From NCBI GenBank assembly GCA_020850735.1, contig JADZEE010000009.1, positions 1 through 64,000 of the forward strand: a stretch of DNA of 64,000 nucleotides. Direction: 5' to 3'. Each line of letters opens with the position of its first letter. The first letter of the stretch is position 1. The stretch comes from Gammaproteobacteria bacterium (GTDB lineage: Bacteria > Pseudomonadota > Gammaproteobacteria > JADZEE01). The translations under genes were made by a program, and so were the position numbers. Under the pieces are notes generated by a model. The model searched no databases and was not told the DNA's origin. It saw only the letters and a program-made list of their open reading frames with translations. Positions 1 through 64,000 of this stretch are shown here, in pieces.

Positions 1-440
<440 letters not shown>

Positions 441-576
441 AAGGCTTGATGCCACCGTTGCCGGCAGCAATTTCCAGCTTCGACTCCCGGACGCCGAAAC
501 GCCCGTCGGCCGAAAAACTACTGGTAAATCAAGCCCGCAAACGCAGGCACCCACACAAATTACTTGATCGACTTGT

Positions 577-587
577 TGTTAAAGAGC
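577..587 (-). promoter_or_regulatory. boxA-like antitermination site in rrn leader
   Basis: Minus strand GCTCTTTAACA matches the rrn boxA consensus, followed by the ...AAGTAATTTGTGTGGGTGCC leader typical of gammaproteobacteria. Confidence 0.8.
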
Positions 588-615
588 GCGGGGTGGTACC
601 CCCGAGAGGACGCGC

Positions 616-643
616 ATTATACACGCGTCATCGACCCGGTCAA
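616..643 (-). promoter_or_regulatory. rrn P1-type sigma-70 promoter
   Basis: Minus strand TTGACC (638-643), 16-bp spacer, TATAAT (616-621), with A/T-rich sequence further upstream. Confidence 0.75.
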
Positions 644-724
644 CTGTCACCGGCGCTTTTCATTCCGTGTGTTCATCTTATTGATTTCATTAATTTTATT
701 GCCCAGGACCTGCGCTCGTCGCGG

Positions 725-1933
725 TCACCGCAGCAGAACCCTGGCGACCCGCCGCTTACCCACCTGGAGCAGGTGCGCAGTCGCCGGTCCGGCGCTCAGC
801 ACCAGATCGACGTCACTGACGCGTTCGCCGTCGAGGCGCACCGCGCCCTGCGCAATCATCCGTCGCGATTCCGACGTGCTCGTGGTCAGGCCGGCCTGCT
901 TGAGCACCTGTACCAGCGCGAGCGCCGTACCCGCGCCCACGCTCAGTTCCAGCTCGGGGATTTCGTCCGGCAACTGGCCGTCACGGAAGCGCCGGAAGAA
1001 CTCCTCGCGAGCCTGTCGTGAGGCCATCCCGCCGTGAAAACGAGCCACGATCTCCTCGGCCAGCTGAACCTTCGCATCACGCGGGTTGAAGCCATCGTTT
1101 ACCTGCTGACGCAGCGCAGCAATAGCGGCCGCGGGACGGAAGCTCAGCAGCTCGAAATAGCGCCACATCAAATCGTCCGAAATCGACATCAGCTTGCCGA
1201 AAATCTCGCCGGGCGGGTCCGTGATACCGACGTAATTGCCGAGCGATTTGGACATTTTCTGCTCGCCATCGAGCCCTTCGAGCAGCGGCATCGTGATCAC
1301 CACCTGGGGCTCCTGGCCGAAACCTTCCTGCAACTGTCTGCCGACCAGCAGATTGAACTTCTGGTCCGTGCCGCCGAGCTCCACATCCGCCCGCAGGGCG
1401 ACCGAGTCATATCCCTGGATCAGCGGGTACAGGACCTCGTGCACGGCGATGGGCAGACCGCCGGTATACCGTTTGTGAAAATCGTCCCGTTCCAGCATGC
1501 GCGCCACCGTGTGCCGCGACGCCAGCCGGATGAGATCGACCACGCTCATGCGGTCCATCCACTCTGAATTGAAAGCGACCCGCGTCTTCACCGGATCGAG
1601 GATCTTGAAGATCTGCTCCTTGTACGTTTCGGCGTTGGCGGCGGCCTCCTCACGCGTCAGCGGCTTGCGCGTGGCGCTGCGTCCGGACGGGTCACCGATC
1701 ATCCCGGTGAAATCGCCAATGAGGAATATCGCCGTGTGCCCCAGCTCCTGGAACTGGCGCAGCTTGTTGAGCAGCACGGTGTGCCCGAGGTGCAGGTCTG
1801 GCGCGGTCGGATCGAACCCTGCCTTGACCTGCAGGGGCCGCGCGTGTGCGAGTTTCCGGATCAGATCCTTCTCGAGGAGGATTTCCACCGCACCGCGGCG
1901 CAGCTCGCCAACCAGGTCGGTCTCATGGGTCAC
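725..1933 (-). CDS. tyrS: tyrosyl-tRNA synthetase
   Basis: 402 aa; [25 protein letters not shown]-terminal S4-like domain. Confidence 0.97.
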
Positions 1934-2038
1934 GTCATGCTCTCCGGGGCTCGGGTAACCATGTTCGGGGCTCTCGGCAAGCGTTGATCTCTTGCCGGCG
2001 ACAGGCTATCGTTAGTTAAAATAATTGCAACAAATATC

Positions 2039-3541
2039 GTGGGTTATCACGGGGAAATCAGGATCGACCACAGGGATCCGCGAGGCTGGTTGCGTCCGCG
2101 ACGGTTGCGTCGCCGACGACACTGGCTCGTGGGGGCGACCGTGCTCGTGTCGGCCGTTTTCCTGCTCGGGCTCACCTCCGTCCACAAGTCACCACCACCG
2201 CTGAGCGAGCCGTTGCCGCTCGACCTGGCGGCCGGCGGGCGCGGCCATGATCCCGACGCGGGCAGGCAGCCCCGGGAAGGGCTGGCATACCGCGTCGCCC
2301 TGCCGCATGGCGATTCCTCGACCTACCCGTTCGAACCACTCATCCCGCGCGACGGCGACACGGCGCCCGGGCGCGCCGGAACGACCGGTACACCGGTCCC
2401 GACCGCGCACAGCAGCTGGCGGGAAGTCCACGTCGAACCCGGCGACAGCATGTCGATCATCTTCTCCCGTCTCGGACTCAGTGCGAACGATCTGCACGCC
2501 ATCGTCTCCCAGGGCGAGGTCACCGCCGGCCTGAAGCGCCTGCGACCCGGACAGCGGATCCGCATCCGCAGCGATGGATCGTCGGTGGAGGAACTCGTGC
2601 ACGAGGAAACGCTGCTGCGGGCGCTGCACATACAGCGTAACAAGGCCGGCGCATTCGTGGCGACCATGGAAATTTCCGAGCCGGACACGCGCATCGCCAC
2701 GGGTACGGGCGTTATCCAGAGCTCACTGTTTGTCGCGGGACAGCAGGCAGGCCTGTCCGATCCGATGATTTTGCGCGTGGCCGAGATCTTCGGCTGGGAC
2801 ATCGACTTCGTTCTGGATATCCGCAGCGGCGACCGGTTCTCGGTCGTCTACGAGGAATATCTCAAGGAAGGACGCAAGATCGACGACGGTCCCATCCTCG
2901 CGACCGAGTTCGTCAATCAAGGCAAGGTATACCGCGCCGTGCGCTACATCGACGCGGACGGTCGCGCCGAATACTACTCCGAAGATGGCAAATCGATGCG
3001 CAAGGCCTTCCTGCGTACGCCGGTCAACTTCACTCGCATAAGCTCGAATTTCAACCTGCGCCGTCGCCATCCGGTGCTGAACACCATCCGCGCGCACCGG
3101 GGCGTCGACTACGCTGCCCCGCACGGAACGCCGGTGAAAGCGACCGGCGACGGCAAGGTTATTTCAGCCGGCCGCTCTGGCGGCTACGGCAACGTTATCG
3201 TGCTCCAGCACGGTGGTAGCTACAAAACGCTCTATGCGCATCTCTCGCGTTTCGCGCGTGGTCTGCGTTCCGGACAGTCGGTGCGTCAGGGGCAGACCAT
3301 CGCCTACGTCGGCAGTACCGGACTTGCCACGGGACCGCATCTGCACTATGAATTCCGAATCAACGACGTGCACAAGGATCCTCTGAAGCTCCAGCTGCCC
3401 AAATCGCTCCCCATTCCCGACAAGTACCGGGCCGACTTCCTCGCCAAGGCCGAACCGCTGCTGGCGACCCTGAACCGGCTCAGCGCCACCTCGCAGCTCG
3501 CCAACCGGTCCGGGCACAGTCTCGCCGCCCTCGGCGAGTAG
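2039..3541 (+). CDS. M23 family peptidoglycan metalloendopeptidase with N-terminal TM and LysM/OapA-like region
   Basis: HRGVDYAAPHGTPVKATGDGKV, GPHLHYEFRIND LytM motifs; GTG start. Confidence 0.92.
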   Translation: MGYHGEIRIDHRDPRGWLRPRRLRRRRHWLVGATVLVSAVFLLGLTSVHKSPPPLSEPLPLDLAAGGRGHDPDAGRQPREGLAYRVALPHGDSSTYPFEPLIPRDGDTAPGRAGTTGTPVPTAHSSWREVHVEPGDSMSIIFSRLGLSANDLHAIVSQGEVTAGLKRLRPGQRIRIRSDGSSVEELVHEETLLRALHIQRNKAGAFVATMEISEPDTRIATGTGVIQSSLFVAGQQAGLSDPMILRVAEIFGWDIDFVLDIRSGDRFSVVYEEYLKEGRKIDDGPILATEFVNQGKVYRAVRYIDADGRAEYYSEDGKSMRKAFLRTPVNFTRISSNFNLRRRHPVLNTIRAHRGVDYAAPHGTPVKATGDGKVISAGRSGGYGNVIVLQHGGSYKTLYAHLSRFARGLRSGQSVRQGQTIAYVGSTGLATGPHLHYEFRINDVHKDPLKLQLPKSLPIPDKYRADFLAKAEPLLATLNRLSATSQLANRSGHSLAALGE

Positions 3542-3570
3542 TCAGCGCCGCCCCGGAGCGCTGTTCGCGC

Positions 3571-4743
3571 GTGCAAACCCGGTCCCCGCGCGTGACCGTT
3601 CCGAGTTATTTCATCGGGCTCCTGTCCGGCACCAGCATGGATGCGATCGACGCCGCGCTGGTCGAAATTCTCGACGGACAGGTGCGGGTCATGGATTACC
3701 GCCAGACGCCCTATGCGTCAGGGCTGAGGGACGCGCTTCGATTCGCGCGAGACGGCCGGGCAATGGTCGATCTGCGTGCCATCGGTGCGTTGGATGCGCA
3801 GCTCGGCCGTGCGTTCGCCGACGCTGCACTGGAACTGCTCGCCGCGAACTCGACGGCAGCCGCTCGGATCGCCGCGATCGGATCGCACGGACAGACGGTT
3901 CTGCATCAGCCCGCGGGGGACACGCCGTTTTCCATTCAGCTCGGCAATCCCAATATCATCGCCGCGTTGACGGACATCGTGACAGTAGCGGATTTCCGCC
4001 GCATGGACATGGCAGTCGGGGGCCAGGGCGCACCGCTGGCGCCGGGATTTCACGCTGCCGTTTTCCGGCGCAATGACGTCGATGTCGCCGTGCTGAATCT
4101 CGGCGGTATCGCCAATCTGACGGTCCTGCCGGCGCAGCCGCGCGCAGCCGTGCTCGGCTTCGACACCGGGCCTGCCAACGCGCTGCTGGATGCGTGGGCC
4201 GAGCGGCATCTGGGCCGCGATTACGACGATCAGGGACAGTGGGGCGACGCCGGCAGCTGCTCGATGGACTTGTTGCGCGTGTTGCTGCAGGAACCGTACT
4301 TCGAAGCCCGCCCGCCGAAAAGCACCGGCCGGGAGCTGTTCAACGTGGATTGGCTCGAGCAACGGCTCGGACCGCAGCCGCCTGGCCCGCAGGACGTGCA
4401 GGCCACCCTCCTGGAGCTGACCAGCACCTCCATCGCGCAGGCCCTGCGCCGCCACGCAGCCGCTGTGAGCGAACTGCTGGTATGCGGCGGCGGCGTCCAC
4501 AACACCGCACTGATGCGCAGACTCGGCGCCGCCCTGCCGGGGGTGAACGTGGCCAGTAGCGCGACGCGGGGCGTCAGCCCGGATGCAGTCGAAGCTGCGG
4601 CGTTCGCCTGGCTGGCCCACCGCCGGCTTGCCGGCCTGCCAGGCAACCTGCCGTCAGTGACCGGGGCACGCGAGCCGGTCGTGCTCGGCGCGGTGTATTC
4701 CCCGCCCGCTCGGGGCGGGGACGGAGATCGACCCGCCGGCTAG
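3571..4743 (+). CDS. anmK: anhydro-N-acetylmuramic acid kinase
   Basis: [42 protein letters not shown] motifs; true start may be slightly downstream of 3571. Confidence 0.95.
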
Positions 4744-5090
4744 GCGGAAAACGACGAACCGCAGCCGCAGGTCGTCTTCGCGTTGGGATTACGGATGACG
4801 AACTGGGCGCCCTGCAGACCCTCGGAGTAATCGATTTCGGCGCCGACGAGGTACTGGTAGCTCATCGGATCGATCAGCAACTTCACCCCGTTCTTCTCGA
4901 CGACGGTATCACCGTCACCGACCGCCTGGTCGAACGTAAATCCGTACTGGAAGCCGGAGCAGCCACCGCCCGAGATGAAAACGCGCAACATCAGCTCGGC
5001 GTCGCCTTCATCCTCGATGAGCTCGCGCACTTTCGCGGCAGCGGCATCGGAAAAATCGAGCGGATTGAACTCTTCAGCGATAGTCGTCAT
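4740..5090 (-). CDS. erpA: iron-sulfur cluster insertion protein ErpA
   Basis: A-type carrier; [13 protein letters not shown] and C-terminal [10 protein letters not shown]. Confidence 0.96.
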
Positions 5091-5153
5091 CAGTATTCTC
5101 CGGAATTACCCCTGGCATGCGCCGCCAGCATAACGCATTTCTGACTTATTTGG

Positions 5154-5594
5154 TCAAGTATTACTCAGGGCCTCTTCCACGCCATCGGACGGCCCCGTCT
5201 CGTGACTGAGCGCGAGCGGCGCGCGATCGCGTTCCGACAGATGGACGAGCTTGCCGTTGACCTCCGCGCCCATGGCCATCTCGATGAGGCTGTAGTAGAC
5301 ATTTCCTTCGACCCGGGCATTGGCCGCGAGTTCGATATGCTGGTGGGCGTACACGTCGCCGTTGACGATGCCGTTGAGGTAGACGTAGGGGACCCGGACT
5401 TCGCCTTCGACGGTCCCGCGCTGGCTGACCGTCAACACCGAATCATCACCGTTTTCTGCAATGACGTTGCCGCGAATCGTGCCGTCGACGTGCAGTCGGC
5501 CGGTGAACTTGATGTCCCCCTGGACCTGCGAATGCTGGCCGATAATCGAGTCGACCTTGTCGCTGACCTTGCGCTTTACCCGTTTACCCCACAT
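5154..5594 (-). CDS. bactofilin / polymer-forming cytoskeletal protein
   Basis: DUF583-like beta-helix: IIGQHSQVQGDIKFTGRLHVDGTIRGNVIAENGDDSVLTVSQRGTVEGEVRVPYVYLNGIVNGDV. Confidence 0.9.
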   Translation of the reverse strand: MWGKRVKRKVSDKVDSIIGQHSQVQGDIKFTGRLHVDGTIRGNVIAENGDDSVLTVSQRGTVEGEVRVPYVYLNGIVNGDVYAHQHIELAANARVEGNVYYSLIEMAMGAEVNGKLVHLSERDRAPLALSHETGPSDGVEEALSNT

Positions 5595-6324
5595 CGCGTC
5601 CGTCTCCCTCCCGGTCGACGACGTCATCCCAGTCGAAGACCTTAATCGCCGACGGACGGCCACGCGCCGTCTCGGTCAGCACGATGCGAACCCGGGCCGG
5701 CAAGAAGTCGGCGGGCAGCGACAACACACCCTCGATTCGCCGAAAGTGCTTGAATTCGAACGGCACGCTTTCCGTGCGCTCCGGGGTGATGGCCGCCAGT
5801 CCCAGCTTGACGCTGTGGCCTCCCCGACTGCCCTCGATACTGACGGCGACCGTCCCTTTGGCGACCTTATCATCCTTGAGTACCCGCATCAGGACAAGCT
5901 TGAAGCGGAACTCGCCGGCGCGTTCCGTGTGTTTGATGGTCAGTCCCTGGACCTTGAGACCCTGATCTTCGCTGGCGTCAGCGAGGACCCCACGGTAGAA
6001 CTCCAGCTCCTCGCGGAGCATCAGCACGTCGTCCTGCTGCGCGCCGACGAGCTTTTGCAGCTCCTGGTAGGCCTGCCGGTCGATCTGCGCGGACCGTTCG
6101 AGGATCGCCGCACGCTCGCGCAACCGAACGTTGTCGTTCTCCGTCGCGCGCATGAGCTCCCAGAGCTGGCGCTGTTCGGAATTAGCTGCCATCCGTTCGT
6201 AGATGTGACGCCACTGGCCGTAGTCGAACAACAACCATCCGGCCAGCACCAGTAGCACGACCGCGAGCACGGCCAGCACGAACTCGCGCAGCGGGCGGTG
6301 CTGGCGGAGCACGAAATGCATCAA
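5584..6324 (-). CDS. DUF6776 family membrane-anchored coiled-coil protein
   Basis: N-terminal TM then coiled coil, adjacent to bactofilin and overlapping its start. Confidence 0.7.
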   Translation of the reverse strand: MMHFVLRQHRPLREFVLAVLAVVLLVLAGWLLFDYGQWRHIYERMAANSEQRQLWELMRATENDNVRLRERAAILERSAQIDRQAYQELQKLVGAQQDDVLMLREELEFYRGVLADASEDQGLKVQGLTIKHTERAGEFRFKLVLMRVLKDDKVAKGTVAVSIEGSRGGHSVKLGLAAITPERTESVPFEFKHFRRIEGVLSLPADFLPARVRIVLTETARGRPSAIKVFDWDDVVDREGDGRDVG

Positions 6325-6367
6325 GCCGCTCCGCGGATCGCGCCTGCCAGCCCGGGCGGCGGTTGGT

Positions 6368-7405
6368 TCACGGCAGCAAGGCGAGCGCGGACAATCCGGC
6401 GCTCTCTTCGAGGCCGAACATCAGATTCATGTTCTGCACTGCCTGGCCCGCCGCGCCTTTGACCAAGTTGTCGATCACCGACAGGACAACGACCCGGCCG
6501 GCTCCCGGCGGCCGATGTACCGCGATTCGACAGGTGTTCGAGCCGCGCACCGATCGCGTGTCCGGATGGGAGTCCGCAGGCAGGACATCGACGAAGGGTT
6601 CGGACCGGTAGCGCGCTTCGAACAACGCTTGCAGATCGGTCTCATCCGAACGCAATCGGGCATGCAGCGTCGCATGGATACCGCGCAGCATGGGCACCAG
6701 ATGCGGCACAAAGACGAGATCGACGGCCGCCCCCGCGACGCCCGCGAGTAGCTGGCGGATCTCCGGCAGGTGCCGGTGTCCCCCGACGGCATAGGCTTTG
6801 AAGCTGTCGCTGACCTCACTGAACATGTTGCCGAGCTCCCGGCGCCTGCCAGCGCCGGTCACACCCGACTTGGCGTCCGCGACCAGCGACTCGGGTTGCA
6901 GCAGCCGCGCCTCCACCAGCGGCAGGAATCCGAGCGCGACCGCGGTCGGATAGCAGCCCGGATTGGCGACGATCCGCGCCCCACGGATGCGATCACGGTT
7001 GAGCTCCGGCAGACCGTAGACGGCCTCCGCGAGCAGCTCGGGGCACGCATGGGGCTGCCGATACCAGTGCTCCCACTCAGCCACCTGCCGCAGGCGGAAA
7101 TCCGCCGCCAGATCGATGATGCGCATACCTCGATCGAGCAGCCCCGGCGCCTGCGCCATGGCCGTCCCGTTGGGCGTCGCGAAAAAAACCACGTCGCAAT
7201 CGGGGATGTTGCCGGGATCGGTGAACACGAGCGAACAGCGCCCGCGCAGGTTCGGAAAAGTATCCGCGAGCGCGGTACCCGCTTCAGCACGCGAGGTCAC
7301 GGCGACGATCTCGACGCCCGGGTGCCCCAGCAGCAGGCGCAGCAACTCGACGCCGGTGTAACCGGTGCCACCGACAATTGTCGCTCTAACCATTGGATCC
7401 GCCAT
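6368..7405 (-). CDS. argC: N-acetyl-gamma-glutamyl-phosphate reductase
   Basis: [47 protein letters not shown]. Confidence 0.97.
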
Positions 7406-7417
7406 TGGTCACGTCCG

Positions 7418-7444
7418 GCTCCGTGCGGTCAGGATGCACGGAGC
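7418..7444 (-). promoter_or_regulatory. 9-bp perfect hairpin between terminator and argC start (possible ribosome-binding-site-sequestering stem)
   Basis: Minus strand GCTCCGTGC-ATCCTGACC-GCACGGAGC; 3' arm carries the only obvious SD-like GGAG upstream of argC. Confidence 0.5.
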
Positions 7445-7471
7445 AAAAACAAAAAAGCGGCCGGAGCCGCT
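7445..7471 (-). terminator. intrinsic terminator upstream of argC
   Basis: Minus strand AGCGGC-TCCG-GCCGCT followed by TTTTTGTTTTT. Confidence 0.8.
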
Positions 7472-7535
7472 CTTCAACTGCCTGTCTGTCGTCCGGAAAT
7501 CGCGGCGCGGCCTGCGCGCCTTTCAGGACGGGGCG

Positions 7536-7564
7536 AGGTTAGCCAGCGTCCCCGGAGCTGTCAA
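7536..7564 (-). promoter_or_regulatory. sigma-70-like promoter driving the argC leader / candidate sRNA
   Basis: Minus strand TTGACA (7559-7564), 17-bp spacer, TAACCT (7536-7541). Confidence 0.6.
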
Positions 7565-7620
7565 GCCAGCGCGCCCCCCGACCAGCGCCCGGTTTTGCCC
7601 GCACTGCCGGCCGCGCTAAC

Positions 7621-8298
7621 ATGCCGGGCAGTCAGACCGGAGATGCCGCCGTGGACCCGCTCGAAACACTCGCCCTCGTCATGGGTGTCGCCTGGGCCAG
7701 CGGCATCAACCTGTACGCAGCCGTGCTGATGCTCGGGCTGATGAACGCCACTGGCAACGTCGTACTGCCCGAAGACCTGCAGGTGCTGTCGCATCCGGCC
7801 GTACTCGCCGCCGCCGCGATCATGTACTGCGTCGAATTCTTTGCCGACAAGGCGCCGGGGGTCGACAGCGCCTGGGACGCGGTGCATACCTTCATACGAA
7901 TTCCCGCCGGCGCCGTGCTCGCCGCCGCTGCCGTCGGCGAGGTCGATCCCGGTGTGCAGTTCGCAGCGTTCCTGGTCGGCGGCTCCCTGGCCGCCACGAG
8001 CCACGTCACCAAGGCGGGCGGCCGCGTGCTGATCAACACCTCGCCCGAGCCGATCAGCAACTGGCTCGCCTCGCTCGGCGAGGACGCGCTGGTGCTCACC
8101 GGGCTGTGGACGGCACTGGCACACCCGTGGGTCTTCCTGGCATTGCTCATCGTGTTCATCGTGCTGGTCGCCTGGTTGCTGCCGAGAATATGGCGGGCGA
8201 TCAGATTGATCGCTGCCCGTGTCCGCACCTGGTTCGGCCCGCGCGCACACTCGCCCGCAGACGCATCGCGGACGTCGCAGTCCGGAACGCCGACCTGA
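7621..8298 (+). CDS. DUF4126 domain-containing membrane protein
   Basis: GVAWASGINLYAAVLMLGLMNATGNVVLPEDLQVLSHPAVL..., hydrophobic, family-typical. Confidence 0.8.
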   Translation: MPGSQTGDAAVDPLETLALVMGVAWASGINLYAAVLMLGLMNATGNVVLPEDLQVLSHPAVLAAAAIMYCVEFFADKAPGVDSAWDAVHTFIRIPAGAVLAAAAVGEVDPGVQFAAFLVGGSLAATSHVTKAGGRVLINTSPEPISNWLASLGEDALVLTGLWTALAHPWVFLALLIVFIVLVAWLLPRIWRAIRLIAARVRTWFGPRAHSPADASRTSQSGTPT

Positions 8299-8374
8299 AC
8301 CGGCGCAGCGCACGGCGTGTGAGCTCCCGGGCAAGTGTCGCAGCGACTGCGTACTGCCGCGCGGGTATCACACC

Positions 8375-8797
8375 GTGCTGTGGGTGAAAGTCTTCCACAT
8401 CGTGTTCATGGTCACGTGGTTTGCGGGACTGTTCTATCTGCCACGGCTGTTCGTCTATCACGCCATGGCCGAGGACCGGCCGAGCATCGAACGGTTCAAG
8501 ACGATGGAACGCAAGCTCTACTACGGCATCATGACGCCGGGGGCGATCCTGACATTCGTGTTCGGGCTGTGGCTGCTCGGGCACGGCTGGGATCACCTGT
8601 CGCGGGCCGGGTGGGTACAGGTCAAGCTCGTCCTGGTCGCGGTGCTCGCCGCTTATCACGTCTACTGCGGCAGGCTGCTGCGCGACTTTCGCGACGACCG
8701 CAATCGCCACGGCCACGTGTTCTACCGCTGGTTCAACGAGATCCCGGTGCTGTTCCTGATCGCCATCGTCGCGCTCGCGGTCGTGCGGCCCTTCTGA
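8375..8797 (+). CDS. hemJ: protoporphyrinogen IX oxidase HemJ-like (CopD family) membrane protein
   Basis: WVKVFHIVFMVTWFAGLFYLPRLFVYHA and WFNEIPVLFLIAIVALAVVRPF; GTG start at 8375 in frame. Confidence 0.9.
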   Translation: MLWVKVFHIVFMVTWFAGLFYLPRLFVYHAMAEDRPSIERFKTMERKLYYGIMTPGAILTFVFGLWLLGHGWDHLSRAGWVQVKLVLVAVLAAYHVYCGRLLRDFRDDRNRHGHVFYRWFNEIPVLFLIAIVALAVVRPF

Positions 8798-8878
8798 CCG
8801 GGCCACGCCAGCGCGACGGTGTCTCCCGGCCCGTCTCCGGCGCGGCCGCGCAGTCGGCGCATGCGGGCGCTCAGCGCG

Positions 8879-9036
8879 TGTGAGACATTCGCCCGCCGTC
8901 GCGAGATGGTTTCCGGGCGTTCCCGGCCAGGCGCGGGGATGAACAACATCGCGCGCAGCGGGCCTGTGGAAACGAATTCGGGAGTCCCCGCAATGCGACC
9001 AGGGGCGGTCGCGACAGGCGCGGTGATGGTTTCACA
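8879..9036. repeat. dispersed intergenic element copy 1 (MITE-like / structured)
   Basis: Starts TGTGAGAC, ends GTTTCACA; aligns along its length with 60771-60941. Confidence 0.85.
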
Positions 9037-9042
9037 TGGCTC

Positions 9043-9207
9043 TCAGATCTCGATCATCTCGAAATCTTCCTTGCGCGCCCCGCAGTTGGGGCAGGTCCAA
9101 TTCGGCGGCACATCCTCCCAGCGTGTGCCCGGCGCGATGCCGTCCTCGGAACAGCCTCTGGCCTCGTCGTAGACGAACCCGCAGATGACGCACATATAGG
9201 TTTTCAT
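9043..9207 (-). CDS. rubredoxin
   Basis: [18 protein letters not shown]...[25 protein letters not shown] with two CxxC motifs. Confidence 0.96.
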
Positions 9208-9263
9208 GATCGCCGGCCGACACGCTCCCGGAATGCCGTCGCGCGGATATATATTATCGCCGC

Positions 9264-10055
9264 ATGGAAACGGATGCCGCACACACCCCCACGGTGCTCG
9301 CCATCGGCGGGCACGATCCGTGCGGCGGCGCAGGCATCCAGGCGGACATCGAAGCGATCGTCACCCAGGGCTGCAACGCCTGTACCCTCATCACGGCCCG
9401 CACCGCGCAAAATACGCGCCGGTTCGTGCGCTGTCGGCCGGTCGAACCGCAGATCCTGCTCGAGGAAGCCGAGCTGCTGCTCGAGGACGTGGCGTTTGCG
9501 GCGGTGAAGATCGGTCTGCTGCCGACGGCCGCGCTCGCCGGCGTGGTCGAGCACATCCTCGGCTGCCTGCCGGGCGTCCCCGTGGTCCTGGACCCCGTGC
9601 TGGGCAGCGAGACGGGGCATGACTTCGCCAATGACGACATGCTGACAGCCCTGCGGGCACTGCTCGAGCACGCCACCGTGCTCACCCCGAACCGGCCGGA
9701 GCTCCAGCGCCTGACCAGTGACACTGATCCGGACGCCGGCGCCGGCGTCCTGCTGGCGCGTGGTGCGCGGGCGGTGCTCGTGACCGGTACCCACGCGCCC
9801 GGCGCCGAGGTCGTCAATACCCTCTACGAACGGGACGCCGGGGTGCAATCGGTTTCGTGGCCGCGCCTGCCGGGTGTTTATCACGGTTCGGGCTGTACCC
9901 TGGCGGCCGCACTCGCCGCCCGGCTGGCATGGGGCGAGCCGCTGGCGGTGGCGAGCAGGACTGCCCAGGAATACACCTGGAACACACTGGCCAGCGCGCG
10001 CCAAGTGGGCCGCGGACAGCTGCATCCCCACAGGCTGTATCGCGGCACATGCTGA
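9264..10055 (+). CDS. thiD: hydroxymethylpyrimidine (phosphate) kinase
   Basis: [56 protein letters not shown]. Confidence 0.93.
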
Positions 10056-10056
10056 C

Positions 10057-10707
10057 GTGACACTGGCCCTGCCCGGCAACGGCCTGTACGTACTCACACC
10101 CGTGGACATGGGTGGCGACAGGCTCCGCGCGTGCGTGAGACTGGTCCTGCAAGGGGGTGCCGTGGCCGTACAGTACCGGGCCAAGAACAACGCCGGCCGC
10201 GCGGATGCGCAGATGCTGGCCGGGCTGTGCCACGCGGCCGGCAGGCCCCTCATCGTCAACGACGACCCCGAGCTCGCCAGAGCTGTGGGCGCGGACGGCG
10301 TCCACATCGGCGCAGACGACATCGACTACGACCGGGCGCGGACCATCGTCGGTGCCGACGCAATCATCGGCGTATCCTGCTACGCTTCCCTGGAGCGGGC
10401 GCTGGACGCGCAGGCGCGGGGCGCGGACTACGTGGCATTCGGGAGTTTTTTCCCGTCGCGCACCAAACCGGCCGCAGTGCCGGCCCAGCTCGAATTGCTG
10501 CGCGTGGCCCGGGCGCGTCTGCGGCTACCGATCGTGGTCATCGGCGGTATCACCGCCCGGACCGCGCCTGCCCTGCTAGCCGCAGGCGCGGATTTGGTCG
10601 CCGTTTCGGACGCGGTGTTTTCGGATCCCGACCCCTTGGCGGCCGCACGTTCGATTGCCGTGCAGTTCACGTCCCAGGATGCCAGCCGGCAGGACTGTTA
10701 CCCATGA
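10057..10707 (+). CDS. thiE: thiamine phosphate synthase
   Basis: [47 protein letters not shown] start at 10057. Confidence 0.93.
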
Positions 10708-11984
10708 ACCGATCCAGTGCCCTGTTCGCCGACGCGAAGCGATTCATTCCCGGCGGCGTGAACTCCCCCGTACGCGCCTTCCGGAGCGTCGAAGGCGATC
10801 CCCTGTTCATCGAACGCGGTGCGGGGGCGCGCATATTCGACGCCGACGGCCGCGCCTATGTCGATTACGTCGGTTCCTGGGGGCCGATGGTGCTCGGCCA
10901 TGCCCATCCGGCAGTCCTGGAGCGCGTACGCTCGGCGCTCGACGCCGGGCTGGGGTTCGGCGCGCCGACCGTCGTGGAAACCGAGCTGGCACGCAAGGTC
11001 TGTGAGCTGGTGCCGTCGGCGGAGCGCGTTCGCATGGTGAGCTCCGGCACCGAGGCGGCGATGACCGCCATACGCCTGGCGCGCGGATACACCGGCAGGG
11101 ACAAGCTGGTGAAGTTCGAGGGCTGCTACCACGGCCACGCCGACTCGCTGCTGGTGAAGGCCGGTTCGGGCGTGCTCACCCTCGGCATTCCCGGTTCCCC
11201 GGGTGTGCCCGAAGCCCTTGCCCAGCTCACCGTGACCCTGCAGTACAACGATCTCGACCAGGCCGGGGACGCCCTTGCCGCGATTGGCGACGAGGTCGCG
11301 GCGATCATCGTCGAACCGGTCGCCGGCAATATGAACTGCATTCCGCCCGCGCCCGGATTCCTGGACGGGCTGCGCCAGCTCGCCAGCAAGCACGGTGCGC
11401 TGCTCATCTTCGACGAGGTGATGACGGGATTTCGCGTCGCCGCCGGCGGCGCGCAGCAGCTCTACGGCGTCACGCCCGATCTCACCGTGCTCGGCAAGAT
11501 CATCGGCGGCGGCTTGCCCGTCGGCGCCGTCGCCGGGCCGAGCGGCATCATGGAGACGCTCGCACCCACCGGCCCGGTCTACCAGGCCGGAACGCTGTCC
11601 GGCAATCCGATCGCGATGACTGCGGGGCTGGCGACGCTCGAGCTGGTTTCGGCGCCGGGTTTCCACGCCGCGCTGGGGGCGGCGACGGATCGGCTGGTCG
11701 AGGGACTGCGTGCCGCCGCCCGCGATGCGGGCGTGCCACTCGTCACCAATCACGTCCCCGGTATGTTCGGGATCTTTTTCACCGATGCCGAGCGGATCAG
11801 CGACTTCACCGGTGTGATGGCCTGCGACCTGGCCCGTTTCAGGCGCTTCTTCCACGCCATGCTGGCCGAAGGGGTTTACCTCGCGCCATCGGCGTTCGAG
11901 GCCGGATTCGTCTCAGCGGCTCACGACGACGACGCTCTCGGGCAGACGTTCGAAGCGGCGCGCAGGGCATTCGCGCGCGGGTGA
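10704..11984 (+). CDS. hemL: glutamate-1-semialdehyde 2,1-aminomutase
   Basis: [49 protein letters not shown]...[13 protein letters not shown]. Confidence 0.97.
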
Positions 11985-11991
11985 ACGCAGC

Positions 11992-12546
11992 TCAGAAGCC
12001 CGCGGTCGAACGGAACAGGCCGACGCGCAGATCCTTGCCGACATAAATGGGCCGTCCGTCCACTTCCATCACGCCATCACCGATGCCCATGACGAGCTTG
12101 CGCAGGATCACCCGTTTCATGTCGATGCGGTAGCGCACGAGCCCGGCTGACGGAGTCACCTGGCCGGTGAACTGCACCTCGCCTGCGCCGAGCGCCCGCC
12201 CGTGCCCGAGCCCGCCGCTCCATGCCAGGAAGAATCCGATCAGCTGCCACATCGCATCCAGACCCAGGCAGCCGGGCATGACCGGATCGCCCGTGAAATG
12301 ACAATCGAAGAACCACAGATCACGGCTGATATCGAGCTCCGCGATGAGCTGGCCCTTACCGTGTGCGCCACCGTCGCGCGTGATGCTGGCGATGCGATCG
12401 AACATGAGCATCGGCGGCAGAGGCAACTGCGCATTACCAGGCCCGAACAACTCACCGCGGCCACACGCCATCAGCTCGTCCCGCGTGTATCGGGACTGCG
12501 CGACAAACACGGGTTCGAGGGCAGACTGACTGGCGTCGCGGGTCAT
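11992..12546 (-). CDS. fabA: 3-hydroxydecanoyl-ACP dehydratase/isomerase
   Basis: [42 protein letters not shown]; start could extend to 12585. Confidence 0.95.
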
Positions 12547-12624
12547 GGCGTGTCGGTCGGCACGGGCGCGGGATACCGGTAACAACAGCGGGCGACTATA
12601 GCACAGGCGGCGTCCGGACCCACT

Positions 12625-14016
12625 TCAGGTGGCCGGAATCGTCACGCGTACGAGCGCACCGCCGCCGGTCGCGGTACCGAGCTCCAGTCGTCCGGCGTAG
12701 ATTTCCTCGACCAGCTCACGCACCACGGCGAGCCCGATCCCGTGTCCGGTCGTGTCGGGATCCGCGCGCACACCCCGCAGCAGGACCGTCGCACTCGCCG
12801 CGGCGGGGATCCCCGGCCCATCGTCCTCGACGGACAGGAACAGCGTGTCGCCCTCACCACGCGACGACCCGCTCGCCTCGATACGTACCCGGCTTCTACA
12901 CCACTTGCAGGCGTTGTCGAGCAGATTGCCGCAGATCTCCATGAGATCACCCTCGTCGGCTGCGAACTGCACGTTCGGATGGATCGCGACCTCGAAGGCG
13001 ATGTTCTTGTGCGCGTAGACCTTGGCGAGCGATGCGAGAATGCGCTCGATCAGCGTGCGCACCGCAACCGGGGCGGCGAGCGCCCGGCGTCCCGAAGCCG
13101 CAGCGCGCTGCAGTTGATAATCCACCGTCTGGTCGATGCGCTGGACCTGCTCGTGCAGCGCCCGGCGCACTGCGGGATCCCCGAGATCCCCTTCCAGCGT
13201 AGTACGCATGACCGCCAGCGGGGTCTTGAGGCTGTGCGCGAGATCGGCGAGCGCGTTACGGTAGCGTTGCAGGTGCGCACGCGCGCTGCGGATCAAACCG
13301 TTAAGGTTGGTCGTGAGCGGGAGCAGCTCGACCGGATAGCGGCCGGCGAGCTCACTTTGACGCCCGCTCTCGATGGCGCGCACTTGCGAAGCCACGCGCG
13401 CGAGCGGCGCCAGCGCCCAGTGCAGCACGGCGCCCTGCATCGCCAGCAGCCCCACGGCCAGGGCTGCCAGCCACGACCACAGCGCCTGCCGGTATTCACG
13501 CACCTGCAGATCGAAGCTGGCATGGTTCTCGGCCACCTCGATTGCATACTGTTCCACGTGCCCGGGGCCGAATTCCCAGGCGACGCCGTAGGTGAGCGCG
13601 AAATAGCGCCGTCCGGCGCTCCCGGTGACCTCATCGAATCGCGCGCTGCCGACGTCACCGGAACGGGGAAAGGGGATCTCCAGGCCCACCATCGACGGCG
13701 AGCGCCACACGTCGATGTCGAGTGCATCCCCGACGCGGGCGTAGAAGCCGGATTCGGGCGTGGACAGGCGCGGATCCGGGAGCAGATCCGGCACGCTCAG
13801 GCCGCCGCGCGGATCCGCTTCGGCCGCTCCGAGCAGCATATAGACCGCTCCCCGCAGGCGTTCCTCCACGGCGGCCCGGGCGCTGTCGCGAAAGGCCCGA
13901 TCGAGTGTGAGACCGGTGAGCCCGAGAAACGCCGCCAGTACCGCGCTCGCCACGATCAGCAGCCGCGCCCGCAGCGAGTAGGTCGCCGCGGACACCGGCC
14001 GGAGTGCGGCACTCAC
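12625..14016 (-). CDS. two-component sensor histidine kinase (PhoQ-like)
   Basis: HisKA-like LAHSLKTPLAVM, GNLLDNACKW, HATPase GHGIGLAVV. Confidence 0.88.
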   Translation of the reverse strand: MSAALRPVSAATYSLRARLLIVASAVLAAFLGLTGLTLDRAFRDSARAAVEERLRGAVYMLLGAAEADPRGGLSVPDLLPDPRLSTPESGFYARVGDALDIDVWRSPSMVGLEIPFPRSGDVGSARFDEVTGSAGRRYFALTYGVAWEFGPGHVEQYAIEVAENHASFDLQVREYRQALWSWLAALAVGLLAMQGAVLHWALAPLARVASQVRAIESGRQSELAGRYPVELLPLTTNLNGLIRSARAHLQRYRNALADLAHSLKTPLAVMRTTLEGDLGDPAVRRALHEQVQRIDQTVDYQLQRAAASGRRALAAPVAVRTLIERILASLAKVYAHKNIAFEVAIHPNVQFAADEGDLMEICGNLLDNACKWCRSRVRIEASGSSRGEGDTLFLSVEDDGPGIPAAASATVLLRGVRADPDTTGHGIGLAVVRELVEEIYAGRLELGTATGGGALVRVTIPAT

Positions 14017-14693
14017 GCGTCGCGTCCGAAGCGCAGCACGTAACCGCGACCTCGCAGAGTCTCGATGGGATTTAGCCGTCGCGTGGGATCGAGCTTGCGC
14101 CGCAAGCGACCGATCAGCACCTCGAGCACATTGCTGTCGCGATCCTGATCGTCTTCATACAGGTGTTGGGTCAACTCCGTCTTGGACACCACGGCACCGG
14201 CATGCAGCATGAGATGTTCCAGAACCTTGTACTCGAACGCGGTGAGCTCCACCGGGACACCGGAGGCGGTAACACTCTGGCGGGCGGGATCGAGCTCGAT
14301 CGGACCGCATCGCAGGGTGCCTGCCGAGAATCCGGCGGCACGGCGTACCAGTGCGCGCAGCCGCGCGAGCAGTTCCTCGACGTGAAACGGTTTGACGAGG
14401 TAGTCGTCGGCTCCGGCCTCCAGCCCGCTGACTTTGTCTTCCCAGCGGCCGCGCGCGGTGAGTATGAGGATCGGGTAGGTGCGCCCGGCGGCGCGCCACT
14501 CGCGCACCAGATCGATTCCGGATCCGTCGGGCAGGCCGATATCCACCACCGCGATGTCGACGGGAAAATCGGCGCCCAGGTACCGCCCGTCGCGGCAGTT
14601 CGCGGCGGCATCGACCGCGTAGCCCTGTCCGCGCAGTGTCGCGGCGAGGTTCTCGCGCAATGCGGTTTCGTCCTCGACGATCAGCACGCGCAT
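14013..14693 (-). CDS. OmpR-family response regulator (PhoP-like)
   Basis: MRVLIVEDETALRENLAATL receiver; winged-helix IGRLRRKL...ETLRGRGYVLRF. Confidence 0.93.
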   Translation of the reverse strand: MRVLIVEDETALRENLAATLRGQGYAVDAAANCRDGRYLGADFPVDIAVVDIGLPDGSGIDLVREWRAAGRTYPILILTARGRWEDKVSGLEAGADDYLVKPFHVEELLARLRALVRRAAGFSAGTLRCGPIELDPARQSVTASGVPVELTAFEYKVLEHLMLHAGAVVSKTELTQHLYEDDQDRDSNVLEVLIGRLRRKLDPTRRLNPIETLRGRGYVLRFGRDA

Positions 14694-14749
14694 CGCGCCG
14701 CTCTTTCCCCGCGAACCGTGTCCGCCCAGACGTAGCGGGCACCGCCCGG

Positions 14750-15091
14750 CTACATCACCCCGCCGCCGCCGTCCACCTGCAGCGTGCGCACCAGCCCGGA
14801 AGGTAACAGGACCTTGACCTCGTAGAGGATCCGCTCACCGCGTTGCGCCCGGCGCACGCCCAGCACCCGCCCGCCGGTGGACTGTCGGGCGATCGCCGCG
14901 GCACGGTCCGGGCCGATGTCCGCCGCACCCTGCGCCAGCCACGTCCGCCCGGCGCCAAAGCCGGGCGCTGCTGCGGCGGGCGCCAGCGCCGACAGCGCCC
15001 AAACGATGGCGGTCGACATCAACAGTTTCTGTACGAGGCGGTTCGGCACGGTTGTCATAATAGCGCACCGCAATGGTGCACTGGCCGGCAA
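14750..15091 (-). CDS. PepSY-domain protein
   Basis: DRAAAIARQSTGGRVLGVRRAQRGERILYEVKVLLPSGLVRTLQVDGGGGVM; next to PhoPQ-like pair. Confidence 0.75.
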   Translation of the reverse strand: MPASAPLRCAIMTTVPNRLVQKLLMSTAIVWALSALAPAAAAPGFGAGRTWLAQGAADIGPDRAAAIARQSTGGRVLGVRRAQRGERILYEVKVLLPSGLVRTLQVDGGGGVM

Positions 15092-15135
15092 TACTACCCG
15101 CTCGACACTGAACGGACTCTGAACCCGGTCGCGCT

Positions 15136-15954
15136 CTACTCGAATCCGCGCTCGTGCTCGAGGCTGGGGATCATGGTCCGGACTTCCGCGACACGCGCGG
15201 GATCGACGTCTGCGAGCACGTACCCCGGCGCCACGCCGGCCTCAGCCAGCACCGTGCCCCAGGGGTCCACGATCAGTGAGTGGCCGTAGGTCGCGCGCCC
15301 CCAGGGTCGGACTCCGCACTGGGCCGGGGCGAACACGAAGCAGCCGGTTTCCACCGCGCGGGCTCGTACCAGCAGGTGCCAGTGAGCCTCGCCCGTCGAT
15401 CGGGTGAATGCGGACGGGATGGCGAGAAACTGCGCCCCGGCCCGCGCCAGCTGTCGGTACAACTGCGGAAAACGAACGTCGTAGCACACGCTCAGGCCGA
15501 GCACGCCCCAGGGCGTGGCCGCCGTAACCGCCGTTTGGCCCGGCCGCACGGTCGCCGACTCGCGATAGGTTTCTCCCGATCTCAGGGCGACGTCGAACAG
15601 ATGGATCTTGTCGTAACGGGCGACCAGCCGGCCGTGCGCATCGATCAGTATCGACCGGTTCCAGAAACGGCCGTCGCCCGCCGCGATGGCGAGCGATCCG
15701 AGCAGGAACCAGGCCTGGAGCTCGCGCGCGAGACTGCAGAACAGCGGCAGTGCCGGATGCCGGTCCTCGGGCAGAGCCGCATCGCGCAGTGCGGTATCGC
15801 CGGGCCGCATACAGCTGAAGTGCTCCGGGAACAGGATCAGCGCCGCGCCGTCGGCATGGGCCGCGCGCGCCTGGCGTTCGGCCCAGGCGAGGTTTGCTTC
15901 CATGTCGTCGGCGGCGCAATTTTGCATGCACGCGACGCGAAAGACAGCGCTCAT
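15136..15954 (-). CDS. carbon-nitrogen hydrolase (nitrilase superfamily)
   Basis: LILFPEHFS, GLSVCYDVRFPQLYR. Confidence 0.92.
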   Translation of the reverse strand: MSAVFRVACMQNCAADDMEANLAWAERQARAAHADGAALILFPEHFSCMRPGDTALRDAALPEDRHPALPLFCSLARELQAWFLLGSLAIAAGDGRFWNRSILIDAHGRLVARYDKIHLFDVALRSGETYRESATVRPGQTAVTAATPWGVLGLSVCYDVRFPQLYRQLARAGAQFLAIPSAFTRSTGEAHWHLLVRARAVETGCFVFAPAQCGVRPWGRATYGHSLIVDPWGTVLAEAGVAPGYVLADVDPARVAEVRTMIPSLEHERGFE

Positions 15955-16080
15955 GATGATCGACCTGTTCCCGCGTTTGCCTCAACCGTTGCCGCACGCG
16001 CCGCGCCCGGCCGGCCCGTGGCGCCAGCCGCGCAGCCCGTGCGATGATCGCGCACCGGACGCCTTCGCTTCGCGCAGCTC

Positions 16081-16812
16081 ATGACCACCGCCCCTTACGC
16101 GCCCACCATCGGCATCACGACCTACGGTCGTGATGCCAGCAACCGCTTCGACTGCCCGGCCGAATACGTGGATGCCGTGCGCCGCGCCGGCGGCGTGCCC
16201 ATGCTGCTGCCGCCGGGCGAGGGCGACTGGACGGACGTGGCACGGCGTCTCGACGGCTTGCTGCTGACCGGTGGCGGTGACATCAACCCCGCCCGGTACG
16301 GCGGTGCCGCGCATCCGAGCATCTATGCCGTCGACGACCAGCGTGACGCCGCGGAATGCACGCTGATGCGCAGCGCCATCAACACCGGACTACCGACCCT
16401 CGCCATCTGTCGCGGCATGCAGATCCTGAACGTGGTACTGGGTGGTACGCTGCACGCCCACGTTCCGGACGCGTTCGGCGAGCAGGTACGCCACCGTGTC
16501 CCGCCGCGCGAGCCGGTGCAACATCGGGTCAGCGTGCAACCCGGCTCGCACCTGGCGTCCCTGCTCGAGATCCGCGAGTTCGACTGTGCCTCCTGGCACC
16601 ACCAGGCGCTCGACAGCATCGCCGCGGGTCTGCAGATCTCGGCCTACGCCCCGGACATGCTGATCGAGGCGGTGGAATTGAGCGACCACCCGTTTCTCGT
16701 CGCCGTGCAGTGGCATCCGGAGCTGAGCGCGGCGAGCGACCCGCTCCAGCAACGCCTGTTCGATCACCTCGTCGCCACGGCTCGCAACGCCGGCGGGTCG
16801 CCACGGCGCTGA
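16081..16812 (+). CDS. gamma-glutamyl-gamma-aminobutyrate hydrolase family / class I GATase-like
   Basis: GLLLTGGGDINPARYGG, LAICRGMQILNVVLGGTL, AVQWHPEL. Confidence 0.92.
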   Translation: MTTAPYAPTIGITTYGRDASNRFDCPAEYVDAVRRAGGVPMLLPPGEGDWTDVARRLDGLLLTGGGDINPARYGGAAHPSIYAVDDQRDAAECTLMRSAINTGLPTLAICRGMQILNVVLGGTLHAHVPDAFGEQVRHRVPPREPVQHRVSVQPGSHLASLLEIREFDCASWHHQALDSIAAGLQISAYAPDMLIEAVELSDHPFLVAVQWHPELSAASDPLQQRLFDHLVATARNAGGSPRR

Positions 16813-16858
16813 CCGGCTCCGGGCACCGCTCCCCCGGGGTCGGCAGCGGGCGGTGCGC

Positions 16859-17353
16859 TCACAGCGCCGTCGCGGCGACCAGTACTCCGTCCTCGTCAGC
16901 GTACAGCCAGGCTCCCGGCGCACAGCGAATGCCGGCGAAACTCACCTCGAGGTCGCGGCTGCCCTCGCCACGCTTGACGCTCTTGCGCGGGTTCGTCGCC
17001 AGCGCCTTGATGCCGATGTCCTGGATACCGAGCGCGGCGCAGTCACGCACGCAACCCCACACGACAATGCCGGCCCAGCCGTTGCGCACACCGAGTGCTG
17101 CGAGCTGGTCACCGACCAGCGCGCAGCGTAGTGACCCGCCGCCATCGACTACCAGCACGCGGCCCTCGCCGGGCTCCTCGAGCATGCCGCGAACGAGGCT
17201 GTTGTCCTCGAAAACCTTGCAGGTTGCAACAGGACCGGCGAACCGTCGCTGGCCGCCGAAATCACGAAACACGGGCTCGGCGACCTGCACCGAGTCAGCG
17301 TGCGCGTCGTACAGATCCGCCGTGGCGAACGCCGCATCCATTCCTGGCTCCAT
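16859..17353 (-). CDS. rraA: ribonuclease E activity regulator RraA family
   Basis: [51 protein letters not shown]. Confidence 0.93.
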
Positions 17354-17413
17354 ACCCCGTTAGCTTGCTGCCGGTACCGGCGCCGGCCGGGCGCATGCTG
17401 CGACGGCCGGTCA

Positions 17414-18835
17414 TCATTTGCGCTGCTTGCTCGGCCGCTGCCAGCCCTCTACGGTCACCTGGCGCGCACGCCCGACTGTCAGCTTGCCCGCGGGCGCGTC
17501 GCTGACCAGCGTCGTACCGGCGCCGATGGTGGCACCGTCGCCGACCGTCACCGGCGCCACGAGTTGGGCGTCGGAGCCGATGAACACGTCGTTGCCGATG
17601 ACCGTACGGTGCTTGTGCGCACCGTCGTAGTTGCAGGTGATGGTGCCGGCACCGATGTTGGTATCGGTACCCACATCGGTGTCGCCGACGTAGGCGAGAT
17701 GATTGATCTTGGATCGCTCGGCAACGATGGATTTCTTGATCTCGACGAAATTACCGATGTGCACGTCCGCGCCGAGCACGCTGTCCGGACGCACCCGGGC
17801 AAAGGGGCCGATGCGGGAGTTGGCACCGATAACCGCCCCCTCCAGGACGCAGTTCGCGAGCACGACCACGCCCGGTCCGATTTCGACGTCGCGCAGATAC
17901 ACGTTCGGTCCGATGCTCGTGCCTTCGCCTATGCTCACCGTGCCTTCGACGACGACGTTGACGTCGATGACGACGTCGCGACCGGCTTTCAGGTCGCCGC
18001 GCACGTCCAGGCGCGCCGGATCGCGCAGCGTCACACCGGCGCGCATGAGGTGCTCGGCCTGATCGAGCTGGTAACGGCGTTCGAGGTCGGCGAGCTGGAC
18101 GCGATCATTCACACCCATGACTTCGGCGACCTGCGCGGCCAGCAGAGCGCGCACCTCCACGCCTTCGGCAACGGCCATGGCGACGACGTCGGTGAGGTAA
18201 TATTCGCCCTGGGCGTTATTGCGGTCGAGCCCGGCGATCCAGCGTCGCAATCGGGCGGCGTCGACGGCCATGATCCCGGTGTTCACTTCACGGACCGCGA
18301 GCTCGGCTGGACTGGCGTCCTTGTGCTCGACGATACGCCGGATGCGGCCGTCCGGATCGCGCAGGACGCGCCCGTATCCGAAAGGCTCGTCGAGGACGAC
18401 CGACAGCAGGCCGAAGCCGGTCGTGCGGGCCGCCGCCACCAGATTTCGCAGGGTCGCAGCACCGATGAGCGGTACGTCGCCGTAGAGGATGAGCGCGACG
18501 TCCGCCTCACCGATCGCGGGTAAGGCCTGAGCGACCGCATGGCCGGTGCCGAGCTGCTCGGCCTGCTCGACCCAGATCGCGTCGAGGTGCGCCAGCGTGG
18601 CGGGAACGATACCGCCGCCGTGCCCGTAAACGATCACCACACGGGCATCGTCGACCGCGGTGGCGGCACGATGGACGTGTTCGAGCAGCGTGCAGCCCCC
18701 CAGCGGGTGCAGGACTTTCGGCAGGGCCGAGCGCATGCGCACACCCTGACCCGCGGCGAGAATGATGGCGCTCACCGGCACGGACGCCGCTCGCTTGTGC
18801 GGGTTCTCATCCCTGCGATTATCCGCGATCGGCAT
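17414..18835 (-). CDS. glmU: bifunctional GlcNAc-1-P uridyltransferase / GlcN-1-P acetyltransferase
   Basis: VSAIILAAGQGVRMRSALPKVLHPLGG plus hexapeptide repeats; start uncertain (probably ~18780). Confidence 0.96.
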   Translation of the reverse strand: MPIADNRRDENPHKRAASVPVSAIILAAGQGVRMRSALPKVLHPLGGCTLLEHVHRAATAVDDARVVIVYGHGGGIVPATLAHLDAIWVEQAEQLGTGHAVAQALPAIGEADVALILYGDVPLIGAATLRNLVAAARTTGFGLLSVVLDEPFGYGRVLRDPDGRIRRIVEHKDASPAELAVREVNTGIMAVDAARLRRWIAGLDRNNAQGEYYLTDVVAMAVAEGVEVRALLAAQVAEVMGVNDRVQLADLERRYQLDQAEHLMRAGVTLRDPARLDVRGDLKAGRDVVIDVNVVVEGTVSIGEGTSIGPNVYLRDVEIGPGVVVLANCVLEGAVIGANSRIGPFARVRPDSVLGADVHIGNFVEIKKSIVAERSKINHLAYVGDTDVGTDTNIGAGTITCNYDGAHKHRTVIGNDVFIGSDAQLVAPVTVGDGATIGAGTTLVSDAPAGKLTVGRARQVTVEGWQRPSKQRK

Positions 18836-18871
18836 GCAGCCGGCGCCGGACGCGGCGCGGACCGGGCAAGA

Positions 18872-19291
18872 CTATTTCCCGCGCAGCTTGCGGATGGCGG
18901 CGAGCTGCGCGGCGAGCATTGCCAGCTCCGCCTCGACCGTCGCCACTTCCTGCCTGTCGGTGGCGCTGCGCAGGGCCTCCTGCGCGCGCTGCTGCGCCTC
19001 CAGCGCCTTGGCTTCGTCGAGGTCGCGCCCGCGAATGGCGGTATCGGCCAGCACCGTGACGACCCGCGGCTGTACTTCGAGAATGCCGCCGGCTACGAAC
19101 ACGAGTTCCTCCTCGGCGCTGCCGATCGCCTTGATTCGCACCGTTCCCGGCTTGATACGGGTGATGAGCGGGGTGTGGCGCGGATAGATGCCGAGCTCGC
19201 CGAGCTCACCCGGCAGGACGACGAACTGTGCCTCACCGGAGAAGATCTGCGCCTCGGCACTGACGACGTCGACGTGGATTGTGCTGGTCAT
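18872..19291 (-). CDS. atpC: F1F0 ATP synthase epsilon subunit
   Basis: [40 protein letters not shown]; operon context. Confidence 0.96.
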
Positions 19292-19386
19292 TGCGGTACC
19301 CCTTGCTCCTCGTCCGGAACCGGGGTAGATGCGAGCAGCCCCGGATCCATGCACGTGTCAGGCAGCGTGCGGTTAAGTCCGCACCC

Positions 19387-21685
<2,299 letters not shown>

Positions 21686-21745
21686 GTTCCTGTGCTACCG
21701 TCGGTCGCCTGCTGCTGGGCTGGGGTGTGTCGTGCGGGCCGGCAA

Positions 21746-23287
21746 TCAGTACGCGCCGTTGGCCTGCCAGTCCCTGAATGCTTCGCGCAACGTGTCCTCG
21801 TCCTCTTTGGACAGATCCTTGGTCTGCTCGATGCGATCGCAAAGCTCGGCGTACTTGCTCTTGATGTAATCACGCATGGAGCTTTCGGCGGCCAGCGCCC
21901 TGTTCACTTCGACGCCGTCGAAGAAACCGTTGTTCACGGCGAACAGCGTCAGCGCCATCTCCCACACCTGCAGCGGGCGATACTGCGGCTGCTTCATGAG
22001 CTCGGTCACCAGTCGGCCGCGGTCGAGCTGCTTGCGGGTGGCCTCGTCGAGGTCGGAGGCGAACTGCGCAAACGCCGCCAGCTCGCGGTACTGGGCGAGT
22101 GCGAGGCGCACGCCGCCACCGAGTTTCTTGATGACCTTGGTCTGCGCCGCGCCGCCGACGCGGGACACGGAGATGCCGGCGTTTATGGCGGGCCGGATAC
22201 CGGCGTTGAAAAGATCCGTCTCGAGAAAGATCTGGCCGTCGGTGATGGATATGACGTTGGTCGGCACGAACGCCGTCACGTCACCGGCCTGTGTCTCGAT
22301 GACCGGCAATGCCGTCAGGGAACCCGTCTTGCCCTTCACTGCACCGTTGGTGAATTTCTCGACGTACTCCTCGTTGACCCGCGCCGCCCGTTCCAGGAGG
22401 CGGGAATGCAGGTAGAAGACGTCGCCGGGATAGGCCTCGCGACCCGGCGGCCGGCGCAACAGAAGTGAAATCTGGCGGTACGCCCAGGCCTGCTTGGTCA
22501 GATCGTCATAGATGATCAGGGCATCCTGGCCGCGATCGCGGAAATATTCGCCCATGGTGCAACCGGAGTACGGCGCGATGTACTGCTTCGCCGCGGATTC
22601 AGACGCCGACGAGGCGACGACGATGGTGTAGGCCATCGCGCCGTGCTCCTCGAGCTTGCGCACGACGTTTGCGATCGTCGAGGCTTTCTGGCCGATGGCG
22701 ACGTAGATGCAGATGAGATCCTTGCCCTTCTGGTTGATGATCGTGTCCACTGCCAGCGCGGTCTTGCCGGTCTGACGATCGCCGATGATGAGCTCGCGCT
22801 GCCCGCGACCGATCGGCACCATCGAGTCGACGGACTTGAGCCCCGTCTGCACCGGCTGCGACACCGACCGGCGCCAGATGACGCCCGGAGCCACTTTCTC
22901 GATGACGTCGGTTTCCTCGGCGTTGACGGGGCCCTTGCCGTCGAGCGGCTCACCGAGCGAGTCGACGACGCGGCCGATGAGCGCCCTGCCGACCGGTACC
23001 GCCAGAATGCGGCCCGTACACTTCACCGTATCGCCTTCGGTGATGTGCTCGTAGTCACCGAGGATGACGGAACCGACGGAGTCGCGCTCGAGGTTGAGCG
23101 CCAGACCGAACGTATTGCCCGGAAACTCGAGCATTTCGCCCTGCATGACGTCCGACAGCCCGTGCACGCGACAGATGCCGTCCGAGACGCTGACCACGAC
23201 GCCTTCGGTGCGCGCCTCGGTCGGGAGGTCGAACTCCTGAATCTTCTTCTTGATCAGGTCGCTGATCTCGGTTGCGCGTATAGTCAT
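21746..23287 (-). CDS. atpA: F1F0 ATP synthase alpha subunit
   Basis: [39 protein letters not shown] at 23285-23287. Confidence 0.98.
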
Positions 23288-23375
23288 GGTCATCCTCGTA
23301 ACTTGTCTGTCCATCGCCGGCAGGATCCTCGGGATCCCGGCCGGGGAGTCGAATTCGCGTTTGTTCCGCTGCCCG

Positions 23376-23909
23376 TTACTGCAGCTGACTGGCCATGTGC
23401 CGGAGCCGTCCGCGCAGCGTGGCATCGAACACGAGATCACCGACGCGGATGACGGCACCCGCGATAATCGCGGGGTCCACTCGCCGGCTGACGCGCACGC
23501 GCTTGCCCAGCCGCCGCTCGAGCGCCGTCACGATGCCTTGCTCCTCGGTGGCCTCCAGTGGATAGGCGGAAACGACCTCGACGTCGGCGATGCCCTCGGC
23601 CTGCGCGCGCAGACGCTCGAACAGGCGCGCGATCTCCGGCACCACGCCGAGCCGGCCGGCCGTGCCGAGCACCCGGACGAAATTGCCGAAGCCGGCGAAA
23701 AACCGCTCGCCGCCGATGGCCAGCACCAGCGCGACACCACGTTCTGTGCCGACTCGCGGATCGCCCAGCACCGCCTGCAGCTGCGGGTTCTGCACGGCCA
23801 GGGCGAGCAGGGCGAGCGCGTCCGACCAGGCCGGCAGGCTGCCGGCGTCGTGCGCGAGCTCGAACGCCGCCTGGGCGTAGGGACGGGCAAGGGTCTGCGT
23901 TTCCTGCAT
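23376..23909 (-). CDS. atpH: F1F0 ATP synthase delta subunit
   Basis: [18 protein letters not shown]...; operon position. Confidence 0.95.
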
Positions 23910-23925
23910 GGCGGCTCGAGCCCGG

Positions 23926-24396
23926 CTACAGACGGGCGCTCAGGGTCTGGAGCACTTCCTTGTGCCGGGCCGCATCGACCTCGCGCATGAGGATCTGTTC
24001 GGCCGCGGCCACGGCCAGGGCCGCGACCTCGCCACGCAGCTTCTCGCGCGCCTCGTTGACCTCCTGCTCGATGCTGGCGCGGGCGGCCGCGAGCTGGCGG
24101 TCACCCTCGGTCTTGGCCGCTGAACGCGCTTCCTCGACGAGCTCGTCGGCGCGCTGTTGCGCGTGGGTGACGTAGCCCTGCGCCTTGTCGCGCGCCTTGA
24201 CGAGGATTTCCTCGGCACGCGCCGCGGCCTGCTCCAGGTCATGACGGCCTTTCTCGGCCGCCGCCAGACCGTCGGCGATCTTCGCCTCGCGATCGGCCAG
24301 GGCCTTCATGACCGGCGGCCACACGTATTTCATGCAGATCCAGGCGAACGCGAAAAACGCGATCGACTGGCCGATGAGCGTCAGGTTGATGTTCAC
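23926..24396 (-). CDS. atpF: F1F0 ATP synthase subunit b
   Basis: [33 protein letters not shown]. Confidence 0.97.
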
Positions 24397-24431
24397 GGCG
24401 GGCTCCCGTTACCGCAGTGCCGATGATCGAC

Positions 24432-25571
<1,140 letters not shown>

Positions 25572-25639
25572 TCAAGCCTTGTGCTGATACAGGTTGTCCA
25601 TTTCCCCTCACCGCCGCGCCGGCACTCGCACTCGCCCGC

Positions 25640-26158
25640 TCAGCGCCCGCGCCCCGGCAGCAGTAACGCGAACCAGTACACCGACGCAGTCGCGGCGTAG
25701 GTGGCCAGGACGGCGCCGAAGTGCACGTCCAGGGCGATGATCGCGATCACGAACAGCGCCACGCTCAGGGCGATTTTCATGCCACTGCCCACATACATCG
25801 CGCGCAGACGTTCCCCCGGCAGAGCATCGTCGGCCACCCGGAACACGCGCTGTGCCAGATAGAAGCTGGGCAGCACGCCGATGAGACCACCGACCAGCGC
25901 CGAGCGGGCCAAGAACGGTCCGGCCCACAGCAGAGCGAGCGCGGCGACGGCCAGCGCCACGCCGGCCTGGACGGCGACAATCCCGAGCGCCACCCGGCGC
26001 TGCGCGGCGCAGTCGCGCGCCGGGCCTTGCACCGTGCGCGGCTTGTCGGAAGTCACGATTGCCGGCCCGGCACCGCTAAACGAGGCGCGCAAGTATACGC
26101 AGGGTCTATGGTGCGAAGCAACGCAGAACGACCGCCCGGGGCACCCGCCGGTGGTCAC
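25640..26158 (-). CDS. atpI: ATP synthase subunit I family protein
   Basis: Small TM protein upstream of atpB: RVALGIVAVQAGVALAVAALALLWAGPFLARSALVGGLIGVLPSFYLAQRVF; start uncertain. Confidence 0.8.
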   Translation of the reverse strand: MTTGGCPGRSFCVASHHRPCVYLRASFSGAGPAIVTSDKPRTVQGPARDCAAQRRVALGIVAVQAGVALAVAALALLWAGPFLARSALVGGLIGVLPSFYLAQRVFRVADDALPGERLRAMYVGSGMKIALSVALFVIAIIALDVHFGAVLATYAATASVYWFALLLPGRGR

Positions 26159-27036
26159 TTGATGTGTTCGAGAATGCCTTCGAGTTCATCCAGCGAGTTG
26201 TAGCGGATGGTCAGGCTGCCCGCGCCGCCGGCACCGTGCTTGAGCGCGACCCGGGCACCGAGGCGCTCGGACAGGTCTGTTTCCAGCCGGGCGACATCCG
26301 GATCCACCCGCCGGGGTGTACGCCGGCCGTCACCGGCCTCCTGCAGACGGCGCACGAGGTGCTCCGCCTCGCGCACCGACAGGCCACGGCTCGCGATACG
26401 CTCGGCGGCCTGTTTCTGCAGCGCGCCCCCGATCCCCAGCAGGGCCCGGGCATGCCCCATCTCCAGCGCCCCGGCGGCGAGCAGCCGCTTCACCTCCGGC
26501 GACAGATCCAGCAGGCGCAGCAGGTTGCTCACCGCCGCCCGCGAGCGGCCGACGGCTTCGGCTACCCGCTGGTGGGTCATGCCGAACTCGTTCACCAAGC
26601 GGTGCAAGGCCTGCGCCTCTTCCAGCGGGTTGAGGCTCTCGCGCTGGATGTTTTCGATGAGCGCCATGCTCATCGCCGACTCGTCGTCGACGCGGCGCAC
26701 GATGACCGGGACCTCCGCGAGCCCCGCGAGCTGCGCCGCCCGCCAGCGCCGCTCACCGGCGATGATTTCATAGCGCCCGCCCGCCGCCAGCGGGCGCACG
26801 ATGATGGGCTGGACGACTCCCTGCGCGCGTATCGAATCGGCGAGATCGGCGAGCGAGTCGCTCTTCATGTCCTGGCGCGGCTGGTAGCGACCCGGCTCAA
26901 TGAGATCGACACCGAGCAAACGATAATCGGCCCGGTCTGCATCGCTTGCCGTATCGGTCGTCGCATTCGCCGTACCGGCCGGCACGCCGAGCAGCGCGTC
27001 CAGTCCGCGGCCGAGCCCCCGCTTGCGCGCGTTCAT
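26155..27036 (-). CDS. parB: chromosome partitioning protein ParB
   Basis: RGLGRGLDALLG, IIAGERRWRAAQLAGLAEVPVIVR, ALIENIQRESLNPLEEA. Confidence 0.97.
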   Translation of the reverse strand: MNARKRGLGRGLDALLGVPAGTANATTDTASDADRADYRLLGVDLIEPGRYQPRQDMKSDSLADLADSIRAQGVVQPIIVRPLAAGGRYEIIAGERRWRAAQLAGLAEVPVIVRRVDDESAMSMALIENIQRESLNPLEEAQALHRLVNEFGMTHQRVAEAVGRSRAAVSNLLRLLDLSPEVKRLLAAGALEMGHARALLGIGGALQKQAAERIASRGLSVREAEHLVRRLQEAGDGRRTPRRVDPDVARLETDLSERLGARVALKHGAGGAGSLTIRYNSLDELEGILEHIK

Positions 27037-27851
27037 CCGGCCTGCGCCCGGGCCGCGGCGGGCGGCAGCGCGCCCTCGCTCTTGCGCAGCATCTCGCCGG
27101 CCAGGGCGAGGTAGGCGATCGCGCCGCTCGCGGTCTTGTCGTACAGCAGCGCCGGCAGGCCGTGGGAGGGAGCCTCGGCGAGCCGCACGTTGCGCGGGAT
27201 GATGGTGCGGTAGACCTTGTCGCCGAAGTGCTTGAGCAGTTGTGCGGAAACCTGATTGGCCAGATTGTTGCGCGGATCGAACATGGTGCGCAGAAACCCC
27301 TCGACCTTGAGCTCAGGATTGAGAATGCGGCGGATTTTCTCGATGGTCTCCAGCAGCGCCGACAGCCCCTCCAGGGCGTAGTACTCGCACTGCGTGGGGA
27401 TCAGCACCGCGTCCGCGGCGACCAGCGCGTTGACGGTCAGCATGTTCAGCGCCGGCGGGCAGTCGACGAGCACGTAGGCATACTCGTCGCGGACCCCGGC
27501 CAAGGCGTGCCGCAGTCTGAGCTCACGTCCCAGCTCCTCGATCAGCCCCACCTCCGCACCGGTCAGATCGCCATTGGCCGGCAGCAGATCGTAGCCGATC
27601 GCATCCAGTGTCAGGCGCGCGTCGGCCACCGGCGTCTCCTGCATGAGCACGTCGTAGCTGGAGCGCTCGAGCGTGCGCTTGTCCACGCCGCTGCCCATGG
27701 TCGCATTGCCCTGCGGATCCATGTCCACGAGCAGCACCCGGCGCCGGGTCGCCGCCAGCGACGCCGCCAGGTTGACGCTCGTCGTGGTCTTGCCCACGCC
27801 GCCTTTCTGGTTGGTGATTGCGAGAACCTTGGCCACTCGGGATTCCGGCAA
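27033..27851 (-). CDS. parA: chromosome partitioning ATPase ParA/Soj
   Basis: KVLAITNQKGGVGKTTTSVNLAASLA. Confidence 0.97.
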   Translation of the reverse strand: MPESRVAKVLAITNQKGGVGKTTTSVNLAASLAATRRRVLLVDMDPQGNATMGSGVDKRTLERSSYDVLMQETPVADARLTLDAIGYDLLPANGDLTGAEVGLIEELGRELRLRHALAGVRDEYAYVLVDCPPALNMLTVNALVAADAVLIPTQCEYYALEGLSALLETIEKIRRILNPELKVEGFLRTMFDPRNNLANQVSAQLLKHFGDKVYRTIIPRNVRLAEAPSHGLPALLYDKTASGAIAYLALAGEMLRKSEGALPPAAARAQAG

Positions 27852-27880
27852 CGGCGCCTGCCGTCTGGGGTGAGCGGCGA

Positions 27881-28537
27881 TTATTGCACACCGTCCGAGG
27901 CGGGCGAACGCACGTCCGGGCGGACGATGATGAGCGTACGCCCGGCCTCGAGCCCCGGCACCCGCAGCGGCTGCATGGTAGCCGGCACCCCTGCGGCGAG
28001 TAGCCCGGCACGTTCGTCGTCCCCCCGGCGCGCTTTCATGGCGAGCAGCGCGCCACCGGCCGCGAGCAGGTGGCGCGACATCGCCAGCAGGCCCGCCAGA
28101 TCGGCGACCGCGCGGGCGACGATGACGGGGAACGGCGCCGGCGGCGCATAGTCCTCGGCCCGGGCACGCACCACCTCGACGTTGTCGAGGTCGAGCTCGA
28201 TGCGGGCCTGCTCGAGAAACCGGGTTTTCTTCAAACGACTATCGAGCAGCACGAAGCGGCGCGCGGGCAACGCCAGGGCGAGCACCACGCCGGGGAGCCC
28301 CGCGCCACTGCCCAGATCGAGCACCGGGTCGGCATCGATGAACGGCGCCACCGCGAGGCTGTCCAGGACATGCCGGGTTACCAGCAACGTCGGTTCGCGT
28401 GTGCCGGTCAGGTTGTAGCGTCGATTCCAGCGTTCGAGCAGATCGAGGTAAGCCAGCAGCGCGTCGACCAGCCCCGGCCGGTCCGCGCCGAGCACGGCGA
28501 CGCCGCGCCGGAGCGTGGCGAGAGCCGGCGCGTCCAT
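27881..28537 (-). CDS. rsmG: 16S rRNA (guanine527-N7)-methyltransferase
   Basis: RWNRRYNLTGTREPTLLVTRHVLDSLAV, DLGSGAGLPGVVLALA; ATG at 28535-28537. Confidence 0.96.
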   Translation of the reverse strand: MDAPALATLRRGVAVLGADRPGLVDALLAYLDLLERWNRRYNLTGTREPTLLVTRHVLDSLAVAPFIDADPVLDLGSGAGLPGVVLALALPARRFVLLDSRLKKTRFLEQARIELDLDNVEVVRARAEDYAPPAPFPVIVARAVADLAGLLAMSRHLLAAGGALLAMKARRGDDERAGLLAAGVPATMQPLRVPGLEAGRTLIIVRPDVRSPASDGVQ

Positions 28538-28551
28538 GCCACCGCGCGGCT

Positions 28552-30441
28552 TCAGGCGCTCTTCGGCAGTGTGGCCTGCCGCTTGCGCAGGTGCACCAGC
28601 AGCAGGGAAATGGCCGCCGGCGTGACGCCGTCGAGACGGGCCGCTTGGCCGAGGCTGAGCGGGCGGTGACGGCTGAGCTTGTGTACGACCTCGACCGACA
28701 GACCACGCACCGCGGCGTAGTCCAGATCCCCCGGCAGCGCCGTGTCCTCGTGCCGGCGCTGGCGCTCGATCTCGTCCTGCTGCCGGTCGATGTAGCCGCC
28801 GTATTTCGCCTGCACCTGCACCTGCGCGGCGACTTCCGCGTCGGCGACGCCCGGGGCACCGCCGATCGCGACGATCCCGGCGTAGGACACGCCGGGGCGG
28901 CACAGCAATTCGTGCAGCGTCGCGTCGCGCACGAGCGGCTGACCAAGCACCCCGGTCTCGATCTGCGGCGCGATCTGACCCGGTCTCACGCGGGTGGCGC
29001 GCAGCCGCGCCTGCTCGCGCTCGACCGCTTCGCGCTTGGCCTCGAAACGCGCCCAGCGCTGTTCGTCGACGAGCCCGAGCGCGCGACCGTGCGGCGTCAG
29101 GCGCAGGTCCGCGTTGTCTTCGCGCAGCAGCAGCCGGTACTCGGCGCGACTCGTGAACATGCGATAGGGCTCGCTCACCCCGCGCGTCACCAGGTCGTCT
29201 ATGAGCACGCCGATGTAAGCCTCGTCGCGGCGCGGCCACCAGGGCTGGCGTCCCAGCACGGCGAGCGCGGCGTTGAGCCCGGCGATGAGGCCCTGGGCGG
29301 CGGCCTCCTCGTAACCGGTCGTGCCGTTGATCTGGCCCGCGAAATACAGGCCCGCGAGCGCGCGCGTCTCCAGCCAGGGACGCAGGTCGCGCGGATCGAA
29401 GTAATCGTATTCGATGGCATAGCCGGGCCGCGTGATGCGTGCCCGCTCCAGGCCCGCGATGCTGCGCACGAACGCCTCCTGAACCTCGTAGGGCAGGCTC
29501 GTCGAGATCCCGTTCGGGTAGATTTCGCAGGTGTCCAGTCCTTCCGGCTCGAGGAAGATCTGATGTGAATCGCGTTCTGCGAAGCGCACCACCTTGTCCT
29601 CGATGGACGGGCAGTAGCGCGGTCCCGTGCCGGTGATCGCGCCGGTGTACAGCGGCGAACGATCGAGCGCCGCCCGGATGATGTCGTGGGTCCGCGGCCC
29701 GGTCTGCGTGATGTGGCAGGGCAGCTGTCGCGGTCGCCCGCCGGGCGCCGGCAGGAACGAGAACCGCGGTGCCGGCCAATCGCCCGGCTGCGCGCCGAGG
29801 CCGGAAAAGTCGATGCTGCGCCCGTCCAGGCGCGGTGGCGTGCCGGTTTTCAGCCGGCCGACGCCGGGCACGAGCTCGCGCAGCCGGGCGGCGAGCGCGT
29901 TGGCCGGCGGGTCGCCAGCCCGGCCACCGGCATGGTTCGTTTCGCCGACGTGCATGCGACCACCGAGAAACGTGCCGACGGTGAGCACGACGGTGCCTGC
30001 CGCGAAGGCCAGACCCAGGCCCGTCAGGACCCCGCTCGCGCGGCCGCCCCGGACCACGACATCGGCGGCGGGTTGCTGAAAAATGTCCAGCTTCGGTGCC
30101 CGCTCGAGCGCCTGGCGCACGGTCCGCCGATACAGCGATCGATCGATCTGGGCCCGGGTCGCCCGCACGGCCGGACCCTTGCTGGCGTTCAGCGTCCGGG
30201 CGTGGATGGCGCACTGATCGGCCGCCTGCCCCATCAGACCGCCGAGCGCGTCGATTTCGCGCACCAGCTGGCCCTTGCCGATGCCACCGATGGCGGGATT
30301 GCAGGACATCTGTCCGAGGGTTTCAATAGCGTGTGTCAGCAACAGCGTCCGGCAACCCAGGCGCGCCGCCGCCAGCGCAGCTTCGGCCCCGGCATGGCCG
30401 CCGCCGACGACGATGACATCGTAACTGTCCGTGAAATGCAT
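28552..30441 (-). CDS. mnmG: tRNA uridine-5-carboxymethylaminomethyl modification enzyme
   Basis: [65 protein letters not shown] at 30439-30441. Confidence 0.98.
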
Positions 30442-30486
30442 GGCTGCGCCGGGGGGCGGGGATGGAGCGAAAAAGGATAGACACAA

Positions 30487-31683
30487 TTGAACGCACGTAA
30501 AAGCCGGCCGCGCCGGACCGGTCGGCTGCCGCGGCGGGGACCTCTCGTACTCGCCGTGTGCGTGCTCCTGCTGGCCACGGCCTGCACGCGCCCGCAGGCC
30601 CCGCCGGCGCCCGCGCCGGCGCCCGCGCCGGTGCCGCGAAATCTCATCCTGTTCATCGGCGACGGCATGGGCATCGCGCAGCTCGGCGCCGCACGCAGCG
30701 CCGGACACGGCGCCGACGGTTCGCTGGCGATCGAAGCCATGCCGGTCGTCGGCCTGGTCAAGACGCACCCGCTCGACGAGCTGGTCACCGACTCGGCAGC
30801 GGGGGCGACCGCCTTCGCGACGGGCGCCAAGACCCGCAACGGCCGCGTCGCCATGACGGCGGCGAACGAAGCGCTGGAAACCATTCTCGAGGCGGCCAGG
30901 GCGCGCGGACTCGGCACCGGCATCGTGGTCACATCGACCATCACCCACGCGACCCCGGCCTGCTTTGCGGCGCACGTGCCACATCGCAGCGACGAGACCG
31001 GGATCGCCCGCCAGCTCGTCGGCTCGGGGATCGACGTACTGCTCGGCGGCGGCCGCGCCTTTTTCGTCCCGGCATCCACGCCGGGCAGCCGCCGCAAGGA
31101 TGCGCTGGATCTCCTCCGGCAGGCCGAGGCGCAGGGCTACCACGTCATCGCTACGGCGGCCGAGCTGATGGCTGTGGCCGCCGCGCCCGTGCTCGGCCTG
31201 TTCGCGCCGGAAGCCCTGCCACCGCCCGATGCGGTAACGCCGTCGCTGGAACAGATGACCCGGCGCGCGCTCGCCCTGCTCGGGCGCGCTGGACGCGGCT
31301 TCGTGCTGATGGTGGAGGGCAGCCAGATCGACTGGGGCGGACACGCCAATGACCTCGGGCGGGTGGTATCGCAGACGCTGGAATTCGACGCCGCCGTCGC
31401 GGCCGGCCTGGAGTTCGCCGCCGCGCATGGAGACACGCTGGTGGTAGTCACTGCCGACCACGAAACCGGGGGTCTGGCCCTGATCGGCGGCTCGACCGGT
31501 ACGGCAACGCCGACGGTGGGCTGGGCCTCGGTCTGGCATACGGCCGTGGACGTGCCGCTGTTCGCCGCCGGCCCGGGCGCAGCCGGGTTCGCCGGCGTCA
31601 TCGACAATGCCGAGGTCGGTCGCCGGCTCGCCGCCGCGATGGGTCTGGGGCCGCTGCCGCGGTTGCTCGACACGACGCCCTGA
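30487..31683 (+). CDS. alkaline phosphatase, predicted lipoprotein
   Basis: LLLATAC lipobox, [41 protein letters not shown]. Confidence 0.93.
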
Positions 31684-31781
31684 TCCGTGTCCCGATCGGC
31701 GCCCGCCGTCACGGCATCGCGACGGCTCGGCGCGGGGCAGCGCGGGTGCGGCTTCCGCGGCACGGGCCGCTGCACCGGGTC

Positions 31782-32351
31782 TCAGGTAACGGCGTAACGC
31801 GCCTGCAGGCGTACGTACTGTTCGGCGCTGTACTCCAGCAGCGCCAGTTCCGCGCCGGTCAGGGCACGGGCGCGACGGACCGGGCTGCCGACCCACAGGC
31901 CGCCGCCGGCCAGGTGCTTGCCGGGCGGCACCAGCGCACCGGCGCCGATGATCGACTGCGACTCGACGACGGCACCGTCCATCACCATCGCGCCCATGCC
32001 GATCAGGCAGCCATCGGCGATGCGACAGCCATGCAGGACGGCGCGATGGCCGACGGTCACCCCGGCACCGATGTGCAGGCTGAAACCCTCGCCGGTGTGG
32101 GGACCGGCATGGGTCACGTGCAGGATCGTGCCGTCCTGAATATTGCTGCGGGCACCGATGCTGATCGTGTTCACGTCGCCACGGGCGACGACATAGGGCC
32201 ACAGCGACGCTTGCGCGCCGACGCTCACGCGCCCGATGACGAGCGCAAGCGGATCCACCCGGGCGCTGGGATCGATGTTCGGGACGTGATTTTCGAAAAC
32301 ACGGACGGGCACGGCGACCGCAGTGTGCCACGACCCCGCGGCGGCCGTCAC
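31782..32351 (-). CDS. gamma carbonic anhydrase family protein (YrdA-like)
   Basis: Left-handed beta-helix hexapeptides; [54 protein letters not shown]. Confidence 0.93.
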
Positions 32352-32520
32352 GACGTGCCCGGACCGGGCCGGATCTGACGCCCGGCGCGCCCGCCGACGT
32401 CAGGTGCAGAACGCGGCCGGGATCGCGGTGGCAGACTTCCTGCCCGGGCCAGCAAACGCGCGACGCTCACCGCGCCGGCGCTCGCGCCGGCCGCGTGGCG
32501 GGGCTAGACTCTCGCGCGCC

Positions 32521-33933
32521 ATGGACACCGGCCGCCTGCACAGCTTCGTCGCTGCAATGTGGAACGACGCCATCGTGCCGGCGCTGCTCGACTACATCCG
32601 CATTCCGAACAAGTCACCGAATTTCGATCCGCACTGGGCCGCCAGCGGCCACATGGAAACCGCCGTGCGCCAGTTCGAGGCCTGGGCAAGTCGGGCGCCG
32701 GTCCCGGGGCTCGGCGTGGAAATCGTGCGCCTGCCCGGGCGCACGCCCGTCCTGCTGTGCGAGGCGCCGGGCAGCGGGGCCGGCACGGTGCTGCTGTACG
32801 GGCACCTGGACAAGCAACCGGAGATGAGCGGCTGGCGCGAGGGTCTCGGCCCGTGGACGCCGCTGCTGGAAGGCGATCGACTGTACGGGCGCGGCGGCGC
32901 AGACGACGGCTACGCCATGTTCGCTTCACTGGCGGCACTAGCGGCGCTCGCCGATCAGGGTGTCGACTACGCCCGCTGCGTGTTACTCATCGAAGCCTGC
33001 GAAGAAAGTGGCAGCTTCGACCTGCCGCATTACATCGACGCGCTGGCACCGCGGATCGGCACGCCCGACCTGGTCGTATGCCTGGATTCGGGCTGCGGCA
33101 ACTACGCGCAGCTGTGGTGCACGACCTCGTTGCGGGGCCTGGTGAGCGGCGTACTGCGGGTCGAGGTACTCACCGAGGGCGTCCATTCCGGTGACGCCGG
33201 GGGTGTCGTGCCATCGAGCTTCCGCATCCTGCGCCAGCTGCTGTCGCGCCTGGAGGACGAATGCAGCGGCACCGTGCGACCCGCGGCGCTGCATGCGCCC
33301 GTACCGCCGCAACGGCTCGCGCAGGCGCGGGCCGCCGCTGCAGCGCTCGGCGACAGCGTCTGGAACCGCTTTCCCATGACCGCCGGCACGCAGCCGCAGA
33401 CGCAGGACGCGACCGAGCTCGTGCTCGGGCGCACCTGGCGACCGGCGCTGGAGATCACCGGCGCGGAAGGCCTGCCCGCGTTGACCAATGCCGGTAACGT
33501 GCTGCGGCCGGCGACCTGCGTGCAGCTGTCGTTGCGGTTGCCACCGAGCGTCGACGCCGCTGCCGCCGCCGCGACGGTCAAGACCCTCCTCGAAAGCGAA
33601 CCACCGTGCGGCGCGCAGGTCCATTTCGATCCGCAATGGCAGGCGAGCGGCTGGCAGGCGCCGCCGTTCGCCCCGTGGCTGGAACAGGCGCTCGCGCAGG
33701 CATCCCAGACCTATTTCGGTCGCACGGCGATGTACATGGGCGAAGGCGGCACCATTCCGTTCATGGCGATGCTTGGTGAACGCTTTGCGCAGGCGCAGTT
33801 CGTCATCACCGGCGTCCTCGGGCCCCAGGCCAATGCACACGGTCCGAACGAGTTCCTGCATCTGCCGACGGCACGTCGTCTGACCTGCTGCGTGGCCGCG
33901 GTGCTCGCCGCGCATCAGGCCGCGCGGGCCTGA
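32521..33933 (+). CDS. M20 family metallopeptidase/dipeptidase
   Basis: TVLLYGHLDKQPEMSGWREGLGPWTPLLEGDRLYGRGGADDGYAMFASLAAL, EACEESGSFDLP. Confidence 0.93.
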   Translation: MDTGRLHSFVAAMWNDAIVPALLDYIRIPNKSPNFDPHWAASGHMETAVRQFEAWASRAPVPGLGVEIVRLPGRTPVLLCEAPGSGAGTVLLYGHLDKQPEMSGWREGLGPWTPLLEGDRLYGRGGADDGYAMFASLAALAALADQGVDYARCVLLIEACEESGSFDLPHYIDALAPRIGTPDLVVCLDSGCGNYAQLWCTTSLRGLVSGVLRVEVLTEGVHSGDAGGVVPSSFRILRQLLSRLEDECSGTVRPAALHAPVPPQRLAQARAAAAALGDSVWNRFPMTAGTQPQTQDATELVLGRTWRPALEITGAEGLPALTNAGNVLRPATCVQLSLRLPPSVDAAAAAATVKTLLESEPPCGAQVHFDPQWQASGWQAPPFAPWLEQALAQASQTYFGRTAMYMGEGGTIPFMAMLGERFAQAQFVITGVLGPQANAHGPNEFLHLPTARRLTCCVAAVLAAHQAARA

Positions 33934-34099
33934 CCGGCGGCGACCGCCGCGAGACTCGCGGGAACCAACAGCCGCCCGCGAGGTCGGTTGACGTCGTAGC
34001 GGGACTATGCACAATGGGCGCGCCGTGTGCCCCCCGGGGATGAGCGGGCCCGCACTGCAACTCCTCTCGCTGCAACACCACAGCCGCGACGTGCCGGGG

Positions 34100-35077
34100 A
34101 TGGCGATGGAATACCTGATCGAAGTCGACGACCTGAGTAAATCGTTCGCGCAGCTGCATGCCGTGCGCAACGTGTCTTTCAAGGTGGCACGCGGCGAAGT
34201 GCTCGGTTTTCTCGGCCCCAACGGTGCCGGGAAATCCACCACCATGAAGATGATCACCGGTTTCCTGGAACCGAGCGCGGGGCACGTGCGCGTGTGCGGG
34301 CACGACGTCGCTTCCGCACCGCTCGCGGCCAAGCGCCGCATCGGCTACCTGCCGGAGGGTGCGCCGCTGTACGGCGAGATGACCACCCGCGGTTTTCTCG
34401 AATTCGTGGCCGACGTGCGCGGCCTGCACGGCGATGCGCGTGCCGCGCGCATTGCGCAAGTGATTGCCAAAGTACACCTGGAGGGCGTGCTCGAACAGCG
34501 GGTGGAAACCCTGTCGAAGGGCTTCAAACGCCGCGTGGGTGTCGCCCAGGCGATCCTGCACGATCCGGACGTCCTCATCATGGACGAACCGACCGACGGC
34601 CTCGATCCGAACCAGAAACACGAAGTCCGTTCTCTGATCGCGGAGATGGCCAAAGACAAGGCGATCGTCATCTCCACCCACATTCTGGAGGAAGTGGACG
34701 CCGTGTGTAACCGGGTGATCATCATCGCCGCCGGCGCGCTCGTGTTCGCGGGAACACCGGCCGAGCTCGCTGCCCGTTCCCGCTACCACAACGCCGTCCG
34801 GCTGGCGGTGCGCGACTGCGGTTTCGAGGATGTCCGCGCCGCGCTGAGCGCTCGCGCCGGCGTTGGCGCAGTCGAGGCGCTGGATGCCGATGGCGACTTC
34901 ATCCGGGTGCTCGTCACGCCATCCGACGGCGCGCGGATCATCGACGTAGTGAGCGACGCCGCACGGACCGGGCGCTGGGACGTGGCCGAGATGACCGTCG
35001 AGAGCGGTCACCTCGACGAGGTCTTCCGCACCATCACGACCGCGGGCGCGGCGGGCGTCGGGAGCGCTGCACCATGA
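34100..35077 (+). CDS. ABC transporter ATP-binding protein (GldA-like)
   Basis: GFLGPNGAGKSTTMKMITGFLEPSAG, LSKGFKRRVGVAQAILHDPDVLIMDEPTDGLDPNQ. Confidence 0.94.
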   Translation: MAMEYLIEVDDLSKSFAQLHAVRNVSFKVARGEVLGFLGPNGAGKSTTMKMITGFLEPSAGHVRVCGHDVASAPLAAKRRIGYLPEGAPLYGEMTTRGFLEFVADVRGLHGDARAARIAQVIAKVHLEGVLEQRVETLSKGFKRRVGVAQAILHDPDVLIMDEPTDGLDPNQKHEVRSLIAEMAKDKAIVISTHILEEVDAVCNRVIIIAAGALVFAGTPAELAARSRYHNAVRLAVRDCGFEDVRAALSARAGVGAVEALDADGDFIRVLVTPSDGARIIDVVSDAARTGRWDVAEMTVESGHLDEVFRTITTAGAAGVGSAAP

Positions 35078-35811
35078 GTCCGACCCGGGCCGTATTCAAC
35101 CGCGAGCTGAAAGCCTATTTCGTCACGCCGGTTGCCTACGTCTTCATCGTCATCTTCCTGTTCCTGACCGGCATTTTCACTTTTTATCTGGGCGGTTTCT
35201 ATGAGCGCAACCAGGCGGATCTGGAACCGTTCTTCCGCTTTCACCCCTGGCTTTACCTGTTTCTGATTCCGGCCATATCGATGCGCCTGTGGTCCGAGGA
35301 GCGCAAGACCGGCACGATCGAGCTGCTGATGACGCTGCCGGTGCCGCTGGGCGCGGCGGTGCTCGGCAAGTTTCTCGCGGCCTGGTGTTTCACCGCCATT
35401 GCGCTCGCCCTGACGTTTCCGATGTGGTTGACGGCCAATTACCTGGGCGCGCCGGACAACACCGTGATACTGGCAGGGTACATCGGCAGCCTCATCATGG
35501 CCGGCGGCTTCCTCGCCATCGGTTCGTGCATATCCGCACTGACCAAGAACCAGGTGATCGCCTTCGTCGTGAGCGTCGTCATCTGCTTTTGTTTCGTCAT
35601 GAGCGGATTCACGGTCGTGCTGGATTTCTTCCACTTCATCGGCGCGCCCCAGGCGATCGTGGACGTGATCGGATCATTCAGCTTCCTGGCGCACTTCGAG
35701 TCGATCTAGAAGGTCGTCATCGACATCCGTGACATCATTTTTTTCGCAACCCTGATCGCGTTCTGGCTGTATGCCAACACGCTCGCCATCAACCTGAAGA
35801 AGGCCGGCTGA
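35074..35811 (+). pseudogene. ABC-2 permease (GldF-like) interrupted by in-frame TAG at 35707-35709 (readthrough candidate or nonsense mutation)
   Basis: MSPTRAVFNRELKAYFVTPVAYVFIVIFLFLTGIFTFY...FLAHFESI*KVVIDIRDIIFFATLIAFWLYANTLAINLKKAG*; frame intact after the stop to TGA at 35809-35811. Confidence 0.8.
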
Positions 35812-35839
35812 TGCTCCGCGCCGCAACGAGCGACTACGC

Positions 35840-37750
35840 ATGAACACCAGGCTTTTTTCCGGCACCGGCCTGCTCGTGACGATCGGCCTGTTCGTAGCGG
35901 TCAACATCGTAGCCAATTACACGCTGACGACCTCGCGGCTCGATTTGACCGCGAACCACCTGTACACGCTGTCTGAAGGCACCGAACGCATCCTCGAGCA
36001 CATCACCGAACCCTTGCGTCTGCGTTACTACTACTCGGCCAAGGCGTTCAGCGGGATCCCTCAGTTGCAGAACTACGGCGTGCGCGTACGCGAAATGCTG
36101 GAAGAGTACGCCGGACATTCGGGCGGGATGATCGACCTGGAGGTCATCGATCCGGATCCATTCTCGGAAGCCGAGGATCAGGCGGTCGGGGCCGGAATCA
36201 GGCAGATCCCGGTCAACGCCACCGGCGAGATGGGCTATCTCGGCCTCGTGGCCACGAACACCACCGACGACGAAATGGTCGTGCCGTTCTTCCAGCCGAA
36301 CGAGGAACAGTCCCTCGAATACGACCTGACCAAACTCGTCTACAACCTCGCCAATCCGAAAAAGCGCGTGATCGGCGTGGTGAGCACGCTGCCCGTGCTC
36401 GGATCGCCCGCCAACCCCCTGCTGGGGGTGCGCCCGCACGATCCGTGGACGATGCTCAAGCTGCTCGAGGAGACCTACGACGTTCGCGATCTCGGCCGCA
36501 ACGTCACCAGCATCGATCCGGACGAGATCGACACGCTGCTCGTCATTCATCCGAAGAACCTGACCGAACAGGCCCGTTACGCCATCGACCAGTTCGTGTT
36601 GAAGGGCGGCAAGGCGATGATCTTCGTCGACCCCCTGGCCGAGGAGGATCCGACCATGCCGGATCCGGAAATGCCGATGATGCTGCCCGAGCGGCACTCC
36701 GAGCTGCCGGAGCTGTTCAAAGCGTGGGGTCTGCAGATGCTCGACGGCAAGATCGCCGGCGATCTCGATGCCGCCATCCGCGTGAGCTACTCGGGCGGGC
36801 GCGGGCCGCAGCAGGTCGAGTATCTGCCCTGGCTGCAACTGGAGCCGAAGAACTTCGACCGGGACGATTTCGTCACCAACCAGCTGCAGGTGGTCAACCT
36901 GGGCTCCGCCGGCATCCTCGAACCTGTGGAAGGGGCGACAACCGCGCTCACGCCGTTGATGCTCACCGGACCGAATTCCGCGGAGCTCAGCGCCGAGGCC
37001 GTCATGCTGGTGCGTGATCCGGCGGGGCTGCTGCAGGACTTCAAACCGGGCGGCAAACCACTCGTGGTAGCGGCGCGCATCCGCGGACCGGCGAAGACCG
37101 CATTTTCGAACGGGCGCCCCATCGAGGACGAAAAAGACAAGCGCGCACCCGCGGATCCGGGTTTCGTCGCCGAGTCGATCAAACCGGTGAACCTCGTCAT
37201 CGTCGCCGACACGGACGTGCTCGCGGATCGATTCTGGGTACAGATCCGGGATTTTCTCGGTGTGCGCGTGCCGACCCCGGTCGCCGACAACGCCGATTTC
37301 ATCGTCAACGCCCTCGACAACCTCGGTGGTAACGACGATCTCATCAGCCTGCGCAGCCGCGGTGAGTCGCTGCGTCCGTTCGACCGCGTCGTGGCGCTGC
37401 AGCGCGAAGCCGAGAGTCAGTTCCGCGACAAAGAGCGGGAGCTCGAAGGCAAACTCGAGGAGACGGAAAACAAGATCACCGAGCTCCAACGCGCGAGTGG
37501 TGACGCCGGGGCAACGTTGCTCACGCCGGAGGAGAAGCAGACGATCGAGAACTTCCGTGCGGAGCAGCTGCGTATCCGCAAGCAGCTGCGGGCGGTGCAG
37601 CACGATCTGCAGAAAAACATCGAGGCGCTGGGCACGCGACTGAAGTTCATCAACATCGCCCTCATTCCGCTGCTCATCGGCGTGTTCGCGATCGGCATGG
37701 CCCTGGTGCAGATGGCGCGTCGCCGGACCCACCGCGCAAGCGCCGGATGA
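35840..37750 (+). CDS. GldG-family ABC transporter-associated protein
   Basis: TM N-terminus, LTTSRLDLTANHLYTLSEGTERILEHITEPLRLRYYYSAKA, C-terminal TM; operon context. Confidence 0.9.
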   Translation: MNTRLFSGTGLLVTIGLFVAVNIVANYTLTTSRLDLTANHLYTLSEGTERILEHITEPLRLRYYYSAKAFSGIPQLQNYGVRVREMLEEYAGHSGGMIDLEVIDPDPFSEAEDQAVGAGIRQIPVNATGEMGYLGLVATNTTDDEMVVPFFQPNEEQSLEYDLTKLVYNLANPKKRVIGVVSTLPVLGSPANPLLGVRPHDPWTMLKLLEETYDVRDLGRNVTSIDPDEIDTLLVIHPKNLTEQARYAIDQFVLKGGKAMIFVDPLAEEDPTMPDPEMPMMLPERHSELPELFKAWGLQMLDGKIAGDLDAAIRVSYSGGRGPQQVEYLPWLQLEPKNFDRDDFVTNQLQVVNLGSAGILEPVEGATTALTPLMLTGPNSAELSAEAVMLVRDPAGLLQDFKPGGKPLVVAARIRGPAKTAFSNGRPIEDEKDKRAPADPGFVAESIKPVNLVIVADTDVLADRFWVQIRDFLGVRVPTPVADNADFIVNALDNLGGNDDLISLRSRGESLRPFDRVVALQREAESQFRDKERELEGKLEETENKITELQRASGDAGATLLTPEEKQTIENFRAEQLRIRKQLRAVQHDLQKNIEALGTRLKFINIALIPLLIGVFAIGMALVQMARRRTHRASAG

Positions 37751-37760
37751 ATGACCCGAC

Positions 37761-38909
37761 ATGAGCAAACGATCACTGCTGATTCTGTGCCTGCTGACCA
37801 CCGTGATGGTCGTAGCAGCCTGGCTCATCACCACGGCGCGCGCACCGAGCACGGAAGTGTCCAAACCTGCGCTGTTCCCCTCGCTCCTGGATCGGGTCAA
37901 TGACGTTGCCCGCATCGAGGTCGCGAGTGCCGGGGACCGCGTCGTCCTCATCCGCGACGGCGATCACTGGCTCGTCGAGAACCGCGACGGTTACCCGGCC
38001 ATCCTTGAAACGGTCAAGCGCACGGTCGTGAGCTTCGCCCGGCTCAAGGTGCTCGAATCCAAGACGCGCCGACCCGAGTTGTATGCGCGTCTCGGCGTAG
38101 AGGACGTGGAGAGCGAGGGCTCCACCTCGCGACGCATCACCCTGGCCGACGCGCGGGGCAACGTGCTCGCCGCACTCATCGCGGGTCGGGAACGGAAGGG
38201 ATCGGGCGTCGCGAGCGCGGACAAGGCCCTGTACGTACGCGAGGTCGGTGCCGTGCAGGCGCTGCTGGTGGAAGGTGACTTGCAGATGACGGCGCGGCCG
38301 GCGGACTGGATGGACACGATGATCCTGAACGTCGATCCCGACCGCATTTACCACTACACCATCGCGCACCCCGGCACACCGCCGATCGAGGTCCGCAGGC
38401 AGAGTCGGGACGTGAAGGACTACACGCTGACGAGCGCCCCGGCCGGCACGACCGCGCGGTCACTCGCATTGCTGACCAGCCAGGCGACCGCGCTCAACGA
38501 GCTGCGCTTCGAGGACGTCGCCAAGGCCGGCTCGATCACGTTGACGGACGACGCCACCGTGGCGACCTATCGCACGTTCGACGGGCTGGTCGTGGAGGCA
38601 CACATCGCCACGATCGACGGTCGCAGCTGGTGTGCCCTGACGGCGCGCTACGATCCCGAAACCGTGTACCTGCCACCCACGCCACCAGCTGCCGGGGCGG
38701 ACGGCCAGGACGCTGCCGGCGCGCCGGCCGGCAACGGTGACAAGGTCAGGACCGAGGCCGCCGAACTGCAACAGCGGCTGTCGCAGTGGGTTTACGCGCT
38801 ACCGGAATTCAAGGCGTCGATGATGACCAAGACGCTGGATGCGCTGGTCAAACCGGCCGATGCACCGCCGCCGGGCGCGGCGCCCGCCGCCTCCGAGCCG
38901 GCACCCTGA
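37761..38909 (+). CDS. DUF4340 domain-containing protein
   Basis: Operonic with GldAFG-like genes; DGHWLVENRDGYPAILETVKRTVVSFARLKVLE. Confidence 0.85.
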   Translation: MSKRSLLILCLLTTVMVVAAWLITTARAPSTEVSKPALFPSLLDRVNDVARIEVASAGDRVVLIRDGDHWLVENRDGYPAILETVKRTVVSFARLKVLESKTRRPELYARLGVEDVESEGSTSRRITLADARGNVLAALIAGRERKGSGVASADKALYVREVGAVQALLVEGDLQMTARPADWMDTMILNVDPDRIYHYTIAHPGTPPIEVRRQSRDVKDYTLTSAPAGTTARSLALLTSQATALNELRFEDVAKAGSITLTDDATVATYRTFDGLVVEAHIATIDGRSWCALTARYDPETVYLPPTPPAAGADGQDAAGAPAGNGDKVRTEAAELQQRLSQWVYALPEFKASMMTKTLDALVKPADAPPPGAAPAASEPAP

Positions 38910-39014
38910 CGCCGGCGGACCGGCCGCGATCCCGGCGCTGCCGATCGTCCCGTGCTGCCGGGGCGGTCCGCCACCGGATCGTGCGCGGCGCGCCGGCCCG
39001 GGACCCGGCTGCGG

Positions 39015-41134
39015 TCAACACGCCAGCGCCAGCGCGTTCTGGCGTTCCAGCCAGGCTTCGATCGCGAGCGCCGGCAGCGGCGGGCTGAGCAGGTAACCCT
39101 GGAGTTCGTCGCAGCCCTGCGCGCGCAGGAACGCCAGCTGCGTGGACTCCTCGACGCCCTCGGCCACGACCTTCAGGCGCAGACTGCGTGCCATGCTGAT
39201 GATGGTGCTGACGATCGCGGCATCCTCCTCACGGGCGAGCTCACGCACGAAGGACTGGTCGATCTTGAGCACGTCGATGGGCAGGCGCTTGAGGTAGCTG
39301 AGCGAGGAGTAGCCCGTGCCGAAGTCGTCCACGGCGATCCGGAATCCGTGTGCCTTCAGCTCGTTCAGCGTGCGGATCGCGGCCTCGCCGTCCTCCATGA
39401 TGACGCCTTCGGTCAACTCCAGCTCGATGCGCCCCGCCTCCAGCCCGGCCGCCGCGACGACGTCGGCGAGGCACCGGTGCAGGTTCCTGGCGCGGAACTG
39501 CGCCGCCGACAGATTCACGGCACACACGAACCGGCCGACCCCCGCCGCATCCCAGGACGCGAGCTGGCGGCAGGCGCTCCCCAGGACCCATTCGCCCAGC
39601 GGCACGACGAGTCCCGTCTCCTCGGCAACCGGAATGAACTCCGCCGGCGATACGCGCCCGAGGTCCGGGTGATTCCAGCGAACCAGCGCCTCGAACCCTA
39701 CCGGGCGCAGGTCACTGCCGCGAACCTTGGGCTGGAAGTGCACCTCGAACTGCTCGCGTTCGAGCGCACGGCGCAGGTGCATCTCGACCGTCAGACGTTT
39801 GAAGGCGCGCACATTCAGCGCCGAGGTGTAGAACTGGTAACAATCACGCCCCTCGCGCTTTGCCTGCGCGAGCGCTGCGTCGGCGTGCTTGAGCAGGTCG
39901 TCGGCGCCGACACCGTCATCCGGATACACGCTGATGCCTATCGAGACACGCACGTACATTTCCTGCCCGGCAATCTCGAACGGCTGTCCCAGGGTCGTGC
40001 GCAGCCGCCGCGCGAACAGGGCCGCATCCTCTGCCGAGCCCACGTTGGCCAGGACCGCGATGAACTCGTCCCCCGCGGCCCTGCCGACCGCGTCCTCCCA
40101 GGTGCAATCGGTCAGCCGCGCGATCGGATCGCTCACCCGCACAGTCGCGCACAAGCGTTCGCCAACCGCGCGCAACAGCTCGTTACCGACCGCAAAACCC
40201 AGGGTGTCGTTGATGCGCTGGAAGTGATCCAGGTCGATCGACAGCACCGCCAGCGGTCGCTGGCGGTGCGCGGCGGACGCCAGTGCCTGTACGAGGCGCG
40301 CCCGGACGGACTGGCGGTTGGGCAGGCCGGTAACGCCGTCGTAATACGCAAGCTGATGGATCTGCTGCTCGGCGCGGCGGCGCTCACTCACGTCCTGGAC
40401 CGTGCCCACGTAACGGGGCGCGCCGTCCGCGTCGTGCTCGGCCACTGCGACCACGTGGATGTTCCGTTCTGCGTCGCCGGCAGCGCACACGCGCAGCTCC
40501 AGACTGAAGGACTTGCCGTTGCGCATACCCGGGCCGAAGGCATCGCGAAGCCGGTCGCGATCGTCTTCGACCACGAATTGCGTCAGCGCGGCGACATCGA
40601 TCACGTCCACGCCGGCGGGCAAGCCCAGCACCTCGCGGGTTTCCACCGTCCAGGGCGCGAAACGACCACGTGCGTCTGCTTCCCAGTGACCGAGACGGGC
40701 GATGCGCTGCGCGAGGGCCAGGCGGGCTTCGCTCGCGCGCAGGGCGTCGGCCGTGTTCTTGGCCCGCAGCATGTAGCGCAGACGATGCCCGAGCAAATCG
40801 AAATTGATCGGCTTGGTGACGAAATCGGTCGCACCGGCCTGGTAAGCGCGGTTGATCGACTCGACGTCGTCCAGGCCCGTCATCATCAGCACCGGCAGGT
40901 GAGCACCGCCCGCGCTGGCGCGCAGCAGGGCGCACGCCTCGAAGCCGTCCATGCCGGGCATGAGCACGTCGAGTAATACGATGTCCGGATGCACCGCGGT
41001 GAAAGCCTCGATCAGCCGGCCACCGTCGGCGGCTTCCGCCACCGTGAACCCCGCGTTCTCGAGCGCGGCGCGTGTGAGCACCCGCAGCATTTCATCGTCG
41101 TCGACGACCAGGACCCGCGCCGGCGCGAGCGTGC

Positions 41135-41138
<4 letters not shown>
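39015..41138 (-). CDS. response regulator with PAS-like, GGDEF (AGDEF) and EAL domains
   Basis: [23 protein letters not shown] receiver; [53 protein letters not shown]. Confidence 0.93.
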
Positions 41139-44044
<2,906 letters not shown>

Positions 44045-44052
44045 CGTGCGTG

Positions 44053-44679
44053 TCAATGCACGGCAGGCTGCCCGCTGGCGCACGGCGTGCCGGCTGATGC
44101 ACGACACAGCACGCGCCAGGCGTGGCGGCTGCCCGTATCGTGCCAGAGCTGGTACGCGCTCAGGGGATCCAGCGAGGCGTGACCGTCATCGAGCTCGCGC
44201 ATGGTCTGGAGCAGATCCATGAGCTGGACGAAGTAGTCGCTGAGGCGCGTGAACAGGGGATCGCCCCGGTGACCCAGCCGCGCGTAGGCGCGGCGACCCA
44301 TGGCGACGTAGTAGCCCGCGGGCATTTGCGCCTGCGCCATCTGCTCGGCGAACAGCCCCGTGTAGATGAGGCAGCGGTCACCGAGATTGCGCAGTGTCCG
44401 GTGCGATTTGACCGGCACGCGGGATCGCGGGCCGGCCGGCACGCTGCGCAGCGTCGGTGCGAGGTCCCCGCGGCCGAGAAACCGCAGCAGCGTCGTCACG
44501 AGGTAACGCTCCAGCTCCTGCGGCAGCAGGCGGCGATCGACCGCTTCCGCCGCGGTGACCAGCGCATACCACGGTGCCGAATCGCCGGTGTGTATGTCGT
44601 AACGCATCTTTGCAGGCGGCATCGTCTCGTGTCCGCATGCCTTAGCGGCCGCGAGCGGGCGTTCTTGAGCGGTTTGCAC
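44053..44679 (-). CDS. conserved hypothetical protein
   Basis: Clean ORF just upstream of and co-oriented with the hybrid kinase; no family recognised from sequence; likely start MRYDIHTGD... Confidence 0.65.
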
Positions 44680-44741
44680 ACGCGCGGCGGCCGTACGGAC
44701 CCGTTATACTTGCGCGCCATCGCGTAGCCGCCGACACGACC

Positions 44742-45677
<936 letters not shown>

Positions 45678-45699
45678 GGGCAGGCGCGCCACCACCACC

Positions 45700-47787
45700 A
45701 TGAGCACCCGCGCCGACGCCCTGGTCGAAATCGGCACCGAGGAGCTGCCGCCCAAGGCGCTCGCCGGTCTCGCCGAGGCTTTCGCCGCAGGCGTGCGCAG
45801 CGGTCTGGCCCAGACCCGGCTCGAGTGCGGCGCGCTGTCGACTTACGCCACGCCACGCCGCCTGACGCTGTTCATCCCGGCGCTCGCCGCCTGCGAGCCG
45901 GATCACGTCGTGCTGCGCCGGGGTCCGGCGCTCAAGGCCGCGTTCGCCGCCGACGGGTCGCCCACGCAGGCCGCGCTGGGTTTCGCCCGTTCCTGCGCCG
46001 TGACGGTCGAGCAGCTCGAGCGAACCGAGACCGACCAGGGCGGCTGGCTCGCGTATCGCAGCGTCGAGACCGGCCGCCCGGCGGCGAGCATCCTGCCGCA
46101 GGTGGTCGCCGAAGCGCTGGCGCGCTTGCCGATACCCAGGCGCATGCGCTGGGGCGCGGGCGACGCCGAGTTCGTCCGTCCGGTGCACTGGGTCGTACTG
46201 CTGCATGGCAGCGACGTGATCGAGGCCGAGATCCTCGGCGTCGTGGCCGGACGCTGCACCCGCGGCCACCGTTTCCACCACCCCGAGCCCCTGTCATTGC
46301 CGGATCCCTCGGCCTATGTCGGCGCGCTGGCACGGGCGCACGTCATCGCCGGTTTCGACGAACGGCGGCAAGCGATCCGTGACGCCATCGCGACGCAGGC
46401 CGCGGCATTGGGCGGCAGCGCGCTGTATGACGACGCGCTGCTCGACGAGGTCACCGCGCTGGTGGAGTGGCCGGTCGCCGTGACCGGGGCGTTCGACGCC
46501 GCGTTCTTGCGCCTGCCGCGCGAGGTTCTGGTCGCGACCCTGCAGGGGCACCAGCGCTATTTTCCGCTCGCGGCGCCTGACGACACGCTGCTGCCCGCAT
46601 TTGTCACCATCGCCAACATCGACAGCCGCGACCTCGCCCAGGTACGCGCCGGCAACGAGCGCGTCGTCCGCCCGCGCCTCGCCGATGCGGCATTTTTCTG
46701 GGATTCGGACTGCCGCCGCAGGCTCGACTCGCACCTGGATTCCCTGCGCACGGTGGTCTACCACGAACGCCTGGGTTCGCTGTACGACAAGACCCGCCGG
46801 GTCGAGAGCCTGGCGCTGCACATCGCCGAGCGGATCGGCGGCGACACCGCCATGGCCGCCCGCGCCGCGTTGCTGTCGCGCTGCGATCTGCTCTCGGCCA
46901 TGGTCGGCGAGTTTCCCGAGCTCCAGGGCGTGATGGGCGGTCATTACGCGCGGGGCGGCGGCGAAGCCGTGGAGGTCGCCGCGGCGCTCGATGAGCTCTA
47001 TCTGCCCCGTCATGCCGGCGACCGCCTGCCGCGCAGCCGTACCGGGCAGGCGCTGGCCATCGCCGACCGGATCGATACCCTGGTCGGGATCTTCGGCATC
47101 GGCCAGGCGCCGACCGGCGACAAGGACCCGTTCGCGCTGCGCCGTGCGGCCCTCGGTACGCTGCGGATCATCATCGAGGGCGCGCTCGAGCTCGATCTCG
47201 CCGCGCTGGTCGGCGCTGCGGCCGCGAACCTCGGCGACCACATCCGCGACGCGGACGTCGAGGGGGCCGTGCTCGAGTTCATGCGCGAGCGCCTGCGCAG
47301 CTATTACCTCGAAGCCGGCATTGCGGCCGACACCTTCGAAGCGGTGGCCGCTCGCCCGCTGACCCACCCCCTCGATTTCGACCGCCGCCTGCGCGCAGTC
47401 GAGGCATTCCGGCGCCTGCCGGCGGCCGCGAGCCTCGCCGCCGCGAACAAGCGCATCGGCAACATCCTGCGCAAGGCCGGACAAATGCCGGCGGCGGCGA
47501 TTGACGCCGCTCTGCTCGTAGAGGACGCCGAGCGCGATCTGCACGCCGCGCTCGCGGTACACGAGGTCGGTGAGAGCCTGGATGCCGCCCTCGCCGCCGG
47601 CAGGACGCCCGACTACACGGCCGTTCTCACCGGGCTTGCCGATCTGCGTGAGCCGGTCGACCGTTTTTTCGACGCCGTGCTGGTCATGTGCGAGGATCCC
47701 GCCATCCGTGGGAACCGCCTCGCCCTGCTCGAGCACCTGCACCGGCAGTTCCTGCACGTCGCCGACATCGCACGGCTGCAATCCTGA
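45700..47787 (+). CDS. glyS: glycyl-tRNA synthetase beta subunit
   Basis: LVEIGTEELPPKALAGLAEAFAAGV...; ATG at 45700. Confidence 0.97.
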   Translation: MSTRADALVEIGTEELPPKALAGLAEAFAAGVRSGLAQTRLECGALSTYATPRRLTLFIPALAACEPDHVVLRRGPALKAAFAADGSPTQAALGFARSCAVTVEQLERTETDQGGWLAYRSVETGRPAASILPQVVAEALARLPIPRRMRWGAGDAEFVRPVHWVVLLHGSDVIEAEILGVVAGRCTRGHRFHHPEPLSLPDPSAYVGALARAHVIAGFDERRQAIRDAIATQAAALGGSALYDDALLDEVTALVEWPVAVTGAFDAAFLRLPREVLVATLQGHQRYFPLAAPDDTLLPAFVTIANIDSRDLAQVRAGNERVVRPRLADAAFFWDSDCRRRLDSHLDSLRTVVYHERLGSLYDKTRRVESLALHIAERIGGDTAMAARAALLSRCDLLSAMVGEFPELQGVMGGHYARGGGEAVEVAAALDELYLPRHAGDRLPRSRTGQALAIADRIDTLVGIFGIGQAPTGDKDPFALRRAALGTLRIIIEGALELDLAALVGAAAANLGDHIRDADVEGAVLEFMRERLRSYYLEAGIAADTFEAVAARPLTHPLDFDRRLRAVEAFRRLPAAASLAAANKRIGNILRKAGQMPAAAIDAALLVEDAERDLHAALAVHEVGESLDAALAAGRTPDYTAVLTGLADLREPVDRFFDAVLVMCEDPAIRGNRLALLEHLHRQFLHVADIARLQS

Positions 47788-47811
47788 GCGCGCACGCGTC
47801 ACGACAACGCC

Positions 47812-48351
47812 ATGAAGCTGGTCATCCTCGATCGCGACGGTGTCATTAACGAGGACTCGGAGGACTTCGTCAGATCCGTCGATGAGCTGCGACCGATCCG
47901 CGGCAGCCTGGAGGCGATCGCGAGCCTGTGCAATGCCGGCTACCGCGTCGTCGTCGCCAGTAATCAATCAGGGCTCGCGCGTGGCTTGTTCGACATCGAC
48001 GCCCTGAACGACATCCATGCGCATTTGAACCGCTTGCTGGCGGAGATCGGCGGGCGCATCGAGGCGTTCTTCTTCTGTCCGCACGGCCCGGAAGCGGGCT
48101 GTGAGTGCCGCAAGCCGGCCACCGGAATGTTGTACGACGTCGCCGTGCGCCTGCGCACCACGCTGGCCGGCGTGCCGATAGTCGGTGACAGCGACCGCGA
48201 TCTGGCGGCGGCGCGAACCGTCGGCGCCAGACCGGTGCTGGTACGCACCGGTAACGGCGCGCGCACCGAGCGCGAGTGCGGCGCGCACGACGAAATCGAG
48301 GTTTATGACGATCTCGCCGCCTTTGCACGGCATCTGCTCAGCGAGCATTGA
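47812..48351 (+). CDS. gmhB: D-glycero-D-manno-heptose 1,7-bisphosphate phosphatase
   Basis: LVILDRDGVINEDSEDFVRS, ASNQSGLARGLFD, CPHGPEAGCECRKPATGML. Confidence 0.95.
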   Translation: MKLVILDRDGVINEDSEDFVRSVDELRPIRGSLEAIASLCNAGYRVVVASNQSGLARGLFDIDALNDIHAHLNRLLAEIGGRIEAFFFCPHGPEAGCECRKPATGMLYDVAVRLRTTLAGVPIVGDSDRDLAAARTVGARPVLVRTGNGARTERECGAHDEIEVYDDLAAFARHLLSEH

Positions 48352-48461
48352 GCGTGCGACCGGATCCGATCGCCGTCACCTGCCTGCGCCCGGCGGCACA
48401 TCGCCTCGACGTGCCGCCGCGCGAGGTTCACTGCCGACGGCCACACTGGCGGTGACCAGCC

Positions 48462-49205
48462 GTGTCGTCGACGTCCTTCGCGCGCGCGATCGTATTCTAT
48501 CTGTGCGCTCTGGTGACCGCGCTCCTGGTATGCACGGCGCTGGTGGCGACCCGCCCGTTCTCCCACCGCGTGCGCTATCGCATCGGCCGCATCTGGACGG
48601 ACGTCAACCTGTGGGTGCTCGAACACGTCGTCGGCATCCGCTACGCGATCACGGGCGCGGAGAACATCCCGCCCGGCCCCGGTATCGTTCTGGCCAAGCA
48701 CCAGTCGGCCTGGGAAACCATGGGACTGCAGAAGATATTTCCGCGCCAGGTATGGGTGCTCAAGCGCGAGTTGTTCTGGGTGCCGCTGTTCGGCTGGGGA
48801 CTGGCGATGCTCGACCCGATTGCGATCGACCGCAAGGCCGGGTTCCGGGCCATCAGGGAGATCGTGCGCCAGGGACGCGAACGCCTCGCCGGCGGCGCCT
48901 GGGTGGTGATCTTTCCCGAGGGCACGCGCGTAAGCCCGGGCGAACAGCGTCCCTATCACCCTGGCGGCGGCAAGCTCGCGGCCGAATCCGGGTTTCCGGT
49001 CGTGCCCGTCGCCCACGACGCGGGCCTGCTGTGGCCGCGCAACAGCTTCGGCAAGCATGCCGGCACCATCCATGTCGCGATCGGCCCGCCGATCGATCCC
49101 GCCGGCCTGTCCGCCAGCGAAATCACGCGGCGTGCGCAGGACTGGATCGAGACCGCCTGCAACCGTCTGCTGGAACAGGCCCGGGACACGTCCGCACGGT
49201 CGTGA
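48462..49205 (+). CDS. plsC: 1-acyl-sn-glycerol-3-phosphate acyltransferase
   Basis: LAKHQSAWETMGLQ (HX4D-like region), VVIFPEGTRVSPGE. Confidence 0.92.
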   Translation: MSSTSFARAIVFYLCALVTALLVCTALVATRPFSHRVRYRIGRIWTDVNLWVLEHVVGIRYAITGAENIPPGPGIVLAKHQSAWETMGLQKIFPRQVWVLKRELFWVPLFGWGLAMLDPIAIDRKAGFRAIREIVRQGRERLAGGAWVVIFPEGTRVSPGEQRPYHPGGGKLAAESGFPVVPVAHDAGLLWPRNSFGKHAGTIHVAIGPPIDPAGLSASEITRRAQDWIETACNRLLEQARDTSARS

Positions 49206-49295
49206 AACGTGCACCGCCGTGCATATTGCCATCCCCGGCCAAAGCCCCGATGATCCGGCCCCCCTGCACGGCGAACCGCACCGTCCGCACAGTCC

Positions 49296-50108
49296 ATGAG
49301 ATCCCCGCATCGTCTTTTCCCCGTCCTGCTCGCGACGCTCGTGCTGGCCCTGCCCGCAGGCGCGTCCGAGCGCCTGCGGCTCGCCACCACCACCAGCACC
49401 GAGAGTTCTGGCCTGCTCGCCGTGCTCAACCCGGTGTTCGAGCGCCGTCACGATGCGAGGGTCGACGTCATCGCGGTCGGCAGCGGCAAGGCTCTCAAGC
49501 TCGCGCAAAACGGTGACGTCGATATCGTGCTCGCGCACGATCCCGCCGGCGAGATCGCCCTGATTGCATCCGGCTCGGGCGTCGATCGCCGTGCGGTGAT
49601 GCACAACGATTTCGTCATCGTCGGACCCGCCGGCGACCCCGCCGGCGTGCGCGCGGCAATCGACGGCGCCGACGCACTGCGCCGCATAGCCCGGGCAGGC
49701 GAACCGTTCGTATCGCGCGGCGATCAGTCGGGCACACACGTCAAGGAGCTCGCACTGTGGCAGGCCGCGGGCATCGAGCCCGCCGGCACTTGGTACCTCG
49801 CGACCGGCCAGGCCATGGGGGCGGTGCTGCAGATCGCCGATGACAAGCAGGCCTACGCCCTGACCGACCGCGGCACCTGGCTCGCCTACCGCCACCGGAT
49901 CGATCTCGCGCTCGTCCATCAGGGCGATCCGGCGCTGTTCAACCCCTACCACGTCATCCGCGTCAACCCCGAGCGCCATCCCCACGTGCGCGCCGATCTC
50001 GCCCGCGCCTACGCTGATTTCCTCACCGGCGCCGAAGGCAAGGCGCTCATCGGCAGTTTCCGCATCGACGGCGAATCGCTGTTTTTCCCCGACACCTCGA
50101 CTCCGTAA
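49296..50108 (+). CDS. tupA: tungstate/anion ABC transporter substrate-binding protein
   Basis: RLRLATTTSTESSGLLAVLNPVFERRHDARVDVIAVGSGKALKLAQNGDVDIVLAHDP; TupA family. Confidence 0.92.
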   Translation: MRSPHRLFPVLLATLVLALPAGASERLRLATTTSTESSGLLAVLNPVFERRHDARVDVIAVGSGKALKLAQNGDVDIVLAHDPAGEIALIASGSGVDRRAVMHNDFVIVGPAGDPAGVRAAIDGADALRRIARAGEPFVSRGDQSGTHVKELALWQAAGIEPAGTWYLATGQAMGAVLQIADDKQAYALTDRGTWLAYRHRIDLALVHQGDPALFNPYHVIRVNPERHPHVRADLARAYADFLTGAEGKALIGSFRIDGESLFFPDTSTP

Positions 50109-50154
50109 GCCGCCACCCCGGCGGCATTGCGGCCCCGTCTTCCCTTGGTCTGCG

Positions 50155-50871
50155 TTGCGTGGGATCTTTGCCCGCCAGATGGACTACTTTCTCACCGCGC
50201 TGACCCATGCCGGGCGGCTCATTGCCGGCTTCGATCCAGAGGTCTACGCGATCGTGTCGACCTCGCTGTCGGTGTCGCTCACCGCGGTCCTGCTCGCCAG
50301 TGTCGTCGCTGTCCCGCTCGGCATCGGCACCGCGCTCGGACGCTTTCCAGGCCGCGGTGCGCTGCGTCACGTCCTCAACACCCTGATGGCGATTCCGACG
50401 GTGGTCGTGGGCCTGGTGTTGTACGGACTGCTGTCACGGCGCGGGCCGCTCGGCGAGCTCGGTTTGCTCTACACCCCGGCCGCGATGATCATCGGCCAGG
50501 CCGTGCTGATCGCTCCCATCGTCTGGAACCTCACCATCACCGCGATCGAGTCCACCGATCCGCGCCTGGCGCTCACCTGCCGGCTGCTCGGCGCCAACCG
50601 CCTGCAGCAGGCACGCATTTTTCTCAGCGAGGCACGGCTCGCCGTGCTGGCTGCCCTGATAGTCGCCTTCGGCCGTGCCATCGGCGAGGTCGGCGTCGCC
50701 ATGATGCTCGGTGGCAACATCGCCGGCTTCACGCGGACCATGACCACCGCGATCGCACTGGAGACGAGCAAGGGGGAATTCGAGCTGGCGATGGCACTCG
50801 GGATGCTGCTGCTCGCCACTGCCTTCCTGGTCAACGGTGCGCTCGCCGTGCTGGAACGCCGGACTCGATGA
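50155..50871 (+). CDS. tupB: tungstate ABC transporter permease
   Basis: RHVLNTLMAIPTVVVGLVLYGLLSRRGPLGELGLLYTPAAMIIGQAVL...GRAIGEVGVAMMLGGNI; start may be 50179. Confidence 0.9.
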   Translation: MRGIFARQMDYFLTALTHAGRLIAGFDPEVYAIVSTSLSVSLTAVLLASVVAVPLGIGTALGRFPGRGALRHVLNTLMAIPTVVVGLVLYGLLSRRGPLGELGLLYTPAAMIIGQAVLIAPIVWNLTITAIESTDPRLALTCRLLGANRLQQARIFLSEARLAVLAALIVAFGRAIGEVGVAMMLGGNIAGFTRTMTTAIALETSKGEFELAMALGMLLLATAFLVNGALAVLERRTR

Positions 50872-51863
50872 GCACGGCCTACTCACTGCAGGGCGTCGAT
50901 TTCGCCTATGCGGCGGCGCCGGCGCTCACGATCGAGCGACTCGATATCGCGGCCGGCGCGATTACCGCCGTGCTCGGCGGGAACGGCGCCGGTAAGTCCA
51001 CGCTGCTCAGGCTGCTCGCCTTTCTCGACCCGCCGGCACACGGCACGCTTCTGTATTTCGGGACACCCGTGCACGCGCACGACCTGCCACGCCGGCGCCG
51101 CCAGGTCGGTTTCGTGCCGCAGGATCCCTACCTGCTGCACGGCACGGTGAGCTCGAACGTCGAAATCGGTCTCGAACTTCGCGGCACGGCCACGAGCGAA
51201 CGGCGCGCGCGGGTCGCGGATGCTCTCGAGCTGCTCGCGCTCGGACCGCTGGCGAATCGTCCGGCGCGGGCACTCTCCGGCGGCGAAGCACAAAGAGTCG
51301 CCCTCGCACGCGTCCTGGTGCTCGAACCCGAGGTGCTGCTGCTCGACGAACCATTCACCCACCTCGATCGCGCCGGGCACGAGCTGGTGCAGGATCTGCT
51401 GGTCCGGATCGCCGAGCACAGGTCGCAGACGGTCGTGCTCACCACACACGACCGCGCGCTGGCGAGGATGCTGGCGAACCGGATCATCAGCATCGTCGAC
51501 GGCAGGCTCGCCGAAGCACCGCTGGTGAATGTGATGAGTGGCACGCTCGATGCGAGCCGCGGCGAGCTCGACACCGGCCGGCTGCGCATCCACGTTCCCG
51601 ACGGTGTACGCCAGGGCACCCGCGTCGCAGTCGATCCCGTCCACGTCGTCCTGTCGCGCGAACCGCTCGTCTCGAGCATGCGCAACAGTTTCCCCGGCCG
51701 CGTCACCGAGCTGGCCGAGCGCGGCGGCGAGGTCCACGTTGTCGTCGACGCCGGCGAACTCTGGCATGCCGTGATCACGCACGCCGCGATGGCGGATCAG
51801 GCCATTGCGCTAGGTGCGACGGTGTGGGTGAGTTTCAAGTCGAGCGCGGTCGAAGTGTTCTGA
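50868..51863 (+). CDS. tupC: tungstate ABC transporter ATP-binding protein with TOBE-like C-terminus
   Basis: VLGGNGAGKSTLLRLLAFLDPP, LSGGEAQRVALARVLVLEPEVLLLDEPFTHLD; ATG overlaps tupB end. Confidence 0.92.
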   Translation: MSTAYSLQGVDFAYAAAPALTIERLDIAAGAITAVLGGNGAGKSTLLRLLAFLDPPAHGTLLYFGTPVHAHDLPRRRRQVGFVPQDPYLLHGTVSSNVEIGLELRGTATSERRARVADALELLALGPLANRPARALSGGEAQRVALARVLVLEPEVLLLDEPFTHLDRAGHELVQDLLVRIAEHRSQTVVLTTHDRALARMLANRIISIVDGRLAEAPLVNVMSGTLDASRGELDTGRLRIHVPDGVRQGTRVAVDPVHVVLSREPLVSSMRNSFPGRVTELAERGGEVHVVVDAGELWHAVITHAAMADQAIALGATVWVSFKSSAVEVF

Positions 51864-51958
51864 GCACGTTGCGCGGACCGCACTGCGTGCGATTGGCGGT
51901 TCGAACCGGCCGCAGCCGCCGCGCGCAGCTGCTCGCCGGAGGGGCTCCGCGCCCGGCG

Positions 51959-52504
51959 TCAGAAGTGGTAGCCGAGCCTGAGCAGATGGAAGTTGATACC
52001 CGGGTTGTCGTCCCCCAGCCCCGCGTTCGAAAGGTGTTGGTAACGGTAGCCGAGCTCCCAGTGACCCGTGTCGCCGAAGCGAAATCCCGCGCCCAGATGC
52101 TCGGCGAAGGTGAAGTTGATGTCGAAGTTCTTGTCTTCGAGCTCGGTGTCGGTGAGCACGTGGGCGCCGACACCGAGCTCGACGTAGGGCACGAAACCAC
52201 CGATCGGCTGGTGTGGCTGCAGGCGCAGGACGGGAGCGACGCCGAGTTCGCCGAGCGAGTCGTTGCCGGTGCGACCGCCGGCCGCGTCCCAGTAGCTGCC
52301 GCCGAACTCCCAGTAACCACCGAGATACCAATCACCTTCGGTGAACCACTTGGCGCTCCAGGCCCAGTCGAACCGGAAGCCGACACGTTCGGCGGAGTCG
52401 TCACCGGTGCCGAGCTCGACAGCGAATGCCGTTTCGGCGCCGTTTACGGCCTGTGTACAGGTCAGCACGATGAGGGGCACGAGAACGCGAGCGTTCGGGA
52501 TCAC
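51959..52504 (-). CDS. PagL-like lipid A 3-O-deacylase / outer membrane beta-barrel
   Basis: VGFRFDWAWSAKWFTEGDWYLGGYWEFGGSYWD..., C-terminal FAEHLGAGFRFGDTGHWELGYRYQHLSNAGLGDDNPGINFHLLRLGYHF. Confidence 0.75.
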   Translation of the reverse strand: MIPNARVLVPLIVLTCTQAVNGAETAFAVELGTGDDSAERVGFRFDWAWSAKWFTEGDWYLGGYWEFGGSYWDAAGGRTGNDSLGELGVAPVLRLQPHQPIGGFVPYVELGVGAHVLTDTELEDKNFDINFTFAEHLGAGFRFGDTGHWELGYRYQHLSNAGLGDDNPGINFHLLRLGYHF

Positions 52505-52691
52505 GGAAGGGTCCTCTGCTGGTTTTTCTTCTCCCGGCGCCGGACCCGGGCCCGACGCAGCCGGGGGGATTATGCGGCGCGCGACCCGGGCCTGCAAAGG
52601 GGCGGGTGGTCTGCGCCGGCGCGCGCAACACGATGCCTCGGCGCGGCGGGCCGCGGACCCTAGCGGCGGCACCGACCATGCGCGTGCGGGC

Positions 52692-53831
52692 TCAGCAACA
52701 GTCACCGGGTCCGCAGCACGCCGGGCCGTCGACGCGACCGAAGGAGTGCGGCGCGCCCTTGGTTGCGGCGGCAGGACGGCGGGTACCGGCGGGCGCGCAC
52801 CAGGGGCGGGGCTCGCCCGGCACGGCCGGTGCGACCGTGATGAAGTGCGCACCGTAGGGCTCGGCACCGAGCAGCCGGTAGGTCCGTGCGCAGACCGCCA
52901 TACGCTCACCGCGCGCGAAGACGTGGCCTTCATCGTCGGTCACGGACCTGAACGGCCCGCGATAGATGGCGGCGTGCCCGTAGTCGAGACAGGCTTCGCC
53001 GCTACCCTTGACCGCCGTGAGCGTGACCGAGCGCAGCTCGATACCATCGACGACCTGCCACGGCTCGGGCGACCACTGATCGATGGTGACGCCGAGAAAA
53101 CCGGCCTGCTCGAACACGCGCACGAACTCGTCCTCGACGAAGGCGCCGGAGATGCAGCCGGACCACAGTCCGGGATCCGCTTTGAGGTGCTCCGGCACCG
53201 GCTCGTCGGCGACGATGTCGGCGATGGCGACGCGGCCGCCGGGCGCGAGCACACGGTATATCTCCGCCACCAGGCGGCGCCTGGCGTCGTGAGCCACGAG
53301 ATTCAGGACACAGTTGGAGACGACCAGATCGATCGAGCCGTCGGCCACGAGCGGGTGGCTGCAACGCTGCGCGGCGATCCACGTCTCGAGCGCGGCAAGA
53401 CCGGCCGCGTCGGTGACGGGCGCCTGCGCGAGCCGTGCGTCCAGAGCATCGAGGTCGAGGGCGAGATCCTCGATCCGCGCGCGCCGGAACTCGACCCGGT
53501 CGCCACCGAGCCTCGCCGTCATCTCGGGCAGGTACTTGCGCGCCAGCGCGAGCATCTGCGGGTTCATGTCGACGCCGATGACACGCCCCGCCTCGCCCAC
53601 GAGCTGGGCGGCGATATAGCAGATCTTGCCTGCGCCACTGCCGAGATCGAGCACCCGGTCGCCGGCGCGGACATAGCGCGAGGGATCGCCGCAGCCGTAG
53701 TCCTTGTCCAGGATCTCCTGCGGCAGCGCGGCGAGCAGCGCCGGATCGTAATTGACCGGGCAGCACAGCGACGACTGGCGTTCGCGCGCGCCGGCGCTGT
53801 AGCGCTCCATCACGGCGGCATGGACGTCCAT
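52692..53831 (-). CDS. ArsM-like arsenite methyltransferase family protein with Cys-rich C-terminal tail
   Basis: VLDLGSGAGKICYIAAQLVGEAGRVIGVDMNPQML; SLCCPVNYD, VVSNCVLNLV, SGCISGAF cysteines; C-terminus ACCGPGDCC. Confidence 0.75.
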   Translation of the reverse strand: MDVHAAVMERYSAGARERQSSLCCPVNYDPALLAALPQEILDKDYGCGDPSRYVRAGDRVLDLGSGAGKICYIAAQLVGEAGRVIGVDMNPQMLALARKYLPEMTARLGGDRVEFRRARIEDLALDLDALDARLAQAPVTDAAGLAALETWIAAQRCSHPLVADGSIDLVVSNCVLNLVAHDARRRLVAEIYRVLAPGGRVAIADIVADEPVPEHLKADPGLWSGCISGAFVEDEFVRVFEQAGFLGVTIDQWSPEPWQVVDGIELRSVTLTAVKGSGEACLDYGHAAIYRGPFRSVTDDEGHVFARGERMAVCARTYRLLGAEPYGAHFITVAPAVPGEPRPWCAPAGTRRPAAATKGAPHSFGRVDGPACCGPGDCC

Positions 53832-53861
53832 GGTTTTTCTCCTTTGCTCGGTAAACCGGTC

Positions 53862-55794
<1,933 letters not shown>

Positions 55795-55843
55795 GGGCCC
55801 GGACGGCGCGCGGGCCGGCAGCTACCGGCGCCGGCACGGCCGC

Positions 55844-57250
55844 TCAGACGTTCAGCTTCAGCTCGACGATCTTGCGCGTGAGCGTATTGCGGCCCCAGCC
55901 GAGCAGGCGCGCGGCCTCCTGGCGACGTCCGCCGGTCAGCTTGAGGGCGGTTTCGATCAGGATGCGCTCGAACCGGGGCATGGCGTCGTCGAGCAAGCCC
56001 TGCTCGCCCCGCTGCAGGCGCGCGTACGCCCAGCGCGCAAGCTGCTCCTCCCAGTCCACGGCCGCGCCCGGCTCGTCGCCGGCGGTCTTGCGCACCTCGG
56101 CCGGCAGGTCCTCCGCGTGGGCCTCGCGCGCGGGCGCCATCACCGTGACGTAACGGCACACGTTCTCGAGCTGGCGGACGTTGCCGGGCCAGTCGTAGGC
56201 CTCGATCACCGCCTCGGCCTCCGGCAGCAGCACTTTCGCTTCGACATCGAGCTCCTCGGCCGCGCTGGCGAGGAAATGCCGTGCCAGCGGCTGGAGATCC
56301 TCCTTGCGCTCGCGCAACGGCGGGATGTGCAGGCGAATGACGTTGAGGCGGTGGAACAGGTCCTCGCGAAAACCGCCGCCCTGGACCCGTGCCTCCAGGT
56401 TCTGGTGGGTGGCGGCGACGACGCGCACGTCCACACGGATCGGTTCGTGCCCGCCGACGCGATAGAACTCGCCGTCAGCGAGCACACGCAGCAATCGCGT
56501 CTGCAGCTCCGACGGCATGTCCCCGATCTCGTCCAGGAACAGCGTGCCGCGATCGGCCTGTTCGAATCGGCCGATCCGCTGCTGAGTCGCGCCCGTGAAC
56601 GCGCCGCGCTCGTGCCCGAACAGCTCCGATTCGAGCAGCTCGCGGGGGATGGCGGCGGTGTTCAGGGCGATGAAGGCCCGCCCCGCACGCGGGCTGTGGC
56701 GATGCAGGGCACGCGCGACGAGCTCCTTGCCGGTACCCGACTCGCCGGTGATGAGCACGGTCATGTGCGAACGTGACAATCGACCGATGGCGCGAAACAA
56801 CTCCTGCATGGCCGGCGCGGCGCCGAGGATTTCCGGCGCGACACCCCCCAGCTGCGCCGCAGGCTCGCTCGGCGGATGATGGCGCCTCACCGCGCGTCTG
56901 ACGATGCTCACCGCGTCGTCGATGTCGAACGGCTTGGGCAGATACTCGAACGCGCCGCCCTGATAGGCCGCAACCGCTCGATCCAGATCCGCGTAGGCGG
57001 TCATGATGATGACCGGCAGACCGGGGTAGAGCCTGCGGATGTGCTCGAGCAGGAGCAGACCGTCGGTTCCCGGCATGCGGATGTCGGAAATCACCGCGTC
57101 CGGCAGCTCTCGCTGCAGCTGTCGCAGCACCGCGTCGGCGCTTTCGAAGCTGCGCGGCACCATGTCCGCCTGGCTGAACGCGCGTTCCAGCACCCAGCGG
57201 ATGGAGCGGTCGTCATCGACGATCCAGATGTTGCTCTTGCTAGTGCTCAT
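55844..57250 (-). CDS. ntrC: nitrogen regulation response regulator NtrC
   Basis: Receiver, sigma-54 AAA+ ([33 protein letters not shown]), Fis-type C-terminus. Confidence 0.96.
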
Positions 57251-58301
57251 TTTCCAGAGGGATGTAAACCGTGAAAGCGGTCTCGCCGGGGCGGCTCTCG
57301 AACTCGATCATGCCGCCGTGCCTGTGCACGAGGGACTGGGCGATGGCCAGTCCAAGGCCGGTGCCGTCGGCACGCCCGGACACCATCGGGTAGAAGATGC
57401 TCTGACCCAGCTCGACCGGGACGCCCGGCCCGTCGTCAACGACATCCACGCGCAACGCCAGCTTGTGCAGGCGCGCGCCGATCGTCACCAGGCGCTGGGC
57501 ACGCGTGCGGATGACGACGCGCCCGCCGGGCCGCGCCGCTTCGGCGGCATTGCGCACGACGTTCAGAAAAACCTGCACCAGGTGGTCTCGCACGCCCCGG
57601 ATCTCGGGCAGGCTGGGATCGTAGTCCACGGCGATGGCGCGCGCGCCGTCGCATTCGGCTTCCACCAGCCCGCGCACGTGCTCGAGCACTTCGTGGATAT
57701 TGAGCCCGTCCGGCTCGGCACTGGTGCGCGGCGCGAGCATGCGGTCGATCAGACTACGCAACCTGTCGACCTCCTCGACGATGATGCGCGTGTATTCCTT
57801 CAGTCCCGGGGTCTCGAGCTCGCGTTCGAGCAGCTGCGCGGCGCCGCGAATACCGCCGAGCGGGTTCTTGATCTCGTGCGCCATGCCACGGATGAGCGCG
57901 TTGGCCACCGCGCTGTGCGTGAGTGCGCTCTCTTCGCGCACGATGCGGTGCATCCGGTCCACGTCGGTGAGCTCCACGAGCACCTCGCCGATTTCCTCGC
58001 CGTCGACGATGGGCACGACCGTGCAGTCGACCACGACGTTGCGACCATCACCGACTCGCACGTGCATGTCGCGCTCGGTGAATACGCACCGATCCGCGAG
58101 CGCCCGGCGCACGGCGGTCGCGAACAGCGGCGATTCCGACACCAGGGCGTCCACCCCGAGTCCGACGGCCTGGCGTTTGGACAGCGACAGCAGGGCTTCG
58201 GCCGCCGAGTTGATGCCGATGAGTTCGAGCGCGCCGTCGAAGCGCAGGACCGCGGTGTTGAGGTTGTCCAGCAGTCGGTACGCGTCATTGGTCTCGTGCA
58301 T
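57240..58301 (-). CDS. ntrB: nitrogen regulation sensor histidine kinase NtrB
   Basis: RGMAHEIKNPLGGIRGAAQLLERE; ATG at 58299-58301. Confidence 0.95.
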   Translation of the reverse strand: MHETNDAYRLLDNLNTAVLRFDGALELIGINSAAEALLSLSKRQAVGLGVDALVSESPLFATAVRRALADRCVFTERDMHVRVGDGRNVVVDCTVVPIVDGEEIGEVLVELTDVDRMHRIVREESALTHSAVANALIRGMAHEIKNPLGGIRGAAQLLERELETPGLKEYTRIIVEEVDRLRSLIDRMLAPRTSAEPDGLNIHEVLEHVRGLVEAECDGARAIAVDYDPSLPEIRGVRDHLVQVFLNVVRNAAEAARPGGRVVIRTRAQRLVTIGARLHKLALRVDVVDDGPGVPVELGQSIFYPMVSGRADGTGLGLAIAQSLVHRHGGMIEFESRPGETAFTVYIPLENEH

Positions 58302-58319
58302 GCCGGCATCATCGTTCCC

Positions 58320-58334
58320 GCACCATCTTGGTGC
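58320..58334. promoter_or_regulatory. NtrC-binding-like palindrome upstream of ntrB
   Basis: GCACCATCTTGGTGC, consensus GCACY-N5-RGTGC, 18 bp upstream of the ntrB start. Confidence 0.7.
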
Positions 58335-58521
58335 AAATCGTCTGAGGCCGGGCTCGGCCCTGACTCCGGGCATCGTCGCCGGCCTCACGCAAGCAACGGC
58401 CTGGAACGGCATCGACGGGTACGTAGCGGCGCCGCGACGCGGCTGCCACGCGGTTGCACGGGTAGCAGATGCAAGAAACGGACCACGCGGGGTCACCCGC
58501 GACGTCGCGGCAAGTCGCGGC

Positions 58522-59043
58522 TCAGGGGCGATGCAGCACGGATGCGCGGTGCAGCTGAAAAACCGACGGCGGGCTCGATTTCACCTCGCTGCCCTCACCG
58601 TCGACTACCGCGACACGCAGCGTATGCCTGCCGCGATCGACGTTGACGAGCATGAAGGAGGTCGTCGTCCCGGGATCGCCGTAGGGCTGCCCGTCCACGT
58701 ACAGCTGCAGGGCGTGCCGGAAGGGCGTCTGCAAAGGCGGGCTCAGTCGGACGGAGACCTGGACGTTGCCGGTATTGTCGCGCAGGGTGGCGTCGTTGGC
58801 CGGGGTCCCGATGACGAGTTCCGTATACGGGAGCGGCTTGGGGGGCTCGGGGTTTGCGGGCGGGGGCGGCGGCAGCGGCGGGGTGTCGAGCGTCTGCACC
58901 CCGACCGCCTCGAGCTGCTCGGCGCCCGGATGCGGCTGATCCGAGTAAATGACGTTGCCTTCACCGTCCGTCCATTTGTAGATCGCGCCGTGTGCTGCCG
59001 TCGCCACGAGCAGCGCCAGTCCGAGCAGGAGGAGCCGTTGCAT
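58522..59043 (-). CDS. DUF4124 domain-containing protein
   Basis: Signal peptide then AIYKWTDGEGNVIYSDQPHPGA; proline-rich linker. Confidence 0.88.
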   Translation of the reverse strand: MQRLLLLGLALLVATAAHGAIYKWTDGEGNVIYSDQPHPGAEQLEAVGVQTLDTPPLPPPPPANPEPPKPLPYTELVIGTPANDATLRDNTGNVQVSVRLSPPLQTPFRHALQLYVDGQPYGDPGTTTSFMLVNVDRGRHTLRVAVVDGEGSEVKSSPPSVFQLHRASVLHRP

Positions 59044-59091
59044 GCGATGAGCATAGCGAAGGCCCCGGGCCCCCACAACCGGGCCTCCGGC

Positions 59092-59118
59092 AAAAAAAAG
59101 CCCCCTTGCGGGGGCTTT
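59092..59118 (-). terminator. intrinsic terminator of glnA
   Basis: Minus strand AGCCCCC-GCAA-GGGGGCT followed by TTTTTTT. Confidence 0.9.
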
Positions 59119-59140
59119 GCACGGCCGGGCCGCAGTCACT

Positions 59141-60550
59141 CTAGACGCTGTAGTACATGTCGTACTCGACCGGGTGGGTGGTCATGCGGATGCGCGTGAC
59201 CTCGTCCATCTTCAGCTTGATGTAGGCGTCGATGAGGTCGTCGCTGAACACGCCGCCGGCCGTCAGGAAAGAACGGTCGCGGTCGAGGGCGTCGAGTGCC
59301 ATGTCGAGCGCGTGACACACGGTCGGGATCTGCTTCTCCTCCTCCGGCGGCAGGTCGTACAGGTCCTTGTCCGACGCCGGACCCGGATCGATTTTGTTCA
59401 AGATGCCGTCCAGTCCGGCCAGCATCATGGCCGCAAAGGTGAAGTACGGGTTGCCGGCGGCGTCCGGGAAGCGCACTTCGATGCGACGTGCCTTGGGGCT
59501 GGAGACCCAGGGAATGCGGATCGACGCGGAGCGGTTGCGGGCCGAGTAAGCAAGCATGACCGGTGCTTCGAAGCCGGGGACCAGGCGCTTGTAGCTGTTG
59601 GTGGAAGCGTTGGTGAACGCATTCAGGGCGCGGGCGTGCTTGAGAACGCCGCCGATATACCACAACGCAAGATCGGAAAGGCCGCCGTACTTGTCGCCGG
59701 CGAACAGGTTCTGGCCACCCTTGGCGAGCGACTGGTGTACGTGCATGCCGTTACCGTTGTCGCCGACCAGGGGTTTGGGCATGAACGTCGACGTCTTGCC
59801 GTAGGCGTGCGCGACGTTGTGCACACAGTACTTCAGGATCTGCAGTGAGTCGGCCCTCTTGACGAGGGTGTCGAATCTGGTGCCGATCTCGCACTGCCCG
59901 GCGGTGGCCACCTCGTGGTGATGCACCTCGCACTCCAGGCCCATCTTTTCCATGGTGAGCACCATCGCCGAGCGCAGATCCTGCAGCGAATCGACCGGCG
60001 GCACCGGAAAGTAACCGCCCTTGACGTTCGGCCGGTGGCCGATGTTGCCATCCTCGTAGGCGCGCTCGGACGACCAGTCCGCTTCCTCGGATTCGATCTC
60101 GTAGAAGCAGCCCTTGATGTCGGCGCCCCAGCGCACGCTGTCGAACACGAAAAACTCCGGTTCGGGACCGAAGTAGGCCGTATCGGCGATGCCGGTCGAT
60201 TTCAGGTAGACCTCCGCCCGTTTGGCGAGGGAACGCGGGTCACGCTCGTAGCCCTGCCCCGTCAACGGTTCGAGCACGTCGCAGCGCACGATCAGCGTCG
60301 GCTCCTCGAAGAAGGGGTCCAGGACCGCCGTGTCGGCCTCCGGCATGAGGACCATGTCGGACTCGTTGATCCCCTTCCAGCCGGCGATCGAAGAGCCGTC
60401 GAACATCTTGCCCTCCTCGAAGAAGGACGCATCGACCGCGCGCACGGGCAGCGTGAGGTGCTGCTCCTTGCCGCGCGTATCGGTGAAGCGAAGGTCGACG
60501 AACTTGATGCCTTCGTCCTTGATTCGCTTGAGAACGTCGTCAGCGGACAT
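59141..60550 (-). CDS. glnA: glutamine synthetase type I
   Basis: [52 protein letters not shown] at 60548-60550. Confidence 0.98.
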
Positions 60551-60628
60551 AACCACTCCTCCGGCAGTTTTTGAGTTGGGATTCGACAAGACTGTGCCTG
60601 GCTGCGTCGACAACGCGCTCCATCAGAG

Positions 60629-60644
60629 TGCATTTTGTATGCCA
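60629..60644 (-). promoter_or_regulatory. sigma-54 promoter of glnA
   Basis: Minus strand TGGCATACAAAATGCA: GG-N10-GC spacing, close to TGGCAY-N5-TTGCA. Confidence 0.8.
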
Positions 60645-60697
60645 TGACGGATCACGCATCTCCGGCGCCGGTCTGCCCGGGCCGGGCCTGCGCTTTA

Positions 60698-60712
60698 GCA
60701 CCACCGCAGTGC
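60698..60712. promoter_or_regulatory. NtrC-binding-like site upstream of glnA
   Basis: GCACCACCGCAGTGC matches GCACY-N5-RGTGC. Confidence 0.65.
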
Positions 60713-60770
60713 GTCGAGGTCATGTCGACGCCCCATTCTAGTGCATTCGGACATCGCCGCGCTCAGATCT

Positions 60771-60941
60771 TGTGAAACATTCGCCCGCCGTCGCGAGACG
60801 GCTTCCGGGCGTTCCTGGCCAGGCCCGGGGGTGCACAATATCGCGCGCATAGCGGGCCCTACGGAAACGATCTTGGGGGTCCCCGCAACGCCGCCAGGGG
60901 CGTCCAGGAGCCGTCGCAGCAGGCGCGGTGATGGTTTCACA
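60771..60941. repeat. dispersed intergenic element copy 2 (MITE-like / structured)
   Basis: TGTGAAAC...GTTTCACA inverted ends; flanked by direct repeat GCTCAGATC at 60761-60769 and 60943-60951; homologous to 8879-9036. Confidence 0.88.
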
Positions 60942-60944
60942 AGC

Positions 60945-62198
60945 TCAGATCTGCGGCAGCACCGATTCACCGGCATACAGCGCCTCGAGCCGCTCACGCG
61001 GCCTTACCACGTGCCAGGATTCGCCGCGGATCATGACCTCCGGCGGACGCGGCCGGGCATTGTAGCTGGAACTCATCGCAAACCCGTAAGCGCCGGCCGT
61101 GCACACCGCCAGCACGTCTCCCGGTACCAGCACGAGCTCGCGTTCACGGCCGATGAAGTCGCCGCTCTCGCACACCGGCCCGACGACGTCCCAGCGACCA
61201 CGGGTCCCGGCGTGCCGTCGCTGCAGCGGGACGATGTCGTGCCAGGCGTCGTAGAGCGCCGGACGCAGGAGATCATTCATCGCAGCATCGACGATGGCGA
61301 AGCCGCGCTCGGCGCCGTCCTTGAGGTATTCCACCCGCGTGAGCAGCACGCCGGCCTCGGCGACCAGCGCACGCCCGGGCTCGACCACGATTTCCAGGGT
61401 CTCGTCCGCGAAAGCGTTGCGCACGACCTCGGCATAGGCGCCGATCGCCGGCGGCGACTCGTCCTTGTAGCGCACCCCGACTCCGCCACCGACGTCGACG
61501 TGCTCGATCCCGATACCGCCGGCGCGCAGCGCCGCGACCAGCGCGGCAACCCGGCCGAATGCGTCCCGGAACGGCTCGAGCCCGGTCAGCTGCGAGCCGA
61601 TGTGGCAGGCAACGCCCCGGACGTCCAGGTGTCCGGACGCGGCCGCACGCGCGTACAGGGCCGGCGCAGACTCGATCGGTACGCCGAACTTGTTCTCGCG
61701 CAGGCCCGTGGCGATGTAGGGATGCGTGTTCGCATCGACGTCGGGGTTGACGCGGATGGCGATCGGCGCGCGCACGCCGAGCTCTGCGGCGATCGATTCG
61801 ATGCGCTCGAGCTCGGCGGCCGACTCGACGTTGAAGCAGCGCACACCGGCCCGCAGTGCCCGGTCGATCTCGTCGGCACGCTTGCCGACGCCGGCGAAAA
61901 CGCAGCGATCGGCGCGCCCCCCGGCGGCGAGCACGCGCTCGAGCTCGCCTGCGGAAACGATGTCAAAACCCGCGCCGGCGCCGGCGAGCAGATTCAGAAC
62001 CGCGAGATTGCCGTTCGCCTTGACCGCGTAGCACACGCGGTGCGGGCGGCCCGCAAACGCCGCGGCGAAGGCCTGGTAGCGCGCCAGGATGGCGGCGCTG
62101 GAGTAAACGTAGCAAGGCGTGCCCACGGCCCGAGCGACATCAGCCAGCGCGACCCCTTCAGCGAAGAGCCGGTCGTCGCGGTACCCGAATTCGGACAT
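60945..62198 (-). CDS. lysA: diaminopimelate decarboxylase
   Basis: VCYAVKANGNLAVLNLLAGAGAGFDIVSAGELERVLAAG, HIGSQL, DVGGGVGV, ESGDF. Confidence 0.97.
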   Translation of the reverse strand: MSEFGYRDDRLFAEGVALADVARAVGTPCYVYSSAAILARYQAFAAAFAGRPHRVCYAVKANGNLAVLNLLAGAGAGFDIVSAGELERVLAAGGRADRCVFAGVGKRADEIDRALRAGVRCFNVESAAELERIESIAAELGVRAPIAIRVNPDVDANTHPYIATGLRENKFGVPIESAPALYARAAASGHLDVRGVACHIGSQLTGLEPFRDAFGRVAALVAALRAGGIGIEHVDVGGGVGVRYKDESPPAIGAYAEVVRNAFADETLEIVVEPGRALVAEAGVLLTRVEYLKDGAERGFAIVDAAMNDLLRPALYDAWHDIVPLQRRHAGTRGRWDVVGPVCESGDFIGRERELVLVPGDVLAVCTAGAYGFAMSSSYNARPRPPEVMIRGESWHVVRPRERLEALYAGESVLPQI

Positions 62199-62332
62199 CA
62201 GAGGGCTTGTGAAGTGTAACGCTGGTCCTGCGGGCGGTCGGGCAGGTACAGGTCGCCCTTCTGGCCACAGCCGGCCAGGACGGCGAGCAGCACCAACAAA
62301 GACAGGCCGGCGACGACGGCAGGGACACGCAT
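62198..62332 (-). CDS. lptM: LptM/YifL-like small lipoprotein
   Basis: MRVPAVVAGLSLLVLLAVLAGCGQKGDLYLPD; lipobox and GQKGxLYLP motif; directly upstream of lysA. Confidence 0.88.
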   Translation of the reverse strand: MRVPAVVAGLSLLVLLAVLAGCGQKGDLYLPDRPQDQRYTSQAL

Positions 62333-62413
62333 GGTGGTGGTGCTTACGGAAGCTCGGCCTCGATCGCCGCAGGCTGGCAAGAATACCACAGCCGGGGCGC
62401 CGCCGGCCGCCGC

Positions 62414-63721
62414 TCAGATCGTGGGCTCGGACCGCGGGCTGCGACGGCCCGGGCGGCGCCGGCCGCCACCACGGCCGTCGCCCGGGCCGCCCCCGTCGCG
62501 CCGCCGCGGAACGCGGTCGTCGCGCTCGATCCGGGCCGCGGGCGCAGGCTTGACCAGCATTTCGTCGCTGAGCGACAGGGTCGGGATACGGTGACCGATG
62601 AGTTCCTCTATCTCGGCCAGGGAAAACACGAACTGCTCACACGCGAACGAGATTGCGTCGCCGGTCTCGCCGGCACGGGCGGTGCGGCCGATCCGATGCA
62701 CGTAGTCCTCGGCGTTCTGCGGCAGGTCGAAATTGATGACGTGACTGACCCCGGGAATGTGCAGTCCGCGCGCAGCGACGTCGGTGGCCACCAGTATCGG
62801 CAGTTCGCCGGTGGCGAACTGGTGAATGAGCTTCTGGCGCTTTTTCTGCAGCACGTCGCCGGTCAGGCGGGCGGCCTCGAAACCGTTGCCGCACAGCACC
62901 GCCTCCACCTGCTCCGCGCCGCGGCGCGTATTGACGAAAATGAGCGTGCGGGTCGGCGCCTCGCGCTGCAGCACACCGATGAGCAACGGGAACTTCTCGC
63001 GGCTCTCGACGTGATAGAGAAGCTGCGTGACCTTGTCGACCGTGACCTTGTCCGGCTCGATTTCGATAGCCTCGGCGTTGTTCATGTGCTCGTAGGCGAG
63101 CTCGTGTACGCGCAGGCTGAGCGTCGCGGAGAACAGCATGTTCAGCCGTTCCGTCGCCTTGGGCATGCGCCGCAGCAGGAAACGGATATCCTTGATGAAA
63201 CCGAGGTCGAACATGCGGTCGGCCTCGTCGAGGACAAGGACCTCGATGGACTTCAAATCGAAGATGCGCTGCTTGAAATAGTCGATGATGCGCCCGGGCG
63301 TGCCGATGAGCACATCGACCCCGTCGGCAATGGCGTCGCGCTGCTTGTCGTAGTCCACGCCACCGTACACGAGCGCAAATTTCAGCTCGGTATGCCCACC
63401 CAGGCTCAACGCGTCCTTGTGGATCTGGATCGCGAGCTCGCGCGTCGGGGCGAGCACGATGGCGCGCGGGTCGTTCGGCCGGCGGCGCTCGTCGGCGGGT
63501 CTGGACAGCAGGTGCTGCATGATCGCGAGCAGGAACGCGGCGGTTTTGCCGGTGCCGGTCTGGGCCTGTCCGGCGACGTCCCGGCCGGCGAGCGCGAGCG
63601 GCAGGGCCGCGGCCTGGATAGGGGTGCAGTGAGTGAAGCCGACGCGGCTCAGACCCTCGATCAGCACCGGGAGCAGAGGCAGGTCCGTAAAGGGGGTGTT
63701 CGTGACAAGGTCTTGTTGCAT
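62414..63721 (-). CDS. rhlB: DEAD-box ATP-dependent RNA helicase RhlB
   Basis: GQAQTGTGKTAAFLLAIMQHLL, LVLDEADRMFDLGFIKDIRFLLRRMP; ATG at 63719-63721; divergent from trxA. Confidence 0.93.
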   Translation of the reverse strand: MQQDLVTNTPFTDLPLLPVLIEGLSRVGFTHCTPIQAAALPLALAGRDVAGQAQTGTGKTAAFLLAIMQHLLSRPADERRRPNDPRAIVLAPTRELAIQIHKDALSLGGHTELKFALVYGGVDYDKQRDAIADGVDVLIGTPGRIIDYFKQRIFDLKSIEVLVLDEADRMFDLGFIKDIRFLLRRMPKATERLNMLFSATLSLRVHELAYEHMNNAEAIEIEPDKVTVDKVTQLLYHVESREKFPLLIGVLQREAPTRTLIFVNTRRGAEQVEAVLCGNGFEAARLTGDVLQKKRQKLIHQFATGELPILVATDVAARGLHIPGVSHVINFDLPQNAEDYVHRIGRTARAGETGDAISFACEQFVFSLAEIEELIGHRIPTLSLSDEMLVKPAPAARIERDDRVPRRRDGGGPGDGRGGGRRRPGRRSPRSEPTI

Positions 63722-63862
63722 CAGGGGAACAGGATAGCGCAATTTCGCCCCGGTGACGCGTACTCGCCCGGCGGGGGTCGCTACGGCAGGCTTGCAAACG
63801 CGCGCCGGTTCGGCCGAGAATGGCCTCGATTTTTCCGTCAAGTCGCGGGAGCCCGGCGTTAA

Positions 63863-64000
63863 ATGAGTGATTCCATCATGTACATCACGGACGATTCATT
63901 CGAAGAAGACGTCCTCAAGTCCAATGTGCCGGTCCTGGTGGACTACTGGGCTGAATGGTGCGGTCCGTGCAAGATGATCGCTCCCATCCTCGACGAGGTC
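63863..64000 (+). CDS. trxA: thioredoxin, N-terminal part (runs off window)
   Basis: [51 protein letters not shown] active site. Confidence 0.96.

Follow-up and report, generated by a model that had tools for sequence, protein, structure and literature searches.

A palindromic, probably mobile repeat that lies on the stop codons of many genes in a gammaproteobacterial genome

Among the described systems that come closest to the repeat considered here, the Yersinia palindromic sequence (YPAL, or RU-2) is about 168 bp long, forms a single long stem-loop and is mobile, with many intergenic copies; its inverted repeats are internal, and it is reported to make duplications of 3 to 26 bp at dyad-symmetric sites (PMC2229807). 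ERIC (RU-1), which is dispersed in enterobacteria and co-transcribed with its neighbours, is 127 bp long and has a transcript that forms one long stem-loop, and ERIC elements reportedly affect how stable an mRNA is, the effect depending on their orientation (PMC2229807). REPs are palindromic and are often found beside or overlapping coding regions, those of the GTAG type often supplying the TAG stop codon of a neighbouring gene (PMC3733652), so a repeat that sits on stop codons has a precedent.

The segment that concerns us lies between lysA and glnA in a 64,000-nucleotide stretch (the window) of a gammaproteobacterial draft genome, a placement that the presence of glnA, ntrBC and lysA also suggests. 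It is probably one copy of a non-autonomous palindromic mobile repeat of the general kind to which ERIC, YPAL and Correia elements belong, moved by an enzyme and inserted in one orientation at CTCAG. An earlier note on this DNA had described it as a mobile, MITE-like insertion at the end of lysA, bounded by a 9-bp inverted repeat and by a 9-bp target duplication. The sequence does contain identical GCTCAGATC direct repeats, at 60761-60769 and 60943-60951, and the right one includes the last (Ile) codon and the stop of lysA, TCA at 60945-60947 being the TGA of that minus-strand gene. The neighbourhood is also as described, glnA (59141-60550, minus) being the next gene downstream of lysA on the same strand. 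The 9-bp inverted repeat is real as far as it goes, with TTGTGAAAC at 60770-60778 and its reverse complement GTTTCACAA at 60934-60942 (the only two places in the 64 kb with an exact match to TTGTGAAAC), but the alignment of copies gives a longer repeat of 13 bp. The parts of the lysA copy, and a second copy within the window, are as follows.

60762..60766, plus strand: left flank CTCAG, the putative target core or target duplication (TCA at 60763-60765); consensus over 95 copies C 86%, T 89%, C 95%, A 95%, G 99%
60766..60778, plus strand: left terminal inverted repeat, GATCTTGTGAAAC here and GAGCTYGTGAAAC in the family
60766..60944, plus strand: body of the probable mobile repeat, a full-length imperfect hairpin with no credible coding capacity (from its copies, a fold z-score of -3.9 and covariation across families)
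60934..60946, minus strand: right terminal inverted repeat, two bases shorter here (AAG-CTCAG, against AAGCT-CTCAG elsewhere) as judged from the copy alignment and junctions
60944..60948, minus strand: right flank CTCAG, containing the lysA stop (TGA, 60945-60947) of the ORF at 60945-62198
8870..9046, plus strand: second, more diverged copy (about 81-84% identity), its right end on the TGA that closes a short ORF on the minus strand, starting at 9043; this copy is older than the one at lysA

A DNA search combined with end patterns found about 115 relatives of the lysA-end repeat in the 5-Mb genome (4.99 Mb in 170 contigs), bearing out the suggestion that further copies would exist; at least 40 among the matches listed were full length, with E<1e-62 and 88-93% identity to the window copy. 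End patterns on their own gave about 94 left and about 100 right ends, and in the retrieved loci we counted 116 elements, fragments included, of which 88 are full length. Their consensus, C-TCA-GAGCTYGTGAAAC ... GTTTCACRAGCTC-TCA-G, describes an element of about 180 bp that encodes no protein and has the 13-bp terminal inverted repeats (GAGCTYGTGAAAC and GTTTCACRAGCTC) expected of a MITE. Common ends, dispersal and lack of coding capacity likewise agree with that description, and the non-autonomous, MITE-like character proposed in the earlier note is upheld by these same-ended copies at unrelated genes and by the homologues in two other families described below. The host genes are unrelated apart from a single weak paralogous pair, and the copies lie behind them across the genome, single elements not forming arrays. 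Median identity to the consensus is 92.5% and the two most similar copies are 96.8% identical to each other, values that give no hint of recent transposition. Some copies are shortened, by internal deletions that leave about 57-90 bp or down to right-end remnants of some 30 bp. Seven copies (L072, L069, L080, L081, L101, L108 and L123) are internally deleted to about 57-75 bp with both ends kept, and are possibly a minimal mobile form.

Left-truncated copies are common and outnumber left-only ones. Truncation in the style of reverse transcription was considered as a cause of this excess and set aside, because loss of a right end would harm the adjoining gene and selection is explanation enough. 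Integron-like gene cassettes were also considered and rejected: the copies are scattered rather than arrayed, and their ends do not fit attC boxes (judged by eye, against the attC consensus).

The position of the copies, which the earlier note had overlooked together with the single orientation of nearly all of them, is their most distinctive property. An opposite-strand ORF has its stop codon exactly at the right end in 98 of 111 cases (96 TGA and two TAA), ORFs being required to have at least 90 codons and a GC3 of at least 0.6; an independent, codon-usage-based gene caller placed 96 of the 111 on stops. Orientation at stops is 98 to 1. How much of this could follow from sequence preference can be gauged from 429 kb of the same genome outside the elements, in which 231 CTCAG/CTGAG (CTSAG) sites are within genes, 59 are in stop register and 32 are elsewhere, and in which 61 of the 288 stops that lack an element (about a fifth) have the context C-TGA-G. 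Random insertion at CTCAG followed by loss of gene-breaking insertions would put about 65% of copies on stops, against 88% seen (odds ratio 4.1, p = 8e-5), and thus much of the stop bias is explained and a residual excess is left. The fixed orientation, like this residual preference, goes beyond what such targeting and loss would account for. L020 and L093, among the few copies away from any recognisable stop, also have CTCAG on both sides, and these off-stop copies, small in number, suggest that the insertion reaction is itself oriented. The idea that elements had inserted at random, truncating genes and supplying a new stop, was rejected, because nearly every stop falls in the same frame of the element, and because lysA (60945-62198, minus) matches the Pfam domains Orn_Arg_deC_N and Orn_DAP_Arg_deC over their full length.

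The supposed 9-bp target duplication did not survive alignment of the copies. GCTCAGA-C is present at the left end of nearly every copy, whatever the right flank, and CTCAGAGC is simply the left-end consensus next to TYGTGAAAC in the 95 left ends analysed, the recurring core amounting to just 3-5 bp (TCA/CTCAG). The ATC at the left end of the lysA copy derives from the element's AGC by a G-to-T substitution, which L092 and L107 share; in those two the right flank lacks ATC. On the right of the lysA copy, ATC is the last lysA codon. The left GCTCAGATC thus follows the left end of the family, and the exact repeat at lysA, which is what speaks for an ordinary 9-bp duplication by a MITE, is largely a coincidence; there is next to no chance that such a duplication took place. 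Evidently, what looks at a single locus like a target duplication, even a perfect direct repeat, may instead be the end of an element.

A shorter duplication fares better. Of 91 copies, 51 have CTCAG to the left as well as to the right, and one, L072 (contig 26), has CTGAG in both places; L072 has gone in the other way round, at the stop of the gene to its left. No other single observation speaks as strongly for the flank being duplicated target DNA as L072, which supports a true short target duplication; the duplication of 3-5 bp (TCA/CTCAG) that we infer rests mainly on this one covarying copy. Where the right flank is TTA, the left keeps TCA or TCG with no matching base, which may reflect a later change of TGA to TAA or may argue against duplication. 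In the aligned right ends, 95% of copies have C immediately before the stop and farther upstream there is only codon periodicity, so no longer target is apparent.

The consensus folds into a single hairpin over its whole length, as do ERIC and YPAL, with fold z-scores of -3.9 for the window copy and -11.5 for a homologue from another genome (G333). Across four sequences (the consensus of this genome and three foreign copies), 15 of 75 pairs have changed on both sides with pairing kept, compared with 5.8 in shuffles and 0-4 in slid structures. It therefore appears, from what is a small sample of four, that the whole hairpin and not the ends alone has been kept up in the lineages in which the repeat spread, either because mobility requires it or through template correction of one arm by the other. 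Between copies within the genome there were no paired changes (columns 10/179 are independent), which is expected of neutral decay after insertion. A conserved functional RNA within this genome was rejected on this ground and on the lack of an Rfam match: no Rfam family matched the repeat, although the earlier note had thought one worth seeking. No intrinsic terminator was found inside the element.

The repeat occurs in two of 368 other genomes of the class, G087 (84% and 81% identity) and G333 (77%), each from a different family. The three copies are complete, and each ends on the right at the TGA stop of an ORF; these ORFs have 306, 118 and 276 codons. Judged by eye, they encode UrtE-like, HypA-like and FliP-like proteins, none of which matches an element-bearing gene of the first genome, so the repeat is not bound to any given set of genes. 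The 305 kb sampled from G333 contained just the one copy, from which it seems that the repeat need not be abundant in a genome that carries it, and 168 kb from G087 contained none beyond those already known. The 35 nearest genomes compared had no copy, their sole weak match being a 26-base partial one with the end missing, and searches of plasmids, phages and viruses found none. Pattern matches to 13 records of a genome collection and one viral match were dismissed as chance, nearly all being inside genes. The 19-mer at the right end also recurs in a conserved coding stretch of many Verrucomicrobia MAGs (L140, L142-L148, L150, L152), apparently one gene family; this is coincidence, and not the repeat. 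The repeat family was not found in the open-access papers searched.

How might the repeat have moved? We suppose that an enzyme would recognise the hairpin and the GAGCTYGTGAAAC ends of this non-autonomous element of about 180 bp, and would insert it in one orientation at 5'-CTCAG-3' with a duplication of 3 to 5 bp. On the complementary strand this target reads C-TGA-G, the stop context noted above, and insertion there would restore the stop codon. Stop sites would then be harmless landings that survive, insertions inside genes being lost by selection. The transposition step and this selective loss are put forward conditionally, and a classical DDE transposase acting on symmetrical ends should insert both ways, which tells against this reading. 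The draft genome (170 contigs) was searched with profiles PF01609, PF01797, PF02371, PF00078 and PF13340. Contrary to the hope expressed in the earlier note for a transposase with matching ends, such ends were absent from the four DDE_Tnp_1, three Y1, one (degraded) IS110-type and two reverse-transcriptase loci in this fragmented draft, from which the partner may be missing, and there was no gene with PF13340 (the IS5-type DUF4096). Two of the Y1 genes, which are IS200-like (L158, L159), are bracketed by GGGGTCAG-type inverted repeats of a separate family and resemble the tyrosine-transposase genes with terminal repeats of PMC3733652. One reverse transcriptase (L160:1-1224, minus) is a group II intron maturase (RVT_1 and GIIM) cut by the contig end, its frame overlapping the end of a radical-SAM-like gene; the other (L161:1252-2229, minus; 325 aa, RVT_1, retron-like by eye) adjoins a DNA cytosine methyltransferase-like gene.

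A single-strand mechanism, in which a Y1 transposase of the IS200/IS605 or REP-associated type moves the folded strand, would explain why the orientation is fixed and why a full-length hairpin is needed, the left CTCAG then being the target and the right CTCAG the element's own end. We hold this as a tentative possibility: the genome has three Y1 genes, but none of the three has the repeat's ends, the two with recognisable inverted repeats having their own unrelated ones, and the CTGAG on both sides of L072 fits duplication better. Parentage by an IS5-type insertion sequence with a TNA target is unlikely. The ends can indeed be parsed as 13-bp inverted repeats starting GAG, with a 3-bp TCA duplication inside CTNAG, but DUF4096 and the repeat's ends are wanting as described, the fixed orientation would not be predicted, and the interior of the repeat is conserved as well as the ends.

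Selection on mRNA offers another kind of explanation, in which copies are kept at stops because a hairpin transcribed immediately after the stop protects or ends the message, selection having set both position and orientation. The fixed orientation and exact abutment to stops would suit this, as would the conservation of the hairpin across families and the greater occupancy of stops than of other non-genic CTSAG sites; the reported effect of ERIC on mRNA stability speaks for it too. However, selection of this sort would not require the element to start at the base directly after the stop; moreover, copies within the genome decay independently, left-truncated copies are common, host genes differ between families and the element has no intrinsic terminator, and we find the explanation distinctly improbable. 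It is also rather unlikely, on our assessment, that insertion is steered to gene ends beyond sequence choice (by a strand-specific mechanism that works on the folded hairpin and is tied to the point where transcription or translation finishes), or else that the hairpin serves about 2% of genes as a portable mRNA 3'-end module. If insertion into CTCAG by an enzyme is correct, as we prefer, a repeat that lands on stops and rebuilds them could be loaded into a gene-dense genome in more than 100 copies at little cost. About 2% of genes have this strong hairpin behind them, if about 98 stops are set beside a total of roughly 4,800 genes, a figure extrapolated from the 62 that were called in 64 kb.

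Comparison with known systems must be by description, not sequence, in the cases of YPAL and ERIC. The repeat is like YPAL in being intergenic, multi-copy and apparently mobile, with a similar size and one long stem-loop, and differs in its constant CTCAG site, its terminal inverted repeats and its single orientation on stops. It shares with ERIC the character of a small dispersed repeat with a whole-length stem-loop, whereas ERIC has a terminal TA and a reported 7-bp terminal repeat and the present element has no TA, a 13-bp repeat and a CTCAG site. The REP/RAYT systems (GTAG/CGTC) are similarly palindromic and often lie beside or over coding regions, and Y1 genes are present in this genome; REPs, though, are 20-40 bp long, in contrast to 180 bp here, the stop in question is TGA and not TAG, and the repeats at the Y1 loci, where there are any, are of the GGGGTCAG type, so the element does not belong with them. 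IS5-derived MITEs, which resemble the repeat in that their terminal inverted repeats begin with GAG and their duplication is short and TNA-like, provide no more than a lead: no parent insertion sequence (an IS5-type transposase gene with the repeat's ends) was found in the genome, and the fixed orientation and the conservation of the interior between families set the repeat apart. On the movement of palindromic repeats of the ERIC and YPAL kind, a question that seems still to be open, a fixed orientation combined with a covarying full-length hairpin gives a concrete handle. We would class the repeat as a new palindromic mobile repeat of the ERIC/YPAL-like kind, placed there by description and distinguished by its constant CTCAG site, the TGA rebuilt by insertion and its single orientation.
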